Made by a program: the position numbers and the translations under genes. DNA of 64,000 nucleotides from positions 4,706,001 to 4,770,000 of the forward strand of contig NZ_CP136520.1 in assembly GCF_032813545.1 (NCBI RefSeq), in the 5' to 3' direction. This DNA is from Nodosilinea sp. E11. GTDB lineage: Bacteria; Cyanobacteriota; Cyanobacteriia; Phormidesmidales; Phormidesmidaceae. This document shows, one piece after another, positions 1 to 64,000 of the stretch (within the stretch, counting starts at the first letter, position 1; each line of letters starts with the position of its first letter). The notes beneath the pieces were generated by a model that was not told the DNA's origin, made no database searches, and worked only from the letters and a program-made list of their open reading frames with translations.

Positions 1-276
1 TTCCCGGGATGCGTGATTGCAGCGCGCCCCATTGGCATGCTGGAAATGATTGACGGCGGCGATCGCGACGAGAAAATTCTCTGCGTACCCGACGAAGATC
101 CTCGCTATGCCCACGTTAAGTCGCTGGACGATGTTGCCCCCCACCGGCTCGACGAAATTGCCGAGTTCTTTCGTTCCTACAAAAATCTGGAGAAGAAAGT
201 AACCGAAATTTTGGGTTGGCAGAATGTCGATAAAGTGGCGGCTCTGGTTGAAGAGTGCGTTGCGGCGGCTAAATAA
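1..276 (+). CDS. ppa: Inorganic pyrophosphatase, C-terminal part (5' end outside window)
   Basis: Soluble family I inorganic pyrophosphatase, which hydrolyses pyrophosphate to phosphate in the cytoplasm and pulls biosynthetic reactions forward. The open frame runs in from the window edge, so only the last 91 codons are visible. The stretch IDGGDRDEK carries the two aspartates and the lysine, spaced as in the metal/phosphate-binding D..D.K motif of the family. The C-terminal part ([17 protein letters not shown]) also matches the usual ending. A hairpin with a T-run lies about 65 bases downstream. The identification is firm; the N-terminus cannot be judged. Confidence 0.93.
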
Positions 277-340
277 CCATAGTTTTAATGGCTCATACCG
301 CATCCGACTTGGCTACCCCCGAAATAGTGTCGGGCAAATG

Positions 341-369
341 CCAATTCGCCCCTACGAATGGGCCTTTTT
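341..369 (+). terminator. Probable terminator of ppa, inside a dispersed repeat
   Basis: The stem CC(a)ATTCG / CGAATGG with loop CCCCTA is followed by GCCTTTTTG. The surrounding sequence (GGGCAAATGCCAATTCGCCC type) resembles a dispersed palindromic repeat common in cyanobacterial genomes, so it may be a repeat doing terminator duty. Confidence 0.45.
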
Positions 370-503
370 GTCATCGGGGTTATATAACTTGGATTTGGTG
401 TCAGACCCTCCTTGAGGGGGATGTTTAGCTAGCTAGGCATTTCCCTCAACGGGTGTGATCGAGTCGGCGTGAACCCCCGCAGTGGCACAACGCTCAATAA
501 CCT

Positions 504-541
504 AAAAAGGCGATACCTAGAAACCTAGGTATCGCCTTTTT
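504..541 (-). terminator. Terminator of the ferredoxin gene (symmetrical, could act both ways)
   Basis: A perfect 17-bp inverted repeat (504-520 with 525-541) has a 4-base loop and A5/T5 flanks. It lies about 70 bases past the ferredoxin stop codon on the minus strand. Because A and T runs flank both sides it could also stop transcripts from the ppa side. Confidence 0.85.
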
Positions 542-609
542 AATCGTCAGAACACTGGGTTGAAGATTGATACTTACTGCATCAAGGCATCAGAATCAAT
601 CGATCAAAC

Positions 610-1352
<743 letters not shown>

Positions 1353-1517
1353 CTAGGCCTTGCGGCTGTTTTCGGCAATTTGGAGGTTGAACTCGGCCTG
1401 GGTGAGAAGGGCCGCAACTTGGCAAGCGGCATCGGGGGAAAGGGTAGGCTGGCTCTCGGCTAAGAAGTCGAGATAGCCATTGAAGGTGCGCATGATAATT
1501 TGTTTGCTTTGCAGCAT
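1353..1517 (-). CDS. Small protein of unknown function (54 aa)
   Basis: Short open frame MLQSKQIIMRTFNGYL..., divergent from the photolyase gene. I favour the ATG at 1517 because AAGGAAAT lies about nine bases upstream. The frame is also open further upstream to 1559, which would give 68 residues. The product is mostly helical in appearance (SPDAACQVAALLTQAEFNLQIAENSRKA) with no membrane segment and no domain I recognise. The case for it being real rests on the ribosome-binding site and amphipathic protein-like composition; similarity searches would be needed to be certain. Confidence 0.45.
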   Translation of the reverse strand: MLQSKQIIMRTFNGYLDFLAESQPTLSPDAACQVAALLTQAEFNLQIAENSRKA

Positions 1518-1633
1518 GGGAGATTTCCTTAAACTCAGTGGGACTAGAATTTGCCCCATGATAGAAGCTGCCCAACCTCCAAAGCTAATGTCGTTATACT
1601 AAATCGGTTTGCTGAGGGCACTGGACGGGTGGT

Positions 1634-3064
1634 ATGGCCGAGTTAGTTTTGTTTTGGCACCGTCGCGATCTGCGCCTGGGAGATAATGTGGGCTTGGCTG
1701 CGGCGCGCGATCGCACCCCTCATCTCATTGGCGTATTTTGCCTCGATCCCGGCATTCTTGGGGGCGATGCCGTGGCCCCAGCGCGGGTGGCCTATATGGT
1801 GGGTTGCCTGGTGGCGCTGCAGCAGAGCTATGCCAAAGCGGGGGGGCAACTGCTGATTCTCCAGGGCAAGCCCCAGGAGAAAATCCCGGCTTTAGCGAAG
1901 GCGCTTAAGGCCGACGCCGTCTACTGGAACCGCGATGTCGAGCCCTACTCGCGCCAGCGGGACACCGAGGTTGTCGACGCTCTCAAGGAGTCGGGCCTTG
2001 AGTTTCGCACCACCTTTTGGGATCAGCTGCTTCACGAACCGGGGGAGATTCGCACCGGAGCCGGTGACCCCTACACGGTTTACACCCCCTTTTGGCGCAA
2101 CTGGGTGAAGCGCTCAAAGGCGGCTCCCCTCCCGGCTCCCCAAGGCTTAAAGGCTCTGAGCCGCCAGCAGATGACGGCGGCTCAAACGGCGGGCTGTATC
2201 GATCTGCCCACAGCTGAAGATCTGGGATTTGTCTGGACGAACGGTTTCCCCGTCGAGCCGGGTGAGCCGGGAGCGCTGGAGCGGCTGGAGGAATTTTGCT
2301 CGGGCAATAGCGCCCTGACTACCTACGATGAGCAGCGCAACTTTCCCTTTGTCGATGGCACCTCACGGCTGAGTGCAGCGCTGAACTTTGGGGCGGTGGG
2401 CATTCGTACGGTGTGGGCCGCTGCCGAGGCTGCCTACGGGCGATCGCGCAGCGACGAAACCCACAACAACATTCAAACCTGGCAGCAGGAGCTGGCCTGG
2501 CGCGAGTTTTATCAGCATGTAATGTACTTTTTCCCCGAGCTGGCCGATGGTCCCTACCGGGATCCGCTCAAAGACTTTCCCTGGGTGAATAACGAAGACC
2601 ACTTCGCCGCCTGGTGCGAGGGCCGCACCGGTTACCCTATTGTCGATGCCGCCATGCGCCAGCTCAATGAAATCGGCTGGATGCACAACCGCTGCCGCAT
2701 GATTGTGGCCAGCTTTCTGACCAAAGATTTGATCGTCAACTGGCAGTGGGGCGAGAAATACTTCATGCAGCATCTGGTCGATGGCGATCTGTCGGCCAAC
2801 AATGGCGGTTGGCAATGGAGTGCTTCCAGCGGGATGGATCCTAAACCCCTGCGAATTTTTAACCCCGCTAGCCAGGCCCAAAAGTTTGACGCCGAAGCCG
2901 AGTACATTCGCCAGTGGGTGCCCGAGCTGCGATCGCTAGATACCGAAGCCCTGGTGACTGGGAAGATTGCTGAGGGCGATCGCGGTGATTACCCAGCCCC
3001 TATCGTCGATCACAAACTTCAGCAGGCTCTGTTTAAAGAGAAGTACAAAGCCCAAAAAGGGTAG
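1634..3064 (+). CDS. phrA: Deoxyribodipyrimidine photolyase (class I)
   Basis: Light-driven repair enzyme of 476 residues that splits cyclobutane pyrimidine dimers using FADH- and an antenna chromophore. The N-terminal alpha/beta antenna domain starts with LFWHRRDLRLGDNVGL. The C-terminal FAD domain contains the strongly conserved block near residues 325-400 (GYPIVDAAMRQL, GWMHNRCRM, DGDLSANNGGWQW, then RIFNP), typical of CPD photolyases rather than plant cryptochromes. Length fits the family. It ends eight bases before the convergent ABC1 kinase gene. The antenna is probably 8-HDF as in other cyanobacteria, which is an inference. Confidence 0.95.
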   Translation: MAELVLFWHRRDLRLGDNVGLAAARDRTPHLIGVFCLDPGILGGDAVAPARVAYMVGCLVALQQSYAKAGGQLLILQGKPQEKIPALAKALKADAVYWNRDVEPYSRQRDTEVVDALKESGLEFRTTFWDQLLHEPGEIRTGAGDPYTVYTPFWRNWVKRSKAAPLPAPQGLKALSRQQMTAAQTAGCIDLPTAEDLGFVWTNGFPVEPGEPGALERLEEFCSGNSALTTYDEQRNFPFVDGTSRLSAALNFGAVGIRTVWAAAEAAYGRSRSDETHNNIQTWQQELAWREFYQHVMYFFPELADGPYRDPLKDFPWVNNEDHFAAWCEGRTGYPIVDAAMRQLNEIGWMHNRCRMIVASFLTKDLIVNWQWGEKYFMQHLVDGDLSANNGGWQWSASSGMDPKPLRIFNPASQAQKFDAEAEYIRQWVPELRSLDTEALVTGKIAEGDRGDYPAPIVDHKLQQALFKEKYKAQKG

Positions 3065-3071
3065 GTAGCCG

Positions 3072-4760
3072 CTACCGCCGCCGCCGGGGGCGCACAATGC
3101 TAAACAGCAGCCACAGGCCAAAGAAGCTGGCCGCCGCAAACAGCACAATGCTGAGAATCTGCCCCTGGGGCGACTGTCGCCCGGTAGCCACGATCGCCGC
3201 ACCGATAATTAAAGCCGCTACCACAATGCTGAAGGACTGGCGGCTGGAGGCGTCATCCATGCTGCGGCGGAGGTCGTCGAGCCCCTGAATGCTGAGACTA
3301 AACTTGAGCTGCTCTGAACTGAGGCGATCGAGCAAAAAGCCGACCTGGCGCGGCGAACTGAGCGACAAATTCCGAAATTCTAGCCCAGTACGCAGCAGCG
3401 CCTGTAACGGATCGTCGCCGATTAACTGTTGGCGAAACAGGTCGGGCATTAGGGGGCGAACTTCGTCGAGCAGGTTGATGCCAGGGTTGAACAGACGGGC
3501 GGCCCCCTCCAGGTTGGCCAGCGATTTGGCAAACAGTCCCACATTGGCGGGCCAGCGCAGGTTATTGCGAATGCCCGCCGCCAAAATTTGGCCAAAGATT
3601 TCGGCGGTGTTGATCTGCTCCAGGCTGAGGCCATAGTAGCGGCCCAGTAGGCGAGTGTAGTCGCTCTCTAGCCGGGCCAGGTTGACCGGCTGCAACGGCT
3701 CAGCCAACTGAAGGGTGAGCTGGGTACAGCGTTGGGCGTCGCAGTTGGCAATAGCCAGCACCATCTCGGTCATGGTGTTGCGGGTGCGCGGATCCATATG
3801 GCCCATCATGCCGCAGTCGAGCAGGGCCAAGCGGCCATCCTCAAGGTAGAAAATATTGCCGGGGTGGGGATCGGCGTGAAAGAAGCCGTCGACAAAGTAC
3901 TGCTTAAAGAACGCCCGAAAGAGCAGGGTGGTGGCCGTAGCCCGGACCCCAATAGTGTCGCTGTGGGCATCTTCGACCATCAGATCGGCCTTGAGCAGCG
4001 GGGTGCCCTCTAGCCACTCCATGGTCATAATTTTGGAGTTGGTCAGATCCCAGAAGATCTGCGGCACGATCAGCTGGTCGGCATCGTACCAATTGCTTTT
4101 AGAGAGGTTGCGGCGCAGCTGGTCGGTGTAGCCCGCTTCGGTCGTGAAGTCGAGTTCAGCGTTGATCGCTTCGGCAAATTCTTCGGCCAGATCAACGACG
4201 TTGTAGCGCTGGCCAAACTGGGTCGCCGACACCAGCCGGGCCACATCGCGAATGAGGGTCATATCGCGATCGACCTGGCGCTCAATGCCGGGGCGCTGCA
4301 CCTTGAGAGCCACCGGGCGACCGTCCTTCAGAATGGCTTTGTGGGTTTGGGCGATGGACCCGGCGGCGATCGCTTGATAGTCGAGTCGCTCAAACAGTTC
4401 TTCGGGAGGGCGGGCCAAGTGCTGACGAATGTGGGCTTCGATCTCGGTAGGGTCTACCGGAGGCACCGTACTTTGGAGGCGGCTGAGTTCTTCGATGTAG
4501 GCCGGGGGCATGAGGTCGGGGCGAGTGCTGAGCAGCTGACCTAGCTTGACGTATACCGGCCCTAGATCGGTCAAAATGTTGCGCAGCACCGCCGGGGGCG
4601 GAATCTCTGGCTCATCGGCTTTGCCGCCCATGAGCAGTCGCCGCATGTAGTCCCAGCCGTTGCCGAGTACCACTTCAACAATTTCTTTTTGCCGAACCAA
4701 ACGAGACGATGAAACCATTGGGAGCGTGGGGTACGAATTGCTCGATGCTAACGCACCCAT
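3072..4760 (-). CDS. ABC1/AarF/UbiB-family atypical kinase
   Basis: Membrane-linked atypical kinase-like protein. Family members support isoprenoid-quinone synthesis or thylakoid/plastoglobule lipid metabolism. Diagnostic motifs are all present: the KxGQ helix (VYVKLGQLLSTRPDLMP), the ExD motif (INAELDF), FHADPHPGNIF and LALLDCGMMG. Two hydrophobic segments lie at the C-terminus, followed by RPRRRR. I chose ATG 4760 (562 aa). The frame stays open to 4889, but that extension would run antisense through the cobalamin riboswitch and has no family character. An ATG at 4718 is also possible. Substrate unknown. Confidence 0.9.
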   Translation of the reverse strand: MGALASSNSYPTLPMVSSSRLVRQKEIVEVVLGNGWDYMRRLLMGGKADEPEIPPPAVLRNILTDLGPVYVKLGQLLSTRPDLMPPAYIEELSRLQSTVPPVDPTEIEAHIRQHLARPPEELFERLDYQAIAAGSIAQTHKAILKDGRPVALKVQRPGIERQVDRDMTLIRDVARLVSATQFGQRYNVVDLAEEFAEAINAELDFTTEAGYTDQLRRNLSKSNWYDADQLIVPQIFWDLTNSKIMTMEWLEGTPLLKADLMVEDAHSDTIGVRATATTLLFRAFFKQYFVDGFFHADPHPGNIFYLEDGRLALLDCGMMGHMDPRTRNTMTEMVLAIANCDAQRCTQLTLQLAEPLQPVNLARLESDYTRLLGRYYGLSLEQINTAEIFGQILAAGIRNNLRWPANVGLFAKSLANLEGAARLFNPGINLLDEVRPLMPDLFRQQLIGDDPLQALLRTGLEFRNLSLSSPRQVGFLLDRLSSEQLKFSLSIQGLDDLRRSMDDASSRQSFSIVVAALIIGAAIVATGRQSPQGQILSIVLFAAASFFGLWLLFSIVRPRRRR

Positions 4761-4844
4761 AGTAAGACCTGATTTCGGTGCCGTGCCCCTCCCAATGACT
4801 ATTGATAAAGCCACGGCGGGGCAGCCTTGCCCCGATGCTATGAT

Positions 4845-4985
4845 GCTTGGGCGCTGTCGGTTCCGGTGGGGATCAGCCACCGGAGGCAACGGGGAAAGTG
4901 TAGTGCAAGGCTACCGCTGTCCCGCAGCTGTGAGGCGATTGTTGTGAATTGCCAAGCCAGAATGCCCGCCGATTGCACGATTGTT
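4845..4985 (+). promoter_or_regulatory. Cobalamin (B12) riboswitch controlling hupE
   Basis: Conserved pieces appear in the right order: GGGGAAAG (4891-4898), CCGCTGTCCCGCAGCTGT around 4914-4931, and the B12 box AAGCCAGAATGCCCGCCG at 4954-4971. They sit directly upstream of a HupE/UreJ transporter start at 5009. In known systems adenosylcobalamin binding represses the downstream gene. The exact borders are approximate. Confidence 0.85.
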
Positions 4986-5008
4986 CTGTGTTTGTCTGCG
5001 AGGTACGG

Positions 5009-5689
5009 ATGAAGGATTCTTTGACTGCTTTAAAGTCTATCGGCGCTCGGGTTAAGTCCGTTGGCCTCGGTCGGGGCCTAGTCGGCGCGATCGCCACCCT
5101 GCTGCTGCTGCCGCTGCCGGGCTTAGCCCACCACCCCCTTGAGGGCCGCGTGCCAGCCACCTTTGGCGAAGGCTTTTTGTCGGGCCTGGCTCATCCGGTG
5201 ATTGGTCTCGATCACCTGACTTTTGTGGTGGCCGTGGGCCTATTGGCGGCGGTGAGCACCTGGGGCATCGCCCTGCCGGTCGCGTTTGTGCTGGCGGCCA
5301 TGGTCGGTACGGGGCTGCATCTGGCAGAAATTACCCTGCCAGCGGCTGAACTGGTCATTGCCGCATCGGTGTTAGGATTTGGCGTTTTGCTAGCCCTTAA
5401 AGATCGCCCCCAGGGCCTCGTGATGGTGGGTTTAGCAGCGGGGGCTGGGCTGTTTCACGGCTTTGCCTACGGGGAGGCGATCTTTGGTGCCCAAACCATG
5501 CCCCTAGTGGCCTACCTGGCCGGGTTTACGGCGGTGCAGCTGGGCATTGCGATCGCCGCCTTTTTCGTCGGGCGACAGCTCACCCAGGCTGCTAAACCGC
5601 TGTTTGTCCAGCAGGCCGGGCTGGTGATCTGTGGCATTGGCGCTGCTTTTCTCGCCACCAACCTGCTCAATACGCTGCTCCCGGCCTAG
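5009..5689 (+). CDS. hupE: HupE/UreJ-family metal (cobalt/nickel) transporter
   Basis: Membrane protein of 226 residues with an N-terminal signal-like segment ending near GLAHHP, then about six membrane helices. The family's metal-binding signature HPVIGLDH is present, as is a second histidine motif FHGFAYGE. HupE-type proteins import nickel or cobalt. The cobalamin riboswitch just upstream argues for cobalt uptake for B12 synthesis here, an association known in cyanobacteria. I place the start at ATG 5009; an upstream in-frame ATG at 4949 lies inside the riboswitch and is rejected. Confidence 0.9.
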   Translation: MKDSLTALKSIGARVKSVGLGRGLVGAIATLLLLPLPGLAHHPLEGRVPATFGEGFLSGLAHPVIGLDHLTFVVAVGLLAAVSTWGIALPVAFVLAAMVGTGLHLAEITLPAAELVIAASVLGFGVLLALKDRPQGLVMVGLAAGAGLFHGFAYGEAIFGAQTMPLVAYLAGFTAVQLGIAIAAFFVGRQLTQAAKPLFVQQAGLVICGIGAAFLATNLLNTLLPA

Positions 5690-5705
5690 GCTGAGCGGGT
5701 TGTGA

Positions 5706-5843
5706 GAGACCGACTGGTCGATTCATCGCCTTGCCCAGCGGGTGGGGTTTGAGCAAGCCTCCTCTCTGACGCGACTGCTGCGGCAGCGCGATCGCCTGTC
5801 GCCCAGCCAGTACCGGGCGATCGCCCAAAATTTGGCGAACTGA
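5706..5843 (+). pseudogene. Remnant of an AraC-family regulator (C-terminal helix-turn-helix)
   Basis: An open stretch of 45 codons without a start, reading HRLAQRVGFEQASSLTRLLR then LSPSQYR. This matches the second helix-turn-helix of AraC-type regulators (A..VGF...S.L.R.FR...G.SP..YR). Nothing of the upstream domains remains because the hupE stop lies 16 bases before it. It looks like the surviving tail of a deleted gene. It may have regulated a neighbour once. Confidence 0.6.
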
Positions 5844-5886
5844 TCGCCGCAGGTTGGCGCAATTGACCCCAGCCCCGTTACCTACA

Positions 5887-6810
5887 ATGCAAGCTGTCCT
5901 GCCCTTGAGACGGTGCATTGTGAACCCCAACTCAAACCAGCGCAAGCCAACCCTAATTGGGTTTACGGCTGTTTTAATGTGGGCCACCCTGGCTCTTTTG
6001 ACCAAACTCAGCGGCCCGATGCCGCCCTTTCAGCTAACGGCCATGGCCTTTACCGTGGCCTTTGCCATTGGGGTAGCGACCTGGGTGCGATCGGGCGGCA
6101 ACCCGCTGCACTACCTCAAGCTGCCCTACGCCGTTTGGGCGCTAGGGATCACGGGGTTGTTTGGCTACCACTTGTTTTACTTCATTGCCCTCAGCCAGGC
6201 CCCGGCGGTAGAGGCCAGTTTAGTCGCCTACCTGTGGCCCCTGCTCATTGTCTGTTTCTCGGCCCTGCTGCCCGGCGAACGCCTGCGGTGGTTCCATGGG
6301 GCGGGGGCGCTGCTGGGGTTTACCGGGGCTGGCCTACTAATCACCCAGGGCCAATCCCTGAGCTTTGAGCCGCAGTACATCCCTGGTTATTTGGCCGCTC
6401 TGGTCTGTGCCCTCATTTGGTCGAGCTACTCGCTGCTGTCTCGGCGGTTTGGGGCGATTCCGACCAATGCCGTGGGGGGCTTTTGCGGGGCTACGGCGGG
6501 GCTGGCCTGGGTGTGTCACCTCGGTTTTGAAACGACAGTCATGCCCCAGGACAGCGAATGGCTGGCCATTTTTGCCCTGGGGCTGGGGCCAGTGGGGCTG
6601 GCCTTTTTTACCTGGGACTACGGCGTTAAGCATGGCAATATCAAGGTGCTGGGGGCGCTCTCCTACCTAGCCCCGCTGTTCTCAACCCTGCTGCTGATCG
6701 CGGCTGGTCTGGCGGAGGCCACCTGGTCGGTGGGCCTTGCCTGCCTGCTGATTGTCGGCGGAGCCCTGTTGGCCAGCCTAGATTTCTTTCGGCCCCGTAT
6801 CCTTGAGTAG
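5887..6810 (+). CDS. DMT-superfamily (EamA) transporter
   Basis: Inner-membrane drug/metabolite transporter of about 307 residues with ten predicted helices arranged as two EamA repeats. The first begins at FTAVLMWATLALLTKLSG and the second at AALVCALIWSSYSLLSRRFG. Proteins of this type export aromatic amino acids, other metabolites or drugs; the substrate cannot be told. The start is uncertain: ATG 5887 is my choice, while GTG 5920 would trim eleven residues. It is convergent with the TetR gene 18 bases away. Confidence 0.85.
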   Translation: MQAVLPLRRCIVNPNSNQRKPTLIGFTAVLMWATLALLTKLSGPMPPFQLTAMAFTVAFAIGVATWVRSGGNPLHYLKLPYAVWALGITGLFGYHLFYFIALSQAPAVEASLVAYLWPLLIVCFSALLPGERLRWFHGAGALLGFTGAGLLITQGQSLSFEPQYIPGYLAALVCALIWSSYSLLSRRFGAIPTNAVGGFCGATAGLAWVCHLGFETTVMPQDSEWLAIFALGLGPVGLAFFTWDYGVKHGNIKVLGALSYLAPLFSTLLLIAAGLAEATWSVGLACLLIVGGALLASLDFFRPRILE

Positions 6811-6827
6811 TGCCCTGCCCCCTTGCC

Positions 6828-7460
6828 CTAGACCAAACCGCTGGAGTTGGGTTGGGGCTGACTGGCATCGCCCTCGGCCATTGAGTCGGCGTAGAGCAAG
6901 CGCTTGAGGCTGCTTATATACAGATCATCGGGCACCCCCTCGGGGTCAATGCAGGTTTCCATAAACAAGCCGGTACCCACGGCGGTCATGGCCCAGGCCA
7001 GATGCAGGGGCGGCATGGGCAGCGACAGGCCTGCCTCGGCGTAGTGCTTTTGGAGCATTGTGGCCAGCAGCTGCCGGGCGGCCCGGTAGCGCTGGGCCAG
7101 TTTTTCGCGGGCCGACTCGTTGCGCATGGCGTAGAGAAAAAACTCGACCGTCAGCAAATTGAGGGTGCGCTGCTGGCTGAGCTCGCTCTCAAATTCTCGC
7201 CGCCAGGCCGCGAGATCAATGCGATCGCCCAGGTGCTCGACCTCTGCCGCCAGCTGCTGGTCGATCAGGGCGAGAAACAGGTCTTCTTTGCTGTCGAAGT
7301 TGGAGTAGACCGCCCCCTTGGAGTAGCCCGCCGCTTCTGCGATCGCCTCCACCGACGCGCCGTTAAACCCCTGGTCGGCAAACACCTGGGCGGCGGCGAC
7401 CAGCAGGCGATCGCGGGTTTGACGGCGGCTTTCTTCGCGAGACAGGCGTGGCTTGGGCAT
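6828..7460 (-). CDS. TetR/AcrR-family repressor of the adjacent efflux operon
   Basis: Transcription factor of 210 residues. The N-terminal HTH is clear (AAQVFADQGFNGASVEAIAEAAGYSKGAVYSNFDSKEDL split over residues 22-60). The C-terminal ligand domain is variable, as usual. It is divergent from the ABC transporter genes, and the shared 136-bp gap contains two identical palindromes that are the obvious binding sites. A small ligand exported by the pump probably relieves repression, as in other TetR-efflux pairs. That ligand is unknown. Confidence 0.92.
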   Translation of the reverse strand: MPKPRLSREESRRQTRDRLLVAAAQVFADQGFNGASVEAIAEAAGYSKGAVYSNFDSKEDLFLALIDQQLAAEVEHLGDRIDLAAWRREFESELSQQRTLNLLTVEFFLYAMRNESAREKLAQRYRAARQLLATMLQKHYAEAGLSLPMPPLHLAWAMTAVGTGLFMETCIDPEGVPDDLYISSLKRLLYADSMAEGDASQPQPNSSGLV

Positions 7461-7499
7461 GGGCGGCGGGGCTGTGTTGACGGATTGTAACTAAAGGAT

Positions 7500-7527
7500 T
7501 TGACATACCGATCGGTATTTGTATACT
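7500..7527 (+). promoter_or_regulatory. Sigma-70-type promoter of the efflux operon
   Basis: The -35 box TTGACA (7500-7505) and -10 box TATACT (7522-7527) are separated by 16 bases, pointing to the ATPase gene. The first TetR palindrome fills the spacer, so binding would block polymerase directly. Confidence 0.75.
7505..7518. promoter_or_regulatory. TetR operator 1
   Basis: Perfect 14-bp palindrome ATACCGATCGGTAT, lying within the promoter spacer. Its centre is 28 bp from that of operator 2. Confidence 0.8.
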
Positions 7528-7530
7528 TGA

Positions 7531-7548
7531 AAATACCGATCGGTATTT
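7531..7548. promoter_or_regulatory. TetR operator 2
   Basis: Palindrome AAATACCGATCGGTATTT, containing the same 14-bp core as operator 1. It lies just after the -10 box, covering the expected transcription start. Confidence 0.8.
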
Positions 7549-7596
7549 GAATTCTAGCTGGTCTTAGTTCTAGGGCTTAATGTTACTGGAGAACCC

Positions 7597-8331
7597 ATGG
7601 CCTCCTCAGCCTCGGTTACAACCACCGCCCCAGCCATCTTTCACGCCCACCAGATCACCAAGACCTACCGCATGGGCGAAGTGGAGGTGCAGGCCCTGCG
7701 GGCGGTCGATCTCGACCTCTACGAGGGGGAGTTTGTGGTGCTGCTGGGGCCGTCGGGCAGCGGCAAGTCAACGCTGCTCAACATTTTGGGCGGGCTGGAT
7801 GTGCCCTCTAGCGGCGAAGTGCTGTTTCGCCAACAAAATTTGAGCCAGGGGGGCGATCGCCTGCTCACCCGGTTTCGGCGCGAGTCGATTGGCTTTATTT
7901 TTCAGTTCTACAACTTGATCCCCAGTCTGACGGCGCGGGAAAACGTGGCCCTAGTCACCGACATTGCCCGCCGCCCAATGAAGCCGGAGGAGGCGCTGGC
8001 GATGGTGGGGTTGGCCGATCGCCTCGACCACTTTCCCTCCCAACTGTCGGGGGGGCAGCAGCAGCGGGTGGCGATCGCCCGGGCGATCGCCAAGCGGCCC
8101 GAGGTTTTATTCTGCGATGAGCCCACCGGGGCGCTCGACTTTAGCACCGGCAAGCTGGTGCTGGAGGTGCTGGCCCGAGTCAACCAAGAGCTGGGCACCA
8201 CGGTGGTGATCATCACCCACAATGCGGGCATTGGGGCGATGGGCGACCGGGTGATCACCATGCGCGATGGTCAGATTCACAGCATTGAGCAAAACGGGCG
8301 GCGGGCGAGACCGGAGGAGTTGGAGTGGTAG
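7597..8331 (+). CDS. ABC transporter ATPase (MacB/LolD type)
   Basis: ATP-hydrolysing subunit, 244 residues. Walker [10 protein letters not shown] is at residues 51-59, signature LSGGQQQR near 153, Walker [10 protein letters not shown] near 170 and the switch histidine in ITHN. Sequence around [17 protein letters not shown] is typical of the LolD/MacB group, which pairs with FtsX-type permeases. It is the first gene of a three-gene operon (ATPase, permease, periplasmic adaptor) under the TetR operators. GGAG lies eight bases before the ATG. Confidence 0.94.
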
Positions 8332-8381
8332 AAAGGCGAACTTTAAGGTTCTGGGGAAGTCTGCCGGGCTAAGGGGGCGTG

Positions 8382-10751
8382 ATGCAATCGCTGAATCGCA
8401 AACTATTTCGGGATCTGCTGACCCTGCGGGGGCAGGTGATCGCCATTGTGCTGATTGTGGCCTGCGGTATTGCCAGCCTGGTGACGATGATGAGCACCTA
8501 CAACTCCCTGGTGCTCTCCAGGGATAGCTACTACAGCGAGTATCGATTTGCCGATGTGTTTGTGCAGCTCAACCGCGCCCCCAACGGGCTAGTCGATCAG
8601 GTGAGAGAAATACCGGGGGTGGGGCAGGTGCGATCGCGGGTGGTTGAAACCGTCACCCTCGATGTGCCGGGGCTAGAGGACCCAGCCACCGGGCGACTGG
8701 TATCGATTCCAGAGACCCCGCAGCCAATGTTAAACGATCTGTTTCTGCGATCGGGGCGCTACCTTCAGCCCGGTCGCCTGGATGAGGTGATCGCCAGCGA
8801 TGCCTTTGTCGCCGCCAACCAGCTGGCCCTAGGCGACACCATCAGCGCTGTGATCAACGGTCGCTGGCAGTCGCTGCGCATTGTCGGTACCGCCTTGTCG
8901 CCGGAGTATGTCTACGAGATCAGCGGCACCGATCTGCTGCCCGACAACCGCCGGTTTGGGGTGCTGTGGATGGGGCGCAGTGCCCTGGCCACCGCCTTTG
9001 ATCTTGATGGAGCGTTTAACGATCTGGCCCTCACCCTCACCCCCGGCGCGCGGGAGGTGGAGGTGATCGCTCGCCTCGATCAGCTGCTAGAGCGCTACGG
9101 CGGACTGGGGGCCTACGGGCGCGACAATCAGATTTCCAATCGGTTTCTGGCCGATGACCTGGCCGGGTTGCAGGTGACGGCCCTAATTTTGCCGGTGATT
9201 TTTTTGGGCATTGCTGCCTTTTTGCTGAACATGGTGCTGGCCCGGCTGGTCAGCACCCAGCGCGACCAGGTGGCGGTGCTCAAGGCCTTTGGCTACTCCA
9301 ACTTAGAAGTGGGGCTGCACTTTTTTCAGCTGGTGATGGTGGTGGTGGGGCTAGGGGCCATAGTTGGCATTGGCCTGGGCCAGTGGCTGGGGTCGAGCTT
9401 TACCCAGTTTTACCGGCAGTTTTACCAATTTCCTGCGGTGCAGTACGAGGCAGGGCTGGGGCTGCTGCTGGGGGCGGTGGGGGTGAGTGCCGCCGCCGCC
9501 CTGGTGGGGGCCTTTAAGTCAGTGGCGGTGGTGGTGGCCTTGCCCCCGGCCGAGGCCATGCGGCCCGAGCCCCCGGCCAGCTTTGGCCCCACCCTGGCTG
9601 AACGGCTGGGGCTACAGCGGTTCTTTTCCCCCGCTGGACGGATCATTTTGCGCAATCTGGAGCGGCGGCCCTGGCAGGCGGGGCTGGCGATCTTTGGTAT
9701 TGCCCTGGCGGTGGCGATTTTGGTGGTAGGTCGCTACCTCAGCGACGGCATTGACGAGATCATCACGGTGCAGTTTGAAACGGTGCAGCGCGAAGACATC
9801 ACCCTCACCTTTAACCGGCCCCTGCCCGGTCGGGTGCGCTACGACCTGGGGCAGCTGCCGGGGGTGCAGCGAGTTGAGCCGTTTCGAGTAGTGCCGGTGC
9901 GGCTGCGGTTTGGCCACCGCAGTCACTTGGGCAGTCTGACCGGGCTGCAAGACCCCAGCACCCTGCGCCAGCTGATTGACGCCGACTACCGGTCGGTGCC
10001 CCTGCCAACCGACGGGCTGCTGCTGAACTCAAAGCTGGCCGAAATCCTGCACCTGACCGTGGGCGATCGCCTGACGGTAGACGTGCTTGAAGGCGCTCGT
10101 CCCACCCGCCAGGTGCCGGTGGTGGCCCTAGTCGATGAACTAGTGGGCATTGCCACCTACATGAATATCGACGCTCTCAATCGGCTGATGCAAGAGGGGC
10201 CAACCTTCTCAGGGGCCTACTTGCAGGTGGATCGGGCGCAGATTCAGCCTCTCTACCAGCAGCTGAAGCAAACCCCGGCAGTAGCGGGGGTGGCCCAGCG
10301 CGAAACCGCCCTGGCCCAGTTTGAAGACACCATCGCCGCTACGTCTGGGGCGATGAATGCGGTGGTGATGCTGTTTGCCTGCATTATCGCCGTCGGCGTG
10401 ATCTACAACGCCGCCCGCATTGCCCTCTCTGAGCGCAGCCGCGAGCTGGCTACCCTGCGAATCATTGGCTTTAGCCAGCGCGAGGTGGCGGTGATTTTGC
10501 TGGGGGAGCAGGCGGTGCTGACCCTGGCGGCGGTGCCCGTGGGGTGGGGGCTGGGCTTTGCCCTCTCGTGGCTGCTGAACCAGTCACCGGCCCAGAATAC
10601 GGAGCTGTTTCGGGTGCCTTTTGTGGTCAGCCCCGGTAACTATTTGTTTGCCTTTGGGGTGACGGCGGTTGCTGCCCTGGCCTCGGGGCTGCTGATTGCT
10701 CGCCAACTGCGGCAGTTGAATTTAATTGAGGTGCTGAAGACGAGGGAGTGA
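8382..10751 (+). CDS. ABC transporter permease with two FtsX domains
   Basis: Large permease (789 aa). There is one N-terminal helix, a periplasmic domain, an FtsX core near residues 260-390 (LILPVIFLGIAAFLLNMVLARLVSTQRDQVAVLKAFGYS), a second periplasmic part, and a C-terminal FtsX core near 650-780 (ALSERSRELATLRIIGFSQREVAVILLGE). The duplicated FtsX layout differs from DevC or MacB, which carry one core. It probably works with the ATPase before and the adaptor after it as an envelope exporter. The start may be GTG 8379 or ATG 8382; both follow AAGGGGG. Confidence 0.9.
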   Translation: MQSLNRKLFRDLLTLRGQVIAIVLIVACGIASLVTMMSTYNSLVLSRDSYYSEYRFADVFVQLNRAPNGLVDQVREIPGVGQVRSRVVETVTLDVPGLEDPATGRLVSIPETPQPMLNDLFLRSGRYLQPGRLDEVIASDAFVAANQLALGDTISAVINGRWQSLRIVGTALSPEYVYEISGTDLLPDNRRFGVLWMGRSALATAFDLDGAFNDLALTLTPGAREVEVIARLDQLLERYGGLGAYGRDNQISNRFLADDLAGLQVTALILPVIFLGIAAFLLNMVLARLVSTQRDQVAVLKAFGYSNLEVGLHFFQLVMVVVGLGAIVGIGLGQWLGSSFTQFYRQFYQFPAVQYEAGLGLLLGAVGVSAAAALVGAFKSVAVVVALPPAEAMRPEPPASFGPTLAERLGLQRFFSPAGRIILRNLERRPWQAGLAIFGIALAVAILVVGRYLSDGIDEIITVQFETVQREDITLTFNRPLPGRVRYDLGQLPGVQRVEPFRVVPVRLRFGHRSHLGSLTGLQDPSTLRQLIDADYRSVPLPTDGLLLNSKLAEILHLTVGDRLTVDVLEGARPTRQVPVVALVDELVGIATYMNIDALNRLMQEGPTFSGAYLQVDRAQIQPLYQQLKQTPAVAGVAQRETALAQFEDTIAATSGAMNAVVMLFACIIAVGVIYNAARIALSERSRELATLRIIGFSQREVAVILLGEQAVLTLAAVPVGWGLGFALSWLLNQSPAQNTELFRVPFVVSPGNYLFAFGVTAVAALASGLLIARQLRQLNLIEVLKTRE

Positions 10752-10771
10752 GGAGGGGAGGGATGGGTGGA

Positions 10772-10831
10772 GGGTGAAGGGTGAAGGGTGAAGGGTGGGA
10801 TGGGTGAAGGGTGAAGGGTGAAGGGTGGGAT
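10772..10831 (+). repeat. Tandem heptanucleotide repeat (STRR type)
   Basis: Two perfect 30-bp units, each three copies of GGGTGAA followed by GGGTGGGAT, lie between the permease and adaptor genes. Short tandem heptamers of this kind are known in cyanobacteria. Confidence 0.9.
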
Positions 10832-10849
10832 GGGTTGTAGTGGGTGGAG

Positions 10850-12241
10850 ATGGGGATGATGAGTGCAAATTCGGTGTCTAGTGGTGGGGCGATGGTGGGG
10901 TCTGAGGGGGGGCGGCGGTGGCGGTTGCCTCGGTGGTGGCTCTATGGGCTGGGTGGGTTGGGGTTGGTGGGGTTGGTGGTTTACAGCCTGCGGCCTCAGC
11001 CGGTGGCGGTGGATCTGGGGGAGGTCACCCAGGGGGCGCTTCAGGTGACGATCGCGGCGGAGGGCCGGACGCGGGTGCGCGATCGCTTTGTGGTTGCTGC
11101 CCCGGTGGCTGGGGAGCTGCGGCGAATTGCGCTCAGGCAGGGCGATCGGGTGGAGGAGGGGGAGATCGTCGCCCAGATTGACTCCCTGCCCATCGATAGC
11201 CAGGTGGCGGCCACCCAGGCCCAAATTCGTGCCCTGCGGGCGGAGATGGCCGGGGTCGATACCCAGCGGCCCAAGCCCGCTGCTCTTAGGGCGGCCCAGG
11301 CCCAGATTCAGGCGGCGCGGGCTACTCAGCAGCAGGCTCAGGCTCAGGTGGCCCAGGCCGAGTCGGCGGTGGCCCAGGCCGATCGCGATCGCGATCGCCT
11401 TGCCGCCCTCCAGGCCGCTGGAGCCATCTCCCAGCAAGATCTCGAAGCGGCGCAGCTCACCGTCACCGAGCGGCGGCAGGCCCTAGAAACCGTCCGTCAG
11501 CAGGTCAGCGTCGCCCAGGCCGAGATCCAGGCAGCCCAGGCCAACCTGGCGGTGCTCACCCAAGAACAGCAAGACCCCGACTATCTACTCGATGTGTACC
11601 AGGCCCAAATTGCCAGCCTAGAAGCCGACCTGACCAGCCTTAGCGCCGACGCGGGCCGTGCCACCATCGCTGCCCCGGCAGCGGGCCAGGTGCTGCAAAT
11701 TTTGGAAGAAAGCGCCCGCCACGTGGCCGCTGGTACCCCCCTGCTAGAGCTGGGCAACGCCAACAGCCTAGAGCTGGTGATTGACATTCTCTCTGCCGAC
11801 GCGGTGCGGGTGGCCCCCGGCGACCCCATCGAGGTCAACCGCTGGGGCGGCGATGAAACCCTGACCGCCACCGTGCGCCAGGTCGAGCCCGCCGCCTTTA
11901 CCGAAACCTCGGCCCTGGGGGTAGACGAGCAGCGGGTCAACGTAATTGCCGACTTTAGTACCCTGCCACCGGGCCTCGGGGATGGCTACCGGGTCGATGC
12001 CGAAATCATTGTCTGGCAAGCGGTGGACGCGGTGCAGGTGCCGGTTAGCGCCCTGTTTCGCTGCGACACCGCCTGGTGCACTTTTGTGGCCGACAATGGC
12101 CGCGCCCAGCAGCGCCAAGTCGAGCTGGGCCACCGCAGCGACTTTGCCGCCGTGGTGGCCTCGGGGCTAGCGGTGGGTGACCAGGTGATTCTCTACCCCA
12201 GCGACCAGATCGAATCGGGCACCCGCATTGCTGGGCGATAG
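10850..12241 (+). CDS. Periplasmic adaptor (HlyD/RND-MFP family) of the efflux system
   Basis: Membrane-fusion protein of about 463 residues. There is an N-terminal membrane anchor (WWLYGLGGLGLVGLVVYSL), then a lipoyl half (GRTRVRDRFVVAAPVAGEL...GDRVEEGEIVAQID), a long Ala/Gln-rich coiled-coil hairpin (about residues 110-260), the second lipoyl half (TIAAPAAGQVLQI) and a beta-barrel/membrane-proximal domain. It links the ABC permease to an outer-membrane channel that is not encoded here. The start is uncertain among ATGs at 10850, 10856 and 10859. Three overlapping HIP1 sites encode DRDRDR near 11383-11400. Confidence 0.9.
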   Translation: MGMMSANSVSSGGAMVGSEGGRRWRLPRWWLYGLGGLGLVGLVVYSLRPQPVAVDLGEVTQGALQVTIAAEGRTRVRDRFVVAAPVAGELRRIALRQGDRVEEGEIVAQIDSLPIDSQVAATQAQIRALRAEMAGVDTQRPKPAALRAAQAQIQAARATQQQAQAQVAQAESAVAQADRDRDRLAALQAAGAISQQDLEAAQLTVTERRQALETVRQQVSVAQAEIQAAQANLAVLTQEQQDPDYLLDVYQAQIASLEADLTSLSADAGRATIAAPAAGQVLQILEESARHVAAGTPLLELGNANSLELVIDILSADAVRVAPGDPIEVNRWGGDETLTATVRQVEPAAFTETSALGVDEQRVNVIADFSTLPPGLGDGYRVDAEIIVWQAVDAVQVPVSALFRCDTAWCTFVADNGRAQQRQVELGHRSDFAAVVASGLAVGDQVILYPSDQIESGTRIAGR

Positions 12242-12354
12242 CCCAGGCTTTGCTAACTCGGGCTGCGGCTCCATAGGAGAGATTGAAAGCGATCGGGCCT
12301 AGAGCGCTAGAATGGGAAACTGCATGGTTGCTCATTTATCGTCTAGCTAGACCT

Positions 12355-13716
12355 ATGGTCGGTTCTGCCCGTCAATATCACATCACCACCTTCGGCTGCC
12401 AGATGAATAAAGCCGATTCGGAGCGCATGGCTGGCATTCTCGACACCATGGGTCTAACCTGGACCGACGACCCCTACGATGCCGATGTGGTGCTCTACAA
12501 CACCTGCACCATTCGCGACAATGCTGAGCAAAAAGTTTACTCCTACCTGGGCCGCCAGGCCAAACGCAAGCACGAAAACCCCGACCTGACGCTGATTGTG
12601 GCCGGGTGCGTGGCCCAGCAAGAAGGCGAAGCCCTGCTGCGCCGAGTGCCCGAACTCGACTTGGTTATGGGACCGCAGCACGCCAACCGTCTGCAAGATC
12701 TGCTCGAACAAGTCTTTGACGGCAACCAGGTGGTGGCCACCGAAGAGGTGGACATCATGGAAGACATCACCAAGCCCCGCCGTGACAGCACCATTACCGC
12801 CTGGGTAAACGTGATCTACGGCTGCAACGAGCGCTGCACCTACTGCGTGGTGCCGGGGGTGCGCGGCGTCGAGCAATCCCGTACTCCTGAGGCTATCCGC
12901 ACCGAGATGGAAGAGCTGGGTCGCCAGGGCTTTAAAGAAGTCACCCTGCTGGGCCAAAACATTGACGCCTACGGGCGCGACCTACCCGGCTCTACTGCCG
13001 ATGGGCGACACCAGCACACCTTTACCGACCTGCTCACCTACGTCCACGATGTACCTGGCATTGAGCGCATTCGCTTTGCTACCAGCCACCCCCGCTACTT
13101 TACCGAGCGGCTGATTCGCACCTGTGCCGAGCTGCCTAAGGTGTGCGAACACTTCCATATTCCCTTTCAGTCGGGCGATAACGACGTGCTGAAGGCGATG
13201 GCGCGGGGCTACACCCACGAGAAATATCGCCGGATTATCGATACCGTGCGCCGCTACATGCCCGATGCGGCCATCAGTGCCGATGCGATCGTGGGCTTCC
13301 CTGGTGAAACCGAGGAGCAGTTTCAGCGCACCATGGAATTGGTCAGCGACATTGCCTTTGACCAACTGAATACGGCGGCCTATTCGCCCCGCCCCGGCAC
13401 CCCCGCCGCCCTGTGGGATCACCAGCTGTCTGAGGAGGTGAAGGCCGATCGCCTTCAGCGGCTCAACCATTTGGTGAATACCAAGGCTGCCGAGCGATCG
13501 CAGCGCTACCAAGGCCGCACCGAAGAAGTGCTAGTCGAAGCCATCAACCCCAAAGATCCAACCCAGGTGATGGGCCGCACTCGAGGCAACCGTCTAACCT
13601 TCTTCAGGGGCGATTTTGCCGTGCTGAAAGGCAAAGTCGTTCAGGTTAACATTACCGAAGTCCGCCCTTTTAGCCTCACGGGCGAACCGGTGCAGGCGTT
13701 GGCTACTGTGGGTTAA
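12355..13716 (+). CDS. miaB: tRNA-2-methylthio-N6-dimethylallyladenosine synthase
   Basis: Radical-SAM methylthiotransferase that adds a methylthio group to i6A37 of tRNAs reading UNN codons. The N-terminal UPF0004 domain holds cluster cysteines at residues 15, 51 and 85. The radical SAM motif CNERCTYC has cysteines at 157, 161 and 164, and a TRAM RNA-binding domain closes the protein. 453 residues is the normal length. The frame is open 24 codons upstream, but ATG 12355 begins just before the conserved [11 protein letters not shown] block. Confidence 0.96.
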
Positions 13717-14153
13717 CAGCCGCGATCGCCCCTTAGCCCCAAGCCAGTTTGAAAACTGAACCTTTAGCCGACCAGGCCATACTTAGATCTGGCTTAATGA
13801 AAGGACAGCGGTTTCGGAGGGCCTTTCAACTAGCAGCTATCTATCAATTTATGGTGCTCTTCGTTATGTATAAAGAGTACTAAACTAAGCCTGGTTAGGA
13901 TTGACAAACTATCGACAAAATTAAGTCATAAATCTTGTCGCTACGGAGCCAGTAAGTGACTTAGTTTTGACTAAAAACCCAGGAACAATTCTGGTCTCAC
14001 AATGTTTTTAGTAATTGCCTCTTAGCTCCTGGCAGTCCCTGGCGCACCTCATTCTAGAGAAGCTGGTATACATTGTCTTCCCTAGATCATTGCCAGAAAT
14101 TAATCTCCAGGGTCAGTAAGACAACACAACACAACTATTTTTGGAGAACGTTC
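13717..14153. other. Intergenic region, no gene seen
   Basis: A 437-bp A+T-richer stretch. A TTGACA box occurs at 13901-13906 but without a well-placed -10. Probably the promoter and leader of the secreted-protein gene that follows. Confidence 0.35.
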
Positions 14154-14792
14154 ATGATCCTTTGGCGACGGACAATAGGTGTCGGTTTAGGTTTGGTCGC
14201 GGCTAGCAGCCTATGGACTGTAGCCCAGGCTTATCCCGCTCAAGCAGAGGCTGTAGATCATTCCTTTCTGATTCAAGTTGACGATGAGATTCAGATTGGC
14301 GAGGGGCAAATTGAGGACGGTCAGATTGACAGTTCTATAGATAGCTTGGCCACGACTGAGTCTTTCACCGAGGTGGTGCCCATGACCTCAGACGCTGTCG
14401 GGCAGGAAGTTATGAACCCTGTAGTTGCCGAAGCCCCTGCCCCAGAGGTCACCGCAGTGCCTCCAGAGGTTTTAGCGAACCTGTCGCCGGCGCAGCTGAC
14501 AGCGATCGCGAGGATCATTGCGACTGCAGAACAGTCGGCTAGCGCTGATCGGGTGGCCAATTTGCCCACCGAGGTCTTGACCCATCTCGACGCCCTACCG
14601 GGTATTGAGCAGCAGGTGGGCCGCAGACGGTGGTTGCCCACGAGTCTAGTCAGGCGACTGCGCCTTCCTCAAAGGGTCACGTCTTTGATCAGACAGCCCA
14701 GAAATACGGCCTTAGTCATGCTAGGCAATCACATTATGGTCGTCAACCCAGTGACTGGTGCGGTCTTGGGAGCTGTGCTGTCAGCCCTATAA
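14154..14792 (+). CDS. Secreted protein of unknown function
   Basis: 212 residues with a clear Sec signal peptide (MILWRRTIGVGLGLVAASSLWTVAQA split before YPAQA). The middle is acidic and low in complexity (QIGEGQIEDGQIDSSIDS). The C-terminal half is basic (RRRWLPTSLVRRLRLPQR) and ends with GNHIMVVNPVTGAVLGAVLSAL, which resembles the short tail of RcnB-like cell-envelope proteins but is too weak to name. The start ATG 14154 follows TTTGGAGAACG; an upstream in-frame ATG at 14073 would remove the signal peptide from the N-terminus. Function unknown. Confidence 0.7.
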   Translation: MILWRRTIGVGLGLVAASSLWTVAQAYPAQAEAVDHSFLIQVDDEIQIGEGQIEDGQIDSSIDSLATTESFTEVVPMTSDAVGQEVMNPVVAEAPAPEVTAVPPEVLANLSPAQLTAIARIIATAEQSASADRVANLPTEVLTHLDALPGIEQQVGRRRWLPTSLVRRLRLPQRVTSLIRQPRNTALVMLGNHIMVVNPVTGAVLGAVLSAL

Positions 14793-14807
14793 GGACTCCA
14801 GGTTGAG

Positions 14808-14836
14808 GCCCTGGCTGGCACGATGTCAGCCAGGGC
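14808..14836 (+). terminator. Stem-loop after the secreted-protein gene
   Basis: Perfect 10-bp stem GCCCTGGCTG/CAGCCAGGGC, extendable inside the loop, 16 bases after the stop codon. There is no T-run, so it may be a Rho-type or mRNA-stabilising hairpin. Confidence 0.45.
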
Positions 14837-14933
14837 AGCGTGGAGACTGTGGTTTAGGCGACTTCTGGGAAATAGGTTCACCAATGATGGGACTCTGCCC
14901 AAGTTGGTTGGCCCTGCCCTAAGCCGGTCATCA

Positions 14934-17645
14934 TCACCTCGATACCAGATCGCGTTCCGGCGACACCACAGAGGTCTGACCCTGGCTGCGCTTGACCTCG
15001 GCCATCTGAGTACAGCTGTAGATCAGGGCCGCCACTAGGCCCGTCCAGCCGGTCTGGTGGTTGGACCCAATACCCGCACCGTTGTCGCCGTTGAAGTATT
15101 CGTAGAACAGCAGCAGGTCGCGCCAGTGAGGATCGTCCTGAAATTTGCCGTAGCTACCGTGGACCGCCCGATTACCGGCCTCATTGCGCAGGAACATCGT
15201 GATCAGCCGCTGGGACAGCTCATCAGCCACGGTATTGAGGTCGCACTGCTGGCCCGAACCGGTGGGAAACTCCACGGTGAAGCTGTCGCCCAAAAAGTCG
15301 TGGAAGATCCGCAGCGAGTCGATCAGCAGGTAGTTGACCGGGAACCACACTGGGCCGCGCCAGTTGCTGTTGCCGCCAAACATACCGCTAGTGGATTCGG
15401 CGGCTTCGTAGCCGACTGAGTGGGTTTCGCCGTTGACATGGAAGGTGTAGGGCTGTTCGGCGTGGGCACGGGAAAGCGATCGCACCCCGTAGTCGCTGAG
15501 AAACTCCCCCTCATCCAGCATGCGCTGCAAAATCGGTCGCAGCCGTTCTGGGCTAACAATGGCCAGCAGGGTAGCGCCCTCCTTGCCCTTGGCGGTGAGA
15601 GAGCCAATATTCTCCTGGAGAGCAGGGCGGTTTTTGACAAACCAGTTGAACCGGCGAGTAAAGTCGGGGAAGCGCTCAAAGGTCTCCGCCTTCAGCACCG
15701 CCGTAGCGTACAGCGGAATCAGCCCCACCATCGATCGCACCCGCATGTGGTGCCGCTGGTCGTCGGGGGTGTGCAGCACATCGTAGAAAAACTGGTCCTG
15801 GTCATCCCACAGGTGTACATCGACACCGCCCATGTGGTTCATGGCATCGGCGATGTGGAGAAAATGCTCAAAGAACTTGCTGGCAATGTCCTCGTAGGCG
15901 GGGTTGGTTTCCGCTAACTCCAGAGCCATCTCCAGCATGTTCAGGCAGTACATGGCCATCCAGCTGGTGCCGTCTGACTGCTCCAGGTAGCCCCCCGTAG
16001 GCAATTCAGAGCTGCGGTCAAAAATACCGATGTTGTCGAGGCCCAAAAAGCCGCCCTGGAAGACGTTGTTGCCGTTGTTGTCGCGGCGGTTGACCCACCA
16101 GGTGAAGTTGAGCAACAGCTTTTGAAACACCCGCTCTAGAAACAGGCGATCGCCCTTACCGTGCACCGCCTTCTCGATCTGGTACACCTGCCAGGTGCCC
16201 CAGGCGTGTACTGGCGGATTAACATCGCTAAAGTGCCATTCGTAGGCGGGCATCTGCCCGTTGGGGTGCAGATACCACTCCCGGGTAAACACATCCATCT
16301 GGCGCTTGGCAAAGTCGGGGTCAACTAAAGCCAATGGCACTACGTGAAAAGCCGAATCCCACACCGCGTACCAGGGAAACTCCCACTTGTCGGGCATCGA
16401 GATAATGTCGTCGTTATAAAGGTGCTCCCACTCTTCATTGCGGGGGTTGGAGCGTTGGGGCTGAGGCTGGGTGGGGTCGCCTTTCAGCCAGTCTTCGATC
16501 ACGTAGTGGTAAAACTGCTTGGTCCACAGCAGCCCGGCAAAGGCCTGGCGCTGCACATTGCGGGCATCCTCCGAGCAGCGCCCCGGCAGCAGTTGGTCGT
16601 AGAACTCATTGGCCTCAGCGTAGCGCTGGTGCAGGGTGTCGTCGAAGTTGGTTCTAAAGGGTTGGGGGTTGGCCTGGGGCCCCTGGTCAGTCAGCCGCAG
16701 CTTCACCACCCACTGCTCTCCGGCCCCTAGGCGGCAGTGGTAGTGGGGCGATACTTTAGTGCCCTCTTGGGCCTGGTTTACCGCATCCTGGCGACTATGG
16801 ACGATGTAATCATTGATGCTGTCTTTAACGTAGGGGCTAGGGTTCTCAGCCCCAAACAGCCGCTGCCGGTTAGTCTCGTTTTCGGTAAACAGCAGCGTCT
16901 CGGCTCCCTGGCAGTAGAGCCAGCGCTGACCCAACTCCGGGTGGTGGGCCTCCACGGTGGCAGCCCCATCGACATCGTCAATGCGCTTCAGGTAGGGCTT
17001 TTCGGCGTCCTCAAACCAACTCCAGGTGTTGCGGAACCACAGAGTGGGCAGCAGGTGCAGATCGGCCTCGTGGTCGGCCCGGTTCACCACCCGAATTTGG
17101 ACCAAAATATCCTCGTCGGTGGCCTTAGCGTAATCCACGAACACGTCAAAGTATTCGTTTTGCTCAAAAATACCGGTGTCGATTAGCTCAAACTCGGGGT
17201 CGTGGTAGCCCCGCTGCTGGTTTTCTTCGATCAGTCGATCGTAGGGGAAAGCCTTTTGCGGGTACTTGTAGAGGTACCGCATGTGGGAGTGCGACGGCGT
17301 GTTGTCCAGATAGAAGTAGTAGTCTTTAGGATCTTCGCCATGGTTACCCTGGGGGCCAGTGAGACCAAACACCCTCTCTTTGAGAATAGGATCGTTTCCG
17401 TTCCAGAGGGCGATCACAAAACACAGCCGCTGATGGTTGTCGGAGATGCCGCCAAGGCCGTCTTCACCCCAACGGTAGGCCCGCGATCGCGCATGATCGT
17501 GGGGAAAGTAATCCCAGGCGGAGCCATCGGGGCTGTAGTCTTCGCGCACCGTGCCCCACTGGCGCTCGCTCAGGTAAGGCCCCCAGCGTCGCCAGTAGGC
17601 GGTGCGATCGCGATCGGCGGCCAGTCTGTTCGCTTCTGCCGTCAT
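14934..17645 (-). CDS. GH63/MGH1-like glucosidase
   Basis: Large cytoplasmic glycoside hydrolase of 903 residues. The N-terminal part ([19 protein letters not shown], then [20 protein letters not shown]) and the central [15 protein letters not shown] stretch mark the bacterial GH63 group, which folds as an (alpha/alpha)6 barrel. The glycine-rich [19 protein letters not shown] and [14 protein letters not shown] stretches belong to the same barrel. Relatives cleave alpha-glucosides or glucosylglycerate-type compatible solutes; the substrate here cannot be read from sequence. It stands alone between a secreted protein and the phoH cluster. No signal peptide. Confidence 0.85.
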
Positions 17646-17814
17646 TGAGTTACCTCAGCTAATGCCATCAGAGCCTAGCGCTGCCTAGCGCTACCAAAGG
17701 CTGCCACACCGGGCCACCGCAATTCGCGCCAGACTAGTCCACGCTGACGGGGTGATCCTAACGAGGCTGAGGGAAAGCGATATCTGTCTGAGGAGAGGTT
17801 GTACGGTAGCAGGT

Positions 17815-18792
17815 CTATGGATTACTGGCTCGGCGAGGTTTGGCCTCATAGGTTTCGTAGGCCGCCACAATCCGCTGCACCAGCGGATGACGCACCACAT
17901 CTGCTTGGTTGAGCTGGCAAAAGGCAATGCCATCCACCTCTCGCAAAATGCTCTTGGCCACCGCCAAACCCGAGGTCTGATCGGCGGGCAAGTCTGTTTG
18001 GGTTACGTCTCCCGTCACCACCATGCGCGATTTAAAGCCCAATCGAGTTAACACCATCTTCATCTGGGCTGGGGTGGTGTTTTGGGCCTCGTCCATAATC
18101 ACGAAAGCATTGTTGAGGGTGCGCCCTCGCATATAGGCCAGGGGGGCCACTTCGATAATCCCCCGTTCCATCAAGTTGGCAATTTTTTCGGGGTCTACCA
18201 ATTCATGAAGCGCGTCGTAGAGAGGCCTCAGGTAAGGATTGACCTTTTGCTGAAGATCGCCGGGTAAAAACCCCAGCCGCTCACCGGCTTCCACCGCCGG
18301 ACGGGTGAGAATCAGCCGCTCAAATTCATTGTTGAGCAGGGCCTGAATGCCCACTAGAGTCGCCAAAAACGTTTTTCCGGTGCCTGCTGGGCCAATACAA
18401 AACACCATGTCCTGGCTCCGCAGGGCTTTGACATACTGCTTTTGGCGAAAGGTTTTGGCTCGCACCACTTCACCCCGCCGGGTACGCGCCACCACGTCTT
18501 GGTGAATAGCCTGAAGCTCGTCGGTGCGATTGGTATCAAGGGCGTGGCGGGCCGTCATAATATCGGCGGTGGTCACCGGCTGCCCCTGACTCCACAGAGG
18601 TTCTAAGGCCATCACCAAGCGCTGGGCCAGGGCCGCACCATTTTCTGTACCCGAAATTAGCAACTCCTGGCCGCGCAGCACTAGAGTCGCTCCAGTTTGG
18701 CTGGCCAGGAGTTTAATATTTTCGTTTCGGTAGCCTGCCAGGGCAACAGCGCCTTCTGGGCTAGGCAGTTCAATCTGCAGGGGAGAAGACAT
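17815..18792 (-). CDS. phoH: PhoH-family ATPase
   Basis: Cytoplasmic P-loop protein of 325 residues linked to RNA and ribosome metabolism (PhoH/YbeZ group). Walker A GPAGTGKT lies near residue 133 and Walker B VIMDEAQNTTPAQMK near 228. The N-terminal segment resembles a small KH-like nucleic-acid-binding region. It follows rpsP and the KH-protein gene in the same direction, an order usual in cyanobacteria. I use the ATG at 18792; a slightly longer frame begins at 18813. Confidence 0.93.
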   Translation of the reverse strand: MSSPLQIELPSPEGAVALAGYRNENIKLLASQTGATLVLRGQELLISGTENGAALAQRLVMALEPLWSQGQPVTTADIMTARHALDTNRTDELQAIHQDVVARTRRGEVVRAKTFRQKQYVKALRSQDMVFCIGPAGTGKTFLATLVGIQALLNNEFERLILTRPAVEAGERLGFLPGDLQQKVNPYLRPLYDALHELVDPEKIANLMERGIIEVAPLAYMRGRTLNNAFVIMDEAQNTTPAQMKMVLTRLGFKSRMVVTGDVTQTDLPADQTSGLAVAKSILREVDGIAFCQLNQADVVRHPLVQRIVAAYETYEAKPRRASNP

Positions 18793-18861
18793 TAAAACTT
18801 GTTGGCAGAACACCCATTAGCAAAAGCAACACGCTATGTTCGCCAGTAACCAAAGCAAAAC

Positions 18862-19215
18862 TCATCCCTGAGTCTTAGGACGCAGCTGGGGTTTTGGCTT
18901 ACTAGGCGATCGCGATGGGCCAGTACGGGGCCTATGGTCCGAAATACCCGCCTCCTGCTCAGAGGCCCCGTAGACATCCACATAGGCCGACCAGCCTGAC
19001 AGGGTAGCCGTAGATCGCACAATAGTACGAATGGCCTGAATATTTCGCCCACCTCGCCCAAACACCTTACCGCGCTCTTCACCATTGAATGCGATCCGAA
19101 TCCAGACCTTAGCCTGAGCAACGTTTTTTTCGCAATCAATCCGGAGAGAATCGGGCGAGTCTAAAAAAGGCTCTACCAAAAACCGAACCAGTCCTGGGAA
19201 ATCAGGGCTATCCAT
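18862..19215 (-). CDS. khpA: KH-domain RNA-binding protein (KhpA-like)
   Basis: 117 residues with a type II KH fold. The nucleic-acid-binding loop GKVFGRGGRNIQ is at residues 49-60. A basic proline-rich tail (RSPSKPKPQLRPKTQG) follows. KhpA homologues bind small RNAs and act with KhpB/Jag. It is sandwiched between rpsP and phoH, probably co-transcribed, consistent with a role in RNA or ribosome assembly. Confidence 0.9.
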   Translation of the reverse strand: MDSPDFPGLVRFLVEPFLDSPDSLRIDCEKNVAQAKVWIRIAFNGEERGKVFGRGGRNIQAIRTIVRSTATLSGWSAYVDVYGASEQEAGISDHRPRTGPSRSPSKPKPQLRPKTQG

Positions 19216-19247
19216 GTCGGGAAGGGGGCTAAAAACAGTCAGTAACG

Positions 19248-19526
19248 CTAGACTTCAGCTTTAGCTTCGGTCTTAAATCGAGGCGCAACCTTCTCAATCA
19301 AGTTGGCTTTTTCAAGAATGTGGCGCACAGTCTTGGTCGGTTGTGCCCCTTGCTCTAGGCGACGCGTAATCGCAGGCACATCAAGCCGAGTTTCGTCGGT
19401 GCGGGGGTTATAAAACCCGACTTCTTCCAGGGGCCGACCATCACGACGAGAATCGCTGTTGATGGCGACGATGCGGTAGCTAACTTCCCGCTTTTTGCCG
19501 AAACGCTTGAGTCGAAGCTTAATCAT
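19248..19526 (-). CDS. rpsP: 30S ribosomal protein S16
   Basis: Ribosomal small-subunit protein of 92 residues. The N-terminus [20 protein letters not shown] and the stretch [15 protein letters not shown] are diagnostic. First gene of the rpsP-khpA-phoH unit, 32 bases before khpA. Confidence 0.97.
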
Positions 19527-19769
19527 AGGGTTTAGAGCAACATTCGTAAGGTTGAAAGTTCTGTTCTTTTAGTCTTCAGCAATGGACTCTGGCGAGATGA
19601 CCAAGCTAAATCCACAGGTTTCTAATCCTATCATTAGAAACCCTCGACAGCAATGCCCTAAAGACAAAGCCTGGAAAACAGCGACGCCAACCGATCACAG
19701 GGCCACCTTAGGCCCCTACCCTGCCGATTAACGCGCCCGTTACCAGGCCGAAGCATTCCCCTTGGTCGC

Positions 19770-19901
19770 TTAGTCTTCGTGTTCGTCGAAGGGATCGGCC
19801 AACTGCTTGGACGGAGGACCAAAGGACATGTACACTGAGTAGCCCGTAACCGCAACCAACACGGTAGCTACGGAAATGATAAGAACTGTTGCAGGTTCCA
19901 T
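19770..19901 (-). CDS. psbN: Photosystem II assembly protein PsbN
   Basis: 43-residue single-span protein required for early photosystem II reaction-centre assembly. The translation begins [16 protein letters not shown] and ends PFDEHED. These are the recognised features: one N-terminal membrane helix, then [12 protein letters not shown]. It is divergent from psbH, as in chloroplasts and most cyanobacteria. Confidence 0.95.
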
Positions 19902-19975
19902 AGGGTTTATGAGAATAAGAAACCACTCCATCCTATAATATTACGAACTATAAAGTGTTGATTGTGGAAGGATCC

Positions 19976-20179
19976 ATGGCACAACGGACTTGGTTAGGAG
20001 ATGTGTTGAAGCCCCTCAATTCTGAGTACGGCAAAGTGGCCCCTGGTTGGGGTACTACGCCTCTCATGGCGGTTTTCATCGGTCTGTTCTTCGTGTTTTT
20101 GCTGATTATTTTGCAGCTTTACAATTCTTCCATCGTGCTAGACAGCTTTGATGTTGACTGGCGCAGTGTAGGGCTCTAG
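19976..20179 (+). CDS. psbH: Photosystem II phosphoprotein PsbH
   Basis: 67-residue low-molecular-mass photosystem II subunit. It begins [20 protein letters not shown] and has a single membrane helix ([21 protein letters not shown]), then DSFDVDW. It lacks the phosphorylated N-terminal extension of plants, as expected in cyanobacteria. GGAAGGATCC precedes the ATG, so I use 19976 rather than an upstream in-frame codon at 19955. The 74-bp gap to psbN must hold both promoters. Confidence 0.97.
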
Positions 20180-20352
20180 GCACTAGAAGAGGCCAGGTCA
20201 CAACGGTTTGGCCTCAATCTTGGCAACACAATTTGGATTCACGTCCAACAGCTATCTGCCTGAGGCTGGCGTAGACCCTTGACTACCCAGCCTCTTTTGC
20301 CGTTTTATGCACAGCAGTAGTTTGCACAACAGTTTTCGACTGTGGGGGTTCT

Positions 20353-20703
20353 ATGAACGTTTTTGGTGTGGGTTTGCCAGAGATGGCACTGATTTTGGTG
20401 CTGGCCTTGCTGGTGTTTGGCCCTAAAAAACTGCCCGAAATTGGCCGCAGCATGGGTAAAGCCATCAAGGGCTTTCAGGATGCTTCCCGCGAGTTTGAGG
20501 AAGAGTTTAAAAAGGAAGCCCAACAGATTGAGAAAGCGGTGACAGCACCGATGAAAGCCACCCTAGAGCCCGATGCACCCAAAGTCCTCACCCCGCCCGA
20601 CGCGGTGGCTGAACCTGAAGCAGTTGGAGCCGAAGCACCAGTAGAAGGCGGCAGCACCCCAGAAACCGTGGCTGAGGCAGCTGAAACCGAGCCTTCCACC
20701 TAG
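20353..20703 (+). CDS. tatA: Sec-independent translocase subunit, TatA/E family
   Basis: 116 residues. The N-terminal helix LPEMALILVLALLVFGPKKL is followed by an amphipathic helix (GRSMGKAIKGFQDASREF), with the family FGP hinge. The tail is acidic and Ala/Pro-rich. Works with TatC to export folded proteins across thylakoid or plasma membrane. TatA and TatB are hard to separate in cyanobacteria; TatA is favoured by the short helix and FGPKKLPE. Followed 21 bases later by pth. Confidence 0.88.
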   Translation: MNVFGVGLPEMALILVLALLVFGPKKLPEIGRSMGKAIKGFQDASREFEEEFKKEAQQIEKAVTAPMKATLEPDAPKVLTPPDAVAEPEAVGAEAPVEGGSTPETVAEAAETEPST

Positions 20704-20724
20704 CTGTTTCAGAAGAGTTGAGCT

Positions 20725-21351
20725 ATGGCTGAAGCCGTGACATCCCTGTTGCCCTGCCTAATTGTCGGGCTAGGCAATCCGGGGGATAAATACGCTGGCA
20801 CCCGCCACAACGTCGGCTTTGAGGTGATCGATCGCCTCTCTAAGCGCTGGGCCATCCCCTTAAAAGAGGAGCGGCGATTTCAAGGTGAGTATGGGGTTGG
20901 GTTTGAGCCAGTCGCTCGCCAGAAAGTATATTTGCTGAAGCCTCTCACCTATATGAATCGCTCCGGCCAATCAATGCGGGCAGTCTTAGACTGGCTGAAG
21001 CTAGAACCTAGCCAAGTGCTGGTTGTCTACGACGATATGGACCTGCCGGTGGGGCGGCTTAGATTACGGCTGTCGGGCTCTGCCGGGGGCCACAACGGTA
21101 TGAAATCAGCGATTTCTCACTTGGGTACCCAAGATTTCTCACGCCTGCGGATTGGCATTGGGGCGGGCGATCGCGCTGGTGGCAGTGATAAAGCAGTGGT
21201 TTCCCATGTGCTGGGTAACTTTTCTAAGGTTGAGCGCGCCACGATGGATGCAGTGGTCGATACCGCTCTGCGGGCGCTTGAAAAAGCTCTAGGCGACGGA
21301 GTTGAGAAGGCTATGAGTCTATATAACAACGTTGACCTAAGCAATAGCTGA
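20725..21351 (+). CDS. pth: Peptidyl-tRNA hydrolase
   Basis: 208-residue enzyme that frees peptides from prematurely released peptidyl-tRNA. Signatures GLGNPGDKYAGTRHNVGFEV (catalytic histidine), LLKPLTYMNRSGQ, and YDDMDLPVGRLRLR followed by GGHNGMKS are intact. It is close behind tatA in the same direction. Confidence 0.96.
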   Translation: MAEAVTSLLPCLIVGLGNPGDKYAGTRHNVGFEVIDRLSKRWAIPLKEERRFQGEYGVGFEPVARQKVYLLKPLTYMNRSGQSMRAVLDWLKLEPSQVLVVYDDMDLPVGRLRLRLSGSAGGHNGMKSAISHLGTQDFSRLRIGIGAGDRAGGSDKAVVSHVLGNFSKVERATMDAVVDTALRALEKALGDGVEKAMSLYNNVDLSNS

Positions 21352-21447
21352 GTCGCTTGCTAGGGCGAAGCTGAAAACCCATTGATTGCCGAGATGCGTT
21401 AGCGGGAGGTCTTGACCTTCACTGGTTATCTTTACCGTCCTTAACCC

Positions 21448-22251
21448 CTAATGCTGTGCCTGGGGAGAGGCATACTGAGCAAACCAGTCTTGGTAAGCCG
21501 GTAGCATGGCATAGTCTTTTAAGAAGAGTTCTAAACGAACGTTGCTGCACTGATTTAGCAGGACTTTATCTAGTCGAGCGAGCTTGTCTGCTGCTGTTTC
21601 TAAGCTTTCAAAGTCATAGACTGTTCCCTTGAGGCCAGTCTTACTGTCTAGCAGAATAGCGACTCTAACTTTTTCACAATTTTGCACTGTGTTTTGGTCT
21701 GAGCGCTGACCAGTAGCCCGAATGAACTCGATTGCCTCGGGAATAGTGCCAAAATTTCCGCTAACGCTGGGTTTTTGATCATCAATACTATGACCTAGCT
21801 GAGTCGCAACTTCATAGCCTTCTAGCCGAGTTCCTCCTAGATTGACCTCAATCGGAGGCTCACCTCCGCCGATCTTTTCGATGACTAACTTTTCTCGGTG
21901 AATCGGCACTTCGATAATTTCGGTTTCTATCACTCTGCGGATGCTCACTTCGCCTACTTTGACACGTTTGCGATTGACCACTAACCGCTCTTCGAGTAGT
22001 TGAATGCCCGTGCCAAGATCGGGTAAGAACTGTTGATGCTCAAGATCAATATGAATCACCCGCTGCTCAGAATCTAGCCCATGGATATGGCTATTATCAA
22101 TTTTAATTTCATTGCCGCTCCCGTTTGAGCCGAGCGGCGTTACAACCAAAGTAAAATTGCCTGACTCCAAAGGCTCTACTCGAGCAACTCGGCCAATTAA
22201 ATAGCCAGAACAGTCAAACACAGAAGCATCAATCAATGAAGGCTGAGACAT
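21448..22251 (-). CDS. DUF2382 (YsnF/AvaK-type) protein
   Basis: 267 residues. An N-terminal PRC-barrel-like part (FDCSGYLIGRVARVEPLE) precedes a DUF2382 block with LLEERLVVNRKRVKVGEVSIRR and EVPIHREKLVIE. The C-terminal third (DSKTGLKGTVYDFESLETAADKLARLD) is not familiar. DUF2382 proteins appear in stress responses (desiccation, salt) in cyanobacteria and Deinococcus. It lies in line with the next gene upstream, also DUF2382, and the two probably arose by duplication. Confidence 0.8.
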   Translation of the reverse strand: MSQPSLIDASVFDCSGYLIGRVARVEPLESGNFTLVVTPLGSNGSGNEIKIDNSHIHGLDSEQRVIHIDLEHQQFLPDLGTGIQLLEERLVVNRKRVKVGEVSIRRVIETEIIEVPIHREKLVIEKIGGGEPPIEVNLGGTRLEGYEVATQLGHSIDDQKPSVSGNFGTIPEAIEFIRATGQRSDQNTVQNCEKVRVAILLDSKTGLKGTVYDFESLETAADKLARLDKVLLNQCSNVRLELFLKDYAMLPAYQDWFAQYASPQAQH

Positions 22252-22340
22252 AAAATTAAAAATTGGAAAGACAATTAATTAATGAGGGAAATTGCTACAG
22301 ATGGGGCATAGCTGCTGCTACACCCCATCTTGTCTAAATC

Positions 22341-22377
22341 AAATAGATCAGGCCAGAAAATCTAACCTGATTTATTT
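22341..22377 (-). terminator. Terminator between the two DUF2382 genes
   Basis: Stem AAATAGATCAGG/CCTGATTTATTT with 13-base loop, located ten bases past the stop of the upstream gene and with A+T flanks. Confidence 0.6.
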
Positions 22378-22386
22378 AATTGTGGA

Positions 22387-23316
22387 CTAGCGGTTAAGCC
22401 GAGGGTTGCCGTCGGTTTGGATGTCTATATCTTCACGACGAACCTTTTCACGCATTCGCACGGTTTCCTCATCGGTTTCCTTGCGAACGTTTACTTCTTC
22501 ACGAACGAAAGCCTGCTTTTCAACGCTGACTTCGTCTTCGTAAACTTCCATGCGTGCAACTTCTTGATCTTCGAAGTTGTGGCCTGCAGTTGCAGCAGGT
22601 TGGTCGGCAACGTTGTGCCGCTCGATTACAACCCGCTCTTTAGTGACCGGTTCTACAATCTCAGCTGTTTCAGCAGTGACTCGCTTGCCAACACTGACTT
22701 CGCCTACCTTTTTGCGATCGCGGTGAGACACCAAACGCTCTTCGTATAGACGCAGAGGACCATGGTTGTCTTCGTCGCTCAGACCGTAGAAGCTAGGCTC
22801 GCGATCGTAGGGCGTTGCAGCAACGTCGCTTTTGACTACCTTTTGCTGCTTGCTGGTTTCTAAGGTGCTGGCTTCCAGCGGATTCATGCGATTGGCGTCA
22901 TTGGGCGCATCGTAATTGGTGCCCAAGAATTGACGGTTAGAGCGACCTTGAGCGATGGGCTGATAATGACCCCGCACTTGGTTCTCATAACGATCGTCTA
23001 CAATCGTATCTTCTCTATATTCAGGTAAATTTTCTACCTGCTCTTTAGAAAGACCGCTGACATAGATCCGATCTTGACTATAGTCAAATCGGGCTAGGCC
23101 AATCGGCAGCAAAACGTTTTTGCCAAAAATCCAAGGGCCTGTATCAATCACTAGATAGCGAAAGCGGCCAGACTCATCTACAAGCAGATCTTTAGCAGTA
23201 CCTACTCGATCATCACGCTGGGCATAAACAGAGTAAGAGTCGATACTCTTCATCTGACCATCAGCGAGAGTGTCGCGATAATCAGGGTAGTAATCTTTAA
23301 GTCGTTGCAAAGGCAT
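22387..23316 (-). CDS. PRC-barrel plus DUF2382 stress protein
   Basis: 309 residues. A PRC-barrel domain occupies about residues 20-95 (VGTAKDLLVDESGRFRYLVID). A linker follows, then two DUF2382-like halves (LRLYEERLVSHRDRKKVGEV and MEVYEDEVSVEKQAFVREEVNV). This is the AvaK/YsnF layout. It is rich in charged residues and has no signal peptide. A ribosome-binding AAGGAGG lies before the ATG, suggesting high expression. Function unknown; stress association is by family only. Confidence 0.85.
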   Translation of the reverse strand: MPLQRLKDYYPDYRDTLADGQMKSIDSYSVYAQRDDRVGTAKDLLVDESGRFRYLVIDTGPWIFGKNVLLPIGLARFDYSQDRIYVSGLSKEQVENLPEYREDTIVDDRYENQVRGHYQPIAQGRSNRQFLGTNYDAPNDANRMNPLEASTLETSKQQKVVKSDVAATPYDREPSFYGLSDEDNHGPLRLYEERLVSHRDRKKVGEVSVGKRVTAETAEIVEPVTKERVVIERHNVADQPAATAGHNFEDQEVARMEVYEDEVSVEKQAFVREEVNVRKETDEETVRMREKVRREDIDIQTDGNPRLNR

Positions 23317-23491
23317 AAAAGGCCTCCTTTAATTCATCCTTCTATAAGGTAAGAAGAAAGTACTGAAGCCTCATCGTCCAATAGAAAGGCAGTGGTAGCC
23401 TCGATAGGCATAGCTTTATCGCTGCTCATGATTGAATGCTGAAAGCCGACAGAACTAACCCGCTGCTCCCTGCACCCTGGGACAACAAAAA

Positions 23492-23545
23492 CCGGGCTTC
23501 TAGATTAGTCCTCTTACTTGGCGAAGGGACTATCCAGAAGCCCGG
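23492..23545 (-). terminator. Rho-independent terminator of the oligopeptidase gene
   Basis: On the minus strand the 10-bp arm CCGGGCTTCT pairs with AGAAGCCCGG, with an inner GGACTA/TAGTCC pairing, followed by TTTTTG. It is 28 bases past the oligopeptidase stop codon. Confidence 0.9.
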
Positions 23546-23573
23546 CTCGAAACCGGTGGGCAGAGATGGCTGG

Positions 23574-25658
23574 CTAGGCGGCGACTAATCCCCGATGGCG
23601 CAGCAACGCCTGGGTGCTAGGCTCTCGCCCTCGAAAGGCTTTGAATACCTCCATCGGGTGCCGACTACCGCCTAGGGCTAGCACCGTATCGCGGAAGCGG
23701 CGGCCAGTGGCAGCGATCGCTCCCTCATTGTCTAAACCAGCCTCCTCAAAGGCGGCAAAGGCATCGGCACTCAGTACCTCAGCCCAGAAGTAGCTGTAGT
23801 AACCCGCTGCGTAACCTCCGGCAAAAATGTGGGTGAAGGCGCAGAGAAAGGCATCTTCGGGTAGGGGCTTAAGAATGGAAGATTGTTCTGCAATGCGCTG
23901 ACTAACCGCCGTCACTGTCTCACCACTACCAGGGCGATAGCGATGGTGCAGCTCAATATCCGTCCAGCCAAAACGCACCTGGCGCAGAATAGCACTGCCG
24001 GTCATAAACGTACGGGCAGCCACAATCTTTTGGTACAGATCTTCGGGCAGGGGCGCGCCGGTATCGACGTGGCGAGCCAAGGTCAGTAGGGTGTCGCGGT
24101 GGTAGCACCAGTTCTCCATAAACTGGCTGGGCAACTCCACAGCATCCCACTCCACATTGTTGATGCCCGCCGCTCCGGTAAAGTCGACCTGGGTGAGCAT
24201 GTGCTGAAGACCGTGGCCAAACTCATGGAATAGCGTTTCGACGTCGCGGAAAGTCATGAGGCTGGGCTTGCCGTCCACCGGGGGAGCCTGGTTGCACACC
24301 AGATAGGCCACGGGTAGCCTCACCTGGCCGTTGATCTTGCCCCGGTTAATGCAGTCATCCATCCAGGCCCCACCGCGTTTTTCGGCGGGTCGACTGTAGG
24401 GGTCGAGGTAAAAGTGGGCGATCGGATCACCGCTGTTGCTCAACACCTGGAAATAGCGCACATCGGGGTGCCACACCGGGGCTTTGCCATCGGCGGGGGC
24501 AATGGTGATATCAAAGATGCGGTGGGCCAGGGCAAACAGGCCATCTAGCACCTGGGGCAAAGGGAAGTAAGGCCGCAGCTCTTCATCGTTCAGGCCATAC
24601 TTTTCCTCACGAATGCGCTCGGCCCAGAAGGCCGTATCCCAGTGGGTGAGGCTGTCGGCCTCGGCGGCCCCCTTGGCTTGGGCAAAGGTATTGAGTTCGT
24701 CTAACTCTTTCACGGCGGTGTCGTAGCTGGCCACGCGCAGTTCGTCCATGAGCTTGTCGATCGCCTCCACCGAAGCCGCCATTTTGCGGGCCAGGCTGAG
24801 GTCGGCATAGGTGGCATAGCCTAGCAGGTTGGCCATCTCGTGGCGCAGCTCTAGAATTTTCTCAATATTGGGACTGTTATCGAGGTCGCCCTCAGAGGCG
24901 CGAGTGACAAAGGCTCGATACAATTGCTCGCGCAGGTCGCGGCGACGGCTGTGCTGCATAAAGGGGCCAAAGCTGGGATAGTCGAGGGTGATGCGCCAGG
25001 GGCCAGCTTCAGGGGTGGCGTTTTCATCGCCAGCATCACGGGCTAGTTGGGCCGCGAGGGCCAGCAAACTGGGGGGCAAGCCGTCGGTTTCGGCGGCGGT
25101 GGTTAGGGTGAGACTAAAGGCTTTGGTTGCATCGAGTACGTTGTTGGCAAATTTGGTGGTGAGCTCCGCTAGCGCCTGCTGAATTTCGTTGAAGCGTTCT
25201 TTTTCGGCTCCCTCTAACCCAACTCCCGACAGCTCAGCCTCACGAATAGAGGAATCGACAATGCGCTGTTGGGCCGGATCGAAGCTGGTCCACTGGTTGC
25301 TGCTGCGCAGTTGCTTAAAGGCTTCGTAGAGGGGCTTGCTCTGCCCTAAACGGGTGGCAAACTGCACTAGAGCAGGCTGCACCTCCTCAAACGCCGCCCG
25401 CAGCTCGGGGCTATTTTTTACCCCCATCAAATGCCCGACAATACTCCAGCTCCAACCCAGGCGCTCTTCAATGCGGGTGAGCGGGTCAACTAAACCATCC
25501 CAAGTGGGAGTAACGGTTGACTCTAGCTGCTCTAGGGCAGTGGTAAGGTCGGCAATCAGCTCGGTAATGCCAGGCACAATATGGCTGGGTTTAATGCTGT
25601 CGAAGGGGGGAAGACCGGCACCAATGAGGAGGGGGTTTTGAACGGTGGTAGCTGTCAT
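23574..25658 (-). CDS. prlC: Oligopeptidase A-like M3 metallopeptidase
   Basis: Cytoplasmic zinc peptidase of about 694 residues that degrades short peptides, including cleaved signal peptides. The zinc motif HEFGHGLQHM lies near residue 480 with the supporting block GGAWMDDC upstream. Length is standard. I use ATG 25658; the frame is open 11 codons further. It ends with a strong terminator. Confidence 0.94.
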   Translation of the reverse strand: MTATTVQNPLLIGAGLPPFDSIKPSHIVPGITELIADLTTALEQLESTVTPTWDGLVDPLTRIEERLGWSWSIVGHLMGVKNSPELRAAFEEVQPALVQFATRLGQSKPLYEAFKQLRSSNQWTSFDPAQQRIVDSSIREAELSGVGLEGAEKERFNEIQQALAELTTKFANNVLDATKAFSLTLTTAAETDGLPPSLLALAAQLARDAGDENATPEAGPWRITLDYPSFGPFMQHSRRRDLREQLYRAFVTRASEGDLDNSPNIEKILELRHEMANLLGYATYADLSLARKMAASVEAIDKLMDELRVASYDTAVKELDELNTFAQAKGAAEADSLTHWDTAFWAERIREEKYGLNDEELRPYFPLPQVLDGLFALAHRIFDITIAPADGKAPVWHPDVRYFQVLSNSGDPIAHFYLDPYSRPAEKRGGAWMDDCINRGKINGQVRLPVAYLVCNQAPPVDGKPSLMTFRDVETLFHEFGHGLQHMLTQVDFTGAAGINNVEWDAVELPSQFMENWCYHRDTLLTLARHVDTGAPLPEDLYQKIVAARTFMTGSAILRQVRFGWTDIELHHRYRPGSGETVTAVSQRIAEQSSILKPLPEDAFLCAFTHIFAGGYAAGYYSYFWAEVLSADAFAAFEEAGLDNEGAIAATGRRFRDTVLALGGSRHPMEVFKAFRGREPSTQALLRHRGLVAA

Positions 25659-25944
25659 AGTCAGAGAATTAATCGAAGTAGGAGGGGACAAGAATCAAAG
25701 CGTAGCCGAGCCTAAGTCTCGATCGCATGTAGCGATCATGAAGTCGATGGCATGAACAGTTAAAAGCGATGGGTAATGGTTTGAGTAGAGGTGAATTTAG
25801 GCGAAGTCGTTATGAGTTTGACTTATATTGTATCGCAATTTGCTATTTGCCGCACCTTTTATGGGGTGAACTGTCAATTACCATAGCCTTTATTTGAGAA
25901 CTGATCTGCTTTCTGTGGTGTTGGCGCACTGGGCTGAGGGATGA

Positions 25945-27009
25945 ATGCGGAATAACAGTTCGTTTCGACGCATTGTCGCGGGGATTGTCTTCTTTTCGCT
26001 GACCGTGGTGGCGGCGGTAGTCGGCTACATGGTCGCGGGCTGGGGGTTTTTAGATGCCATCTATATGGTGGTGATTACGGTGTTTGGGGTGGGCTATGGC
26101 GAGGTTAAACCCCTGGCCTCACCAGTCTTAAAGCTATTTACCATTTTTGTGATCATCGCCGGGGCGCTATCGGTGGCCTACACCGTGTCTGGCTTTGTGC
26201 AACTGATCACCGAAGGGGAAATTCGTCGTGCCCTCAATCTCAAACGTATGACTAAAGACATTGAAAACCTCGAAGACCACGTGATCATCTGCGGCTTTGG
26301 GCGCATTGGACAACTGATTGCCCGCAAGCTAAAACACGATCGTCAATTATTCATCATTATTGATAATGATTCTGAGCGCATTGCTATGGCCCAAGAACAG
26401 GGCTACCTGTTGTATCAGGGTAATGCCACCGACGAAACCGCTCTAGAGGCAGCGGGCATCTATCGGGCTAAATCACTGGCGACCGTATTGCCCAATGATG
26501 CTATTAACGTATTTATTACCCTGACGGCGCGGGAGATGAACCCTAAGCTGATGATTTTGGCTCGGGGAGAAATGCCTTCTACGGAGAAAAAACTGCGGCT
26601 GGCAGGGGCTAACCATGTGGTGCTACCCGCCAGCATCAGCGCCCTACGGATGGCCCATTTGATTAGCCACCCTTCTGCGGTGGATTTTTTGTCCCAAACC
26701 GATGGCTACCACGGGTTGAACGAATTTTTGGCGGAGCTTGACATTCAACTTAACGAGCTGGTGGTTGAGGCCAGTTCACCCCTAATCGGCGGCACCATTG
26801 GCGACATTGAGATCAAAGGCCAGGGTACGTTTATCACTGTGGCTCTACGTCGAGCCGATGGAGAAGTGATTATTCACCCCAGCCGGGCCACTTACCTCGC
26901 TCTGGGAGACTCCATTATTTTGATGGGACACCAGGGCGACATGCCTAATTTTGCCCAGCAAACTGCGCTCAGAAAAGAGATACGCTACCGAGGGGCACGG
27001 GTTAGGTAG
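25945..27009 (+). CDS. Potassium channel with RCK (TrkA-N) domain
   Basis: 354 residues. Two membrane helices (residues 10-30 and about 60-85) surround a pore loop with GVGYGE at 48-53, which stands in place of the canonical TVGYGD. A cytoplasmic Rossmann-type RCK-N domain follows (CGFGRIGQLIARKL near 117) and then a C-terminal RCK-C/TrkA-C domain. It probably gates K+ flow under nucleotide or divalent-ion control. The start ATG 25945 overlaps a stop codon from an earlier ATG. The 3' end overlaps the convergent next gene by 8 bases. Confidence 0.88.
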   Translation: MRNNSSFRRIVAGIVFFSLTVVAAVVGYMVAGWGFLDAIYMVVITVFGVGYGEVKPLASPVLKLFTIFVIIAGALSVAYTVSGFVQLITEGEIRRALNLKRMTKDIENLEDHVIICGFGRIGQLIARKLKHDRQLFIIIDNDSERIAMAQEQGYLLYQGNATDETALEAAGIYRAKSLATVLPNDAINVFITLTAREMNPKLMILARGEMPSTEKKLRLAGANHVVLPASISALRMAHLISHPSAVDFLSQTDGYHGLNEFLAELDIQLNELVVEASSPLIGGTIGDIEIKGQGTFITVALRRADGEVIIHPSRATYLALGDSIILMGHQGDMPNFAQQTALRKEIRYRGARVR

Positions 27010-27364
27010 GGATAGAGACGGTGACAGCGGCGATCGCCACGTACATGTCGTCGTTCTTGTCGTCGAACTCGGGGATGGCGCGCCCGGCAACCACCATGCC
27101 GCCCTCCTTGAGCACCAGGGTCTTTTGGCCAAAGGGCAGCACCGCTAGCACCTCTGCCTCGCGCACTTGCTCTGGGAACGGAACGGCCACCTGGACTTCA
27201 ACGATCATTTCGTTGGGGTGGCCGAGGCCAGCGACTTCCCAGACACCGGGCAGCGCATTGTGAGCGATCGCATTGCGCACAGCCCGAGCCGCCGCCACAG
27301 TGGGGTCTTGACCGTGCTGGTCAACCCCCATCCCCATTTCTATGATCAGTCGCTTGTGGGCCAC
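27002..27364 (-). CDS. Lin0512-family protein
   Basis: 120 residues starting from GTG (MAHKRLIIEMGMGVDQHGQD). This is a small conserved family of unknown function, likely an enzyme-like fold because of the GMGVDQHG and AVRNAIAHNALPGV blocks. No signal peptide. It is convergent with and slightly overlaps the potassium channel gene. The GTG start is required because no other start precedes the conserved N-terminus. Confidence 0.8.
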   Translation of the reverse strand: MAHKRLIIEMGMGVDQHGQDPTVAAARAVRNAIAHNALPGVWEVAGLGHPNEMIVEVQVAVPFPEQVREAEVLAVLPFGQKTLVLKEGGMVVAGRAIPEFDDKNDDMYVAIAAVTVSIPT

Positions 27365-27494
27365 AGTCCGTCCTTTGATGAAATAGTGATCGGTTGTTTG
27401 ATGCGATTTAGAGTATTAGAGTAGGTGCGTGAAGATTGTAGATTGAACCTTGCTAAGGAGTCGCTAAACGACAAAGTAGCCCCGCTCTACCGAT

Positions 27495-29528
27495 CTACTC
27501 TGTAATTCGCCCGGTGAGTGGTGAACTGGCGCTCGCAAACCCCTGGATGGGAATTCGACCCGCCCGGTAGGCCAGGCGGCCAGCCAAGGTGGCAAGGCCC
27601 ATGGCATGGCCCATGGCAATGGGGTCGGCAGCTTTGGCGATCGCCGTATTGATCAACAGAGCATCGGCTCCCATTTCCATTGCTTCGGCGGCTTCGCTGG
27701 GGGTGCCAATGCCGGCATCGACCACCACGGGCACGGTGGCATTCTCAATAATGATTTGAATGTTGGCGGCGTTGCGAATGCCTTGCCCCGAACCAATCGG
27801 TGACCCCAGTGGCATGACCGTGGCGCAGCCTGCCTCTTCTAACCGCTTGGCCAACAGCGGATCGGCGTTGATGTAGGGCAGCACCGCAAAGCCTTCTTTG
27901 ACCAATTGCTCCGCTGCCTCTAGGGTGCCGATGGGGTCGGGCAGCAAATATTTGGCGTCGGGAATAACCTCAAGCTTGACGAAGTTGTTGTCTTCTTGAC
28001 CCAACAACTTGGCCATTTCGCGGCCCAAACGGGCTACCCGAATGGCGTCTTCGGCGGTTTGGCAGCCTGCGGTATTGGGCAACATCCAAATTTTTGACCA
28101 GTCGAGGGCTTCAGCCAGCCCTTCGTGACCGGGGGCGTTGGTCTGCACCCGACGCACCGCTACCGTGACAATCTCACAGCCACTGGCGGCAATGCTGCGG
28201 CGCATCACCTCGAAGTCGTCATACTTGCCGGTGCCGGTCATCAGACGGGAGGCAAAGGTGCGCCCCGCAATGGTGAGGGGAGAGTCGGTGAGGGCAGTTG
28301 TTGCCGCTGAGTCGGTGGGAGCAGTCGCAACGGCGGGAACGGTGTCGGTCAAGGGCATGGTCTGAGGGGTAGAAAAAACAGCAGGATTAACGGCAGCAGG
28401 GTTAGTGGAAGAATAGGAGCTAGAGCGGTGGAAGCGCTGCCAGGAAAATGCGTCTAGCTGGGCATCTACGTTGCCCATCACCGCCTGGGCCACAAGCTGG
28501 GCGGTAATGGGGGCCAGCAAGATGCCGTTGCGGTGGTGGCCCGTAGCCAGGGTGAGGTTGGCGGCGGGGCCAGGGCCTAAAATGGGCCACTCGTCGGGGG
28601 TCGCTGGGCGATAGCCCCACCAGGTTTCTTCGAGGGTAAAGTCGGCGAGTTGGGGCAACAGGGCGATCGCATTCGTCAGCAGCTGATTGACTCCCCCAGC
28701 GGTATTGTGGGGGGCAAACCCCACGTCTTGACTGGTCGCCCCCAGCACAATGCGGCCATCTTGACGGGGCACGATGTAGATGTCTTCGCCAAACAACACC
28801 CGTTGCAGGGGCTGAGGCATAGGGTAGCCGGTAGGTACCCGCAGACTGGCCATTTCTCCTTTTTTGGGAAATACCGGCAGCGGCAGAAGCTCGTGGGCCC
28901 AGGCTCCGGTGGCCAAAACCACCTGGTCTGCCGTAAAGTCACCTGCCTGAGCGGTGCAAAGGCGCTCAATGCGGCCCTGGTGCTGGCGCAGGGCGATCGC
29001 CCCAACGCCCTCGTGCAGGGTCACGCCCAGATCGATCACCGCCGATCGCAGCGCTTGCACAAGCAGTCGATTGTCGACCTGACCCTCGTCGGGGTACCAG
29101 TAGGCCCCTTGTACCCAGGGGCCTAAGCCAGGCTGGTAATAGCCTAGGGTCGTAGCATCCAGCCAGACTCCGGCGGACTGGGCTGACGCCGTGAGGTTGG
29201 GCGCAGGGTTTTCTGGAGTAGCACGGCGGGGGGCCAAAATGCCGCAGGGCCAATAGCCCACTGATTGGCCTGTGAGCGCTTCTAGCTTGCTCACCCAGGT
29301 GGGGTATTGGCCCAGGCTGGTCAGCGCTAGGTCGCGCATGGGGCCAGAAGGCAGCGCTTCGGCCTGGGGGGCCAGCATACCGGCGGCAGCATGGCTAGCG
29401 GCCTGCTGAAAGTCACGGCTGAGCAGGGTCACGGTAGCCCCTTGCTGGCGCAGCTCTAGCGCGATCGCCAACCCAATAACGCCGCTGCCCACCACCAGGA
29501 CGTCGCTTGCCTGATTTGCCATGCCCAT
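27495..29528 (-). CDS. thiO/thiG: Fused glycine oxidase ThiO and thiazole synthase ThiG
   Basis: Bifunctional enzyme of thiamine synthesis, 677 residues. The first half is an FAD oxidase (dinucleotide motif [19 protein letters not shown] at the start, [15 protein letters not shown] near 310) that makes dehydroglycine. A Ser/Thr/Ala-rich linker (about 370-415) leads to ThiG, with [16 protein letters not shown] and [20 protein letters not shown]. The fusion is usual in cyanobacteria. ATG 29528 or 29522 could be the start. Confidence 0.93.
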
Positions 29529-29594
29529 GGATTACAAATGCGCTCAAGTGCTCTCTTTTAGTTTAGGCTACCTGAGGCCCCAGGGGCTGAGCCC

Positions 29595-29642
29595 TACCCT
29601 AGAGCCGGACTACCCTAGAGCCGGATTACCACAGAGCCGGAA
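29595..29642. repeat. Three tandem 16-bp units overlapping a gene's stop codon
   Basis: Units at 29595-29610, 29611-29626 and 29627-29642, differing at two or three bases. The rightmost carries the last codons of the neighbouring gene. Probably slippage duplication. Confidence 0.8.
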
Positions 29643-30117
29643 TAGAGTCTAAGTCAGGGTCTGTGACTGGACGCTGATCAACGCCAGGCTGCACCAGACC
29701 GGGCTGAATGGGGGCAAGATCGCCTGTGTTGGCGGGAAACGTAGTGGCTGCGCCCGTACGCGGAATGACGTTGCCCTGGGTGCCCTGGGTGCCCTGGGTG
29801 CCTTGGGTGCCCTGAGTACCCTGGGTACCGGGAGAAATATCGGCCCGTCCACCGGGGGGCATGCCCTCAGGCCCTTGATCCACAAAGTCAGAGGTTTGAC
29901 CAACGCTGCCGTTGGTGCCTACCTCGCTCTGGCGGCGGACTAGCTGCCCGGCCTGCTCAACAGGCACACTGCCCAGGTCACTGACGTCACCGGTAGCGTT
30001 GCGCTGCCCGTTGGCCTGCTCAGGCGATTGGGTGCGATCGCCAAAAATTCGATTGAAGTTGCCCGTCACCATCATCACCATAGCCGCCAAAATACCGCCG
30101 ATTACAAAGCGATTCAT
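29626..30117 (-). CDS. Membrane-anchored protein with TQG repeats, unknown function
   Basis: 163 residues. The N-terminus MNRFVIGGILAAMVMMVTGN is a signal anchor; the rest is polar and low in complexity. Six perfect TQG tripeptides occupy residues 98-115, encoded by 9-bp repeats at 29773-29826. No domain is recognised. It is in line with the next upstream gene, which is also exported, and a common envelope role is possible. Confidence 0.65.
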   Translation of the reverse strand: MNRFVIGGILAAMVMMVTGNFNRIFGDRTQSPEQANGQRNATGDVSDLGSVPVEQAGQLVRRQSEVGTNGSVGQTSDFVDQGPEGMPPGGRADISPGTQGTQGTQGTQGTQGTQGNVIPRTGAATTFPANTGDLAPIQPGLVQPGVDQRPVTDPDLDSIPALW

Positions 30118-30237
30118 CGCTTTACTCCCCCATACGTTGGTTTTATCATCGCTTAGTTCTTCCGCTTTGGCGCAGGGGGCCGGGGCCTTTGCGCGTTGTT
30201 CTCCCCTGAGGAAGGTTTTACTGACGTTCTCCTTGGC

Positions 30238-30810
30238 CTAGGCGGGCTGGATGATCGCAACTTGAATCTCTAGATCGTTATAGTCATCCAAGGTTTCTTG
30301 ATCTTCAAAGCCAATGGCGTAGAGATTCCCGTTGGCAAAGCGGGTGCGTTTTACCCTAACCCCAAAGGCATCACGCCAGGGGCTGTTGGCGGTGAGGCGG
30401 TTGTCGCCGTCAAAGTAGTAGGTGAATACGTCAGCTTCCCGAGGCAGAACAAACCAGCGGGTGGGGGAGTTAGTGGTGAGTTCTTGGCGCAGTTCAGTCT
30501 CGGGGGGTAGCTGGTTGATGGGGCGAGGGCCAGCATTTTCTTGATATACCCGCAGGCGCTGACGAAAGAGGGCGTCGCCGCCAGAAATGCGGTACCACAC
30601 CTGGTGGGGCACGGTGGTGTTAGTGGTGTAGACCGAGTAGGCCGTGGCGTTGGGCATGGTGACGACCTCATACTCTTGCAGCGGGCTGCCGAGGGGCGGG
30701 CTACCCCCTGTGCTCTGCTGGGCTAGCGTTTGCCGCCCCAGAGGCAAGGCCAAGAGCACTATTGCTCCTAGGGCCACCAAAAAACCATAGACTATGCCGC
30801 GCCGTTTCAT
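30238..30810 (-). CDS. Exported protein of unknown function
   Basis: 190 residues with a Sec signal peptide (MKRRGIVYGFLVALGAIVLLALPLG, cleavage likely after TLA). The mature part (VWYRISGGDALFRQRLRVYQ, YYFDGDNRLTANSPWRDAFG) looks like a single beta-rich domain. No family is recognised. Placed 120 bases before the TQG-repeat gene in the same direction. Confidence 0.75.
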   Translation of the reverse strand: MKRRGIVYGFLVALGAIVLLALPLGRQTLAQQSTGGSPPLGSPLQEYEVVTMPNATAYSVYTTNTTVPHQVWYRISGGDALFRQRLRVYQENAGPRPINQLPPETELRQELTTNSPTRWFVLPREADVFTYYFDGDNRLTANSPWRDAFGVRVKRTRFANGNLYAIGFEDQETLDDYNDLEIQVAIIQPA

Positions 30811-30960
30811 GCTCTAAGCCCTTGGGAAGGTTGTGACCAAAGAATAGCGCAGATTTGACGGATAAGAACGCTAGGCAGGCTTTCTAGCGATTCTACGGCT
30901 CCTTAAGAGATGTTTAAGCGAGAACATACCAGCTTTAATCCGGGTGACTATAGCTCGCCG

Positions 30961-30984
30961 TAGGGTGGGCAATGCTCACCATTG
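30961..30984. repeat. Dispersed palindromic repeat, copy 1
   Basis: TAGGGTGGGCAATGCTCACC followed by ATTG. It matches a second copy at 36696-36719 except for one base. Confidence 0.7.
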
Positions 30985-31015
30985 AGGAAATTATTTCCCA
31001 GAAGTCGCCTTAGAC

Positions 31016-31612
31016 CTACTTTCCCCCCAAAAATAGGCCGCTCTCGGAGCAGACCCCCGCCAGGGGCTTATCCCACACGTCTCTGGGTAGGCTGGGCAGG
31101 CGAGCGTACTCAAACACAATGCCTACAGTGGGAATGCTGAGCCAAGGGGGCTGGCTGAGCAGGCGATCGTAGTAGCCGCCGCCGTAGCCCAGGCGGTAGC
31201 CGCGCACATCGCAGGCCACGGCAGGCACTAAGATCAAGTCGACCAAGGAGAGATCGATCTGGGGCGATCTGGGGTGGGGTTCGATAATGCCGTAGGCGCC
31301 TTTGCGTAGGGGCCAGCGGCTGGTGGCCGACCAGTAATGCCACTCGAGCCGGTGTTTGTCGAGGCAGCGGGGCAGCCCCCAGTGGGGATGATGGGCAGTC
31401 AGGGGGCTGAGGTCGGGTTCTTGGCGAAAGCTGGTGTAAGCCAAGATCACTCGGCATTGACGAAAGTAATTCCAGTTGAGCAGGTGAGCGCAGATGCGAT
31501 CGCTCTTTTGTCGCCACAACTGGGTCGGAATGCTCTGGCGGGCGCTGATCAGACGACGGCGCAGATCGGATTTAGCCTGATGGTTGAGGTCTGAGGGAGA
31601 GGGTTGAATCAC
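31016..31612 (-). CDS. fau: 5-formyltetrahydrofolate cyclo-ligase
   Basis: 198-residue enzyme that converts 5-formyl-THF to 5,10-methenyl-THF using ATP. The C-terminal LGYGGGYYDRLL loop and VDLILVPAVACD are family signatures. N-terminal KSDLRRRLISARQSI fits the start. Sits in line before the pentapeptide-repeat gene. Confidence 0.92.
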   Translation of the reverse strand: MIQPSPSDLNHQAKSDLRRRLISARQSIPTQLWRQKSDRICAHLLNWNYFRQCRVILAYTSFRQEPDLSPLTAHHPHWGLPRCLDKHRLEWHYWSATSRWPLRKGAYGIIEPHPRSPQIDLSLVDLILVPAVACDVRGYRLGYGGGYYDRLLSQPPWLSIPTVGIVFEYARLPSLPRDVWDKPLAGVCSESGLFLGGK

Positions 31613-31651
31613 GGGGGGTAGAAAACGGGCAAAGGATAGCCAACAGCGACG

Positions 31652-33850
31652 CTAGAAATAAATCAACAGATTTAAACCTGGAATAGTACGCGAGAGCGTC
31701 CACAGGAGCAGCGCTGTGTAGAGCAGACCCAGGCCCCATTGATACCACACGAGAGCTGTAATCAGCCCTGGCACATGCTGGTCTCGTAATCGAATGTCAT
31801 TAAAGCCAAACTTTAGCCAGTTGTTGAGGCTAAAGTCGAGGTAGTTGAGCCAGTTCCAGCGGCGATCGAGCAGTAGGGCTGTATAGCGATCGCGAAAAAA
31901 CGGAAACTTGGGAATCACGGGCAGGCGAGCAATCAATAGCCTAAGCTGACGCAGGCTGCCGTCTTCTACAAAATAGCTCTCCTCCATCAAATCGTGGTAG
32001 CGCCCCTGCTTAACGACTAGCCCAATCAGCAGCGCCGGTATGGGCACCAGCAGCACAAACAAAAAGCTGAGCGTGAGCCACGGGTAGTCGGCGGCCCGCA
32101 GCAGGCTATTGAACCCTAACCCCAGCAGCAGGCTACACCCGCTCACTAGCCACAGCCCTTCTGTGAGCGGCGGCAAAATTGGGGTAGGCCCGCGCCGTCG
32201 TCGGTAGCGATCGACAAACCAAAACATCAGGGCAAAGATGGGAATAGCTATCAGCCCCAGGCCAAAGGTAAGCCCAAAGCTGGTGCCGTAGCGACTCAGC
32301 ACCACTAAGCCGCCCAGCCACAGCCAGCGCAGGGCCAGGGTAAAGCGCTGGGTAATGGGGAAAGAGTCGCGGGCAAAAATGCGATCGCGCACTTTCAAAT
32401 ACGCCGCTAGGTCAACCTCAGGCACACTCAGCACGCCCTCGGTGCCAATAAATGTTTGGTTTTGCCGCTGGTCAACCACGGCCTGGGCCTGGACTTCACT
32501 AAAACCTACCCGCACCAGCGCCATTACCGAAGCCGTGTTGATGTTGGTGCCGAGCAGCCGCTGCTGCCAAGCCTTTAGCCGCAGTCGTTCGGCGGTGTAG
32601 GCAATATAGTTGGCATCGCTGATCTGCTCTAAATTGCGAAAGTTGCGCTCCAGGTTGCGCAGCAGGGTTTCGTTGCCCGCTAGCTGAGGCACCGAAAACA
32701 CTCGGCCAAGTTTGCCAGGGGTGCCCAAAATCTGAGTTTGCTCCAGGCTAAACTCCAGACCCGCCACATTTAAATAGACCGAAGGCGGAAACAGAGCATC
32801 CCCCAGATCGACTTCGCTACCGACCATAGCGTTGCGCAAATTCACCGGTTCGCCAAAGCGAGTCTGGCGGAGCACCAGCGGCGCGTCAAAGCGGGCTTCA
32901 GTAAAAAATAGGGCCTTGGCAAAGTAGCTACGGACAAAAAAAGCACTGCCCTGCCACAGGGTGCGTGCAAAGTCGGCCACGCCCCGCCACTGCACCCGGC
33001 TAAAGTTGAGGTCGCCAGCCAGCACCGCTCGGCTGAAGTTGGCGTCGGCCTTAAACTCGGCCCCCTGAAAGTTAGCTCCACGGCGAAACTGGCTTTGATC
33101 GAACCGAGTGGCCTCAAAAAACAGGCTGCCCTTAGCCTGCACCGCCTGGCGAAAATCAGCGGCAGAAAAACTCACCGCCCGATTAAACCGCGCCCCCGCC
33201 ACCGATAGCCCCTGCTCAAACACAGCCCCTGAAGCCAGCACTCGCCCTAAGAAAAAGGTATCGCCCCCCAGCACCTGGCCACTAAAGCGAGTCTGCACCG
33301 CCACCAGCGGCGCTTTAAATAAATAAATTTGCTGGCTACCACTCTGGCCCTGAATCAGCAGCGACTGGGACAGCCGATTGAGCTGAAGTAACCGCTGGCG
33401 ATCGCGCCTGAGCTGAACCTGCCCCGCCTCACTTAGCAGCGGCGAAAGATTGTCGCCGTAGAGGGGTTCTCGCTGGCCCAGGCGCTGCAGATCTAAATCG
33501 CCCTGCACAATGGCATAGCTGAGGTCTAGGGTGGGGGCCGTGGCGGGTTTTTGCAGCCCGCTACTGAGCAGTCGGTAAAACCCGTCGGTGAGAGGGCTAT
33601 CGGCGCGCAGATCAATGGTGTAATTGCGCAGATCGACCGTCGGCCTTCCCTCCCGCTGCACCAGGTTGGCTAACTGCTGTCGCAGAATCTCGACCGTGAG
33701 AGGCGGGTGGCTCTCAGTCGCCCAGGCTGCCGCCGGGTGGGCCAACGCTATCCCCCCGATCAGCAGAATACTACCTAACCAGACTATCCATCGCCCCAGG
33801 GGGCGACCAAGGTGACTCACCGCAACCCTACAGCGCGGCCTGCTGACCAA
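31652..33850 (-). CDS. Pentapeptide-repeat membrane protein with helix-hairpin-helix part
   Basis: 732 residues. There is an N-terminal signal peptide (to about AAAWA), then a domain of unknown type, then pentapeptide repeats at about 205-355 (ARFNRAV, ADFRQAV, ANFQGAE, ANFSRAV). A helix-hairpin-helix-like stretch (NINTASVMALVRVGFSEVQA) lies near 430-450, and the C-terminal 230 residues contain several membrane helices. The start is uncertain: ATG 33850 overlaps the preceding M23 gene by 23 bases, while GTG 33820 would not. Function unknown; possibly scaffold or channel. Confidence 0.8.
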   Translation of the reverse strand: MVSRPRCRVAVSHLGRPLGRWIVWLGSILLIGGIALAHPAAAWATESHPPLTVEILRQQLANLVQREGRPTVDLRNYTIDLRADSPLTDGFYRLLSSGLQKPATAPTLDLSYAIVQGDLDLQRLGQREPLYGDNLSPLLSEAGQVQLRRDRQRLLQLNRLSQSLLIQGQSGSQQIYLFKAPLVAVQTRFSGQVLGGDTFFLGRVLASGAVFEQGLSVAGARFNRAVSFSAADFRQAVQAKGSLFFEATRFDQSQFRRGANFQGAEFKADANFSRAVLAGDLNFSRVQWRGVADFARTLWQGSAFFVRSYFAKALFFTEARFDAPLVLRQTRFGEPVNLRNAMVGSEVDLGDALFPPSVYLNVAGLEFSLEQTQILGTPGKLGRVFSVPQLAGNETLLRNLERNFRNLEQISDANYIAYTAERLRLKAWQQRLLGTNINTASVMALVRVGFSEVQAQAVVDQRQNQTFIGTEGVLSVPEVDLAAYLKVRDRIFARDSFPITQRFTLALRWLWLGGLVVLSRYGTSFGLTFGLGLIAIPIFALMFWFVDRYRRRRGPTPILPPLTEGLWLVSGCSLLLGLGFNSLLRAADYPWLTLSFLFVLLVPIPALLIGLVVKQGRYHDLMEESYFVEDGSLRQLRLLIARLPVIPKFPFFRDRYTALLLDRRWNWLNYLDFSLNNWLKFGFNDIRLRDQHVPGLITALVWYQWGLGLLYTALLLWTLSRTIPGLNLLIYF

Positions 33851-34511
33851 CGTACATGGCCCGTAACACTAGGGCCGGATCCACCCAGTTGTCTTGATAC
33901 TTAAGGCCCCAGTGCAGGTGGGGGCCAGTGGTGCGGCCCGTCATGCCGACGCGGCCAATCCGGGCACCCGCTGGCACGACCTGACCGGCCCGGAGCTGAA
34001 TGCCACCCGTGCGATCGACCATAGTTTTGTTTGGGCCACTGCCTTCAACATGGCCATGCATGTGGCAATAAATATGAGTCCATTCGCCCGATTTAATTGC
34101 CACAGAGGTGCCACAGGCCCCGGCCCCTTCAACCCAAAGCACTTCCCCAGCCCACCAGTTGCGAATGTAGCTGCCGTTGGGGGCTGCCAAATCTAGACCG
34201 TAGTGAAACCGAGAATTACCGCTATAGGGGTCGCTGCGATAGCCAAAGGGGGAGGTATAGGTCTGAAAATTTTCGACGGGGAAGGACGCTCTAGTCCACA
34301 GGGCAGCGGTGAGGTCTTGGGCTGCAGCCGGGGGCACCGACCGGGGCAGAGAGATAGTCAATGCGGCAGCTATAGCCAGCCCTAGCAGAGCGATGGGACG
34401 AAGCAATGGTTTAGAACGGCTAGCTAAAACCTGGGTAAACGCTCTGATTGAACTGGGTCTAAACTGGAGGGGAGAAGCCAGTCGAAGCACGGTGTGGGGT
34501 CGCCAAGTCAT
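33828..34511 (-). CDS. M23-family (LytM-type) metallopeptidase
   Basis: 227 residues, exported. A signal anchor lies near residues 35-60. The M23 catalytic site is represented by HYGLDLAAPNGS and the final GPHLHWGLKY motif, which supply the zinc ligands together with an aspartate. Such enzymes cut peptidoglycan cross-bridges. It is placed directly upstream of, and overlapping, the pentapeptide-repeat gene, and downstream of lepB, so it belongs to an envelope cluster. Confidence 0.88.
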   Translation of the reverse strand: MTWRPHTVLRLASPLQFRPSSIRAFTQVLASRSKPLLRPIALLGLAIAAALTISLPRSVPPAAAQDLTAALWTRASFPVENFQTYTSPFGYRSDPYSGNSRFHYGLDLAAPNGSYIRNWWAGEVLWVEGAGACGTSVAIKSGEWTHIYCHMHGHVEGSGPNKTMVDRTGGIQLRAGQVVPAGARIGRVGMTGRTTGPHLHWGLKYQDNWVDPALVLRAMYVGQQAAL

Positions 34512-34740
34512 GGTTGCGATCGCGTGATGTGGGAGCAGCTAACATCGCCAATTAGCTTATCCCAGTTTTAAGAAGTGGGATGCTTTTTTTAAGATACTGA
34601 TGCCCTTTGCGGATAGAAACCGCTTGATTACCCCAGAAGTTGGTGGAGCAAAGACCACAATGCCTTCGGCTTGGCTGCTGCACCAATACCCCTACAGATT
34701 CACCTTTGCGGCACTGGGGGTTGGCGATGGGGTCTGGGTA

Positions 34741-35811
34741 TTAGGTTAGGGGCTGCACCCGTTGGGGTGGCCAATAGATTTTGTAGGCATTGCCTACTAG
34801 ATGGGGCCGAGGCAAAAACCCCCATACGTGGGAGTCGCGGCTCTGGTTGCGGTTGTCGCCCAGCACAAACAAATGCCCCTCAGGTACCATTGCAGGCCCC
34901 CACTCATAGCGAATGGGCTCAGCCAGGAAGGGTTCGACCAGGGGGCTGCCGTCAATCCACACCTGCCCCAGCCGAATGTCGACCTGCTGGCCCGGCAGGG
35001 CGACGACGCGCTTAACCATCAGGTTATAGAGCTCTCCGGCTTGGCTGGGGGGAGTGCGCTCGGGGTTAGAGAAGACGACAATATCGCCAATCGCCGGGGT
35101 GTAGTCGGCGGGCTGAGGGCGCACAAAGATGCGATCGCGGACTTCCAGTGTGGGCAGCATCGATTCGCTAGGCACAATGCACTGCACTACCATCTGTGGC
35201 ACCACGAAGGGGATAGAGCTAATCGCCAAGCGTGTCACCACAATGGCGACTAGCAGTAAGCCCAGCCAGCCCCACTGCCGTTGGCGCACCGGAGCCGCCC
35301 GGTAGACTAGCCCGCAACCTACGGCCCAAATCACTGTGGTCAGCGGTAGCAGCGCTGGGTTGAAATTGGCTAGATAGGCCGTCAAGATCCCCAAAATGAG
35401 CAAGGTAGCCCCGATCGCAGCCTTCTGCAAAAACAGATGTCCCAGCCCTGGCAACACCTGGGAGAGAAACACCGGATACCAGGGATCTTTAGATTGGTAG
35501 CGCAGGGGGCTGAACTGATCGAGGGTAATGCCCCGCTTAGCCGCGTGGTGGCTATCCCACAGGTTGAATAGGTATAGACCCAGCAGCGGCACCAGGCTAA
35601 GCAGTCCGCGCAGAGTGTTGCCCCCCGGAGCAAAAATTGACCAGAGAACAAAACCAATCAGACCCAGGTGCAAGGCGAAAAGTACCAGACCACGGGCGAT
35701 CGCGCCATCATACATCTGCCCCACGCCGGGCAGCGCCGCCGACAAATTGACCGCTAGCCAGGGGCTTTTGGGCGGCCTTCGGCCCACCAGTACCGTTGGG
35801 GTCGCCTTCAT
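34741..35811 (-). CDS. lepB: Signal peptidase I with extra N-terminal membrane domain
   Basis: 356 residues, much longer than the usual 190-220. The C-terminal half is a normal S26A signal peptidase: catalytic Ser217 in PSESMLPTL, Lys267 in MVKRVVALPG, and the GDNRNQSRDSHVWGF block. The first 205 residues contain about five membrane helices with two LPG(V/L)G repeats (residues 27-31 and 120-124). It removes signal peptides at the outer face of the membrane; what the added domain does is unknown. Confidence 0.9.
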   Translation of the reverse strand: MKATPTVLVGRRPPKSPWLAVNLSAALPGVGQMYDGAIARGLVLFALHLGLIGFVLWSIFAPGGNTLRGLLSLVPLLGLYLFNLWDSHHAAKRGITLDQFSPLRYQSKDPWYPVFLSQVLPGLGHLFLQKAAIGATLLILGILTAYLANFNPALLPLTTVIWAVGCGLVYRAAPVRQRQWGWLGLLLVAIVVTRLAISSIPFVVPQMVVQCIVPSESMLPTLEVRDRIFVRPQPADYTPAIGDIVVFSNPERTPPSQAGELYNLMVKRVVALPGQQVDIRLGQVWIDGSPLVEPFLAEPIRYEWGPAMVPEGHLFVLGDNRNQSRDSHVWGFLPRPHLVGNAYKIYWPPQRVQPLT

Positions 35812-35820
35812 AGCTCAGGG

Positions 35821-36612
35821 TTAGCCATAGCGCTGCACAGCATAGTCGTGGGCAGCAAATTCTTCCGTATCGGCCAGGGCGGGCAGAGTGAGGGTGGCAT
35901 CGGCATACCGACGGCGCAGGGCCAGGCCAATTAAATAGTCGGCAAAGTGGGGGTTCTTAGGCAGCAGCGACCCGTGCATGTAGCTGCCAAACACATTTTT
36001 ATAGCGCGCCCCCTCGTGCTCGGCGGTAGCGTTGTTGCCAAACCCAGCGATGGTTTGGGCCAAGGGCTCGACGCCGTCGCCCAAATAGGTTTGGCCCGAA
36101 TGGTTCTCAAACCCCACCAGGGTGCGAGGAATGGCGCGGGGAGAGGCGTAGAGGGTCTGCATATCGGCGTAGGTGGCGGCAGCAATTTCCCCAATCAGGT
36201 TGCCGATGCACCGCTGTTTGACCTCGGTGCCCGGTGCGCGGGTGCTGACGTTGATAATGCCCAAACCGCGCGTCTCTTCACCATTGCCCATCAGAAAGGT
36301 ATGGCCCATCAACTGGTAGCCGCCGCACACCCCCAAAAAAGGCACCCCTGCCTCAGTATCGGCACGAATGGCGTCGTATTTGAGCTGGTGAAAGTCTTCG
36401 ACGACGGCCACCTGGTCCGTGTCTTGGCCACCCCCCATAAAGTAGAGGTCGGTCTGGCCTGCCTGGGCGGTTTCACCCATAGACAGCGATTTTACCGTGC
36501 AGTCAATGCCCATCCACTGGCAGCGGCGGCGCAGCACAATCAGATTGCCGGTGTCGCCGTAGAGATTGAGGTAGTCGGGGTAGAGGTGAGTGATGGTGAG
36601 GGCGTAGGGCAT
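35821..36612 (-). CDS. gatD: Lipid II isoglutaminyl synthase, glutaminase subunit GatD
   Basis: 263 residues of class I glutamine amidotransferase type. Nucleophile Cys96 in GVCGGYQL and His213 in SYMHGSLLP form the active site. With MurT it transfers ammonia to the D-glutamate of peptidoglycan stem peptide. Ten bases separate it from lepB, and MurT is the next gene upstream. The frame is open to 36681, but ATG 36612 precedes the family N-terminus (YALTITHLYPDYLNLYGD). Confidence 0.9.
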   Translation of the reverse strand: MPYALTITHLYPDYLNLYGDTGNLIVLRRRCQWMGIDCTVKSLSMGETAQAGQTDLYFMGGGQDTDQVAVVEDFHQLKYDAIRADTEAGVPFLGVCGGYQLMGHTFLMGNGEETRGLGIINVSTRAPGTEVKQRCIGNLIGEIAAATYADMQTLYASPRAIPRTLVGFENHSGQTYLGDGVEPLAQTIAGFGNNATAEHEGARYKNVFGSYMHGSLLPKNPHFADYLIGLALRRRYADATLTLPALADTEEFAAHDYAVQRYG

Positions 36613-36658
36613 GGGGTAGATGGGTGGATGGGTGGATGGGTAAGAGGTAGGTAGGTAG

Positions 36659-36682
36659 GGTGCATTCCCGAAACAATGCACC
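36659..36682. repeat. Small palindrome in the gatD-murT gap
   Basis: GGTGCATT/AATGCACC with an 8-base loop; it lies beside GTAGATGGGTGG-type simple repeats (36615-36660). Confidence 0.6.
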
Positions 36683-36695
36683 TAGGGTAGTCCTG

Positions 36696-36719
36696 TAGGG
36701 TGGGCAATGCCCACCATTG
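36696..36719. repeat. Dispersed palindromic repeat, copy 2
   Basis: TAGGGTGGGCAATGCCCACC followed by ATTG, containing perfect palindrome GGTGGGC/GCCCACC. Copy 1 is at 30961. Confidence 0.8.
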
Positions 36720-36813
36720 TCTACGGCTTCTGCAGGGTGAACCCTAGACAATATCGAGGCAATGCCCACCATTGTCTACGGCTTCTGTAGAGTGAACCCT
36801 AGACAATATCGAG
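36704..36813. repeat. Tandem 55-bp duplication including the murT stop codon
   Basis: Copies at 36704-36758 and 36759-36813, identical except for two bases. The second contains the last codons and stop of murT (36799-36813). Confidence 0.92.
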
Positions 36814-38115
36814 GGTTTTGCCCATGAGCTTGCGGAATTCGAGCATGGCGGTGTAGGTAGGCAGCACAAATACCGTGTCGCCAGGGTTGGCTTTTTCAAA
36901 CGATAAATCAATCGCCTGGCGGATTGATTCTACGGTTGGGCTGGGGCTGGGAGGTGTATCTAGGGCGTACTTCAGCCGCACGACCATATCCTTGGCGCGG
37001 ATGCCAGTGCAGAGAATCCAGTCAATATCGGCTTGGGTGAGCCGTTCTACCTCGCTATCCCACAGCCAAGAGACATCTTTGCTGTCGGCGGTGTTGTCGT
37101 TGATGGCCAGCATCAGCTTCAAGGCTGGAATATTGCGCAGCAGCTCTAGGCTGAGGCTAAAGCTGGCGGGGTTTTTGACCAGTAGTAGCCGGTAGTTGAC
37201 CTGTTTTTCGCCCTGAGCACGGGTGAGAATTTCGCCCCGACCAAAGGCAGGTCTGAAGGTTTGCAGGCCTGCGATCGCAGTCGCTCCGTCAATGCCGAGC
37301 AGGTTAGCGATCGCGATCGCCATCAGCCCGTTGTAGACGTGAAAGAACCCCGGCGACACGGTTTTAGCCTGGGGCAAATGCACCCCTTGGTCATTCATCC
37401 GACCCTGCACCGAAAAATCGGTGGTCAGGTCTTCGTTAATGCGAATGTTGGTGGCCTCTAGACCCTGGCTATCGGGAAGACGGCGATTGAGCTTACCCTC
37501 ATAGGGCAAAAACCGGGCGTACTCTGGCGCCAGGGACATGTAATAGGTCGCATTTCCCAAGCCCTGGGTGAGGCGGGCAGTGCGGGGGTCATCGCCATTG
37601 ACCACCACAGCAGCGGTGGGGCACTGGGCAATTCCGTCGCGAATCAGCTTTTCGGTGCGATCGATTTCGCCGTAGGCATCAAGCTGGTCGCGGTAGAGGT
37701 TAGTAACGGCAATAATATTGGGTTTGAGTAGGGTCGCAATTCGGGGCAGAGTAGCCTCTTCAACTTCGAGAACGGCGTGGGTAAAGTCTAGGCGGCCAAA
37801 ACCATTGCTCTGCTTGAGCAGTTCTGACAAAATACCCTGGCTGAGATTGGCCCCAGCTTTGTTGCGCAGCACCCTTGCCCCTGGCATTTGATCGAGAACA
37901 GCGCTGAGCATGGTTTGGCTGGTGGTTTTACCGTTGGTGCCGGTAATTGCCACCACCACCGGAATTTGGCTGACCAGTGCTTCTAGCACAAAGGGAAAGT
38001 AGCGACCAATTAAGTAGCCGGGCAGGGCTGTGCCTGAACCACGCCCCGATACCCGCAGAGCCAGGGTGAGCAGTTTGGCAAAGGCAACAATCGGAATCAG
38101 CAGCAGTTGGTTCAT
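36799..38115 (-). CDS. murT: Lipid II isoglutaminyl synthase, Mur-ligase subunit MurT
   Basis: 438 residues. The ATP loop GTNGKTT lies at 59-65; the Mur ligase central motif HAVLEVEEATLPRI and a DUF1727 C-terminal domain (LLVKNPASFSLSLELLRNI, DSKDVSWLWDSEVERL) are present. Partner of GatD, which follows. A short N-terminal hydrophobic helix is present. It has no zinc-ribbon cysteines, unlike Gram-positive MurT. The reaction (amidation of glutamate in lipid II) is known from Gram-positive bacteria; presence in a cyanobacterium implies, but does not prove, the same step. Confidence 0.9.
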   Translation of the reverse strand: MNQLLLIPIVAFAKLLTLALRVSGRGSGTALPGYLIGRYFPFVLEALVSQIPVVVAITGTNGKTTSQTMLSAVLDQMPGARVLRNKAGANLSQGILSELLKQSNGFGRLDFTHAVLEVEEATLPRIATLLKPNIIAVTNLYRDQLDAYGEIDRTEKLIRDGIAQCPTAAVVVNGDDPRTARLTQGLGNATYYMSLAPEYARFLPYEGKLNRRLPDSQGLEATNIRINEDLTTDFSVQGRMNDQGVHLPQAKTVSPGFFHVYNGLMAIAIANLLGIDGATAIAGLQTFRPAFGRGEILTRAQGEKQVNYRLLLVKNPASFSLSLELLRNIPALKLMLAINDNTADSKDVSWLWDSEVERLTQADIDWILCTGIRAKDMVVRLKYALDTPPSPSPTVESIRQAIDLSFEKANPGDTVFVLPTYTAMLEFRKLMGKTLDIV

Positions 38116-38233
38116 AGCCAGGAGAGGCAGATCATGAGGGAAAGGGTAGCAGAGTGTGGGAATGGATGGGTGGGAAAGGGATGGCGGGAGAGCACTAAGC
38201 AGATCTCTGGAAAATGAAGATACCCCGATGTAG

Positions 38234-38250
38234 GGGCGCAGTTTGCGCCC
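38234..38250. repeat. Palindrome upstream of cobK
   Basis: GGGCGCA/TGCGCCC with GTT loop inside a GTAGGGGCGCAG dispersed-type repeat, of the sort common in cyanobacterial intergenic DNA. Confidence 0.6.
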
Positions 38251-38316
38251 TCCCGAGGGTGCAAACTACTTCGGTATTTTTGTTGGCAGCATTGGCCTAA
38301 ATCATTAGGAGAGAGC

Positions 38317-39120
38317 ATGGTGACCAAGGCAGAACGGGTGCTGTGGGTGATTGGCGGTACCGGGGAGGCCGTAGAGTTGGCCACGGCGCTGGCAGCTGCA
38401 GAAATTCCTTGTCTGGTGACGGTGACGACAGCCGCCGCCCGGCAAGCCTATCGAGAAAATCCCTATCTGAGAGTGCTGGTCGGGGGCTTAGCGGTAACTG
38501 CCCTGGAGGAGTTTATCCAAAACCAGAGGATCGGGGCGGTGTTAGATGTATCCCATCCGTTTGCGGTGGAGATTTCGCAAGGGGCGATCGCGGCTATCCA
38601 AGCACTACAGCTCCCCTACTGGCGCTACGAACGGCCATCTATAGAACAACCTGCCACCCACGGGCTAATTCATGAGGCTGCCGACCTCAATGCCGTACTC
38701 ACCCCTGATCTGCTGGCTGGCGAGCGGGTTTTACTCACCCTGGGCTATCGTTGGCTGCACCACTTCGCCCCCTGGCAGGCCCAGGCCACTCTATTTGCCC
38801 GCATTCTGCCATCTCCGGCAGCTCTGACAGCAGCTTTGGGGGCAGGGTTTACACCAGACCGGCTGATTGCGCTGCGCCCCCCGATCTCGATGGCGCTAGA
38901 GCAGGCTCTCTGGCAGCAGTGGCAGATCACCCGAGTGATCACCAAAGCTTCCGGTGCTCCAGGCGGTGAAACCACCAAACGAGCCGTCGCTGAGCAGCTC
39001 AAAATTCCTCTCTATATTTTGGCGCGTCCCAAGCTGGATTACCCAGCGATATGTCAAAGCTCGGCAGACGCCCTAGCAACCTGCCAAGCCTGGTGGCACA
39101 ACTCCCCCCGCCTGACTTAA
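38317..39120 (+). CDS. cobK: Precorrin-6A reductase
   Basis: 267-residue NADPH-dependent reductase of the corrin ring in cobalamin synthesis. The signatures VIGGTGEAVELATAL, VLVGGL, VLDVSHPFAVEIS and WRYERP fit the family. AGGAGAG precedes the ATG. It stands alone with its back to murT. Together with the riboswitch-controlled hupE it shows the organism makes B12-type cofactors. Confidence 0.93.
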   Translation: MVTKAERVLWVIGGTGEAVELATALAAAEIPCLVTVTTAAARQAYRENPYLRVLVGGLAVTALEEFIQNQRIGAVLDVSHPFAVEISQGAIAAIQALQLPYWRYERPSIEQPATHGLIHEAADLNAVLTPDLLAGERVLLTLGYRWLHHFAPWQAQATLFARILPSPAALTAALGAGFTPDRLIALRPPISMALEQALWQQWQITRVITKASGAPGGETTKRAVAEQLKIPLYILARPKLDYPAICQSSADALATCQAWWHNSPRLT

Positions 39121-39454
39121 AATCCGCATTCAGGCTATATCAATTTAAATGGGGAACCACGGCGGATCGTATCTACCCATCGTCTCTGCCCTACTAGTCC
39201 CTTCAATGTCCTCCTTTTGATATCCTCAACTCCTTCCAGGAATGCTATCCTGAGCCTTCAATTTGTACGCTACTATGGGCTATCCTCAGTTGCTGCCGCC
39301 GAGAGTGCCTTCGCAAAAGTCTCTGTATACCGCCAAAGATAGGGATTTTTAAGACTCAGGCTTAAAGACGTGCGCCAGATTTTTATTTAGCCCCTATATT
39401 TAGTTGGTCGTTCCGTTGACTGAGTTTCATCAGAGCATTTTGCCCAGGTCGTCC
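39121..39454. other. Gap upstream of the phosphatase gene
   Basis: No gene recognised. Presumably the promoter and leader of the phosphatase gene. An in-frame upstream codon at 39404 exists but has no family support. Confidence 0.3.
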
Positions 39455-40909
39455 ATGACAGCTTTTCCTATGCCATCCGGGTCGCCACCATCTTTTGAGG
39501 GCGTTAGCAGTAGCGCTCTTCCCGACACCCCACCAGTGTTTGCCCTGAAGGAACTGGTGGCTCGGCTCCAGCGTGAGCAGTACAAAATTCAAGATTTACT
39601 GAGTTCGTTGGGGTTTGCTCTGCGCAGCCTCAATAACCTCAATCAATTCCTCGAGCTGATTCCGATGATCGCCAGCCGGGTGACCGATGCCAGCGGCGGG
39701 GCCTTGGTGCTGTTTCGAGCTGATGGCCAGGTACGTCTAGAGCGGCTGCACTGCCAAAGCGAAGATCAGTGCCAGGATGTGCGATCGGCCCTAGAGGCGG
39801 CAACTCGCCAGGTGACGGCTAGTTTTCAGACTGCTCCAGAAAGCAGCATGATGTCGATGGCGCGCAATGCCATGCTAGCCCTCGATCGCCAGGTGAATCG
39901 CTACCTAGGCGATGAGTTTCAACTGTTCGGCACCGCCATCATTGTGCAAAACGTAGAGCGAGGACGGCTCTATGTCTTTAGCCGCGACCCCGACTACGCC
40001 TGGACAGAGACCCGACAAAAGCTGGTGCGGCTGGTGGCCGATCAGACTTCAGTTGCGATCGAAAACAATGAGCTAACAGCAGCCCTCCGCAAAAAAGAAC
40101 GGCTCGATCGCGAGCTTGAGATTGGGGCCGAGATTCAGTTACAGCTATTGCCCCGCGAGTGCCCGGCGATTCAGGGGATGGATTTAGCGGCCAAGTGTCA
40201 GACCGCCCACCGGGTGGGGGGCGACTACTATGACTTTATTCCCACCACCTTTGAGCAGCTCCGCCACACCGACTCCCAGCAGACGGCATCGGCTCCTTGG
40301 AGCTTTGCCATTGGTGATGTCATGGGCAAGGGGGTACCGGCGGGGTTAATCATGACCATGATGCGGGGCATGTTGCGTACAGAGGTGCTCAACGGCCACT
40401 CGCCAGCCCGCATTCTGCAAGACCTCAACTTCGTCATGCATAGCGACCTCGAAAGCTCTAATCGCTTCGTGACGCTGTTTTACGCTGAATACAACCCCAA
40501 AACGCGGCGTTTAGCCTACGGAAATGCGGCTCACAACCCACCTCTACTGTGGCAGGCGGCCACTAACACCATTACTCGGCTCGATACTCCCGGCATGCTG
40601 TTAGGGCTCGACATGAATACCCAATATTGTGAGGCAGAGGTAGAGCTTCACCCTGGGGACACCGTAGTATTTTATACCGATGGCTTTACCGAAGCCGCCA
40701 ACCCTCGGGGTGAGCGCTTTGAGGAAGAAAATCTGGAGCGCGCCCTCCAGTGGGCCTGTCGCAACTGCACGTCTGCCGAGGCCATTTTAGACTATACCTT
40801 TGACCTGCTCGATCGCTTCATTGGAGGCGATCGCAGCAACGACGACGACATGACCCTGGTGGTGATGCGGGTCAAACCAGAGCTACAGCTCAACTTGTTT
40901 GACGGTTAG
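39455..40909 (+). CDS. GAF-domain SpoIIE/PP2C-type protein phosphatase
   Basis: 484 residues. A GAF-like sensor domain covers about 35-205 (LNQFLELIPMIASRVTDASGGALVL). A linker helix (KKERLDRELEIGAEIQLQLLP) leads to a PPM/SpoIIE domain (240-480) with metal sites GGDYYDF, GDVMGKG, YTDGFTEA and NDDDMTLVV. Family members dephosphorylate anti-sigma antagonists in partner-switch signalling. The ligand and partner are unknown. Confidence 0.92.
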   Translation: MTAFPMPSGSPPSFEGVSSSALPDTPPVFALKELVARLQREQYKIQDLLSSLGFALRSLNNLNQFLELIPMIASRVTDASGGALVLFRADGQVRLERLHCQSEDQCQDVRSALEAATRQVTASFQTAPESSMMSMARNAMLALDRQVNRYLGDEFQLFGTAIIVQNVERGRLYVFSRDPDYAWTETRQKLVRLVADQTSVAIENNELTAALRKKERLDRELEIGAEIQLQLLPRECPAIQGMDLAAKCQTAHRVGGDYYDFIPTTFEQLRHTDSQQTASAPWSFAIGDVMGKGVPAGLIMTMMRGMLRTEVLNGHSPARILQDLNFVMHSDLESSNRFVTLFYAEYNPKTRRLAYGNAAHNPPLLWQAATNTITRLDTPGMLLGLDMNTQYCEAEVELHPGDTVVFYTDGFTEAANPRGERFEEENLERALQWACRNCTSAEAILDYTFDLLDRFIGGDRSNDDDMTLVVMRVKPELQLNLFDG

Positions 40910-40978
40910 AGGGCTTGGGGCTAGAGGGCTCGGAGCTTGGGAAGAACGTTGCGAGGCACAGGAGGGAATGGTCTAGCT

Positions 40979-41587
40979 ATGGCCCGTGTTCGAGGTTGGC
41001 AACCTGTTTGCCAGGGCGCTGCAATCGCTGGGGCCACCCTGTTGGCCTTTGGGTTTGCCTGGGGCTGGCGATCGTCAGCGCCGGCTATTCAATATGCTGA
41101 CGGCACCGTGGGTTTTTCCTACCCGCTGCGTCTGACTGAAAGCTATGCCACCCGCAACTCCGTTAGCGACAGTAACGCAACCTACTACCTCACCTTTGAT
41201 TTTCCAACCGCCGCCGTCGAACCCCTCGATCGAGTCGAAATCACTCTAGAACAAGGCTACGACCCCACCTTTCGCTATCGGCTAGAGGCCACCCAAGCCT
41301 TTGCCGAAACCCCCGAGGGGCGGATGCCCTTGTCCCTGGGCCAGCTCACCGACGATCGCGACAACCGCAATCTGATCATCCCCTTTGACCCACCCGCAGC
41401 ACCGGGCGTACCCATTACCCTAGCCCTGCGGCCAGTGCGAAATCCTCGGTTTGGCGGCGTTTACTTGTTTGGAGCTAGAGCCTATCCGGTGGGGGAGATG
41501 ACTCAACCGACCTTTTTGGGCTATGCCCGCCTCACCTTTTATGAGCGCGATCGCGGCCGCGATCGCTGGCCCTCGGGAAGTCGGTAA
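40979..41587 (+). CDS. DUF2808 exported protein
   Basis: About 202 residues with a Sec-type signal (GAAIAGATLLAFGFAWGW) and a DUF2808 domain (DRVEITLEQGYDPTFRYRLEATQAF). The family is found in cyanobacteria, function unknown, with a surface or periplasmic location likely. GGAGGG is 13 bases upstream of ATG 40979; the open frame reaches 40937 but the ATG nearest the signal peptide is preferred. Confidence 0.83.
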   Translation: MARVRGWQPVCQGAAIAGATLLAFGFAWGWRSSAPAIQYADGTVGFSYPLRLTESYATRNSVSDSNATYYLTFDFPTAAVEPLDRVEITLEQGYDPTFRYRLEATQAFAETPEGRMPLSLGQLTDDRDNRNLIIPFDPPAAPGVPITLALRPVRNPRFGGVYLFGARAYPVGEMTQPTFLGYARLTFYERDRGRDRWPSGSR

Positions 41588-41657
41588 ATGGGTCAGGGGC
41601 GCTGCCCTGACCTGAGAGCACAGGTGAGCCAATCCAATGCAAGGAGAGAGCTAAACA

Positions 41658-42245
41658 ATGCCCGAACAACCGATGGTCGATGCTAGTGCTGCCGTAGGGC
41701 GATTCTTTGTGGCCCTGCTGCCACCTAAAAATTTGCAGGAAACCATTACCGCGATTCAGCACGACATCGGGCAGCGGTTTGGTAGCAAAGCCGCCCTTAG
41801 ATCACCGCCCCACATCACCCTTCAACCTCCCTTTCAATGGCCGTTAGACAGGACGGCAGAACTAGAGCGATCGCTGCATTCCTGGGTCTGCCATCAGCCC
41901 CCTATTCCCATTGCTTTAGAACGTTTCAGCGCCTTTGCACCTCGGGTAATTTATATCGACGTGGTCCAGACTCCCGAATTGATGGCCATTCAGCCCGCTC
42001 TAATCACCCACCTGCACAAACACTGCGGCCTTGGCAACGCCAGCACTCAACCCAGACCCTTTTGTCCTCACGTTACGGTGGCCTTTCGCGATCTCACACC
42101 TGCGGCCTTTCGCCAGGCTTGGCCTGAGTTCAAGCAGCGCCCCTTCAGTGCCGAGTTTGTGGTCTCAGCCCTCACCCTGTTGCGCCATGACGGGCAAAGG
42201 TGGCAGATCTTTTCCGACTTTCTGCTCAACCGCTCAACCCCTTAA
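41658..42245 (+). CDS. thpR: 2'-5' RNA ligase / cyclic phosphodiesterase family protein
   Basis: 195 residues with the two HxTx motifs of the 2H phosphoesterase superfamily: PHITLQPP and PHVTVAF. Works on 2'-5' linked or cyclic phosphates of RNA; the biological target is unknown. Same direction as DUF2808, 70 bases later. Confidence 0.9.
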   Translation: MPEQPMVDASAAVGRFFVALLPPKNLQETITAIQHDIGQRFGSKAALRSPPHITLQPPFQWPLDRTAELERSLHSWVCHQPPIPIALERFSAFAPRVIYIDVVQTPELMAIQPALITHLHKHCGLGNASTQPRPFCPHVTVAFRDLTPAAFRQAWPEFKQRPFSAEFVVSALTLLRHDGQRWQIFSDFLLNRSTP

Positions 42246-42461
42246 ATCACAAGGGATACAAGATTATGTAGAAGCGTATACAGAATAGCAATTTCCTTGA
42301 CATGCCTCAAAACCGTAGCTTATGATACAGAAGTAATCAGAAATTCGTTCATCTCGCTTTTCTCACGTCGACTAGAGCGAGACGGAAGTAGGGGTTAATA
42401 GCCCCCGAAGGAACGCGCCCCAATGTTCTGATCAAACCCTTGATCTTTTGGAGGCGACCCC

Positions 42462-42932
42462 ATGAAACTCACCTATCGCGGCGTAAGTTACGACTACACC
42501 CCCCCCGTTGTGGAATCCAACGTAACCGATGATGTTGGCAAATTCCGCGGTGTAGATATTCGATTCCGCACTGGCAAAAAAGCGCCGGTGCAACAGCCCA
42601 CTTTAGACTTGGTCTATCGCGGTGTGGCGTACCAAACTGGCACTCCTGAAGCAGCTCCTGTGGTTGCCCCGGCTCCTATAGTAGCGATCGCAGCCCCCGC
42701 TCCGGTGGCTCCTGCAACCACTATTACTCCCCTGAGCACCGAAGATCGTGCTCGCATGAGCATGATGGGCCGTCATCGTTCGGTGAAGCAGCGGCAGCAG
42801 TCGATGCTCACCCGGCTAGCAACCGAAGCTGGTCTTCCTGAAGATGCTGCCAAGTACTGGAATCACATCCAGGGCAAAGTGCATCCTAGCTTTTGGGCCA
42901 CCTACAGCCGCAGCGGTGCCGCCGCTAGCTAA
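42462..42932 (+). CDS. DUF4278 protein
   Basis: 156 residues. Two copies of the short motif (MKLTYRGVSYDY and LDLVYRGVAYQTG), then an Ala/Pro-rich linker and a C-terminal helical part (RMSMMGRHRSVKQRQQSML). The family is cyanobacterial, function unknown. A GGAGGCGACC ribosome-binding stretch precedes the ATG, and a strong terminator follows. Confidence 0.85.
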   Translation: MKLTYRGVSYDYTPPVVESNVTDDVGKFRGVDIRFRTGKKAPVQQPTLDLVYRGVAYQTGTPEAAPVVAPAPIVAIAAPAPVAPATTITPLSTEDRARMSMMGRHRSVKQRQQSMLTRLATEAGLPEDAAKYWNHIQGKVHPSFWATYSRSGAAAS

Positions 42933-42954
42933 GCGTCCACTCAGTTAAATCAAG

Positions 42955-42992
42955 CCGCCTCTGCCAGACGATGCTGGCGGAGGCGGTTTTTT
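42955..42992 (+). terminator. Terminator of the DUF4278 gene
   Basis: CCGCCTCTGCCAG pairs with CTGGCGGAGGCGG (one wobble), loop ACGATG, followed by T6. It marks the edge of the accessory island. Confidence 0.92.
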
Positions 42993-43322
42993 GTCGTGAG
43001 TAGATGCCTAAAACTGTGAAAAATCAAGGCGTTAAACCCTGGGTAGCCATAGTGCCATTAGTGCGATAGCCAGTGCTCAAACAATCCGAGCCATGGGCGT
43101 TGACATATAGCGATTGCTACTCCACTTAGAACACCGACTCTGGCCTCGGTTAAAAACTAAGGCAGCGCAACAGTCTATAGTCATCGTTTCATGCCGATAG
43201 GAGACGTTCTAACCGTTCTGGCGATGGCTGGCTATAGCTCCCTCCCAAGGCTAACGATCCCTGGCTATCCCAGTTGTGTAGGAGCACCTTCTCCGCTTTC
43301 TGCGGCTAATCCAGCCCTGTGT

Positions 43323-43365
43323 CTTAGTGGTGCAGAGAACTCTACGGCAGTTCTGCACCACTAAG
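43323..43365. repeat. Large stem-loop
   Basis: Left arm CTTAGTGGTGCAG(ag)AACT pairs with AGTTCTGCACCACTAAG, giving 17 bp with one two-base bulge and a 7-base loop. There is no T-run. Confidence 0.75.
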
Positions 43366-43370
43366 TGTAG

Positions 43371-43424
43371 TAGGTAGCACCTGCGAAATCTCCTGACCCT
43401 GACCACTAGGTGCAGCCCTACCTA
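43371..43424. repeat. Second imperfect stem-loop
   Basis: TAGGTAG and CACCT on the left pair with AGGTG and CTACCTA on the right. It directly adjoins the first stem-loop and the MITE. Confidence 0.5.
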
Positions 43425-43572
43425 AGAGGATGTTTTAAAAGGGTCGGCTTGAGAATCAAAAGCTACCTGTACGGATCAACCCCGTTCCTTGAAACCCTTA
43501 TTCCTTCGTAGCAGTTCCTCAGTAGTCTAGGTAGTTCAAGCTACCCAAGAGGACTTTTCAAACACCCTCTAA
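43423..43572. mobile_element. MITE-like element with terminal inverted repeats and TAA duplication
   Basis: Left end AGAGGATGTTTTAAAAG (43425-43441) and the reverse complement of the right end (43554-43570), AGAGGGTGTTTGAAAAG, match at 15 of 17 bases. The element is bounded by TAA on both sides (43423-43425, 43570-43572). No coding capacity. TNA target duplication and these ends suit the IS5/IS1031 group, so it may be a non-autonomous derivative. Confidence 0.6.
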
Positions 43573-44295
43573 ATCACCATCACTTCTACCCCCATCCCCA
43601 TACCTTCTAAGCTCTGAAATAGTTTTCTCCCAAGAGATGGCCATGTTTATCGGGTCTTCATAAGACACACCGCCCACTTCACCCGTGAATTACAATTCCA
43701 CTCCGTGAATTAGACTAAGCTTGAAAACGAAAAGTCACCTATATGCCTAAAGCTAAAACCAACAACCAATCCTTAATTTGTAATACCTAACTTGTGTAGT
43801 TTATAGGGTGTTGACATTGGCAAGCTATTTAAATAAATTCATTGACTTTGGTGTAGGGATTTTTTGTTTGAAAAACCCCTTGAAGCCCATCTGGCCGCCA
43901 AATTCTCAAGCTAGATAATCCTACTTTTTGCTACGATTTACTCCTGACTTTTCTCTATGCATTCACAGTGGATAATTTTCATCCTTGCATAAATATGCTT
44001 ATGCCCATTCCTTGAGTAGGCTTTGTGGTTGATTACAGCTAGATCTTTGCCTCAAGTTTTCGTAAAAAGCATGACTCTACGACACTCTTGCTTTCTGGCT
44101 GGATAACCAATATAATGCTGCGAAAGTCAACTTTTTATCTGTAAGGATTTATTTTTTTGGTTAACTGATCGACGCTAAAGACAAACTTAAAACACTTCGA
44201 GAAAAAGGTTTGAGTGTCTTTAATCAGCTATAAATAGCAAGAAAAGCGCTCAAGAACTGGCTGAATATTGATGTATTAGCATGGATTGAGATTTT

Positions 44296-45069
44296 ATGAA
44301 GGCAGTTATATTGGCTGGTGGTCTAGGTACTCGCCTGAGCGAAGAAACTAGTATTAAGCCTAAGCCCATGGTTGAGGTGGGAGGATATCCAATCCTCTGG
44401 CACATCATGAAAATTTATTCAGCTCACGGCATTAATGACTTCATTGTTTGCTGCGGCTATAAGGGCTATGTCATAAAAGAGTATTTTGCTAACTACTTTT
44501 TGCACATGTCTGATGTAACTTTTGATCTGCGTTACAACCAGATGAATGTGCACACGGGCAATGCTGAACCGTGGAAGGTAACTTTGGTAGACACGGGCGC
44601 GTCAACGATGACGGCTGGAAGACTTAAGCGAGTTCGTGAGCATATTGGTCCCGAAACCTTCTGTCTAACTTATGGGGATGGCGTCAGCGACATCAATGTC
44701 ACTAAGTTAATCGAGTTTCATCAAAACCAGGGTGGGATGGCTACCTTGACGGCAGTTCAGCCTCCAGGGCGTTTCGGGGCGATTGCTCTACACGAGGGAC
44801 AGACTAAGATCGAATCATTTCAAGAAAAACCTGAGGGCGATGGTGCCTGGATCAATGGCGGCTACTTTGTTTTAGAACCTCAAGTTATTGACTTCATCGA
44901 CGGCGATGACACGGTATGGGAGGAAGAGCCGTTAAGTAAGCTGGCCCAGATGGGGCAGCTTTCTGCCTTTAAGCATGCTGGCTTCTGGCAACCCATGGAT
45001 ACCCTGCGCGACAAGAACAAATTGGAAGAGCTTTGGACATCAAATCAGGCTCCTTGGAAGGTTTGGTAG
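44296..45069 (+). CDS. rfbF: Glucose-1-phosphate cytidylyltransferase
   Basis: 257 residues; makes CDP-glucose from glucose-1-phosphate and CTP, the first step of CDP-deoxysugar synthesis. The nucleotide-binding start [23 protein letters not shown] and [16 protein letters not shown] are family marks; YGDGVSD and [10 protein letters not shown] follow. First gene of the polysaccharide cluster, 94 bases before rfbG. Confidence 0.95.
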
Positions 45070-45163
45070 CATCATGGCCTACGCTCGCACGCCATGAATT
45101 TAGGCATGGCGGCTAAATGCCCAATATTTATCTTGATCGTATATCCTTTTCTTGCGTACTACT

Positions 45164-46294
45164 ATGGACTTGACTTTTTGGCAAGGTAAGCGTGTATTTT
45201 TGACAGGCCACACTGGCTTCAAAGGTAGTTGGCTAGCCCTTTGGCTACAACAGCTTGGAGCTCATGTCGCTGGCTTTTCCCTAGAGGCGCCTACCCAGCC
45301 TAGTTTGTTTGAGGCCGCTCAGGTAGCTCAGGGTATGGTGTCTCAGGTTGGCGACATCCGAGACTTAGCCAGTTTGCAGGGCGCCATGGCTGAGGCGCAG
45401 CCCGACATTGTGATGCATTTGGCCGCCCAACCCCTCGTGCGTTACTCCTACCAAAACCCAGTGGAAACCTATTCCACCAACGTAATGGGCACAGTTCACG
45501 TTTTAGAAGCCGTACGCCATGTCCCTAGCGTACGTGCTGTAGTTATGATCACCAGTGATAAGTGCTACGAAAATCGTGAATGGGTTTGGGGCTATCGTGA
45601 GAATGAGGCGATGGGCGGACATGATCCTTATTCCAATAGCAAAGGCTGTGCGGAATTGGTGACCGCCGCTTATCGGTCGTCTTTCTTCTCGCCAGAAACC
45701 TATAGTGATCATGGGGTTGCTGTAGCTTCGGTTCGAGCTGGCAACGTTATCGGTGGTGGTGACTGGGCTTTAGACCGGCTCATTCCTGACATGATTAAAG
45801 CCTTCCACTTGGGCAAGCCAGTTCTAATTCGCAACCCCCATGCTATTCGCCCTTGGCAGCATGTACTAGAGCCTCTAGGGGGGTACCTACTACTGGCTCA
45901 AAATCTCTGGCACAGTGGCCCTGAGTTTGTGGGAGGCTGGAACTTTGGCCCTCAAGATGAAGATGCCAAGCCCGTTTCATGGATTGCTGAGCGCCTGACG
46001 GCTCTCTGGGGTGGTGGAGCCACCTGGCAACTTGATGGAGGACTGCATCCCCACGAAGCTAATTACCTCAAGCTAGATTGCTCTAAAGCTAAGGCTAGGC
46101 TAGGGTGGGAACCCTGCCTAACCCTAGCCGATACCCTGGAATGGGTGGTGGAATTTTACCAGGGCTACTATGGTGGCCAGTCGGCTCGGGAGATTGCTGA
46201 AGCCCAAATTTGCCGCTACCAAGCTTGTTCCCTAGAGTCGGTTTCCCTGAATTCTCCAGTAGTAGAGGCTCCTATGCCCGTACCGTCAGTTTAA
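45164..46294 (+). CDS. rfbG: CDP-glucose 4,6-dehydratase
   Basis: 376-residue short-chain dehydratase giving CDP-4-keto-6-deoxyglucose. The NAD motif TGHTGFKGSWLALWLQQLG and the catalytic YSNSKGCAEL (Tyr and Lys separated by three) are intact, with ITSDKCYENREWVWGYRE. The C-terminal 25-30 residues after REIAEAQICRY are an unusual Pro/Val-rich tail. I chose ATG 45164 over an upstream TTG at 45152. 24 bases separate it from the epimerase gene. Confidence 0.94.
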   Translation: MDLTFWQGKRVFLTGHTGFKGSWLALWLQQLGAHVAGFSLEAPTQPSLFEAAQVAQGMVSQVGDIRDLASLQGAMAEAQPDIVMHLAAQPLVRYSYQNPVETYSTNVMGTVHVLEAVRHVPSVRAVVMITSDKCYENREWVWGYRENEAMGGHDPYSNSKGCAELVTAAYRSSFFSPETYSDHGVAVASVRAGNVIGGGDWALDRLIPDMIKAFHLGKPVLIRNPHAIRPWQHVLEPLGGYLLLAQNLWHSGPEFVGGWNFGPQDEDAKPVSWIAERLTALWGGGATWQLDGGLHPHEANYLKLDCSKAKARLGWEPCLTLADTLEWVVEFYQGYYGGQSAREIAEAQICRYQACSLESVSLNSPVVEAPMPVPSV

Positions 46295-46318
46295 GCCCTC
46301 TAACAAAGCACATTTTCT

Positions 46319-46843
46319 ATGATTTTTAATGAAACCCCCCTTGCAGGGGCTTATACCGTTGACGTAGACAAAAAAGCTGACAATCGAGGTTTTTTTGCCC
46401 GGTCCTTTTGCGCTCAGGAATTTGCTGAAATTGGGATTAAACCAGAAGTTGCTCAAATCAACCTCTGCTACAACGGCACCAAGGGGACTGTGCGAGGTAT
46501 GCACTATCAAGTGCCACCGGCCTCTGAAACTAAACTCATTCGTTGTACTCGGGGCGCAATTTATGATGTCATTGTCGATTTGCGGCCTAACTCGCCGACC
46601 TACCTCAAGCATTTCGGGGTTGAGTTGACTGCTGACAACTTTCGAGCCCTATACGTGCCTGAGATGTTTGGTCATGGCTACCAAACCCTAACTCCCGAGG
46701 CTGAGATAATCTATGTAGTCAGTGAGTTTTATACCCCCGGCTGCGAGCGAGGATTGCGATATAACGACCCGGTTTTAAATATTCAATGGCCTCTACCGGT
46801 GAGCCTCATCTCTGACAAAGACAACAGCTGGGATTTTCTGTAG
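46319..46843 (+). CDS. RmlC-type sugar 3,5-epimerase
   Basis: 174-residue cupin. Catalytic His62 (RGMHYQ), Asp87 (VIVDLR) and Tyr138 (SEFYTPG) are all present, and FGHGYQTL sits in the active-site wall. Standard dTDP-4-dehydrorhamnose 3,5-epimerase look, but the neighbours make CDP-sugar, so it more likely epimerises a CDP-4-keto-6-deoxysugar. No rmlA, rmlB or rmlD are nearby. Confidence 0.9.
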   Translation: MIFNETPLAGAYTVDVDKKADNRGFFARSFCAQEFAEIGIKPEVAQINLCYNGTKGTVRGMHYQVPPASETKLIRCTRGAIYDVIVDLRPNSPTYLKHFGVELTADNFRALYVPEMFGHGYQTLTPEAEIIYVVSEFYTPGCERGLRYNDPVLNIQWPLPVSLISDKDNSWDFL

Positions 46844-47120
46844 TGGGCCAGTGCTGTAAGTCTACACCCTGGTGGACGGCGATCGTCGATTGGATATTGG
46901 CCTAGCAGCAAAGATACTATCTAGGCTTTGCTTGTTTTTAGTCAATCCTAATTTAGTGCTTTATGATTAATGCAATCTTGAAGACATCTTGTTTTTAACT
47001 ATCTAAATCCAGTACTTTTTTCTGTAAACGTCATATGCTTAGGGTTGGAATTTAAGTAACCTGCCAAGTTTATGTTTTAATTTGCTTCTTAGTACCTTTA
47101 TTTAAGGCGGAAAAATATTT

Positions 47121-48431
47121 ATGTTCATAATTGATACTGCTTTGAAGAGTCGCCAAGAACTAGGCAATCCTGTGAGGGTTGGGATGATTGGTGCTGGATT
47201 TATGGGTTGGGGTATCGCCAACCAAATTATAAATTACTTGCCTGGTATGGAGTTGGTTGCGGTGTCAAGCCGTAGTCTGGCTAGTGCAAAGAAAGCCTAT
47301 GCTGAAGCTGGGATTTTAGATCCCTTGGAAGTGACTACCCAATCGGCGCTAGAAGATGCGATTCAGCTGGGCAAGCCAACTATAACTGACGACGCAATGC
47401 TGCTTTGCCAAGCCGAAGGGATTGATGCTTTAATTGAAGTGACAGGGACCATCGAATTTGCCACTGGTGTAGTTTTAGAGGCGATTGCTAACGGTAAGCA
47501 CGTCGTCCTCATGAACGCTGAGCTAGACGGCACCATTGGGCCTATTCTTAAAACTTACGCCGATCAGGCAGGCGTCATTCTCTCCGGCTGCGATGGTGAC
47601 CAGCCCGGTGTCGAGATGAATTTATTTCGCTATGTTCAAAGTATCGGCCTTAAACCTCTAGTATGCGGCAACATAAAAGGGTTGCAAGACCCCTATCGCA
47701 ACCCTACTACTCAAGCTAGCTTTGCCCAACAATGGGGTCAAGCACCTCACATGGTGACTAGCTTTGCTGATGGCAGCAAAATTTCCTTTGAACAAGCCAT
47801 TGTTGCAAATGCCACGGGCATGAAGGTTTCCCAGCGGGGCATGATTGGCCGCAACTTTCTGGGACATATCGATGAATTGACCGAGGTCTATGATGTCGAT
47901 CAACTCAAGGCATGGGGAGGCATTGTGGATTATGTAGTCGGTGCCCAGCCATCTCCTGGTGTTTATGTTATTGGTCTGATGGAAGACCCTAAGCAGCAGC
48001 ACTACTTGCGCTACTACAAAAAGGGAAACGGGCCTCTCTATTCATTCTATACGCCTTACCATCTCTGTCACCTAGAGGTACCTCTTTCAGTGGCTAGGGT
48101 AGTGCTGTTTAACGATGTAGTGCTGGCCCCAATCTCAGGGCCTGTAGTTGATGTTATTACCTTGGCTAAGATGGACTTAAAAGCGGGTGAAACCCTTGAC
48201 GGCATTGGCTACTATATGACCTACGGCCAATGCGAAAATGCTGATGTTGTAAAGGCTCAGCGGCTTTTGCCGATGGGGCTAGCAGAAGGGTGTCGACTAA
48301 AGCGAGACATTCCTAAAGACAAGGCGCTGACCTACGATGATATTGAGCTACCTGTAGGTCGTCTGTGCGATCGTTTGCGGGCTGAGCAAGAAGTTTACTT
48401 TGCCTCTGCTCTTCCTCGAGCCATAGCCTAA
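47121..48431 (+). CDS. NAD(P)-dependent oxidoreductase with C-terminal SAF domain
   Basis: 436 residues. The N-terminal Rossmann fold (VGMIGAGFMGWGIANQI at 20-36) resembles Gfo/Idh or homoserine dehydrogenases, as does GTIEFATGVVLEAIANGKHVVLMNAEL. The last 75 residues (LAEGCRLKRDIPKDKALTYDDIELP) form an SAF domain of the kind found in sialic acid synthase and altronate dehydratase. It is the likely partner of the CDP-sugar genes, perhaps reducing or rearranging the keto sugar. Exact reaction unknown. A GGCGGAAAAATATTT leader precedes the ATG. Confidence 0.8.
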   Translation: MFIIDTALKSRQELGNPVRVGMIGAGFMGWGIANQIINYLPGMELVAVSSRSLASAKKAYAEAGILDPLEVTTQSALEDAIQLGKPTITDDAMLLCQAEGIDALIEVTGTIEFATGVVLEAIANGKHVVLMNAELDGTIGPILKTYADQAGVILSGCDGDQPGVEMNLFRYVQSIGLKPLVCGNIKGLQDPYRNPTTQASFAQQWGQAPHMVTSFADGSKISFEQAIVANATGMKVSQRGMIGRNFLGHIDELTEVYDVDQLKAWGGIVDYVVGAQPSPGVYVIGLMEDPKQQHYLRYYKKGNGPLYSFYTPYHLCHLEVPLSVARVVLFNDVVLAPISGPVVDVITLAKMDLKAGETLDGIGYYMTYGQCENADVVKAQRLLPMGLAEGCRLKRDIPKDKALTYDDIELPVGRLCDRLRAEQEVYFASALPRAIA

Positions 48432-49188
48432 TACTAAATCTGTTTGGTTATCCCTGGTTCTTCTGAGCAAATGTGGATAGTATTTGTTTCTACCCAGTCA
48501 CACTCAAACCTGTTGTTCCTATATAAAAGATAAAAACCCAATTCTGTCCTTAGGTTTTCTTCCTTTCTCCCAAAATATTTTTTAGAAAGCTGATTCTGAA
48601 CATTTGTCATTTTGTCTTGACGCACAAAAAGCTTGACTAGCTGAGATGCCTTGTTTTTATACTGAATGATGCTGATGTTAAGTTTTTTATTTATGCGAAC
48701 AAAAAAATAGATTGTTTTATAGGATTGAAAAAGATGCGCTGAATGACTTTTCTGATGTTATTTTTTGTCGAGAAAAATATGGTAAAGAGCTTTTGAATTG
48801 ACTATCAACATTATTGCTGGCATTGGGTAGTCGCAAATCCTTGCATTTCTTATGATTGTATCGTACTTATTTTTGTCAAAACTATTTGATCTGGAAATAA
48901 AGGGTATGTCAAAGCCTTTTTGAGAAAAATTTATGAAAAACCTGAATTGCTTTTTCTGTTTTTGATGAAAAATAAGTGAATCGACTTGTGCCCTTGCTCA
49001 CACGGTTATTTTCGAATGGATTGTGATTTTTTAGAAACAACGGCGGTTATAAAAGACCTTGAATGTCTGTCCTCAGTGCAGTTTGAAGCCAACTATTGCT
49101 CACTTTAGATGGCCTGAGCGCAGCTTAGATTAATTGTCTATTCGCTTCAGTCAGGATCAAATAGTTGTTTCATCTATGAATCTTAGCT
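48432..49188. other. Long A+T-rich gap
   Basis: No gene is recognised. The right end (49078-49125) holds one copy of a 49-bp repeat also found upstream of the next glycosyltransferase gap. A minus-strand open frame at 48434-48625 lacks any family look. Confidence 0.4.
49078..49125 (+). repeat. 49-bp intergenic repeat, copy A
   Basis: Contains GCAGTTTGAAGCCAACTATTG and CTTTAGATGGCCTGAGCGC. Copy B (50365-50413) shares these with few mismatches. Confidence 0.6.
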
Positions 49189-50262
49189 ATGGTCTACCAC
49201 ATTGTTGCCGGTACATTTTTTGATTTTGATATGTTTATTCGGCGTGCAGAGGAGGATCGAGGTCCTCGCCATACACTCTACCAGCTAGCCGAGCGATTAC
49301 AGGCAAAGATTCATCAGCCCGGTGATTATACAATTACCTTGGTCGACAAACTTTTGTCGAAGCTTCATAGCACTCCCGAACATTGGGCGATGGCAAAAAG
49401 CTTAGCTTCATCTTTTTCTTCCGAAGATACAGTTTATTCAACAGGAGAAGATATAGGCTTGCCTCTGGCATTTTTACTAAAATTTAAGCGTGATCGGCCA
49501 AAATTGATTACCTATTGCATGGTTCCCGATCGCCCCAGGACAAGAACATTCATTAAGCTTTTTTCTCTGGCTAAGATTATCGATCTATTTACCGTTCATG
49601 AGCCCAACAAAGAAGCCGCTTTAAAAAGATTATTCAACCTTCCTGACGAAAAAGTTTTTCAATTTATTGTGCAAGCCGATGAGAAATTCTTCACGCCTGG
49701 GCCTGCTTCACTGAGAGGAGATATTCCTCTCTTAGCAAGTGCAGGATTAGAGCAGCGTGACTATGCCACTTTGGCCGAAGCAGTTGCAAAAAGGCCAATA
49801 GAGGTTAAAGTGTGTGCTTTTTCACCCAATGCCTCTAATAAAACTAAAGTTCGCATGCCTGAAACTATGCCGGAAAATATGGAAATTCGATATTTCGAGT
49901 TTTCAGAACTCCGAGAACTCTATCGCAGTGCCGATATTGTGGTGATCAGCTTGCTAAAAAATAACTATGCTGGCCTAACGGTACTAATGGAAGGAATGGC
50001 CTGCCAACGGCCTATTATTATTACCAATAATGAAGGTCTAGCCTCAGAAATAGTTGCTAAGGGACTTGCCCTTGGCTTTGAACCAGGTGACGCTCAGGGC
50101 TTACAATCTGCTATTGATCAGCTATTGTCTAACCCTGAAGAGGCTAAGGCTATGGCTGAGCGTGCCCGCTCTTATTTCTTTCAGCACCATTCCAGTGAAC
50201 GATATGTAGATTCTTTATTTGAAGAAATCCAATTTATAGCCCAGCTATATCACCAGTCATGA
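49189..50262 (+). CDS. GT4-type (GT-B) glycosyltransferase
   Basis: 357 residues. The C-terminal half shows the retaining GT-B acceptor/donor pattern: VVISLLKNNYAGLTVLMEGMACQRPII (EGMACQ resembles the E..A...PV motif) followed by the LL.NPEEAK tail. The N-terminal half is less conserved. Probably adds one sugar to a lipid-linked repeat unit. Donor and acceptor unknown. Confidence 0.82.
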   Translation: MVYHIVAGTFFDFDMFIRRAEEDRGPRHTLYQLAERLQAKIHQPGDYTITLVDKLLSKLHSTPEHWAMAKSLASSFSSEDTVYSTGEDIGLPLAFLLKFKRDRPKLITYCMVPDRPRTRTFIKLFSLAKIIDLFTVHEPNKEAALKRLFNLPDEKVFQFIVQADEKFFTPGPASLRGDIPLLASAGLEQRDYATLAEAVAKRPIEVKVCAFSPNASNKTKVRMPETMPENMEIRYFEFSELRELYRSADIVVISLLKNNYAGLTVLMEGMACQRPIIITNNEGLASEIVAKGLALGFEPGDAQGLQSAIDQLLSNPEEAKAMAERARSYFFQHHSSERYVDSLFEEIQFIAQLYHQS

Positions 50263-50364
50263 GAAATGGGATGGCCAGAAAGGTGTCAAAATACGTCAAC
50301 ACAATAACGAGATATGCTATATCTGATAACGGTTATGTGCTATCCCTAGATACCTTTTCTCGTC

Positions 50365-50413
50365 GCAGTTCAAAGGAAACTATTGAATCGCTTTAGATGG
50401 CCTAAGCACAGCT
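50365..50413 (+). repeat. 49-bp intergenic repeat, copy B
   Basis: GCAGTTCAAAGGAAACTATTG and CTTTAGATGGCCTAAGCAC; homologous to copy A at 49078. Confidence 0.6.
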
Positions 50414-50414
50414 C

Positions 50415-50446
50415 CAATATTAACTTAAGAAAGTAAGTTAATATTG
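50415..50446. repeat. Perfect 13-bp hairpin
   Basis: CAATATTAACTTA/TAAGTTAATATTG with loop AGAAAG, directly after repeat copy B. Confidence 0.8.
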
Positions 50447-51032
50447 CTCTTAAAGTACATGGCACTTGTTCACTTTGCCTGTGCTCACACACAGAGAACT
50501 GTTATAAGGGAAGAATATAATGCTCTCTGAAAAATCTTGCAAGGAGGAATACGGAAAATCAATAAGGTATTAAGAAATCATCAAGTATTTCTTCTCAAAT
50601 TAGCAGCCCGAACAGTTTTAGTAATTAAACTATCGTGCTTGGCCTCTGTCGTCGCTCTGACCTCCTAAGATCGCTGGGATAGTTTACCTAAACTATAAAA
50701 CTGAAAAACGTTCTACAAGAGTTATGGCTTGCTGACGACTCAGTGCTCTCAATTTGAGTTTTGAAAAGGTGGCTAAAGCCTAAAGCTTCTACGATAATTA
50801 GTTCTGTAAACTTTTTGCTCAAACCAAAGCTAGCTTGTTGACTAAACTAGTTTGAGTGCTTGGAGGAAATATTCTCTGACCTGTAGTTAAAGCGGAAAGC
50901 TCTCTCCAGAATGTTATTCAAATATATGTTGAAAGTTAAAACTTTGATGAATTATTATTGTTTTGAAAAATAATGGAAATTCTTCGGGCGAGAGTCAGCT
51001 AAAATCTAACCAAACGCTTTTAAAGCTATATC

Positions 51033-52115
51033 ATGAAAAAAGCTATCATTATCGGTCCAAAATCAAAAAAATCAGACCCAATTTCGATCGCTCAAATTAA
51101 TCCATTTTATCAATTTCGTTCCTCTTTAAAAAAAGAATTAGGCCTCTCTTTTGAACACTTTCATGCCGTTTCTATTTCGGAAATTGAAAATGTCATTGAT
51201 CAAAGATTCGAAGCAGATACCTTCTTTGTTAGGCCGCAGTGGAGCGAAAAGCCAAAAGACTTAGAGCGCATCATGAAGAAAATGAGAGATGTGTATCCAA
51301 ATAGTCAAATTTTTTTGATTGACCCATTCGATCAAACTAGCAGTCGTTTCTTTTCGGTTTTGCCATATGTCACACGTCTTATAAAATACATTTGCCTAAA
51401 AGATAAAAGCCTTTACATAGAAGACTTTATTGGTGGCAACTTTTGTACCGATAAACTTGTCAATGAAATGGGCTATAACTTAAATGGCTGGCATGTCGGT
51501 TCCCAAGTGCCAGATGGGTACGAAAATCATATAGTGCCTGGCTGGTATGCTTTATGCCCTAAGCTTAAAAAGCAGATTTTGACCCCCTTTCCCCCCCGTT
51601 TTCTTAGAGCGAGAAGAAAAGATATTGATGTTTTTAGTCACGTTTCATGTGGAAATAGAATAGAGACGGAGTGGTATGGTTTATACCGCCAAGCAGCTAT
51701 TGATGTGCTAAATAATTTGAAGCATGACTACAATTTATCAATCAATGCTGACTACATAGGTGAACCTCGAATATCTAGACTGCAATATCAAGCCTTTCTA
51801 AGGCGCAGTAAAATCGCATTTAGCCCACTTGGATGGGGGGAGATTACAATGCGTAGCTATGAGGCCGTCCTCAATAAATGTTTGCTTATTCAACCTAATG
51901 TGGATCATGTAATTGTCGAACCAAATATTTTTATTCCTTATGAAACTTACATTCCTGTGGAGTGGGACTATAGGGATTTAGAAGAGAAATGCAGGTACTA
52001 TTTGAATAATCCAAGAGAAGCCAATCAGATTGTAGAAAATGCCTACACAAAATTTAAGGAATATTTCATATCTAAAAAGTTTGTTGCCAGAATAGGAGAA
52101 TTGCTTGCAATATAA
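51033..52115 (+). CDS. Exostosin-like glycosyltransferase
   Basis: 360 residues, strongly A+T-biased codons. The C-terminal region SKIAFSPLGWGEITMRSYEAVLNKCLLIQPNVDHV resembles exostosin/GT1-type donor-binding segments. The N-terminal half has no clear match. Probably part of the polysaccharide assembly, acquired with the island. Donor unknown. Confidence 0.68.
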   Translation: MKKAIIIGPKSKKSDPISIAQINPFYQFRSSLKKELGLSFEHFHAVSISEIENVIDQRFEADTFFVRPQWSEKPKDLERIMKKMRDVYPNSQIFLIDPFDQTSSRFFSVLPYVTRLIKYICLKDKSLYIEDFIGGNFCTDKLVNEMGYNLNGWHVGSQVPDGYENHIVPGWYALCPKLKKQILTPFPPRFLRARRKDIDVFSHVSCGNRIETEWYGLYRQAAIDVLNNLKHDYNLSINADYIGEPRISRLQYQAFLRRSKIAFSPLGWGEITMRSYEAVLNKCLLIQPNVDHVIVEPNIFIPYETYIPVEWDYRDLEEKCRYYLNNPREANQIVENAYTKFKEYFISKKFVARIGELLAI

Positions 52116-52191
52116 GAAGATCTGGCCCTTAATTTCCTTATGGAGGAGATGGATCGAAGCCTGCTCATGGGTACTGCTTCCCTAACGGGTG

Positions 52192-52228
52192 TTGGCTAGA
52201 ATGTTTACAATGATTGACTTCTAGCCAA
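52192..52228. repeat. Inverted repeat at the left of the IS1-like fragment
   Basis: TTGGCTAGAA (52192-52201) and TTCTAGCCAA (52219-52228) are perfect complements. May be the remnant of an insertion-sequence end or leader. Confidence 0.6.
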
Positions 52229-52380
52229 TGCGATGTCTCTATTGCCAGAGTGATCACCCTGTAAAGAACGGTAGATCACCTTTAAAAGAGCAAATCGCTT
52301 TGCAACGCTACCTGTGTCGATATTGCGGCAAACCTGAAACGAGCCTACTAACCGACATTTCGCAGTCTGACATGGCTTAG
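52228..52380 (+). pseudogene. IS1-type InsA-like fragment (zinc ribbon)
   Basis: 50-codon open frame MRCLYCQSDHPVKNGRS... with the C..C...C..C pattern (CLYC, CRYC) of IS1 InsA N-termini. It stops exactly where the next insertion sequence begins, so it appears interrupted. InsB was not found. Confidence 0.55.
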
Positions 52381-52381
52381 G

Positions 52382-53418
52382 TTAGGGCTTGCTGAGAAAG
52401 TATCCAAAGCTAAGCAAACATGGCGATTCAGCGTGGTTAAGAGCCGCTAAAGTGTAGAGAAATCCTTGGACGCAAAGACTAATGTATCGCTAATCGAGCC
52501 CAGGTCAACTGAGTTTTGAGAACTTCTATTTGCCGTTTGGAGGCAAGCTATCAGGGGAGAATCGTTGGGTGAAGCTGGCGGCAATGATTCTATGGGAGGC
52601 GTTTGAGTCGAACTATGCGGCGCAGTTCAGCGAGGACCGAGGGGCACCAGTTAAACCGTTTCGGATGGCACTGGGGGCGTTGCTTATCAAAGAGCAGCTA
52701 AGGGTCAGTGATGGAGAGACCGTAGAGCAGATACGGGTTCTCCCGTATCTGCTCTACTTTTTGGGGTTGTCCGAATACAGTGACCGAGCGCCGTTTGACG
52801 CGTTGATGATGGCGCTCGGTCACTAGCGGTTGAGCCTAGAGCTTGTGAACCAGGTGAACGAAGCGGTGGTGCAGGCCGTCTTAGTCCCAGAGACATCGGC
52901 CTCAGAGTCTATGGAGGCTGAGGCCGCTCCCCCAACCCTGAATGAACCGGTAGATCCGAGCGACAGCGGCGACGATAACTCTGGCAACGACTCACCCAAC
53001 CAGGGGCAACTGCTGTTAGATGCGACGGTAGCACCAGCGGATATCCACTATCCTACGGACTTGCATCTGCTCAACCAATCGAGAGCTAGCAGTGAACGAA
53101 TCTTGGATAAACTCTGGGACACGATTCGCCAACCGGGGCAGCGAATGTCATTGAGGGCAAGTTTGGGCAGGGCAAACGTCGCTTTAGCCTGAACTGGATG
53201 ATGGCCAAACTTCCCCCATGGCGGCTACCACCATGGCCATTACGGTTCTGCTGATGAATCTGAACCGGAGGCTCCGACCGCTTGTTTTATATTTTCTCCA
53301 CTGCACATACTGCTATCTCACCCAACGAATTGCTCGACTCAGGTCTCTTAGAAGTGCTCGCTGGCGGGCGGCGAAAAGGCGCTATCCAGCCTGCGCTGAT
53401 TTTTTCAGTAAACCTTAA
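52382..53418 (+). mobile_element. Degenerate IS5/IS1182-type element
   Basis: Bounded by related ends TTAGGGCTTGCTGAGAAAG (52382-52400) and, as reverse complement, TTAAGGTTTACTGAAAAAA (53400-53418), differing by transitions only. It contains the broken transposase described separately. Size about 1.0 kb, versus the usual 1.5 kb or so, agrees with an internal deletion. Confidence 0.7.
52482..53418 (+). pseudogene. Broken IS5/IS1182-type transposase
   Basis: The start MYR is followed at once by TAA (52491-52493), where the family has Lys. The frame then reads through FYLPFGGKLSGENRWVKL and EQIRVLPYLLYFLGL to a second in-frame stop TAG at 52824-52826. The same frame continues with LSLELVNQVNEAVVQ and LLLDATVAPADIHYPTDL until 53192. 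The later VIEGKFGQGKRRF and MAITVLLMNLNRRLR segments are in two other frames, with part of the middle missing. It ends FFSKP. Clearly inactive. Confidence 0.8.
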
Positions 53419-53436
53419 GGTAGGGTATCCTCATTC

Positions 53437-53463
53437 GCTCACCTTCAGGGTGAGCTCTTTTTT
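53437..53463 (+). terminator. Terminator-like hairpin after the IS remnant
   Basis: GCTCACC/GGTGAGC stem, loop TTCAG, followed by TCTTTTTTT. It lies between the IS end and the 3' end of the polymerase gene. Confidence 0.75.
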
Positions 53464-53474
53464 TGGAAAACTCC

Positions 53475-54926
53475 TTAGTGCTTAGTCAGCTCTGCAGAAG
53501 TAAGAATAGACCTAGAAAATGATTTTGGTGATGTCTGCATAGTTGCGGCTGATCGAGACGATCGCATAACGTACCCAGTGAGCCCACCGCAAATCAGAAT
53601 ATAAAGGGGATTAATCATCGCATTGAGCAAACAATCGATGGAATAGAGCAACAAGGTTACAGTTAAAACTGCAACTGGGGCATGCTCTTTCTTTTGCCAT
53701 AGTCGAGGTGGGCACTTTGTTGTAAACACACTAACGATAGGCAATAGCAACGTAGTGTAAAGACTTACCAAGCCTAAAAATCCATGGTGACCGAACGCAA
53801 TAATCCACAAGCTATCCTGAATTGTTAATGCCTTGCCTTGAGCATCGTAAACTAAAGCTCGACCCCATCCAGCCCAGCCCAGCCACAATCTCTCTCTTGC
53901 TCTGTCAACCAAGACTTCTTCGTTATTAAATCTAAACTCTAATGATTGAACTCGATCTTCAGGTAAATACTGAGACAGAGTTCCAATAATTTGGTCAGTG
54001 ATATAGGATTCTGTCATAGTACTCAAATATAGATATATGATAAGTCCTGCAATAGTTAAATAAACTGGCAGTGCTGTTCTAAAAACAGCTCCAATATACA
54101 AAATAGCTATACCAAGAGCTAAGAGGCCGTAAGCTCCTGTAGACCGGAGTGCCAAGAAAGTAAGAAATAATAATGGAACCGTTATGTTAAACGGAAAATT
54201 TAAAAAATTCAGTTTTGTGCCAGTTCTCCAAAGCCAGATTCCGATAAGTAAGGCTGCCATCATCCATGCACCTACAGCTAGTCCATGCTGCATAAAAACC
54301 GTAGGCCTAAATCCACCAATCCTAATTGTTTGACCAAAATCTCCGTGAGGATGCCCCCCATACAAAATATTATGCAATTGAGGACTCATTCGAATCTCAA
54401 AAAGACATAGAGGAACATATACTAAGCCACCAGCAAAAATTCCAATTGCTAGCTGACGTAGACCTTCTAAATCACTTAAATAAATTCTACCTAAAAAGTA
54501 GGGTATACCCCATGTCATTGTTTGATTAGTAACTGCTGAAATTCCATCATAAATGCCTAATTCGTTTGAAAAGGAAGAGAATAGAGGACAAATACACCAT
54601 AGGGCTATCGGGATATCAAGCAAGCCAAACTTGAACTGTTTAAATCTACCAACATCAAATATGAAGGTGGCTAACAAAACGCCATAGGATGTCGCTGATA
54701 TTTTAGAATAATTCGGAATCCCAGGTAGTTCCAATATCACAACCGGTAAGAACAGCCAAGCAGCAATAAAGCTGATTACAATTGCTCGTCGGGCTGGATA
54801 TCGCTGGAATATCCAAATAACTAAAGGAATCCACAATACCATTACTAGAGTTGCAACGATATTTGGGCTACCGATTGGGTGAAAGAACTGAAAGCTCACG
54901 TTGCTACCTTTACTTTGATACGACAA
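53475..54926 (-). CDS. O-antigen polymerase/ligase-like membrane protein
   Basis: 483 residues with about ten or more predicted membrane helices and a large periplasmic loop (about 310-370, including DRARERLWLGWAGWG). This layout is usual for Wzy/WaaL-type proteins that polymerise or ligate O-antigen units. Sequence conservation in the family is low, so the assignment rests on topology and the neighbouring flippase. The C-terminus lies 57 bases from the IS element and may have been affected by it. Confidence 0.75.
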   Translation of the reverse strand: MSYQSKGSNVSFQFFHPIGSPNIVATLVMVLWIPLVIWIFQRYPARRAIVISFIAAWLFLPVVILELPGIPNYSKISATSYGVLLATFIFDVGRFKQFKFGLLDIPIALWCICPLFSSFSNELGIYDGISAVTNQTMTWGIPYFLGRIYLSDLEGLRQLAIGIFAGGLVYVPLCLFEIRMSPQLHNILYGGHPHGDFGQTIRIGGFRPTVFMQHGLAVGAWMMAALLIGIWLWRTGTKLNFLNFPFNITVPLLFLTFLALRSTGAYGLLALGIAILYIGAVFRTALPVYLTIAGLIIYLYLSTMTESYITDQIIGTLSQYLPEDRVQSLEFRFNNEEVLVDRARERLWLGWAGWGRALVYDAQGKALTIQDSLWIIAFGHHGFLGLVSLYTTLLLPIVSVFTTKCPPRLWQKKEHAPVAVLTVTLLLYSIDCLLNAMINPLYILICGGLTGYVMRSSRSAATMQTSPKSFSRSILTSAELTKH

Positions 54927-55340
54927 CTAACTGCGAATGATTAGAAGCAAAACAAAATTCAAGAGATACAACTATATAGTTATATTAAGGATTTAGTGCT
55001 TTGCAATAAGCTCGCTTAGGCAAAGTATATTCTAGGTGATCTACCTCACCTTTTCTTTCTTCTACCGCCCTACCAACGTCCTAAAAAAGAGTCTAGAAAA
55101 TAAGAAAGGAAAACCATAATTATAAAGATTTTAGGACTTGTATGCATCCGGCAGCGGTATTTGGGGAGGCAGAGTATAACTTAGACAGTTAGAAGTTGGG
55201 GACGCCTGAGAAATAGTAATTGTGTACTTTGTTGAATCGAGAGCTGCTATGATTAAATACTCTAGAGTCTTAAAGTCATGCAGATTAATCTCATACACTA
55301 CATTGTAAAATATACGGTTTTGCGAGCTACTAGAACTGTC
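54927..55340. other. Gap between polymerase and flippase genes
   Basis: Contains a 70-codon stretch (55131-55340, minus) that continues in the same frame right after the flippase stop codon and ends SYTLPPQIPLPDAYKS. No family recognised; may be chance. Confidence 0.3.
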
Positions 55341-56684
55341 TTATAGGCTCAAGAGTTGGATTGGCATTCCTAGCCCGAAGAAAGATCGAATCATAATCAG
55401 TAGGGTTACTATAGTTAATAGGACGACAGTAAAAAATATGTCTTGAGGTATGCTATTGAATTTTTCCTTTATCAATCCATAAGTTATTACAAGGTAATAA
55501 AATAAATCGTTTAAAGCAACAGCAAAAATGGCACCTGGAACCTGAAAAAAACGAAAGCCAATTAAAATGCCAACCACTGTGCTCAATAACCGAAGAAAAT
55601 TGCCATACGCTGCGTATTGGAACTGCCCAATAGCCAGCAAATATGGCTCACTCGTATTTGCTAGCATGCGAGGCCATAAGCCCAATGCCAAAACTGGCAG
55701 CATCCAAGCCTCTGAAGAATAGCGCTCATCATATAGCACCTCCATTAAAATATCTCCAAAGCCTACTAGAAAAGCAAGCATTAACGAAGATGCTATCAGC
55801 AGTAAACGGCGACCATTCAAAACTTTTTTTATCACCACATTACGAGGCTGATCAACCATTTTTGAGACAACTGGAAACATAACCCTGCCGCTTAGTGATT
55901 GTAATACCTGTCTAGGCACATCACTTAGCGTTAGAGTGATTTGATATATTCCGAATAATGCTAGCGGAAACATCGCCCCTAGCATTATGCGATCAGATTG
56001 TTCAGCGACAAACATCGTTGCTGTAGAAATAAATACCCAACGACCAACTGAAAGAATTTCCTTTACAGACTCTTTTTCCCATAGGAACCTATTTTTGATG
56101 TCTGGCAGGATGTGATGACTCCAAATCATTTTAGTGATGCCAGATATCAAGCCTCCTACAGCTAATGACCAGACAGTTGGGCTAATTAATGCCCATATAA
56201 GCATGGATAGAAGGCCAATAACTTGGCTTCCCATTTCAATGATTACCTGCTTTTTTAAGTTGACATGGCGTTCTAGTGAAAAAAGGGCAGTTGAACTAAA
56301 GCCTGAGAATATTGTTGTGAGGCCTACAACTGGAATCAACCAAGTCAATGAGGGCTGGTCATATAGCTGAGAAACTGGAAGTGAAATTGCCAAGCATATT
56401 ATCCAAAGCCCAAAGCCGCGAATGACCTGAATGGTCCATGCTGTGTTATAAAAGTCTGGCTCGTCACCTCTTTTGTTTTGAATAATGTTGTAGCCAATCC
56501 CTACATCCGAAAATAGAGCTAGACCAATAATAAAGATGTTTACAATTCCCATCAATCCGAAGAATTCTGGGTATAGTAAGCGAGTTAGAAGTAGATTGCT
56601 GCCAAATCGTAATATCTGAGAGCCACCGTAGCCTAAAATTGTCCATAAAGTCCCCCGAACAGCAAGCTCTCTAATTGATGCCAT
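55341..56684 (-). CDS. Polysaccharide flippase (Wzx/MATE-like)
   Basis: 447 residues with about twelve predicted membrane helices, beginning ASIRELAVRGTLWTILGYGGSQILRFGSNLLLTRLL, a standard opening for Wzx-type flippases of the MVF superfamily. Moves lipid-linked oligosaccharide across the plasma membrane. It partners functionally with the polymerase-like protein that follows in the same direction. Confidence 0.9.
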   Translation of the reverse strand: MASIRELAVRGTLWTILGYGGSQILRFGSNLLLTRLLYPEFFGLMGIVNIFIIGLALFSDVGIGYNIIQNKRGDEPDFYNTAWTIQVIRGFGLWIICLAISLPVSQLYDQPSLTWLIPVVGLTTIFSGFSSTALFSLERHVNLKKQVIIEMGSQVIGLLSMLIWALISPTVWSLAVGGLISGITKMIWSHHILPDIKNRFLWEKESVKEILSVGRWVFISTATMFVAEQSDRIMLGAMFPLALFGIYQITLTLSDVPRQVLQSLSGRVMFPVVSKMVDQPRNVVIKKVLNGRRLLLIASSLMLAFLVGFGDILMEVLYDERYSSEAWMLPVLALGLWPRMLANTSEPYLLAIGQFQYAAYGNFLRLLSTVVGILIGFRFFQVPGAIFAVALNDLFYYLVITYGLIKEKFNSIPQDIFFTVVLLTIVTLLIMIRSFFGLGMPIQLLSL

Positions 56685-56845
56685 GGAATCGATTTCCTGA
56701 TTATTTACTTAGGTTTTAGGAATATCCTTGGGTAGATGTCTTTCGGCAATACTCTAGCTGGACTAAAAGATTGACCTATCTACGTAAAATCTCGAAAAAT
56801 GAAGATTAACGGCTACAGCAATTCTACGTGATTGCAAAAATTTGT

Positions 56846-56885
56846 AGGACGAACATCTTGCCCGTGCAGGCTAGATGTTCGTCCT
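56846..56885. repeat. Perfect 13-bp inverted repeat
   Basis: AGGACGAACATCT and AGATGTTCGTCCT with a 14-base loop that can pair further. Looks like a dispersed palindromic repeat. Confidence 0.8.
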
Positions 56886-57476
56886 GACTGCATGAATTGA
56901 TTTGGATCGCTACGGTTTTAGGCAACCAGGCCGAACTAGTATACAAGGCAATACGCGAGTAAGAAAGGTGAGCCTAAATTTCTGATCGAGAGTACTATAG
57001 CTGTTCTGATTCGGATAAAGTACATTTCAATTCTCTAGGCCCATAAACCGCAATCTTCTTTTAATAAAGATGTATATATGCATTTGGGAGCTGCTATATA
57101 TTTATGCCGTTTGCCGCAGGAAAAATGCGCTTCTACGCCTGATGTTACTCTTCTCCATACAGCTATCATCACTCATTTATGCGACTATTAATACAGAAAA
57201 ACTATAACGTTGACATTTTATTCTAGCAATGTTCATAGTATTAACTTTTCAAGGCTGGAGGAGTCTTCCTTCGCGAACTTTACACATTTCGTATGGATGT
57301 TGGAATTGTTGCAAAGGATGTGTGAACTACTTTGCGTGTTCCTCTGCATGAACTGGTTTGATATGATATTATCTAAGGCGAAATCCTGGACTAGTGTCAG
57401 CCACGAGTGAAAATGTGACGCTGCGTTGCAATATTGCTCACCTATCGTTAGAAATCTGCCTTTAATTTTCCCGCCA

Positions 57477-57511
57477 AGAGAAACCCGGTCTTGTTAAAAA
57501 ACCGAGTCTCT
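57477..57511 (-). terminator. Possible terminator of the desulfurase-like gene
   Basis: Imperfect stem AGAGA..CCGGT / ACCGAGTCTCT directly after the stop codon, without a downstream T-run. Weak; may be a repeat. Confidence 0.3.
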
Positions 57512-57516
57512 GGCCT

Positions 57517-58752
57517 TTACAGCAACTCTTCTAGCTTTTTGATGAGGCGATCGCACTCCTCGACCGTGTTGTAGTGCACCATGCTGACTCGCACCACTCC
57601 CTGGTTTGGCAACAGCCCCAAGTCTTTGATCAGCCGCAGCGCGTAGAAATGTCCGTAGCGAATGCCGATCTTTTGAGTATCCAGATGGGGCGGAATTTGG
57701 TCGCTGCTCAACCCTTCCACCACAAACGAAATCGTTGGAACCCGCTGAGTTGGGCCAGCTGTCTCTCGACCAATAACCTTCACCTTAGGCCGACTGTGCA
57801 AAAATGACAGCAGCCGCTGGTTCAATTCCCCCTCGTGGGCTTGAATCAGGTCAAAGGCTTGATCAATTGGGTCTGCATCACTGGAATGGCCGTGGTGCTG
57901 GGCCAGCGCCTCAAAATAGTCTGGGATGGCGGTGAGGCTGTAGCTCAGCTCATAGCTGCTGCCCCCCGGCTGAAACTTGTAGGGGATCGCCGTATTTTCA
58001 ATAAAGTAGTGGTTGTAGCCCGGTAGCCCCAGCAGCAGCTCTTTTTTGCCGTAGAGCAGTGCCTGGTGAGGGCCGTAGACTTTGTACAGGCTAAAGGTGT
58101 AAAAGTCGACATCCAGCGCCTGTACATCGACGCGGCGGTGGGGGGCGAAGGCAACGCCATCGACGCACAGCAACGCCCCGTGGGCGTGGACCAGATCGGC
58201 GATCGCACCCACCGGGTTAATACTCCCCAGCACATTGGAGCTGTGAGTCACCGCCACCAGCCGCGTGCGCGGCGTCAGCAGCGCCTCCAGGTCGGATAGA
58301 TCTAGTTCAAAGGTGGTGTGGTGGACCCGCCAGGTTTTGATCACCATACCCTCGCGCTCTAGCTCCGCCCAGGGGCTAATGTTGGCCTCGTGGTCGACAT
58401 TGGTAACTACAATCTCATCGCCCGGTTGCAGCGTGGGCCGAAAGCACTGGGCCAGCATCCGCAGCAGGGCCGAGGTGCTGGGGCCAAGAATGACCTCCGC
58501 TGGGTCGGCGGCATTGATGAACTTGGCCATTGCCTTGCTGCCCGCTGCTACCCGCTCAGTGGCCAACTGCGACACCGCATAGCTGGCCCCTAGCTGCACG
58601 TTAGACTCGTAGAGAAACTCGGTGATGCGATCGACCACGGGTTTAAGAATCTGCGAACCGCCCGCATTGTCAAAAAACGTCCAGTTGCTCGCCAACGCAG
58701 GGAAGTGCTGGCGGACGAAGGGCAGATCCAGACTGACGGGAGAGGGGGGCAT
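57517..58752 (-). CDS. Cysteine-desulfurase-like aminotransferase class V protein
   Basis: 411 residues. PLP-binding lysine K224 in SLYKVYGPH and AVTHSSNVLGS are typical of class V enzymes of the VC1184-like group. The usual catalytic cysteine loop of SufS/NifS (RxGHHC) is replaced by RYGHFYALRL, so persulfide formation by the standard route is unlikely. The role is unknown; a lyase or selenocysteine-type activity cannot be excluded. Confidence 0.85.
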   Translation of the reverse strand: MPPSPVSLDLPFVRQHFPALASNWTFFDNAGGSQILKPVVDRITEFLYESNVQLGASYAVSQLATERVAAGSKAMAKFINAADPAEVILGPSTSALLRMLAQCFRPTLQPGDEIVVTNVDHEANISPWAELEREGMVIKTWRVHHTTFELDLSDLEALLTPRTRLVAVTHSSNVLGSINPVGAIADLVHAHGALLCVDGVAFAPHRRVDVQALDVDFYTFSLYKVYGPHQALLYGKKELLLGLPGYNHYFIENTAIPYKFQPGGSSYELSYSLTAIPDYFEALAQHHGHSSDADPIDQAFDLIQAHEGELNQRLLSFLHSRPKVKVIGRETAGPTQRVPTISFVVEGLSSDQIPPHLDTQKIGIRYGHFYALRLIKDLGLLPNQGVVRVSMVHYNTVEECDRLIKKLEELL

Positions 58753-58857
58753 GGCGGGAGGTCATTAATTCAAAGAAATATATAAGTTAAAACCGCAGAG
58801 CTGAGCAATGCAGTAATACACGCAAACATGGGATGCCCTCTTTGAATTGCGCAGGTT

Positions 58858-60603
<1,746 letters not shown>

Positions 60604-60787
60604 ATCAGAACTACCTTGCGGACGTTGTTACTGTGATTAATCGTATCGTTCTCGGTAACGAGCTATCGAGTGTGGCCATCTGCACCATAAAGTGCTGTAG
60701 ATCGCACCAGCTAGTTGCATGAGTTTCGTTTGCGTGGGTCTGCCTGGTCGGCGACCGTCATTCCCCGTTACTCGCTTACCTACTGCC

Positions 60788-61456
60788 CTAGGCCACCGGG
60801 CTATCTGCTGCCGCTTCACTGCTCTCGGTGGCATCGCCTTCGGCATCGCGGTTGACCACCCGGCGCAGCACGCCATTGATAAAGCGAAAGCTATCTTCGT
60901 CGCTGTAGCGTTTGGCCAGTTCTACAGCTTCGTTGATCGCCACCCGGTCGGGAGTACCCAGGTAGTGCATCTCAACTACGGCAAGGCGAAGAATGTCGCG
61001 ATCGATGCGGGGCAGTCGCTTCAGGTTCCAGGCGACCATGGCTTCATCGAGTAGAGTGTCTACCTGGGTTTTATGTTTAACAGTGTGGCTGATTAGCTCT
61101 AGGGCAAAGGCTTCGATCTCAGACTGGTTGCTGAGGCGAATGAATTCGGGCAGCTCAACCGCGTGGGCCAAACGATTGATAGCGGTCTGGGTCAGGGCGA
61201 TCGCTGCTTCGACCATGGCCCGTCCTTTTTCTACATCACTGGCGCGGGTGCCACTGTCAACCAGGTGTTGGTTACCCTGCTTGAGCTCATCAGAGGCGGT
61301 TTCGAGCGCATCTTTGGCTTCGGCGGTTAGGGTTTGAATAGCAGCTAGCAGCAGCTTTTCAAAGTCTTGGGATGCTAGTCTTCCGGGCTTATCAGAAAGC
61401 TGGCTGAGGCCCAGTAGGGCCAACTCGCGGGCCATACGGCGAGCTTGCATAGTCAA
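60788..61456 (-). CDS. nusB: Transcription antitermination factor NusB
   Basis: 222 residues, longer than E. coli NusB but normal for cyanobacteria. The start RRMARELALLGLSQLS and the end VVEMHYLGTPDRVAINEAVELAKRYSDEDSFRFINGVL are diagnostic. Acts in rRNA antitermination with NusE. Upstream of ftsY in the same direction. Confidence 0.94.
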   Translation of the reverse strand: MTMQARRMARELALLGLSQLSDKPGRLASQDFEKLLLAAIQTLTAEAKDALETASDELKQGNQHLVDSGTRASDVEKGRAMVEAAIALTQTAINRLAHAVELPEFIRLSNQSEIEAFALELISHTVKHKTQVDTLLDEAMVAWNLKRLPRIDRDILRLAVVEMHYLGTPDRVAINEAVELAKRYSDEDSFRFINGVLRRVVNRDAEGDATESSEAAADSPVA

Positions 61457-61580
61457 TGTCTCCCAGAAGCGGCGGTTCTTGATTCTTCTCAGATCAAAGC
61501 AACTCGGTGCAGGCTGTATCTACGAGGGCAGACGCACAGCAACGGGCAGCTTTGGTTCTGGGCTAGAACCAGGCTATATC

Positions 61581-62420
61581 TTAGCAATCTTCGTCTACCG
61601 GCAAGACAGAAAGTTGCTGAGGATACTCGGCTACGTCAGCAGCCAGCTCGGCACTACCCTGGCTCAGGGTAATAGCGGCTTGGGCTTCGTTGACGACGGC
61701 TACGATGCGGTCGGGGGGCACCGCCGAGGCCAGGTTAGGGCCAACAATGCCCCCTGAGAGCAGCACCTTAAACGCATCTTCAATGGAAATCGCCAGGTTG
61801 ACCACATCGGTTTCGGGTACGATCGCATACCAACCGCTGGTGGGGTTGGGAGTGGTAGGCACAAAAATGCTCAGCATTTTGGGGGTGCCAGCGGCGGCAG
61901 CGGTCATGGCTCCGGTGACAAAGGCGATCGCCCAAATGCCCTTGCGCGGATACTCTACCAAGACCACCCGGCGAAAGCGCGTGTTGGAATCTTGGAAAAC
62001 GGTTTGCAGCAGTTGTTGCAGGGTTTTGTACACCGACCCCGCCAGCGGAATCGACTGCACTACTTTTTCGCCCACATCGAGCAGCCAGCGTCCGGCAATG
62101 TTGCGGGCCATCAGGCCGATGATCAAAATGGCCAGTAGCGGTACTGACAGGCCAATCATCAGGTTGATGATGTTGACCAATACCGGATTGAGGCCGTCAA
62201 AGGGGGCCAACTGCCGTGGGAACCGAGTCAGCAAACGCACTACCCAGGCCGAAATGGTGATGGTCAACCAGATGGTAGTGGCCAGCGGAATGATCACCAG
62301 CAGCCCGGCGATTAGATCGTTCTTAAGGTCTTGCTTGATCTTTTGCAGCACAGGTAGCTTGGGGTGATCTGGGCCTGGCATAGAGGAAGTGTCGAGGGTA
62401 GGCGAACCGTTTAAGTCCAT
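61581..62420 (-). CDS. DUF502 membrane protein
   Basis: 279 residues with about two N-terminal membrane helices (LIAGLLVIIPLATTIWLTITIS and LVNIINLMIGLSVPLLAILIIGLM) followed by a soluble conserved domain (FRRVVLVEYPRKGIWAIAFVTGA). Widespread DUF502/LPXTG-like family of unknown function. Lies just upstream of nusB, same direction. Confidence 0.88.
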   Translation of the reverse strand: MDLNGSPTLDTSSMPGPDHPKLPVLQKIKQDLKNDLIAGLLVIIPLATTIWLTITISAWVVRLLTRFPRQLAPFDGLNPVLVNIINLMIGLSVPLLAILIIGLMARNIAGRWLLDVGEKVVQSIPLAGSVYKTLQQLLQTVFQDSNTRFRRVVLVEYPRKGIWAIAFVTGAMTAAAAGTPKMLSIFVPTTPNPTSGWYAIVPETDVVNLAISIEDAFKVLLSGGIVGPNLASAVPPDRIVAVVNEAQAAITLSQGSAELAADVAEYPQQLSVLPVDEDC

Positions 62421-62657
62421 AATCCCAAAATGCTGTCTAGAGATAAATCAGGCGACGAAAGCAAGGGGCTAGGGGGTGATTAAAGTATTGGCAGTGGGAC
62501 AACCTAAACTACAACGACCTTACAAGAACATTGTAAACATTTGTATCGACAAGCGGGCTAAATGTACAGCCTTGATCGGTAAAATTTGGCTTTTGTACTC
62601 CCATCCTAAAACAAATGGGTAGTGTAGCTAACATTTTAGACCCAAGCCACGCTGCTC

Positions 62658-64000
62658 CTAGGCCAGCCCCAGCATGTGGCGGGCCAGGGTGAGGTAGAGC
62701 AGCACCCCCAATACGTCGACAACGGTGGTGATGAAGGGGGCTGACATCAGGGCTGGGTCGAACCCAAGGCTGTCAAATAAAATGGGTAAGGCACCCCCGG
62801 CGGTAGAGGCCAAAATCGAGATTGCCACCAGGCTAATGCCCACAGTCATGGCCACGGGTAGATCGCCCTGGAGTAAGTAGGCCCATACGGTGACGACAAC
62901 CCCAAGCATCAGGCCGAGCACGGTACCGGCGATCGCCTCGCGCCGAATGACCGAGAGAGCCTGTTTCGAGCTAATCTCTTGGGTATTGAGACCCCGAATG
63001 ACCACCGTAGACGACTGCGCTCCGACATTGCCGCCGCTGCCAATCAGCAGGGGAATAAAGGCGGCCAGGGCCACCACCTGCTGCAAAATATCTTCTTGGC
63101 TGCGAATCACAGCGGTGGTGACGGTGTTGGTAATCAGCAGAATCGAGAGCCAGACTACCCGCTTGCGGGCCACATCAAACAGGTTGGATTGAAAGTAGCT
63201 GTCGCCGCCGCTCTGCACACCGCCCAGGGCATAGATGTCTTCGGTGGTTTCGGCCTCGATCACGTCGATCAGGTCATCGACGGTGATGATGCCCACCAGT
63301 CGGTCTTCAGTGTCGACCACGGGTACGGCCAAAAAGTCGTAGCGCTGCACCAGTCGAGCCACTTCTTCTTGGTCAGTATCGGTGCGTACCGAGATCACCT
63401 CGCGGGTCATTAGGTCGCCGATGGTCTGCTCAGGCTGGCCGGTGACCAGGTGGCGCAGAGAGATAATGCCGGTCATACGACGGGCCGCATCGGTAACAAA
63501 CAGGTAATAAATGGTTTCGCTGACAAAGGCGCGGCTGCGAATGTAGTCGAGGGCACGCAGCACAGTCCAGCTTTCTTTGAGGGCAACGTACTCAGGCGTC
63601 ATAATTCGCCCAGCGGTGCCCGGTGCGTAGCCCAGCAGTAGGGCAGTGGCCTCGCGCTCTTGGGGGCTGAGCTGAGACAGCAGGCTGCGCACAAACTTGG
63701 CGGGCAGCTCGTCGAATAGTCTGGCCCGGTCGTCGGGCGACATTTTGTCGACGATGTTGAGAACGTCCTGGCGCTTAAAGTCTTCGATTAACGCCTGCTG
63801 CACGCTGGTGTCGAGGTTTTCGTAGACCTCGATCGCCTCGCCCTTGCTCAGTAGCCGAAAGGCGAGGGCCTGCATAGCCTCGGGCAGGCCCTCGATCGCC
63901 TCAGCAATATCCGCAGGTTGCACCGGCACCAGTAGCGCTTTGGCTCCTGGCAAATTGCCCTGCTCAAGCAGTACCTGGAGCTGCGATCGCACTAGCTCTT
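62658..64000 (-). CDS. mgtE: Magnesium channel MgtE (5' end outside window)
   Basis: Magnesium-selective channel with an N-terminal helical domain, two CBS domains (about residues 135-255 of the visible part, including LVTGQPEQTIGDLMTREVISV), then five membrane helices. The final GFDPALMSAPFITTVVDVLGVL is the pore helix signature. The frame is open past the window edge, so a short N-terminal piece is missing. Confidence 0.95.
   Translation of the reverse strand, partial: ELVRSQLQVLLEQGNLPGAKALLVPVQPADIAEAIEGLPEAMQALAFRLLSKGEAIEVYENLDTSVQQALIEDFKRQDVLNIVDKMSPDDRARLFDELPAKFVRSLLSQLSPQEREATALLLGYAPGTAGRIMTPEYVALKESWTVLRALDYIRSRAFVSETIYYLFVTDAARRMTGIISLRHLVTGQPEQTIGDLMTREVISVRTDTDQEEVARLVQRYDFLAVPVVDTEDRLVGIITVDDLIDVIEAETTEDIYALGGVQSGGDSYFQSNLFDVARKRVVWLSILLITNTVTTAVIRSQEDILQQVVALAAFIPLLIGSGGNVGAQSSTVVIRGLNTQEISSKQALSVIRREAIAGTVLGLMLGVVVTVWAYLLQGDLPVAMTVGISLVAISILASTAGGALPILFDSLGFDPALMSAPFITTVVDVLGVLLYLTLARHMLGLA

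Follow-up and report, generated by a model that had tools for sequence, protein, structure and literature searches.

A zinc-ribbon-less MurT/GatD pair of Patescibacteria type in a cyanobacterial genus

The gatD-murT locus and its products

The window, a 64,000-nucleotide stretch of the Nodosilinea sp. E11 genome (contig NZ_CP136520.1), holds at 35821-38115 two minus-strand reading frames with the domains MurT_C, Mur_ligase_M and GATase_3 (Table 1). They are the MurT/GatD pair that a sequence-only reading had proposed for this place. The two genes are separated by 186 bases, and the second of the tandem repeat copies found here overlaps the 3' end of murT, carrying its final codons and stop. 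A 21-mer related to this repeat (36695-36715) recurs at 30960-30980 with one mismatch. Contigs of congeners end directly past murT in G410 and G421 and directly before gatD in G405, G408, G409 and G420; given contig ends there, these genomes too may have repeats at the junction. Of 14 GatD rows from the genus, 12 match over 261-263 residues and one over 283, while another is truncated where its contig ends; ATG 36612 is a better gatD start than GTG 36681.

Table 1. Genes, motifs and repeats of the gatD-murT region (window coordinates)
Feature	Position	Strand	Remarks
murT	36799..38115	-	438 aa Mur-ligase-like amidating subunit, ribbon-less; Pfam MurT_C and Mur_ligase_M, structural matches of AF2 model
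gatD	35821..36612	-	263 aa glutaminase subunit, ATG at 36612; GATase_3, PDB relative 6fqb_E, E 6.8e-41
MurT P-loop GTNGKT, residues 59-64	37924..37941	-	alignment mapping
MurT loop RDQLDAYGE, residues 142-150	37666..37692	-	Ala147 at the place of pneumococcal Arg140, by motif
MurT residues 193-254	37354..37539	-	Cys4 zinc-ribbon segment of other MurTs; cysteine-free here
GatD nucleophile Cys96	36325..36327	-	mapped from S. aureus C94
GatD His213	35974..35976	-	mapped from S. aureus H189
Tandem repeat between gatD and murT, two 55-nt copies, 96% alike	36703..36812	+	repeat comparison
Signal peptidase I (S26) gene	34741..35811	-	adjoins gatD; same in G406, G407, G427, G411
cbiJ/cobK	38317..39120	+	divergent neighbour of murT

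The order S26-gatD-murT beside cbiJ occurs in the window genome and in G406, G407 and G427. In G411 the same three genes lie beside a gene for a SpoIIE-type phosphatase, and cbiJ was not detected there. The pair of G423 and G424 is located in surroundings other than these two. Five other members of the family (L246, L247, L248, L250 and L251) have a cbiJ-spoIIE pair without murT or gatD.

MurT is recognized by Pfam MurT_C (E 3.4e-27, 95 bits, cut-off 25) and Mur_ligase_M (E 1.9e-13, 51.3 bits, cut-off 24), and its nearest solved structure by sequence is the MurT chain of the pneumococcal complex 6fqb (E 9.1e-53). The cut-offs of the NCBIfam equivalogs NF045635 and NF045636 are missed (205.2 of 800 and 170.7 of 400 bits). 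L077, a MurT of the ordinary cyanobacterial type, also falls short (249.7 of 800). An AlphaFold2 model of MurT built from 21 sequences (mean pLDDT 87.5, pTM 0.88) has a fold closer to MurT than to MurC-F. In one fold search of the PDB the six top matches were all MurT (Z 31.0-34.7), followed by MurC (27.4) and MurF (26.7). The N-terminus is truncated and lacks the UDP-binding domain, the P-loop being reached already at residue 59; excerpts of PMC6113224 describe the short N-terminus of MurT as conserved.

Residues were mapped to S. aureus numbering through alignments to solved MurT and GatD structures. MurT K59, T60, N85, E108, E111, N267 and D349 correspond to K63, T64, N90, E117, E120, N262 and D347 of the window protein and are all kept, including the P-loop Lys/Thr, the Mg Glu (E117), the adenine Asn (N262) and the triad Asp (D347). 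The change of D110 to E119 is conservative. GatD scores 118.3 bits against GATase_3 (E 4.4e-34, cut-off 27), is nearest by sequence to the pneumococcal GatD chain among solved structures, and keeps the Cys nucleophile and the His (C94 and H189, here C96 and H213). P191 is replaced by S215, and the motif HGP, which is called well conserved rather than a definition in part of PMC6113224, reads HGS. HGS is also found in many Patescibacteria rows and in four Firmicutes-and-others rows (L090, L092, L096 and L103). Around the nucleophile, most Firmicutes rows and the window GatD have CGGYQ or CGGFQ; GatD of ordinary Cyanobacteriia (e.g., L077, L082, L230) reads CGSPQ or CGAPQ in all ten rows where it adjoins murT. 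Since the catalytic residues map and are kept in both subunits, the earlier view that both active sites look intact holds, apart from MurT D110 to E119 and GatD P191 to S215.

The window MurT is 75-91% identical to that of 20 congeners. The dN/dS ratio is 0.06-0.15 for murT against seven congeners and 0.08-0.14 for gatD against six (G563, from another family, was excluded from these ranges because dS is saturated). Purifying selection on both genes is strong, and the pair of reading frames is not a product of chance. In L052 (G414) murT is broken over two overlapping frames, a frameshift or an assembly error.

The missing zinc ribbon and a linked active-site signature

The window MurT has only two cysteines, at 165 and 369, and no cysteine knuckle pair in the insertion region, where residues 193-254 contain no cysteine at all. 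A Cys4 ribbon is thus impossible, as the sequence-only reading had pointed out. The cysteine tetrad occurs in all 24 of the other Cyanobacteriia MurT rows and in all seven melainabacteria-like ones, and in none of the 15 rows of the window genus or the two sporadic cyanobacterial rows. Among Patescibacteria it is absent from all seven rows of the nearest order and present in 2 of 29 other rows; 34 of 36 rows lack it, so MurT without a ribbon is common in that phylum. For the Firmicutes-and-others set an automatic ribbon counter gave 8 of 12, overlooking the Cys4-bearing L091, L092 and L096, so this figure is discarded. Two Cys4-bearing MurT/GatD from Patescibacteria, L180 (G760) and L181 (G948), group as sisters of the main cyanobacterial type (100/99); an old Patescibacteria link may therefore exist for the ordinary cyanobacterial pair as well.

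The ribbon is not a requirement for MurT. Parts of PMC6085368 and PMC6113224 treat it as a feature of a subset, absent in some lactic acid bacteria, and excerpts of the former (Morlot et al. 2018) name Oenococcus, Weissella and Leuconostoc as having lost the tetrad. According to the same excerpts, a quadruple Cys-to-Ser pneumococcal MurT has residual activity in vitro and is not tolerated in vivo, so the absence of the ribbon here is not trivial.

Two further changes accompany the missing ribbon. In S. pneumoniae numbering, assigned by motif, Arg140 of the loop is replaced by Ala147 and Asp112 of the acidic pair Asp112-Glu113 by Glu119, giving Glu119-Glu120 in the window protein. In pneumococcus these residues are reported as conserved, not as a definition of the family. 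The signature of Ala (one Val) with Glu is found in 15 of 15 rows of the genus, both sporadic rows, 7 of 7 rows of the nearest Patescibacteria order and 8 of 29 Patescibacteria rows outside it. All other rows, 64 of the 96, carry Arg, together with Asp in the 63 that can be read at that site. The two sites change together: of 134 distinct MurT sequences, 38 are A/E, 1 is V/E and 92 are R/D; none combines the two types, and in 3 at least one of the sites is unreadable. Portions of PMC6085368 report that R140A reduces the activity of pneumococcal MurT and that Ser at 112 and 113 abolishes it. Because the first change harms the pneumococcal enzyme and the clade has Ala, the clade either tolerates the change or has compensated for it.

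Distribution, affiliation and direction of transfer

MurT_C is detected in 255 of 386 genomes of the cyanobacterial phylum. The suggestion that MurT/GatD in a cyanobacterium is notable in itself, made from the sequence alone, had to be given up on these counts (see also Morlot et al. 2018, PMC6085368), which are at odds with statements on MurT among cyanobacteria in excerpts of a 2025 paper (PMC11915815). MurT/GatD is not rare in cyanobacteria; what that suggestion missed is the Patescibacteria subtype of this pair and its two extra active-site changes. Within the family MurT_C occurs in 22 of 26 genomes of the genus and in none of 37 genomes of other genera. Among those 37, G386 carries on a 4.5-kb contig an N-terminal fragment of MurT, 64% identical, that escapes the MurT_C count. 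The four remaining congeners, G405, G408, G409 and G420, have a gatD 87-92% identical to that of the window whose murT-side end is within 15 bp of a contig end, so their murT probably lies in an assembly gap, and one subunit or both are present in each of the 26 genomes of the genus. Loss of the pair in these four was considered and rejected on the gatD at their contig ends, murT itself not being seen. In 19 of the 22 congeners with MurT_C, gatD lies next to murT; one of these gatD copies is truncated at the end of its contig. The contigs of G410 and G421 end before any gatD, and G419 has murT on L214 (G419:C67) and an 81% identical gatD on L262 (G419:C213), interior to its contig. Outside the family, the pair of G563 sits on a contig of 18 kb together with genes for RNase J, aspartate-semialdehyde dehydrogenase, trigger factor and ClpX, a context that we take to be cyanobacterial.

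Separate murT and gatD loci also occur elsewhere. With the window GatD as query, no gatD was found in the short murT flanks of 30 of 30 melainabacteria-like loci (L002-L031), and in the three such genomes tested (G263, G214 and G339) gatD lies elsewhere. A GatD-free MurT was likewise considered for the A/E-type MurT of L172-L176, near which no GatD was found, yet their genomes, G746, G686, G718, G668 and G646, each have one elsewhere and the idea was rejected.

The closest MurT/GatD outside cyanobacteria belong to a single order of Patescibacteria, a group of mostly small-genome bacteria living on other cells. Identities there are 53-56% for MurT and 58-67% for GatD (56 and 67% in G958, 53 and 58% in G918), with 41-44% for MurT of further members of the order; ten ordinary cyanobacterial pairs reach only 32-35% for MurT and 37-42% for GatD. 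Among the best 80 loci of the genome-contig scan the nearest were the Patescibacteria MAGs L083 (39%) and L084 (41%), and a follow-up search covered 314 genomes of the phylum of L083 and 10 of the order of L084 within that phylum. The order members G953, G956 and G957 gave no MurT match and also no GatD match at E 1e-8.

Trees give the same affiliation. For a quick, broad MurT tree, 179 rows, many of them duplicate loci, were reduced to 96, leaving out the partial L213 (G386). The genus and the two sporadic cyanobacterial rows fall inside the Patescibacteria order in this tree (24 rows, SH-aLRT 96). In a careful MurT+GatD tree of 44 hand-chosen rows with adjacent GatD, the ribbon columns dropped, the genus and G563 group with G958 (98/92) and, with G918 added, reach 100/100; a GatD-only tree gives 98/91 and 100/99. 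AU tests, for which some of the groups were defined with the first tree already known, reject a single clade of all cyanobacterial types (delta lnL 236, p 1.5e-8), a clade of the seven order rows (p 5.7e-5) and a cyanobacteria-free clade of nine Patescibacteria rows (delta lnL 114, p 5.6e-5). A clade of G918 and G958 without cyanobacteria is not rejected (p 0.071), which leaves the exact sister unsure. Judged from these alignments and trees, the window pair is of the Patescibacteria-type lineage and is not an ordinary cyanobacterial MurT/GatD. With this affiliation, and the ribbon absent from the order, the missing ribbon is inherited from Patescibacteria and not a local loss.

Gene context bears on direction. 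In five of eight Patescibacteria loci rsmA lies at or near gatD: it is the next gene after gatD in G958, G918, G952 and G634, and a nearby one in G867. The genes tgt, uvrB or dnaE are also near in these rsmA-bearing loci. No rsmA was found at G955 and G954, which have other genes after gatD, or on the 3.3-kb contig of G635. Neighbours were named by Pfam for the tested genes of G958, G918, G867 and G634, and by similarity for the rest. This shared housekeeping context argues that Patescibacteria are old holders of the pair, and in these trees Patescibacteria form the deeper branches of the clade; they are the likely donors. Homology, conserved residues, fold, phylogeny, gene context and purifying selection are the observations behind our main reading, in which we have fairly good confidence: the pair is a ribbon-less MurT/GatD amidotransferase of Patescibacteria subtype that the ancestor of the cyanobacterial genus would have gained horizontally as a two-gene unit. 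No report of a transfer of MurT/GatD from Patescibacteria to cyanobacteria appeared among the matches listed from the open-licence PMC literature.

Three other histories have to be weighed. The pair might be an ordinary cyanobacterial MurT/GatD that descended vertically and lost its ribbon in this genus, as the presence of MurT/GatD in other Cyanobacteriia and the tetrad losses of lactic acid bacteria would allow. This is very improbable, because the window MurT is much closer to G918 and G958 than to the ten ordinary forms, the A/E signature is missing from all 24 ordinary rows, and the concatenated and GatD trees reject it under the models used, as does the AU test on a single cyanobacterial clade. 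A gift in the other direction, from a cyanobacterium to the lineage of the Patescibacteria G918 and G958, finds some room in the branching order of these two and the cyanobacteria, which is not firmly resolved, but it is improbable with the deeper branches being Patescibacteria and with rsmA after gatD in G918 and G958 as in G952 and G634, an arrangement unlikely for a later import. Finally, Patescibacteria DNA might have been assembled or binned into cyanobacterial genomes. There is reason to consider this for G460 and G386, where the gene lies on contigs of 8.2 and 4.5 kb, the bins are 8% and 6% contaminated and the genomes have no GatD match above 38 bits; both are uncertain hosts of the gene. 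For the window genus such an artefact is refuted and its probability close to nil: the pair is interior to contigs of 5.46 Mb in the window genome, 6.10 Mb in G406 and 4.31 Mb in G423, and the GC content of murT (0.557) and gatD (0.597) fits that of six neighbour genes (0.56-0.60) and not that of the eight Patescibacteria loci (0.32-0.39).

Putative function and comparison with known systems

We infer the substrate, the activity and the resulting wall chemistry from homology to characterized pairs. Cys96 and His213 of GatD, with Asp347 of MurT completing the triad, would split ammonia off glutamine. MurT would bind ATP at its P-loop and Mg2+ through acidic residues among Glu117, Glu119 and Glu120, and would activate the α-carboxylate of lipid II D-isoglutamate, which the ammonia would convert to D-isoglutamine; the zinc ribbon would be dispensable for this subtype. 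Strong purifying selection, the co-absence of MurT and GatD, and the D-iGlu amidation inferred for T. elongatus in a paper on PBP-A (PMC11189452, in part) make lipid II amidation the likely role, and amidated muropeptides in the genus are plausible. Excerpts of that paper also cite an older report of amidated cyanobacterial muropeptides, and MurT and GatD are not mentioned in its main text. PBP-A itself was weighed as a marker of wall amidation. At L221 1237-3186(-) the window genome encodes a protein closely related to T. elongatus PBP-A (2j7v, E 7.3e-74), of about 650 residues with a long proline-rich N-terminal extension and with Gly in place of Glu96, the presumed D-iGln sensor. Homologues occur in 341 of 386 genomes of the phylum at E 1e-20, including the MurT-less relatives G170 and G215. 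With PBP-A present with or without MurT, and Gly at the Glu96 place, it lends no support either way.

The pair might instead amidate another carboxylate, for example that of meso-DAP or of a non-murein acceptor. The linked changes at the Mg2+/acceptor site (Asp112 to Glu) and in the GatD-facing loop (Arg140 to Ala) would suit this; Asn90, which contacts the acceptor, Glu120, Asp347 and the KNP loop are unchanged, the Asp-to-Glu change is conservative and the best structural matches are all MurT, so we hold it unlikely. To return to amidation of lipid II by a transferred pair, Patescibacteria look like the source from which a whole cyanobacterial genus obtained a wall-modifying enzyme encoded by two genes. 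Enzymes of the subtype naturally lack the ribbon and the arginine that are important in pneumococcus and so offer a direct route to the roles of these features. A bolder and quite tentative idea is that it is mechanistically distinct, with ammonia gate (Arg140 to Ala) and acceptor/Mg site (Asp112 to Glu) rebuilt, and that the phototroph perhaps shields its wall from the hydrolases of attached Patescibacteria. If true, a free-living phototroph took an envelope enzyme from a lineage that is known to live on other cells and would have amidated walls of its own.

The best structural matches are the MurT/GatD of S. pneumoniae and S. pyogenes (6fqb, 9sq9, 9sqj), which share the fold, P-loop, acceptor Asn, GatD Cys/His and two-gene organization, yet MurT identity is 29-31%, and the window pair differs in its missing Cys4 ribbon, Ala147, Glu119 and GatD HGS. 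Of the S. aureus pair (6gs2, 6h5e, 7q8e) it keeps the residues whose mutation leads to loss of activity according to excerpts of PMC6113224 (MurT T60, E108, N267 and D349, GatD C94), and also GatD H189, for which the same excerpts support a role from another study; it differs in the ribbon and in GatD Ser215. Ordinary cyanobacterial MurT/GatD (L077, L082, L227) belong to the same protein family and the same phylum but, unlike the window pair, have Cys4, the R/D signature and their own GatD nucleophile motif. The nearest lineage is that of the Patescibacteria G958, G918 and their order, which are likewise ribbon-less and A/E (one V/E) with gatD adjacent; these loci differ in host phylum, in low GC content and in their neighbours, with rsmA in five of eight loci rather than S26 or cbiJ.
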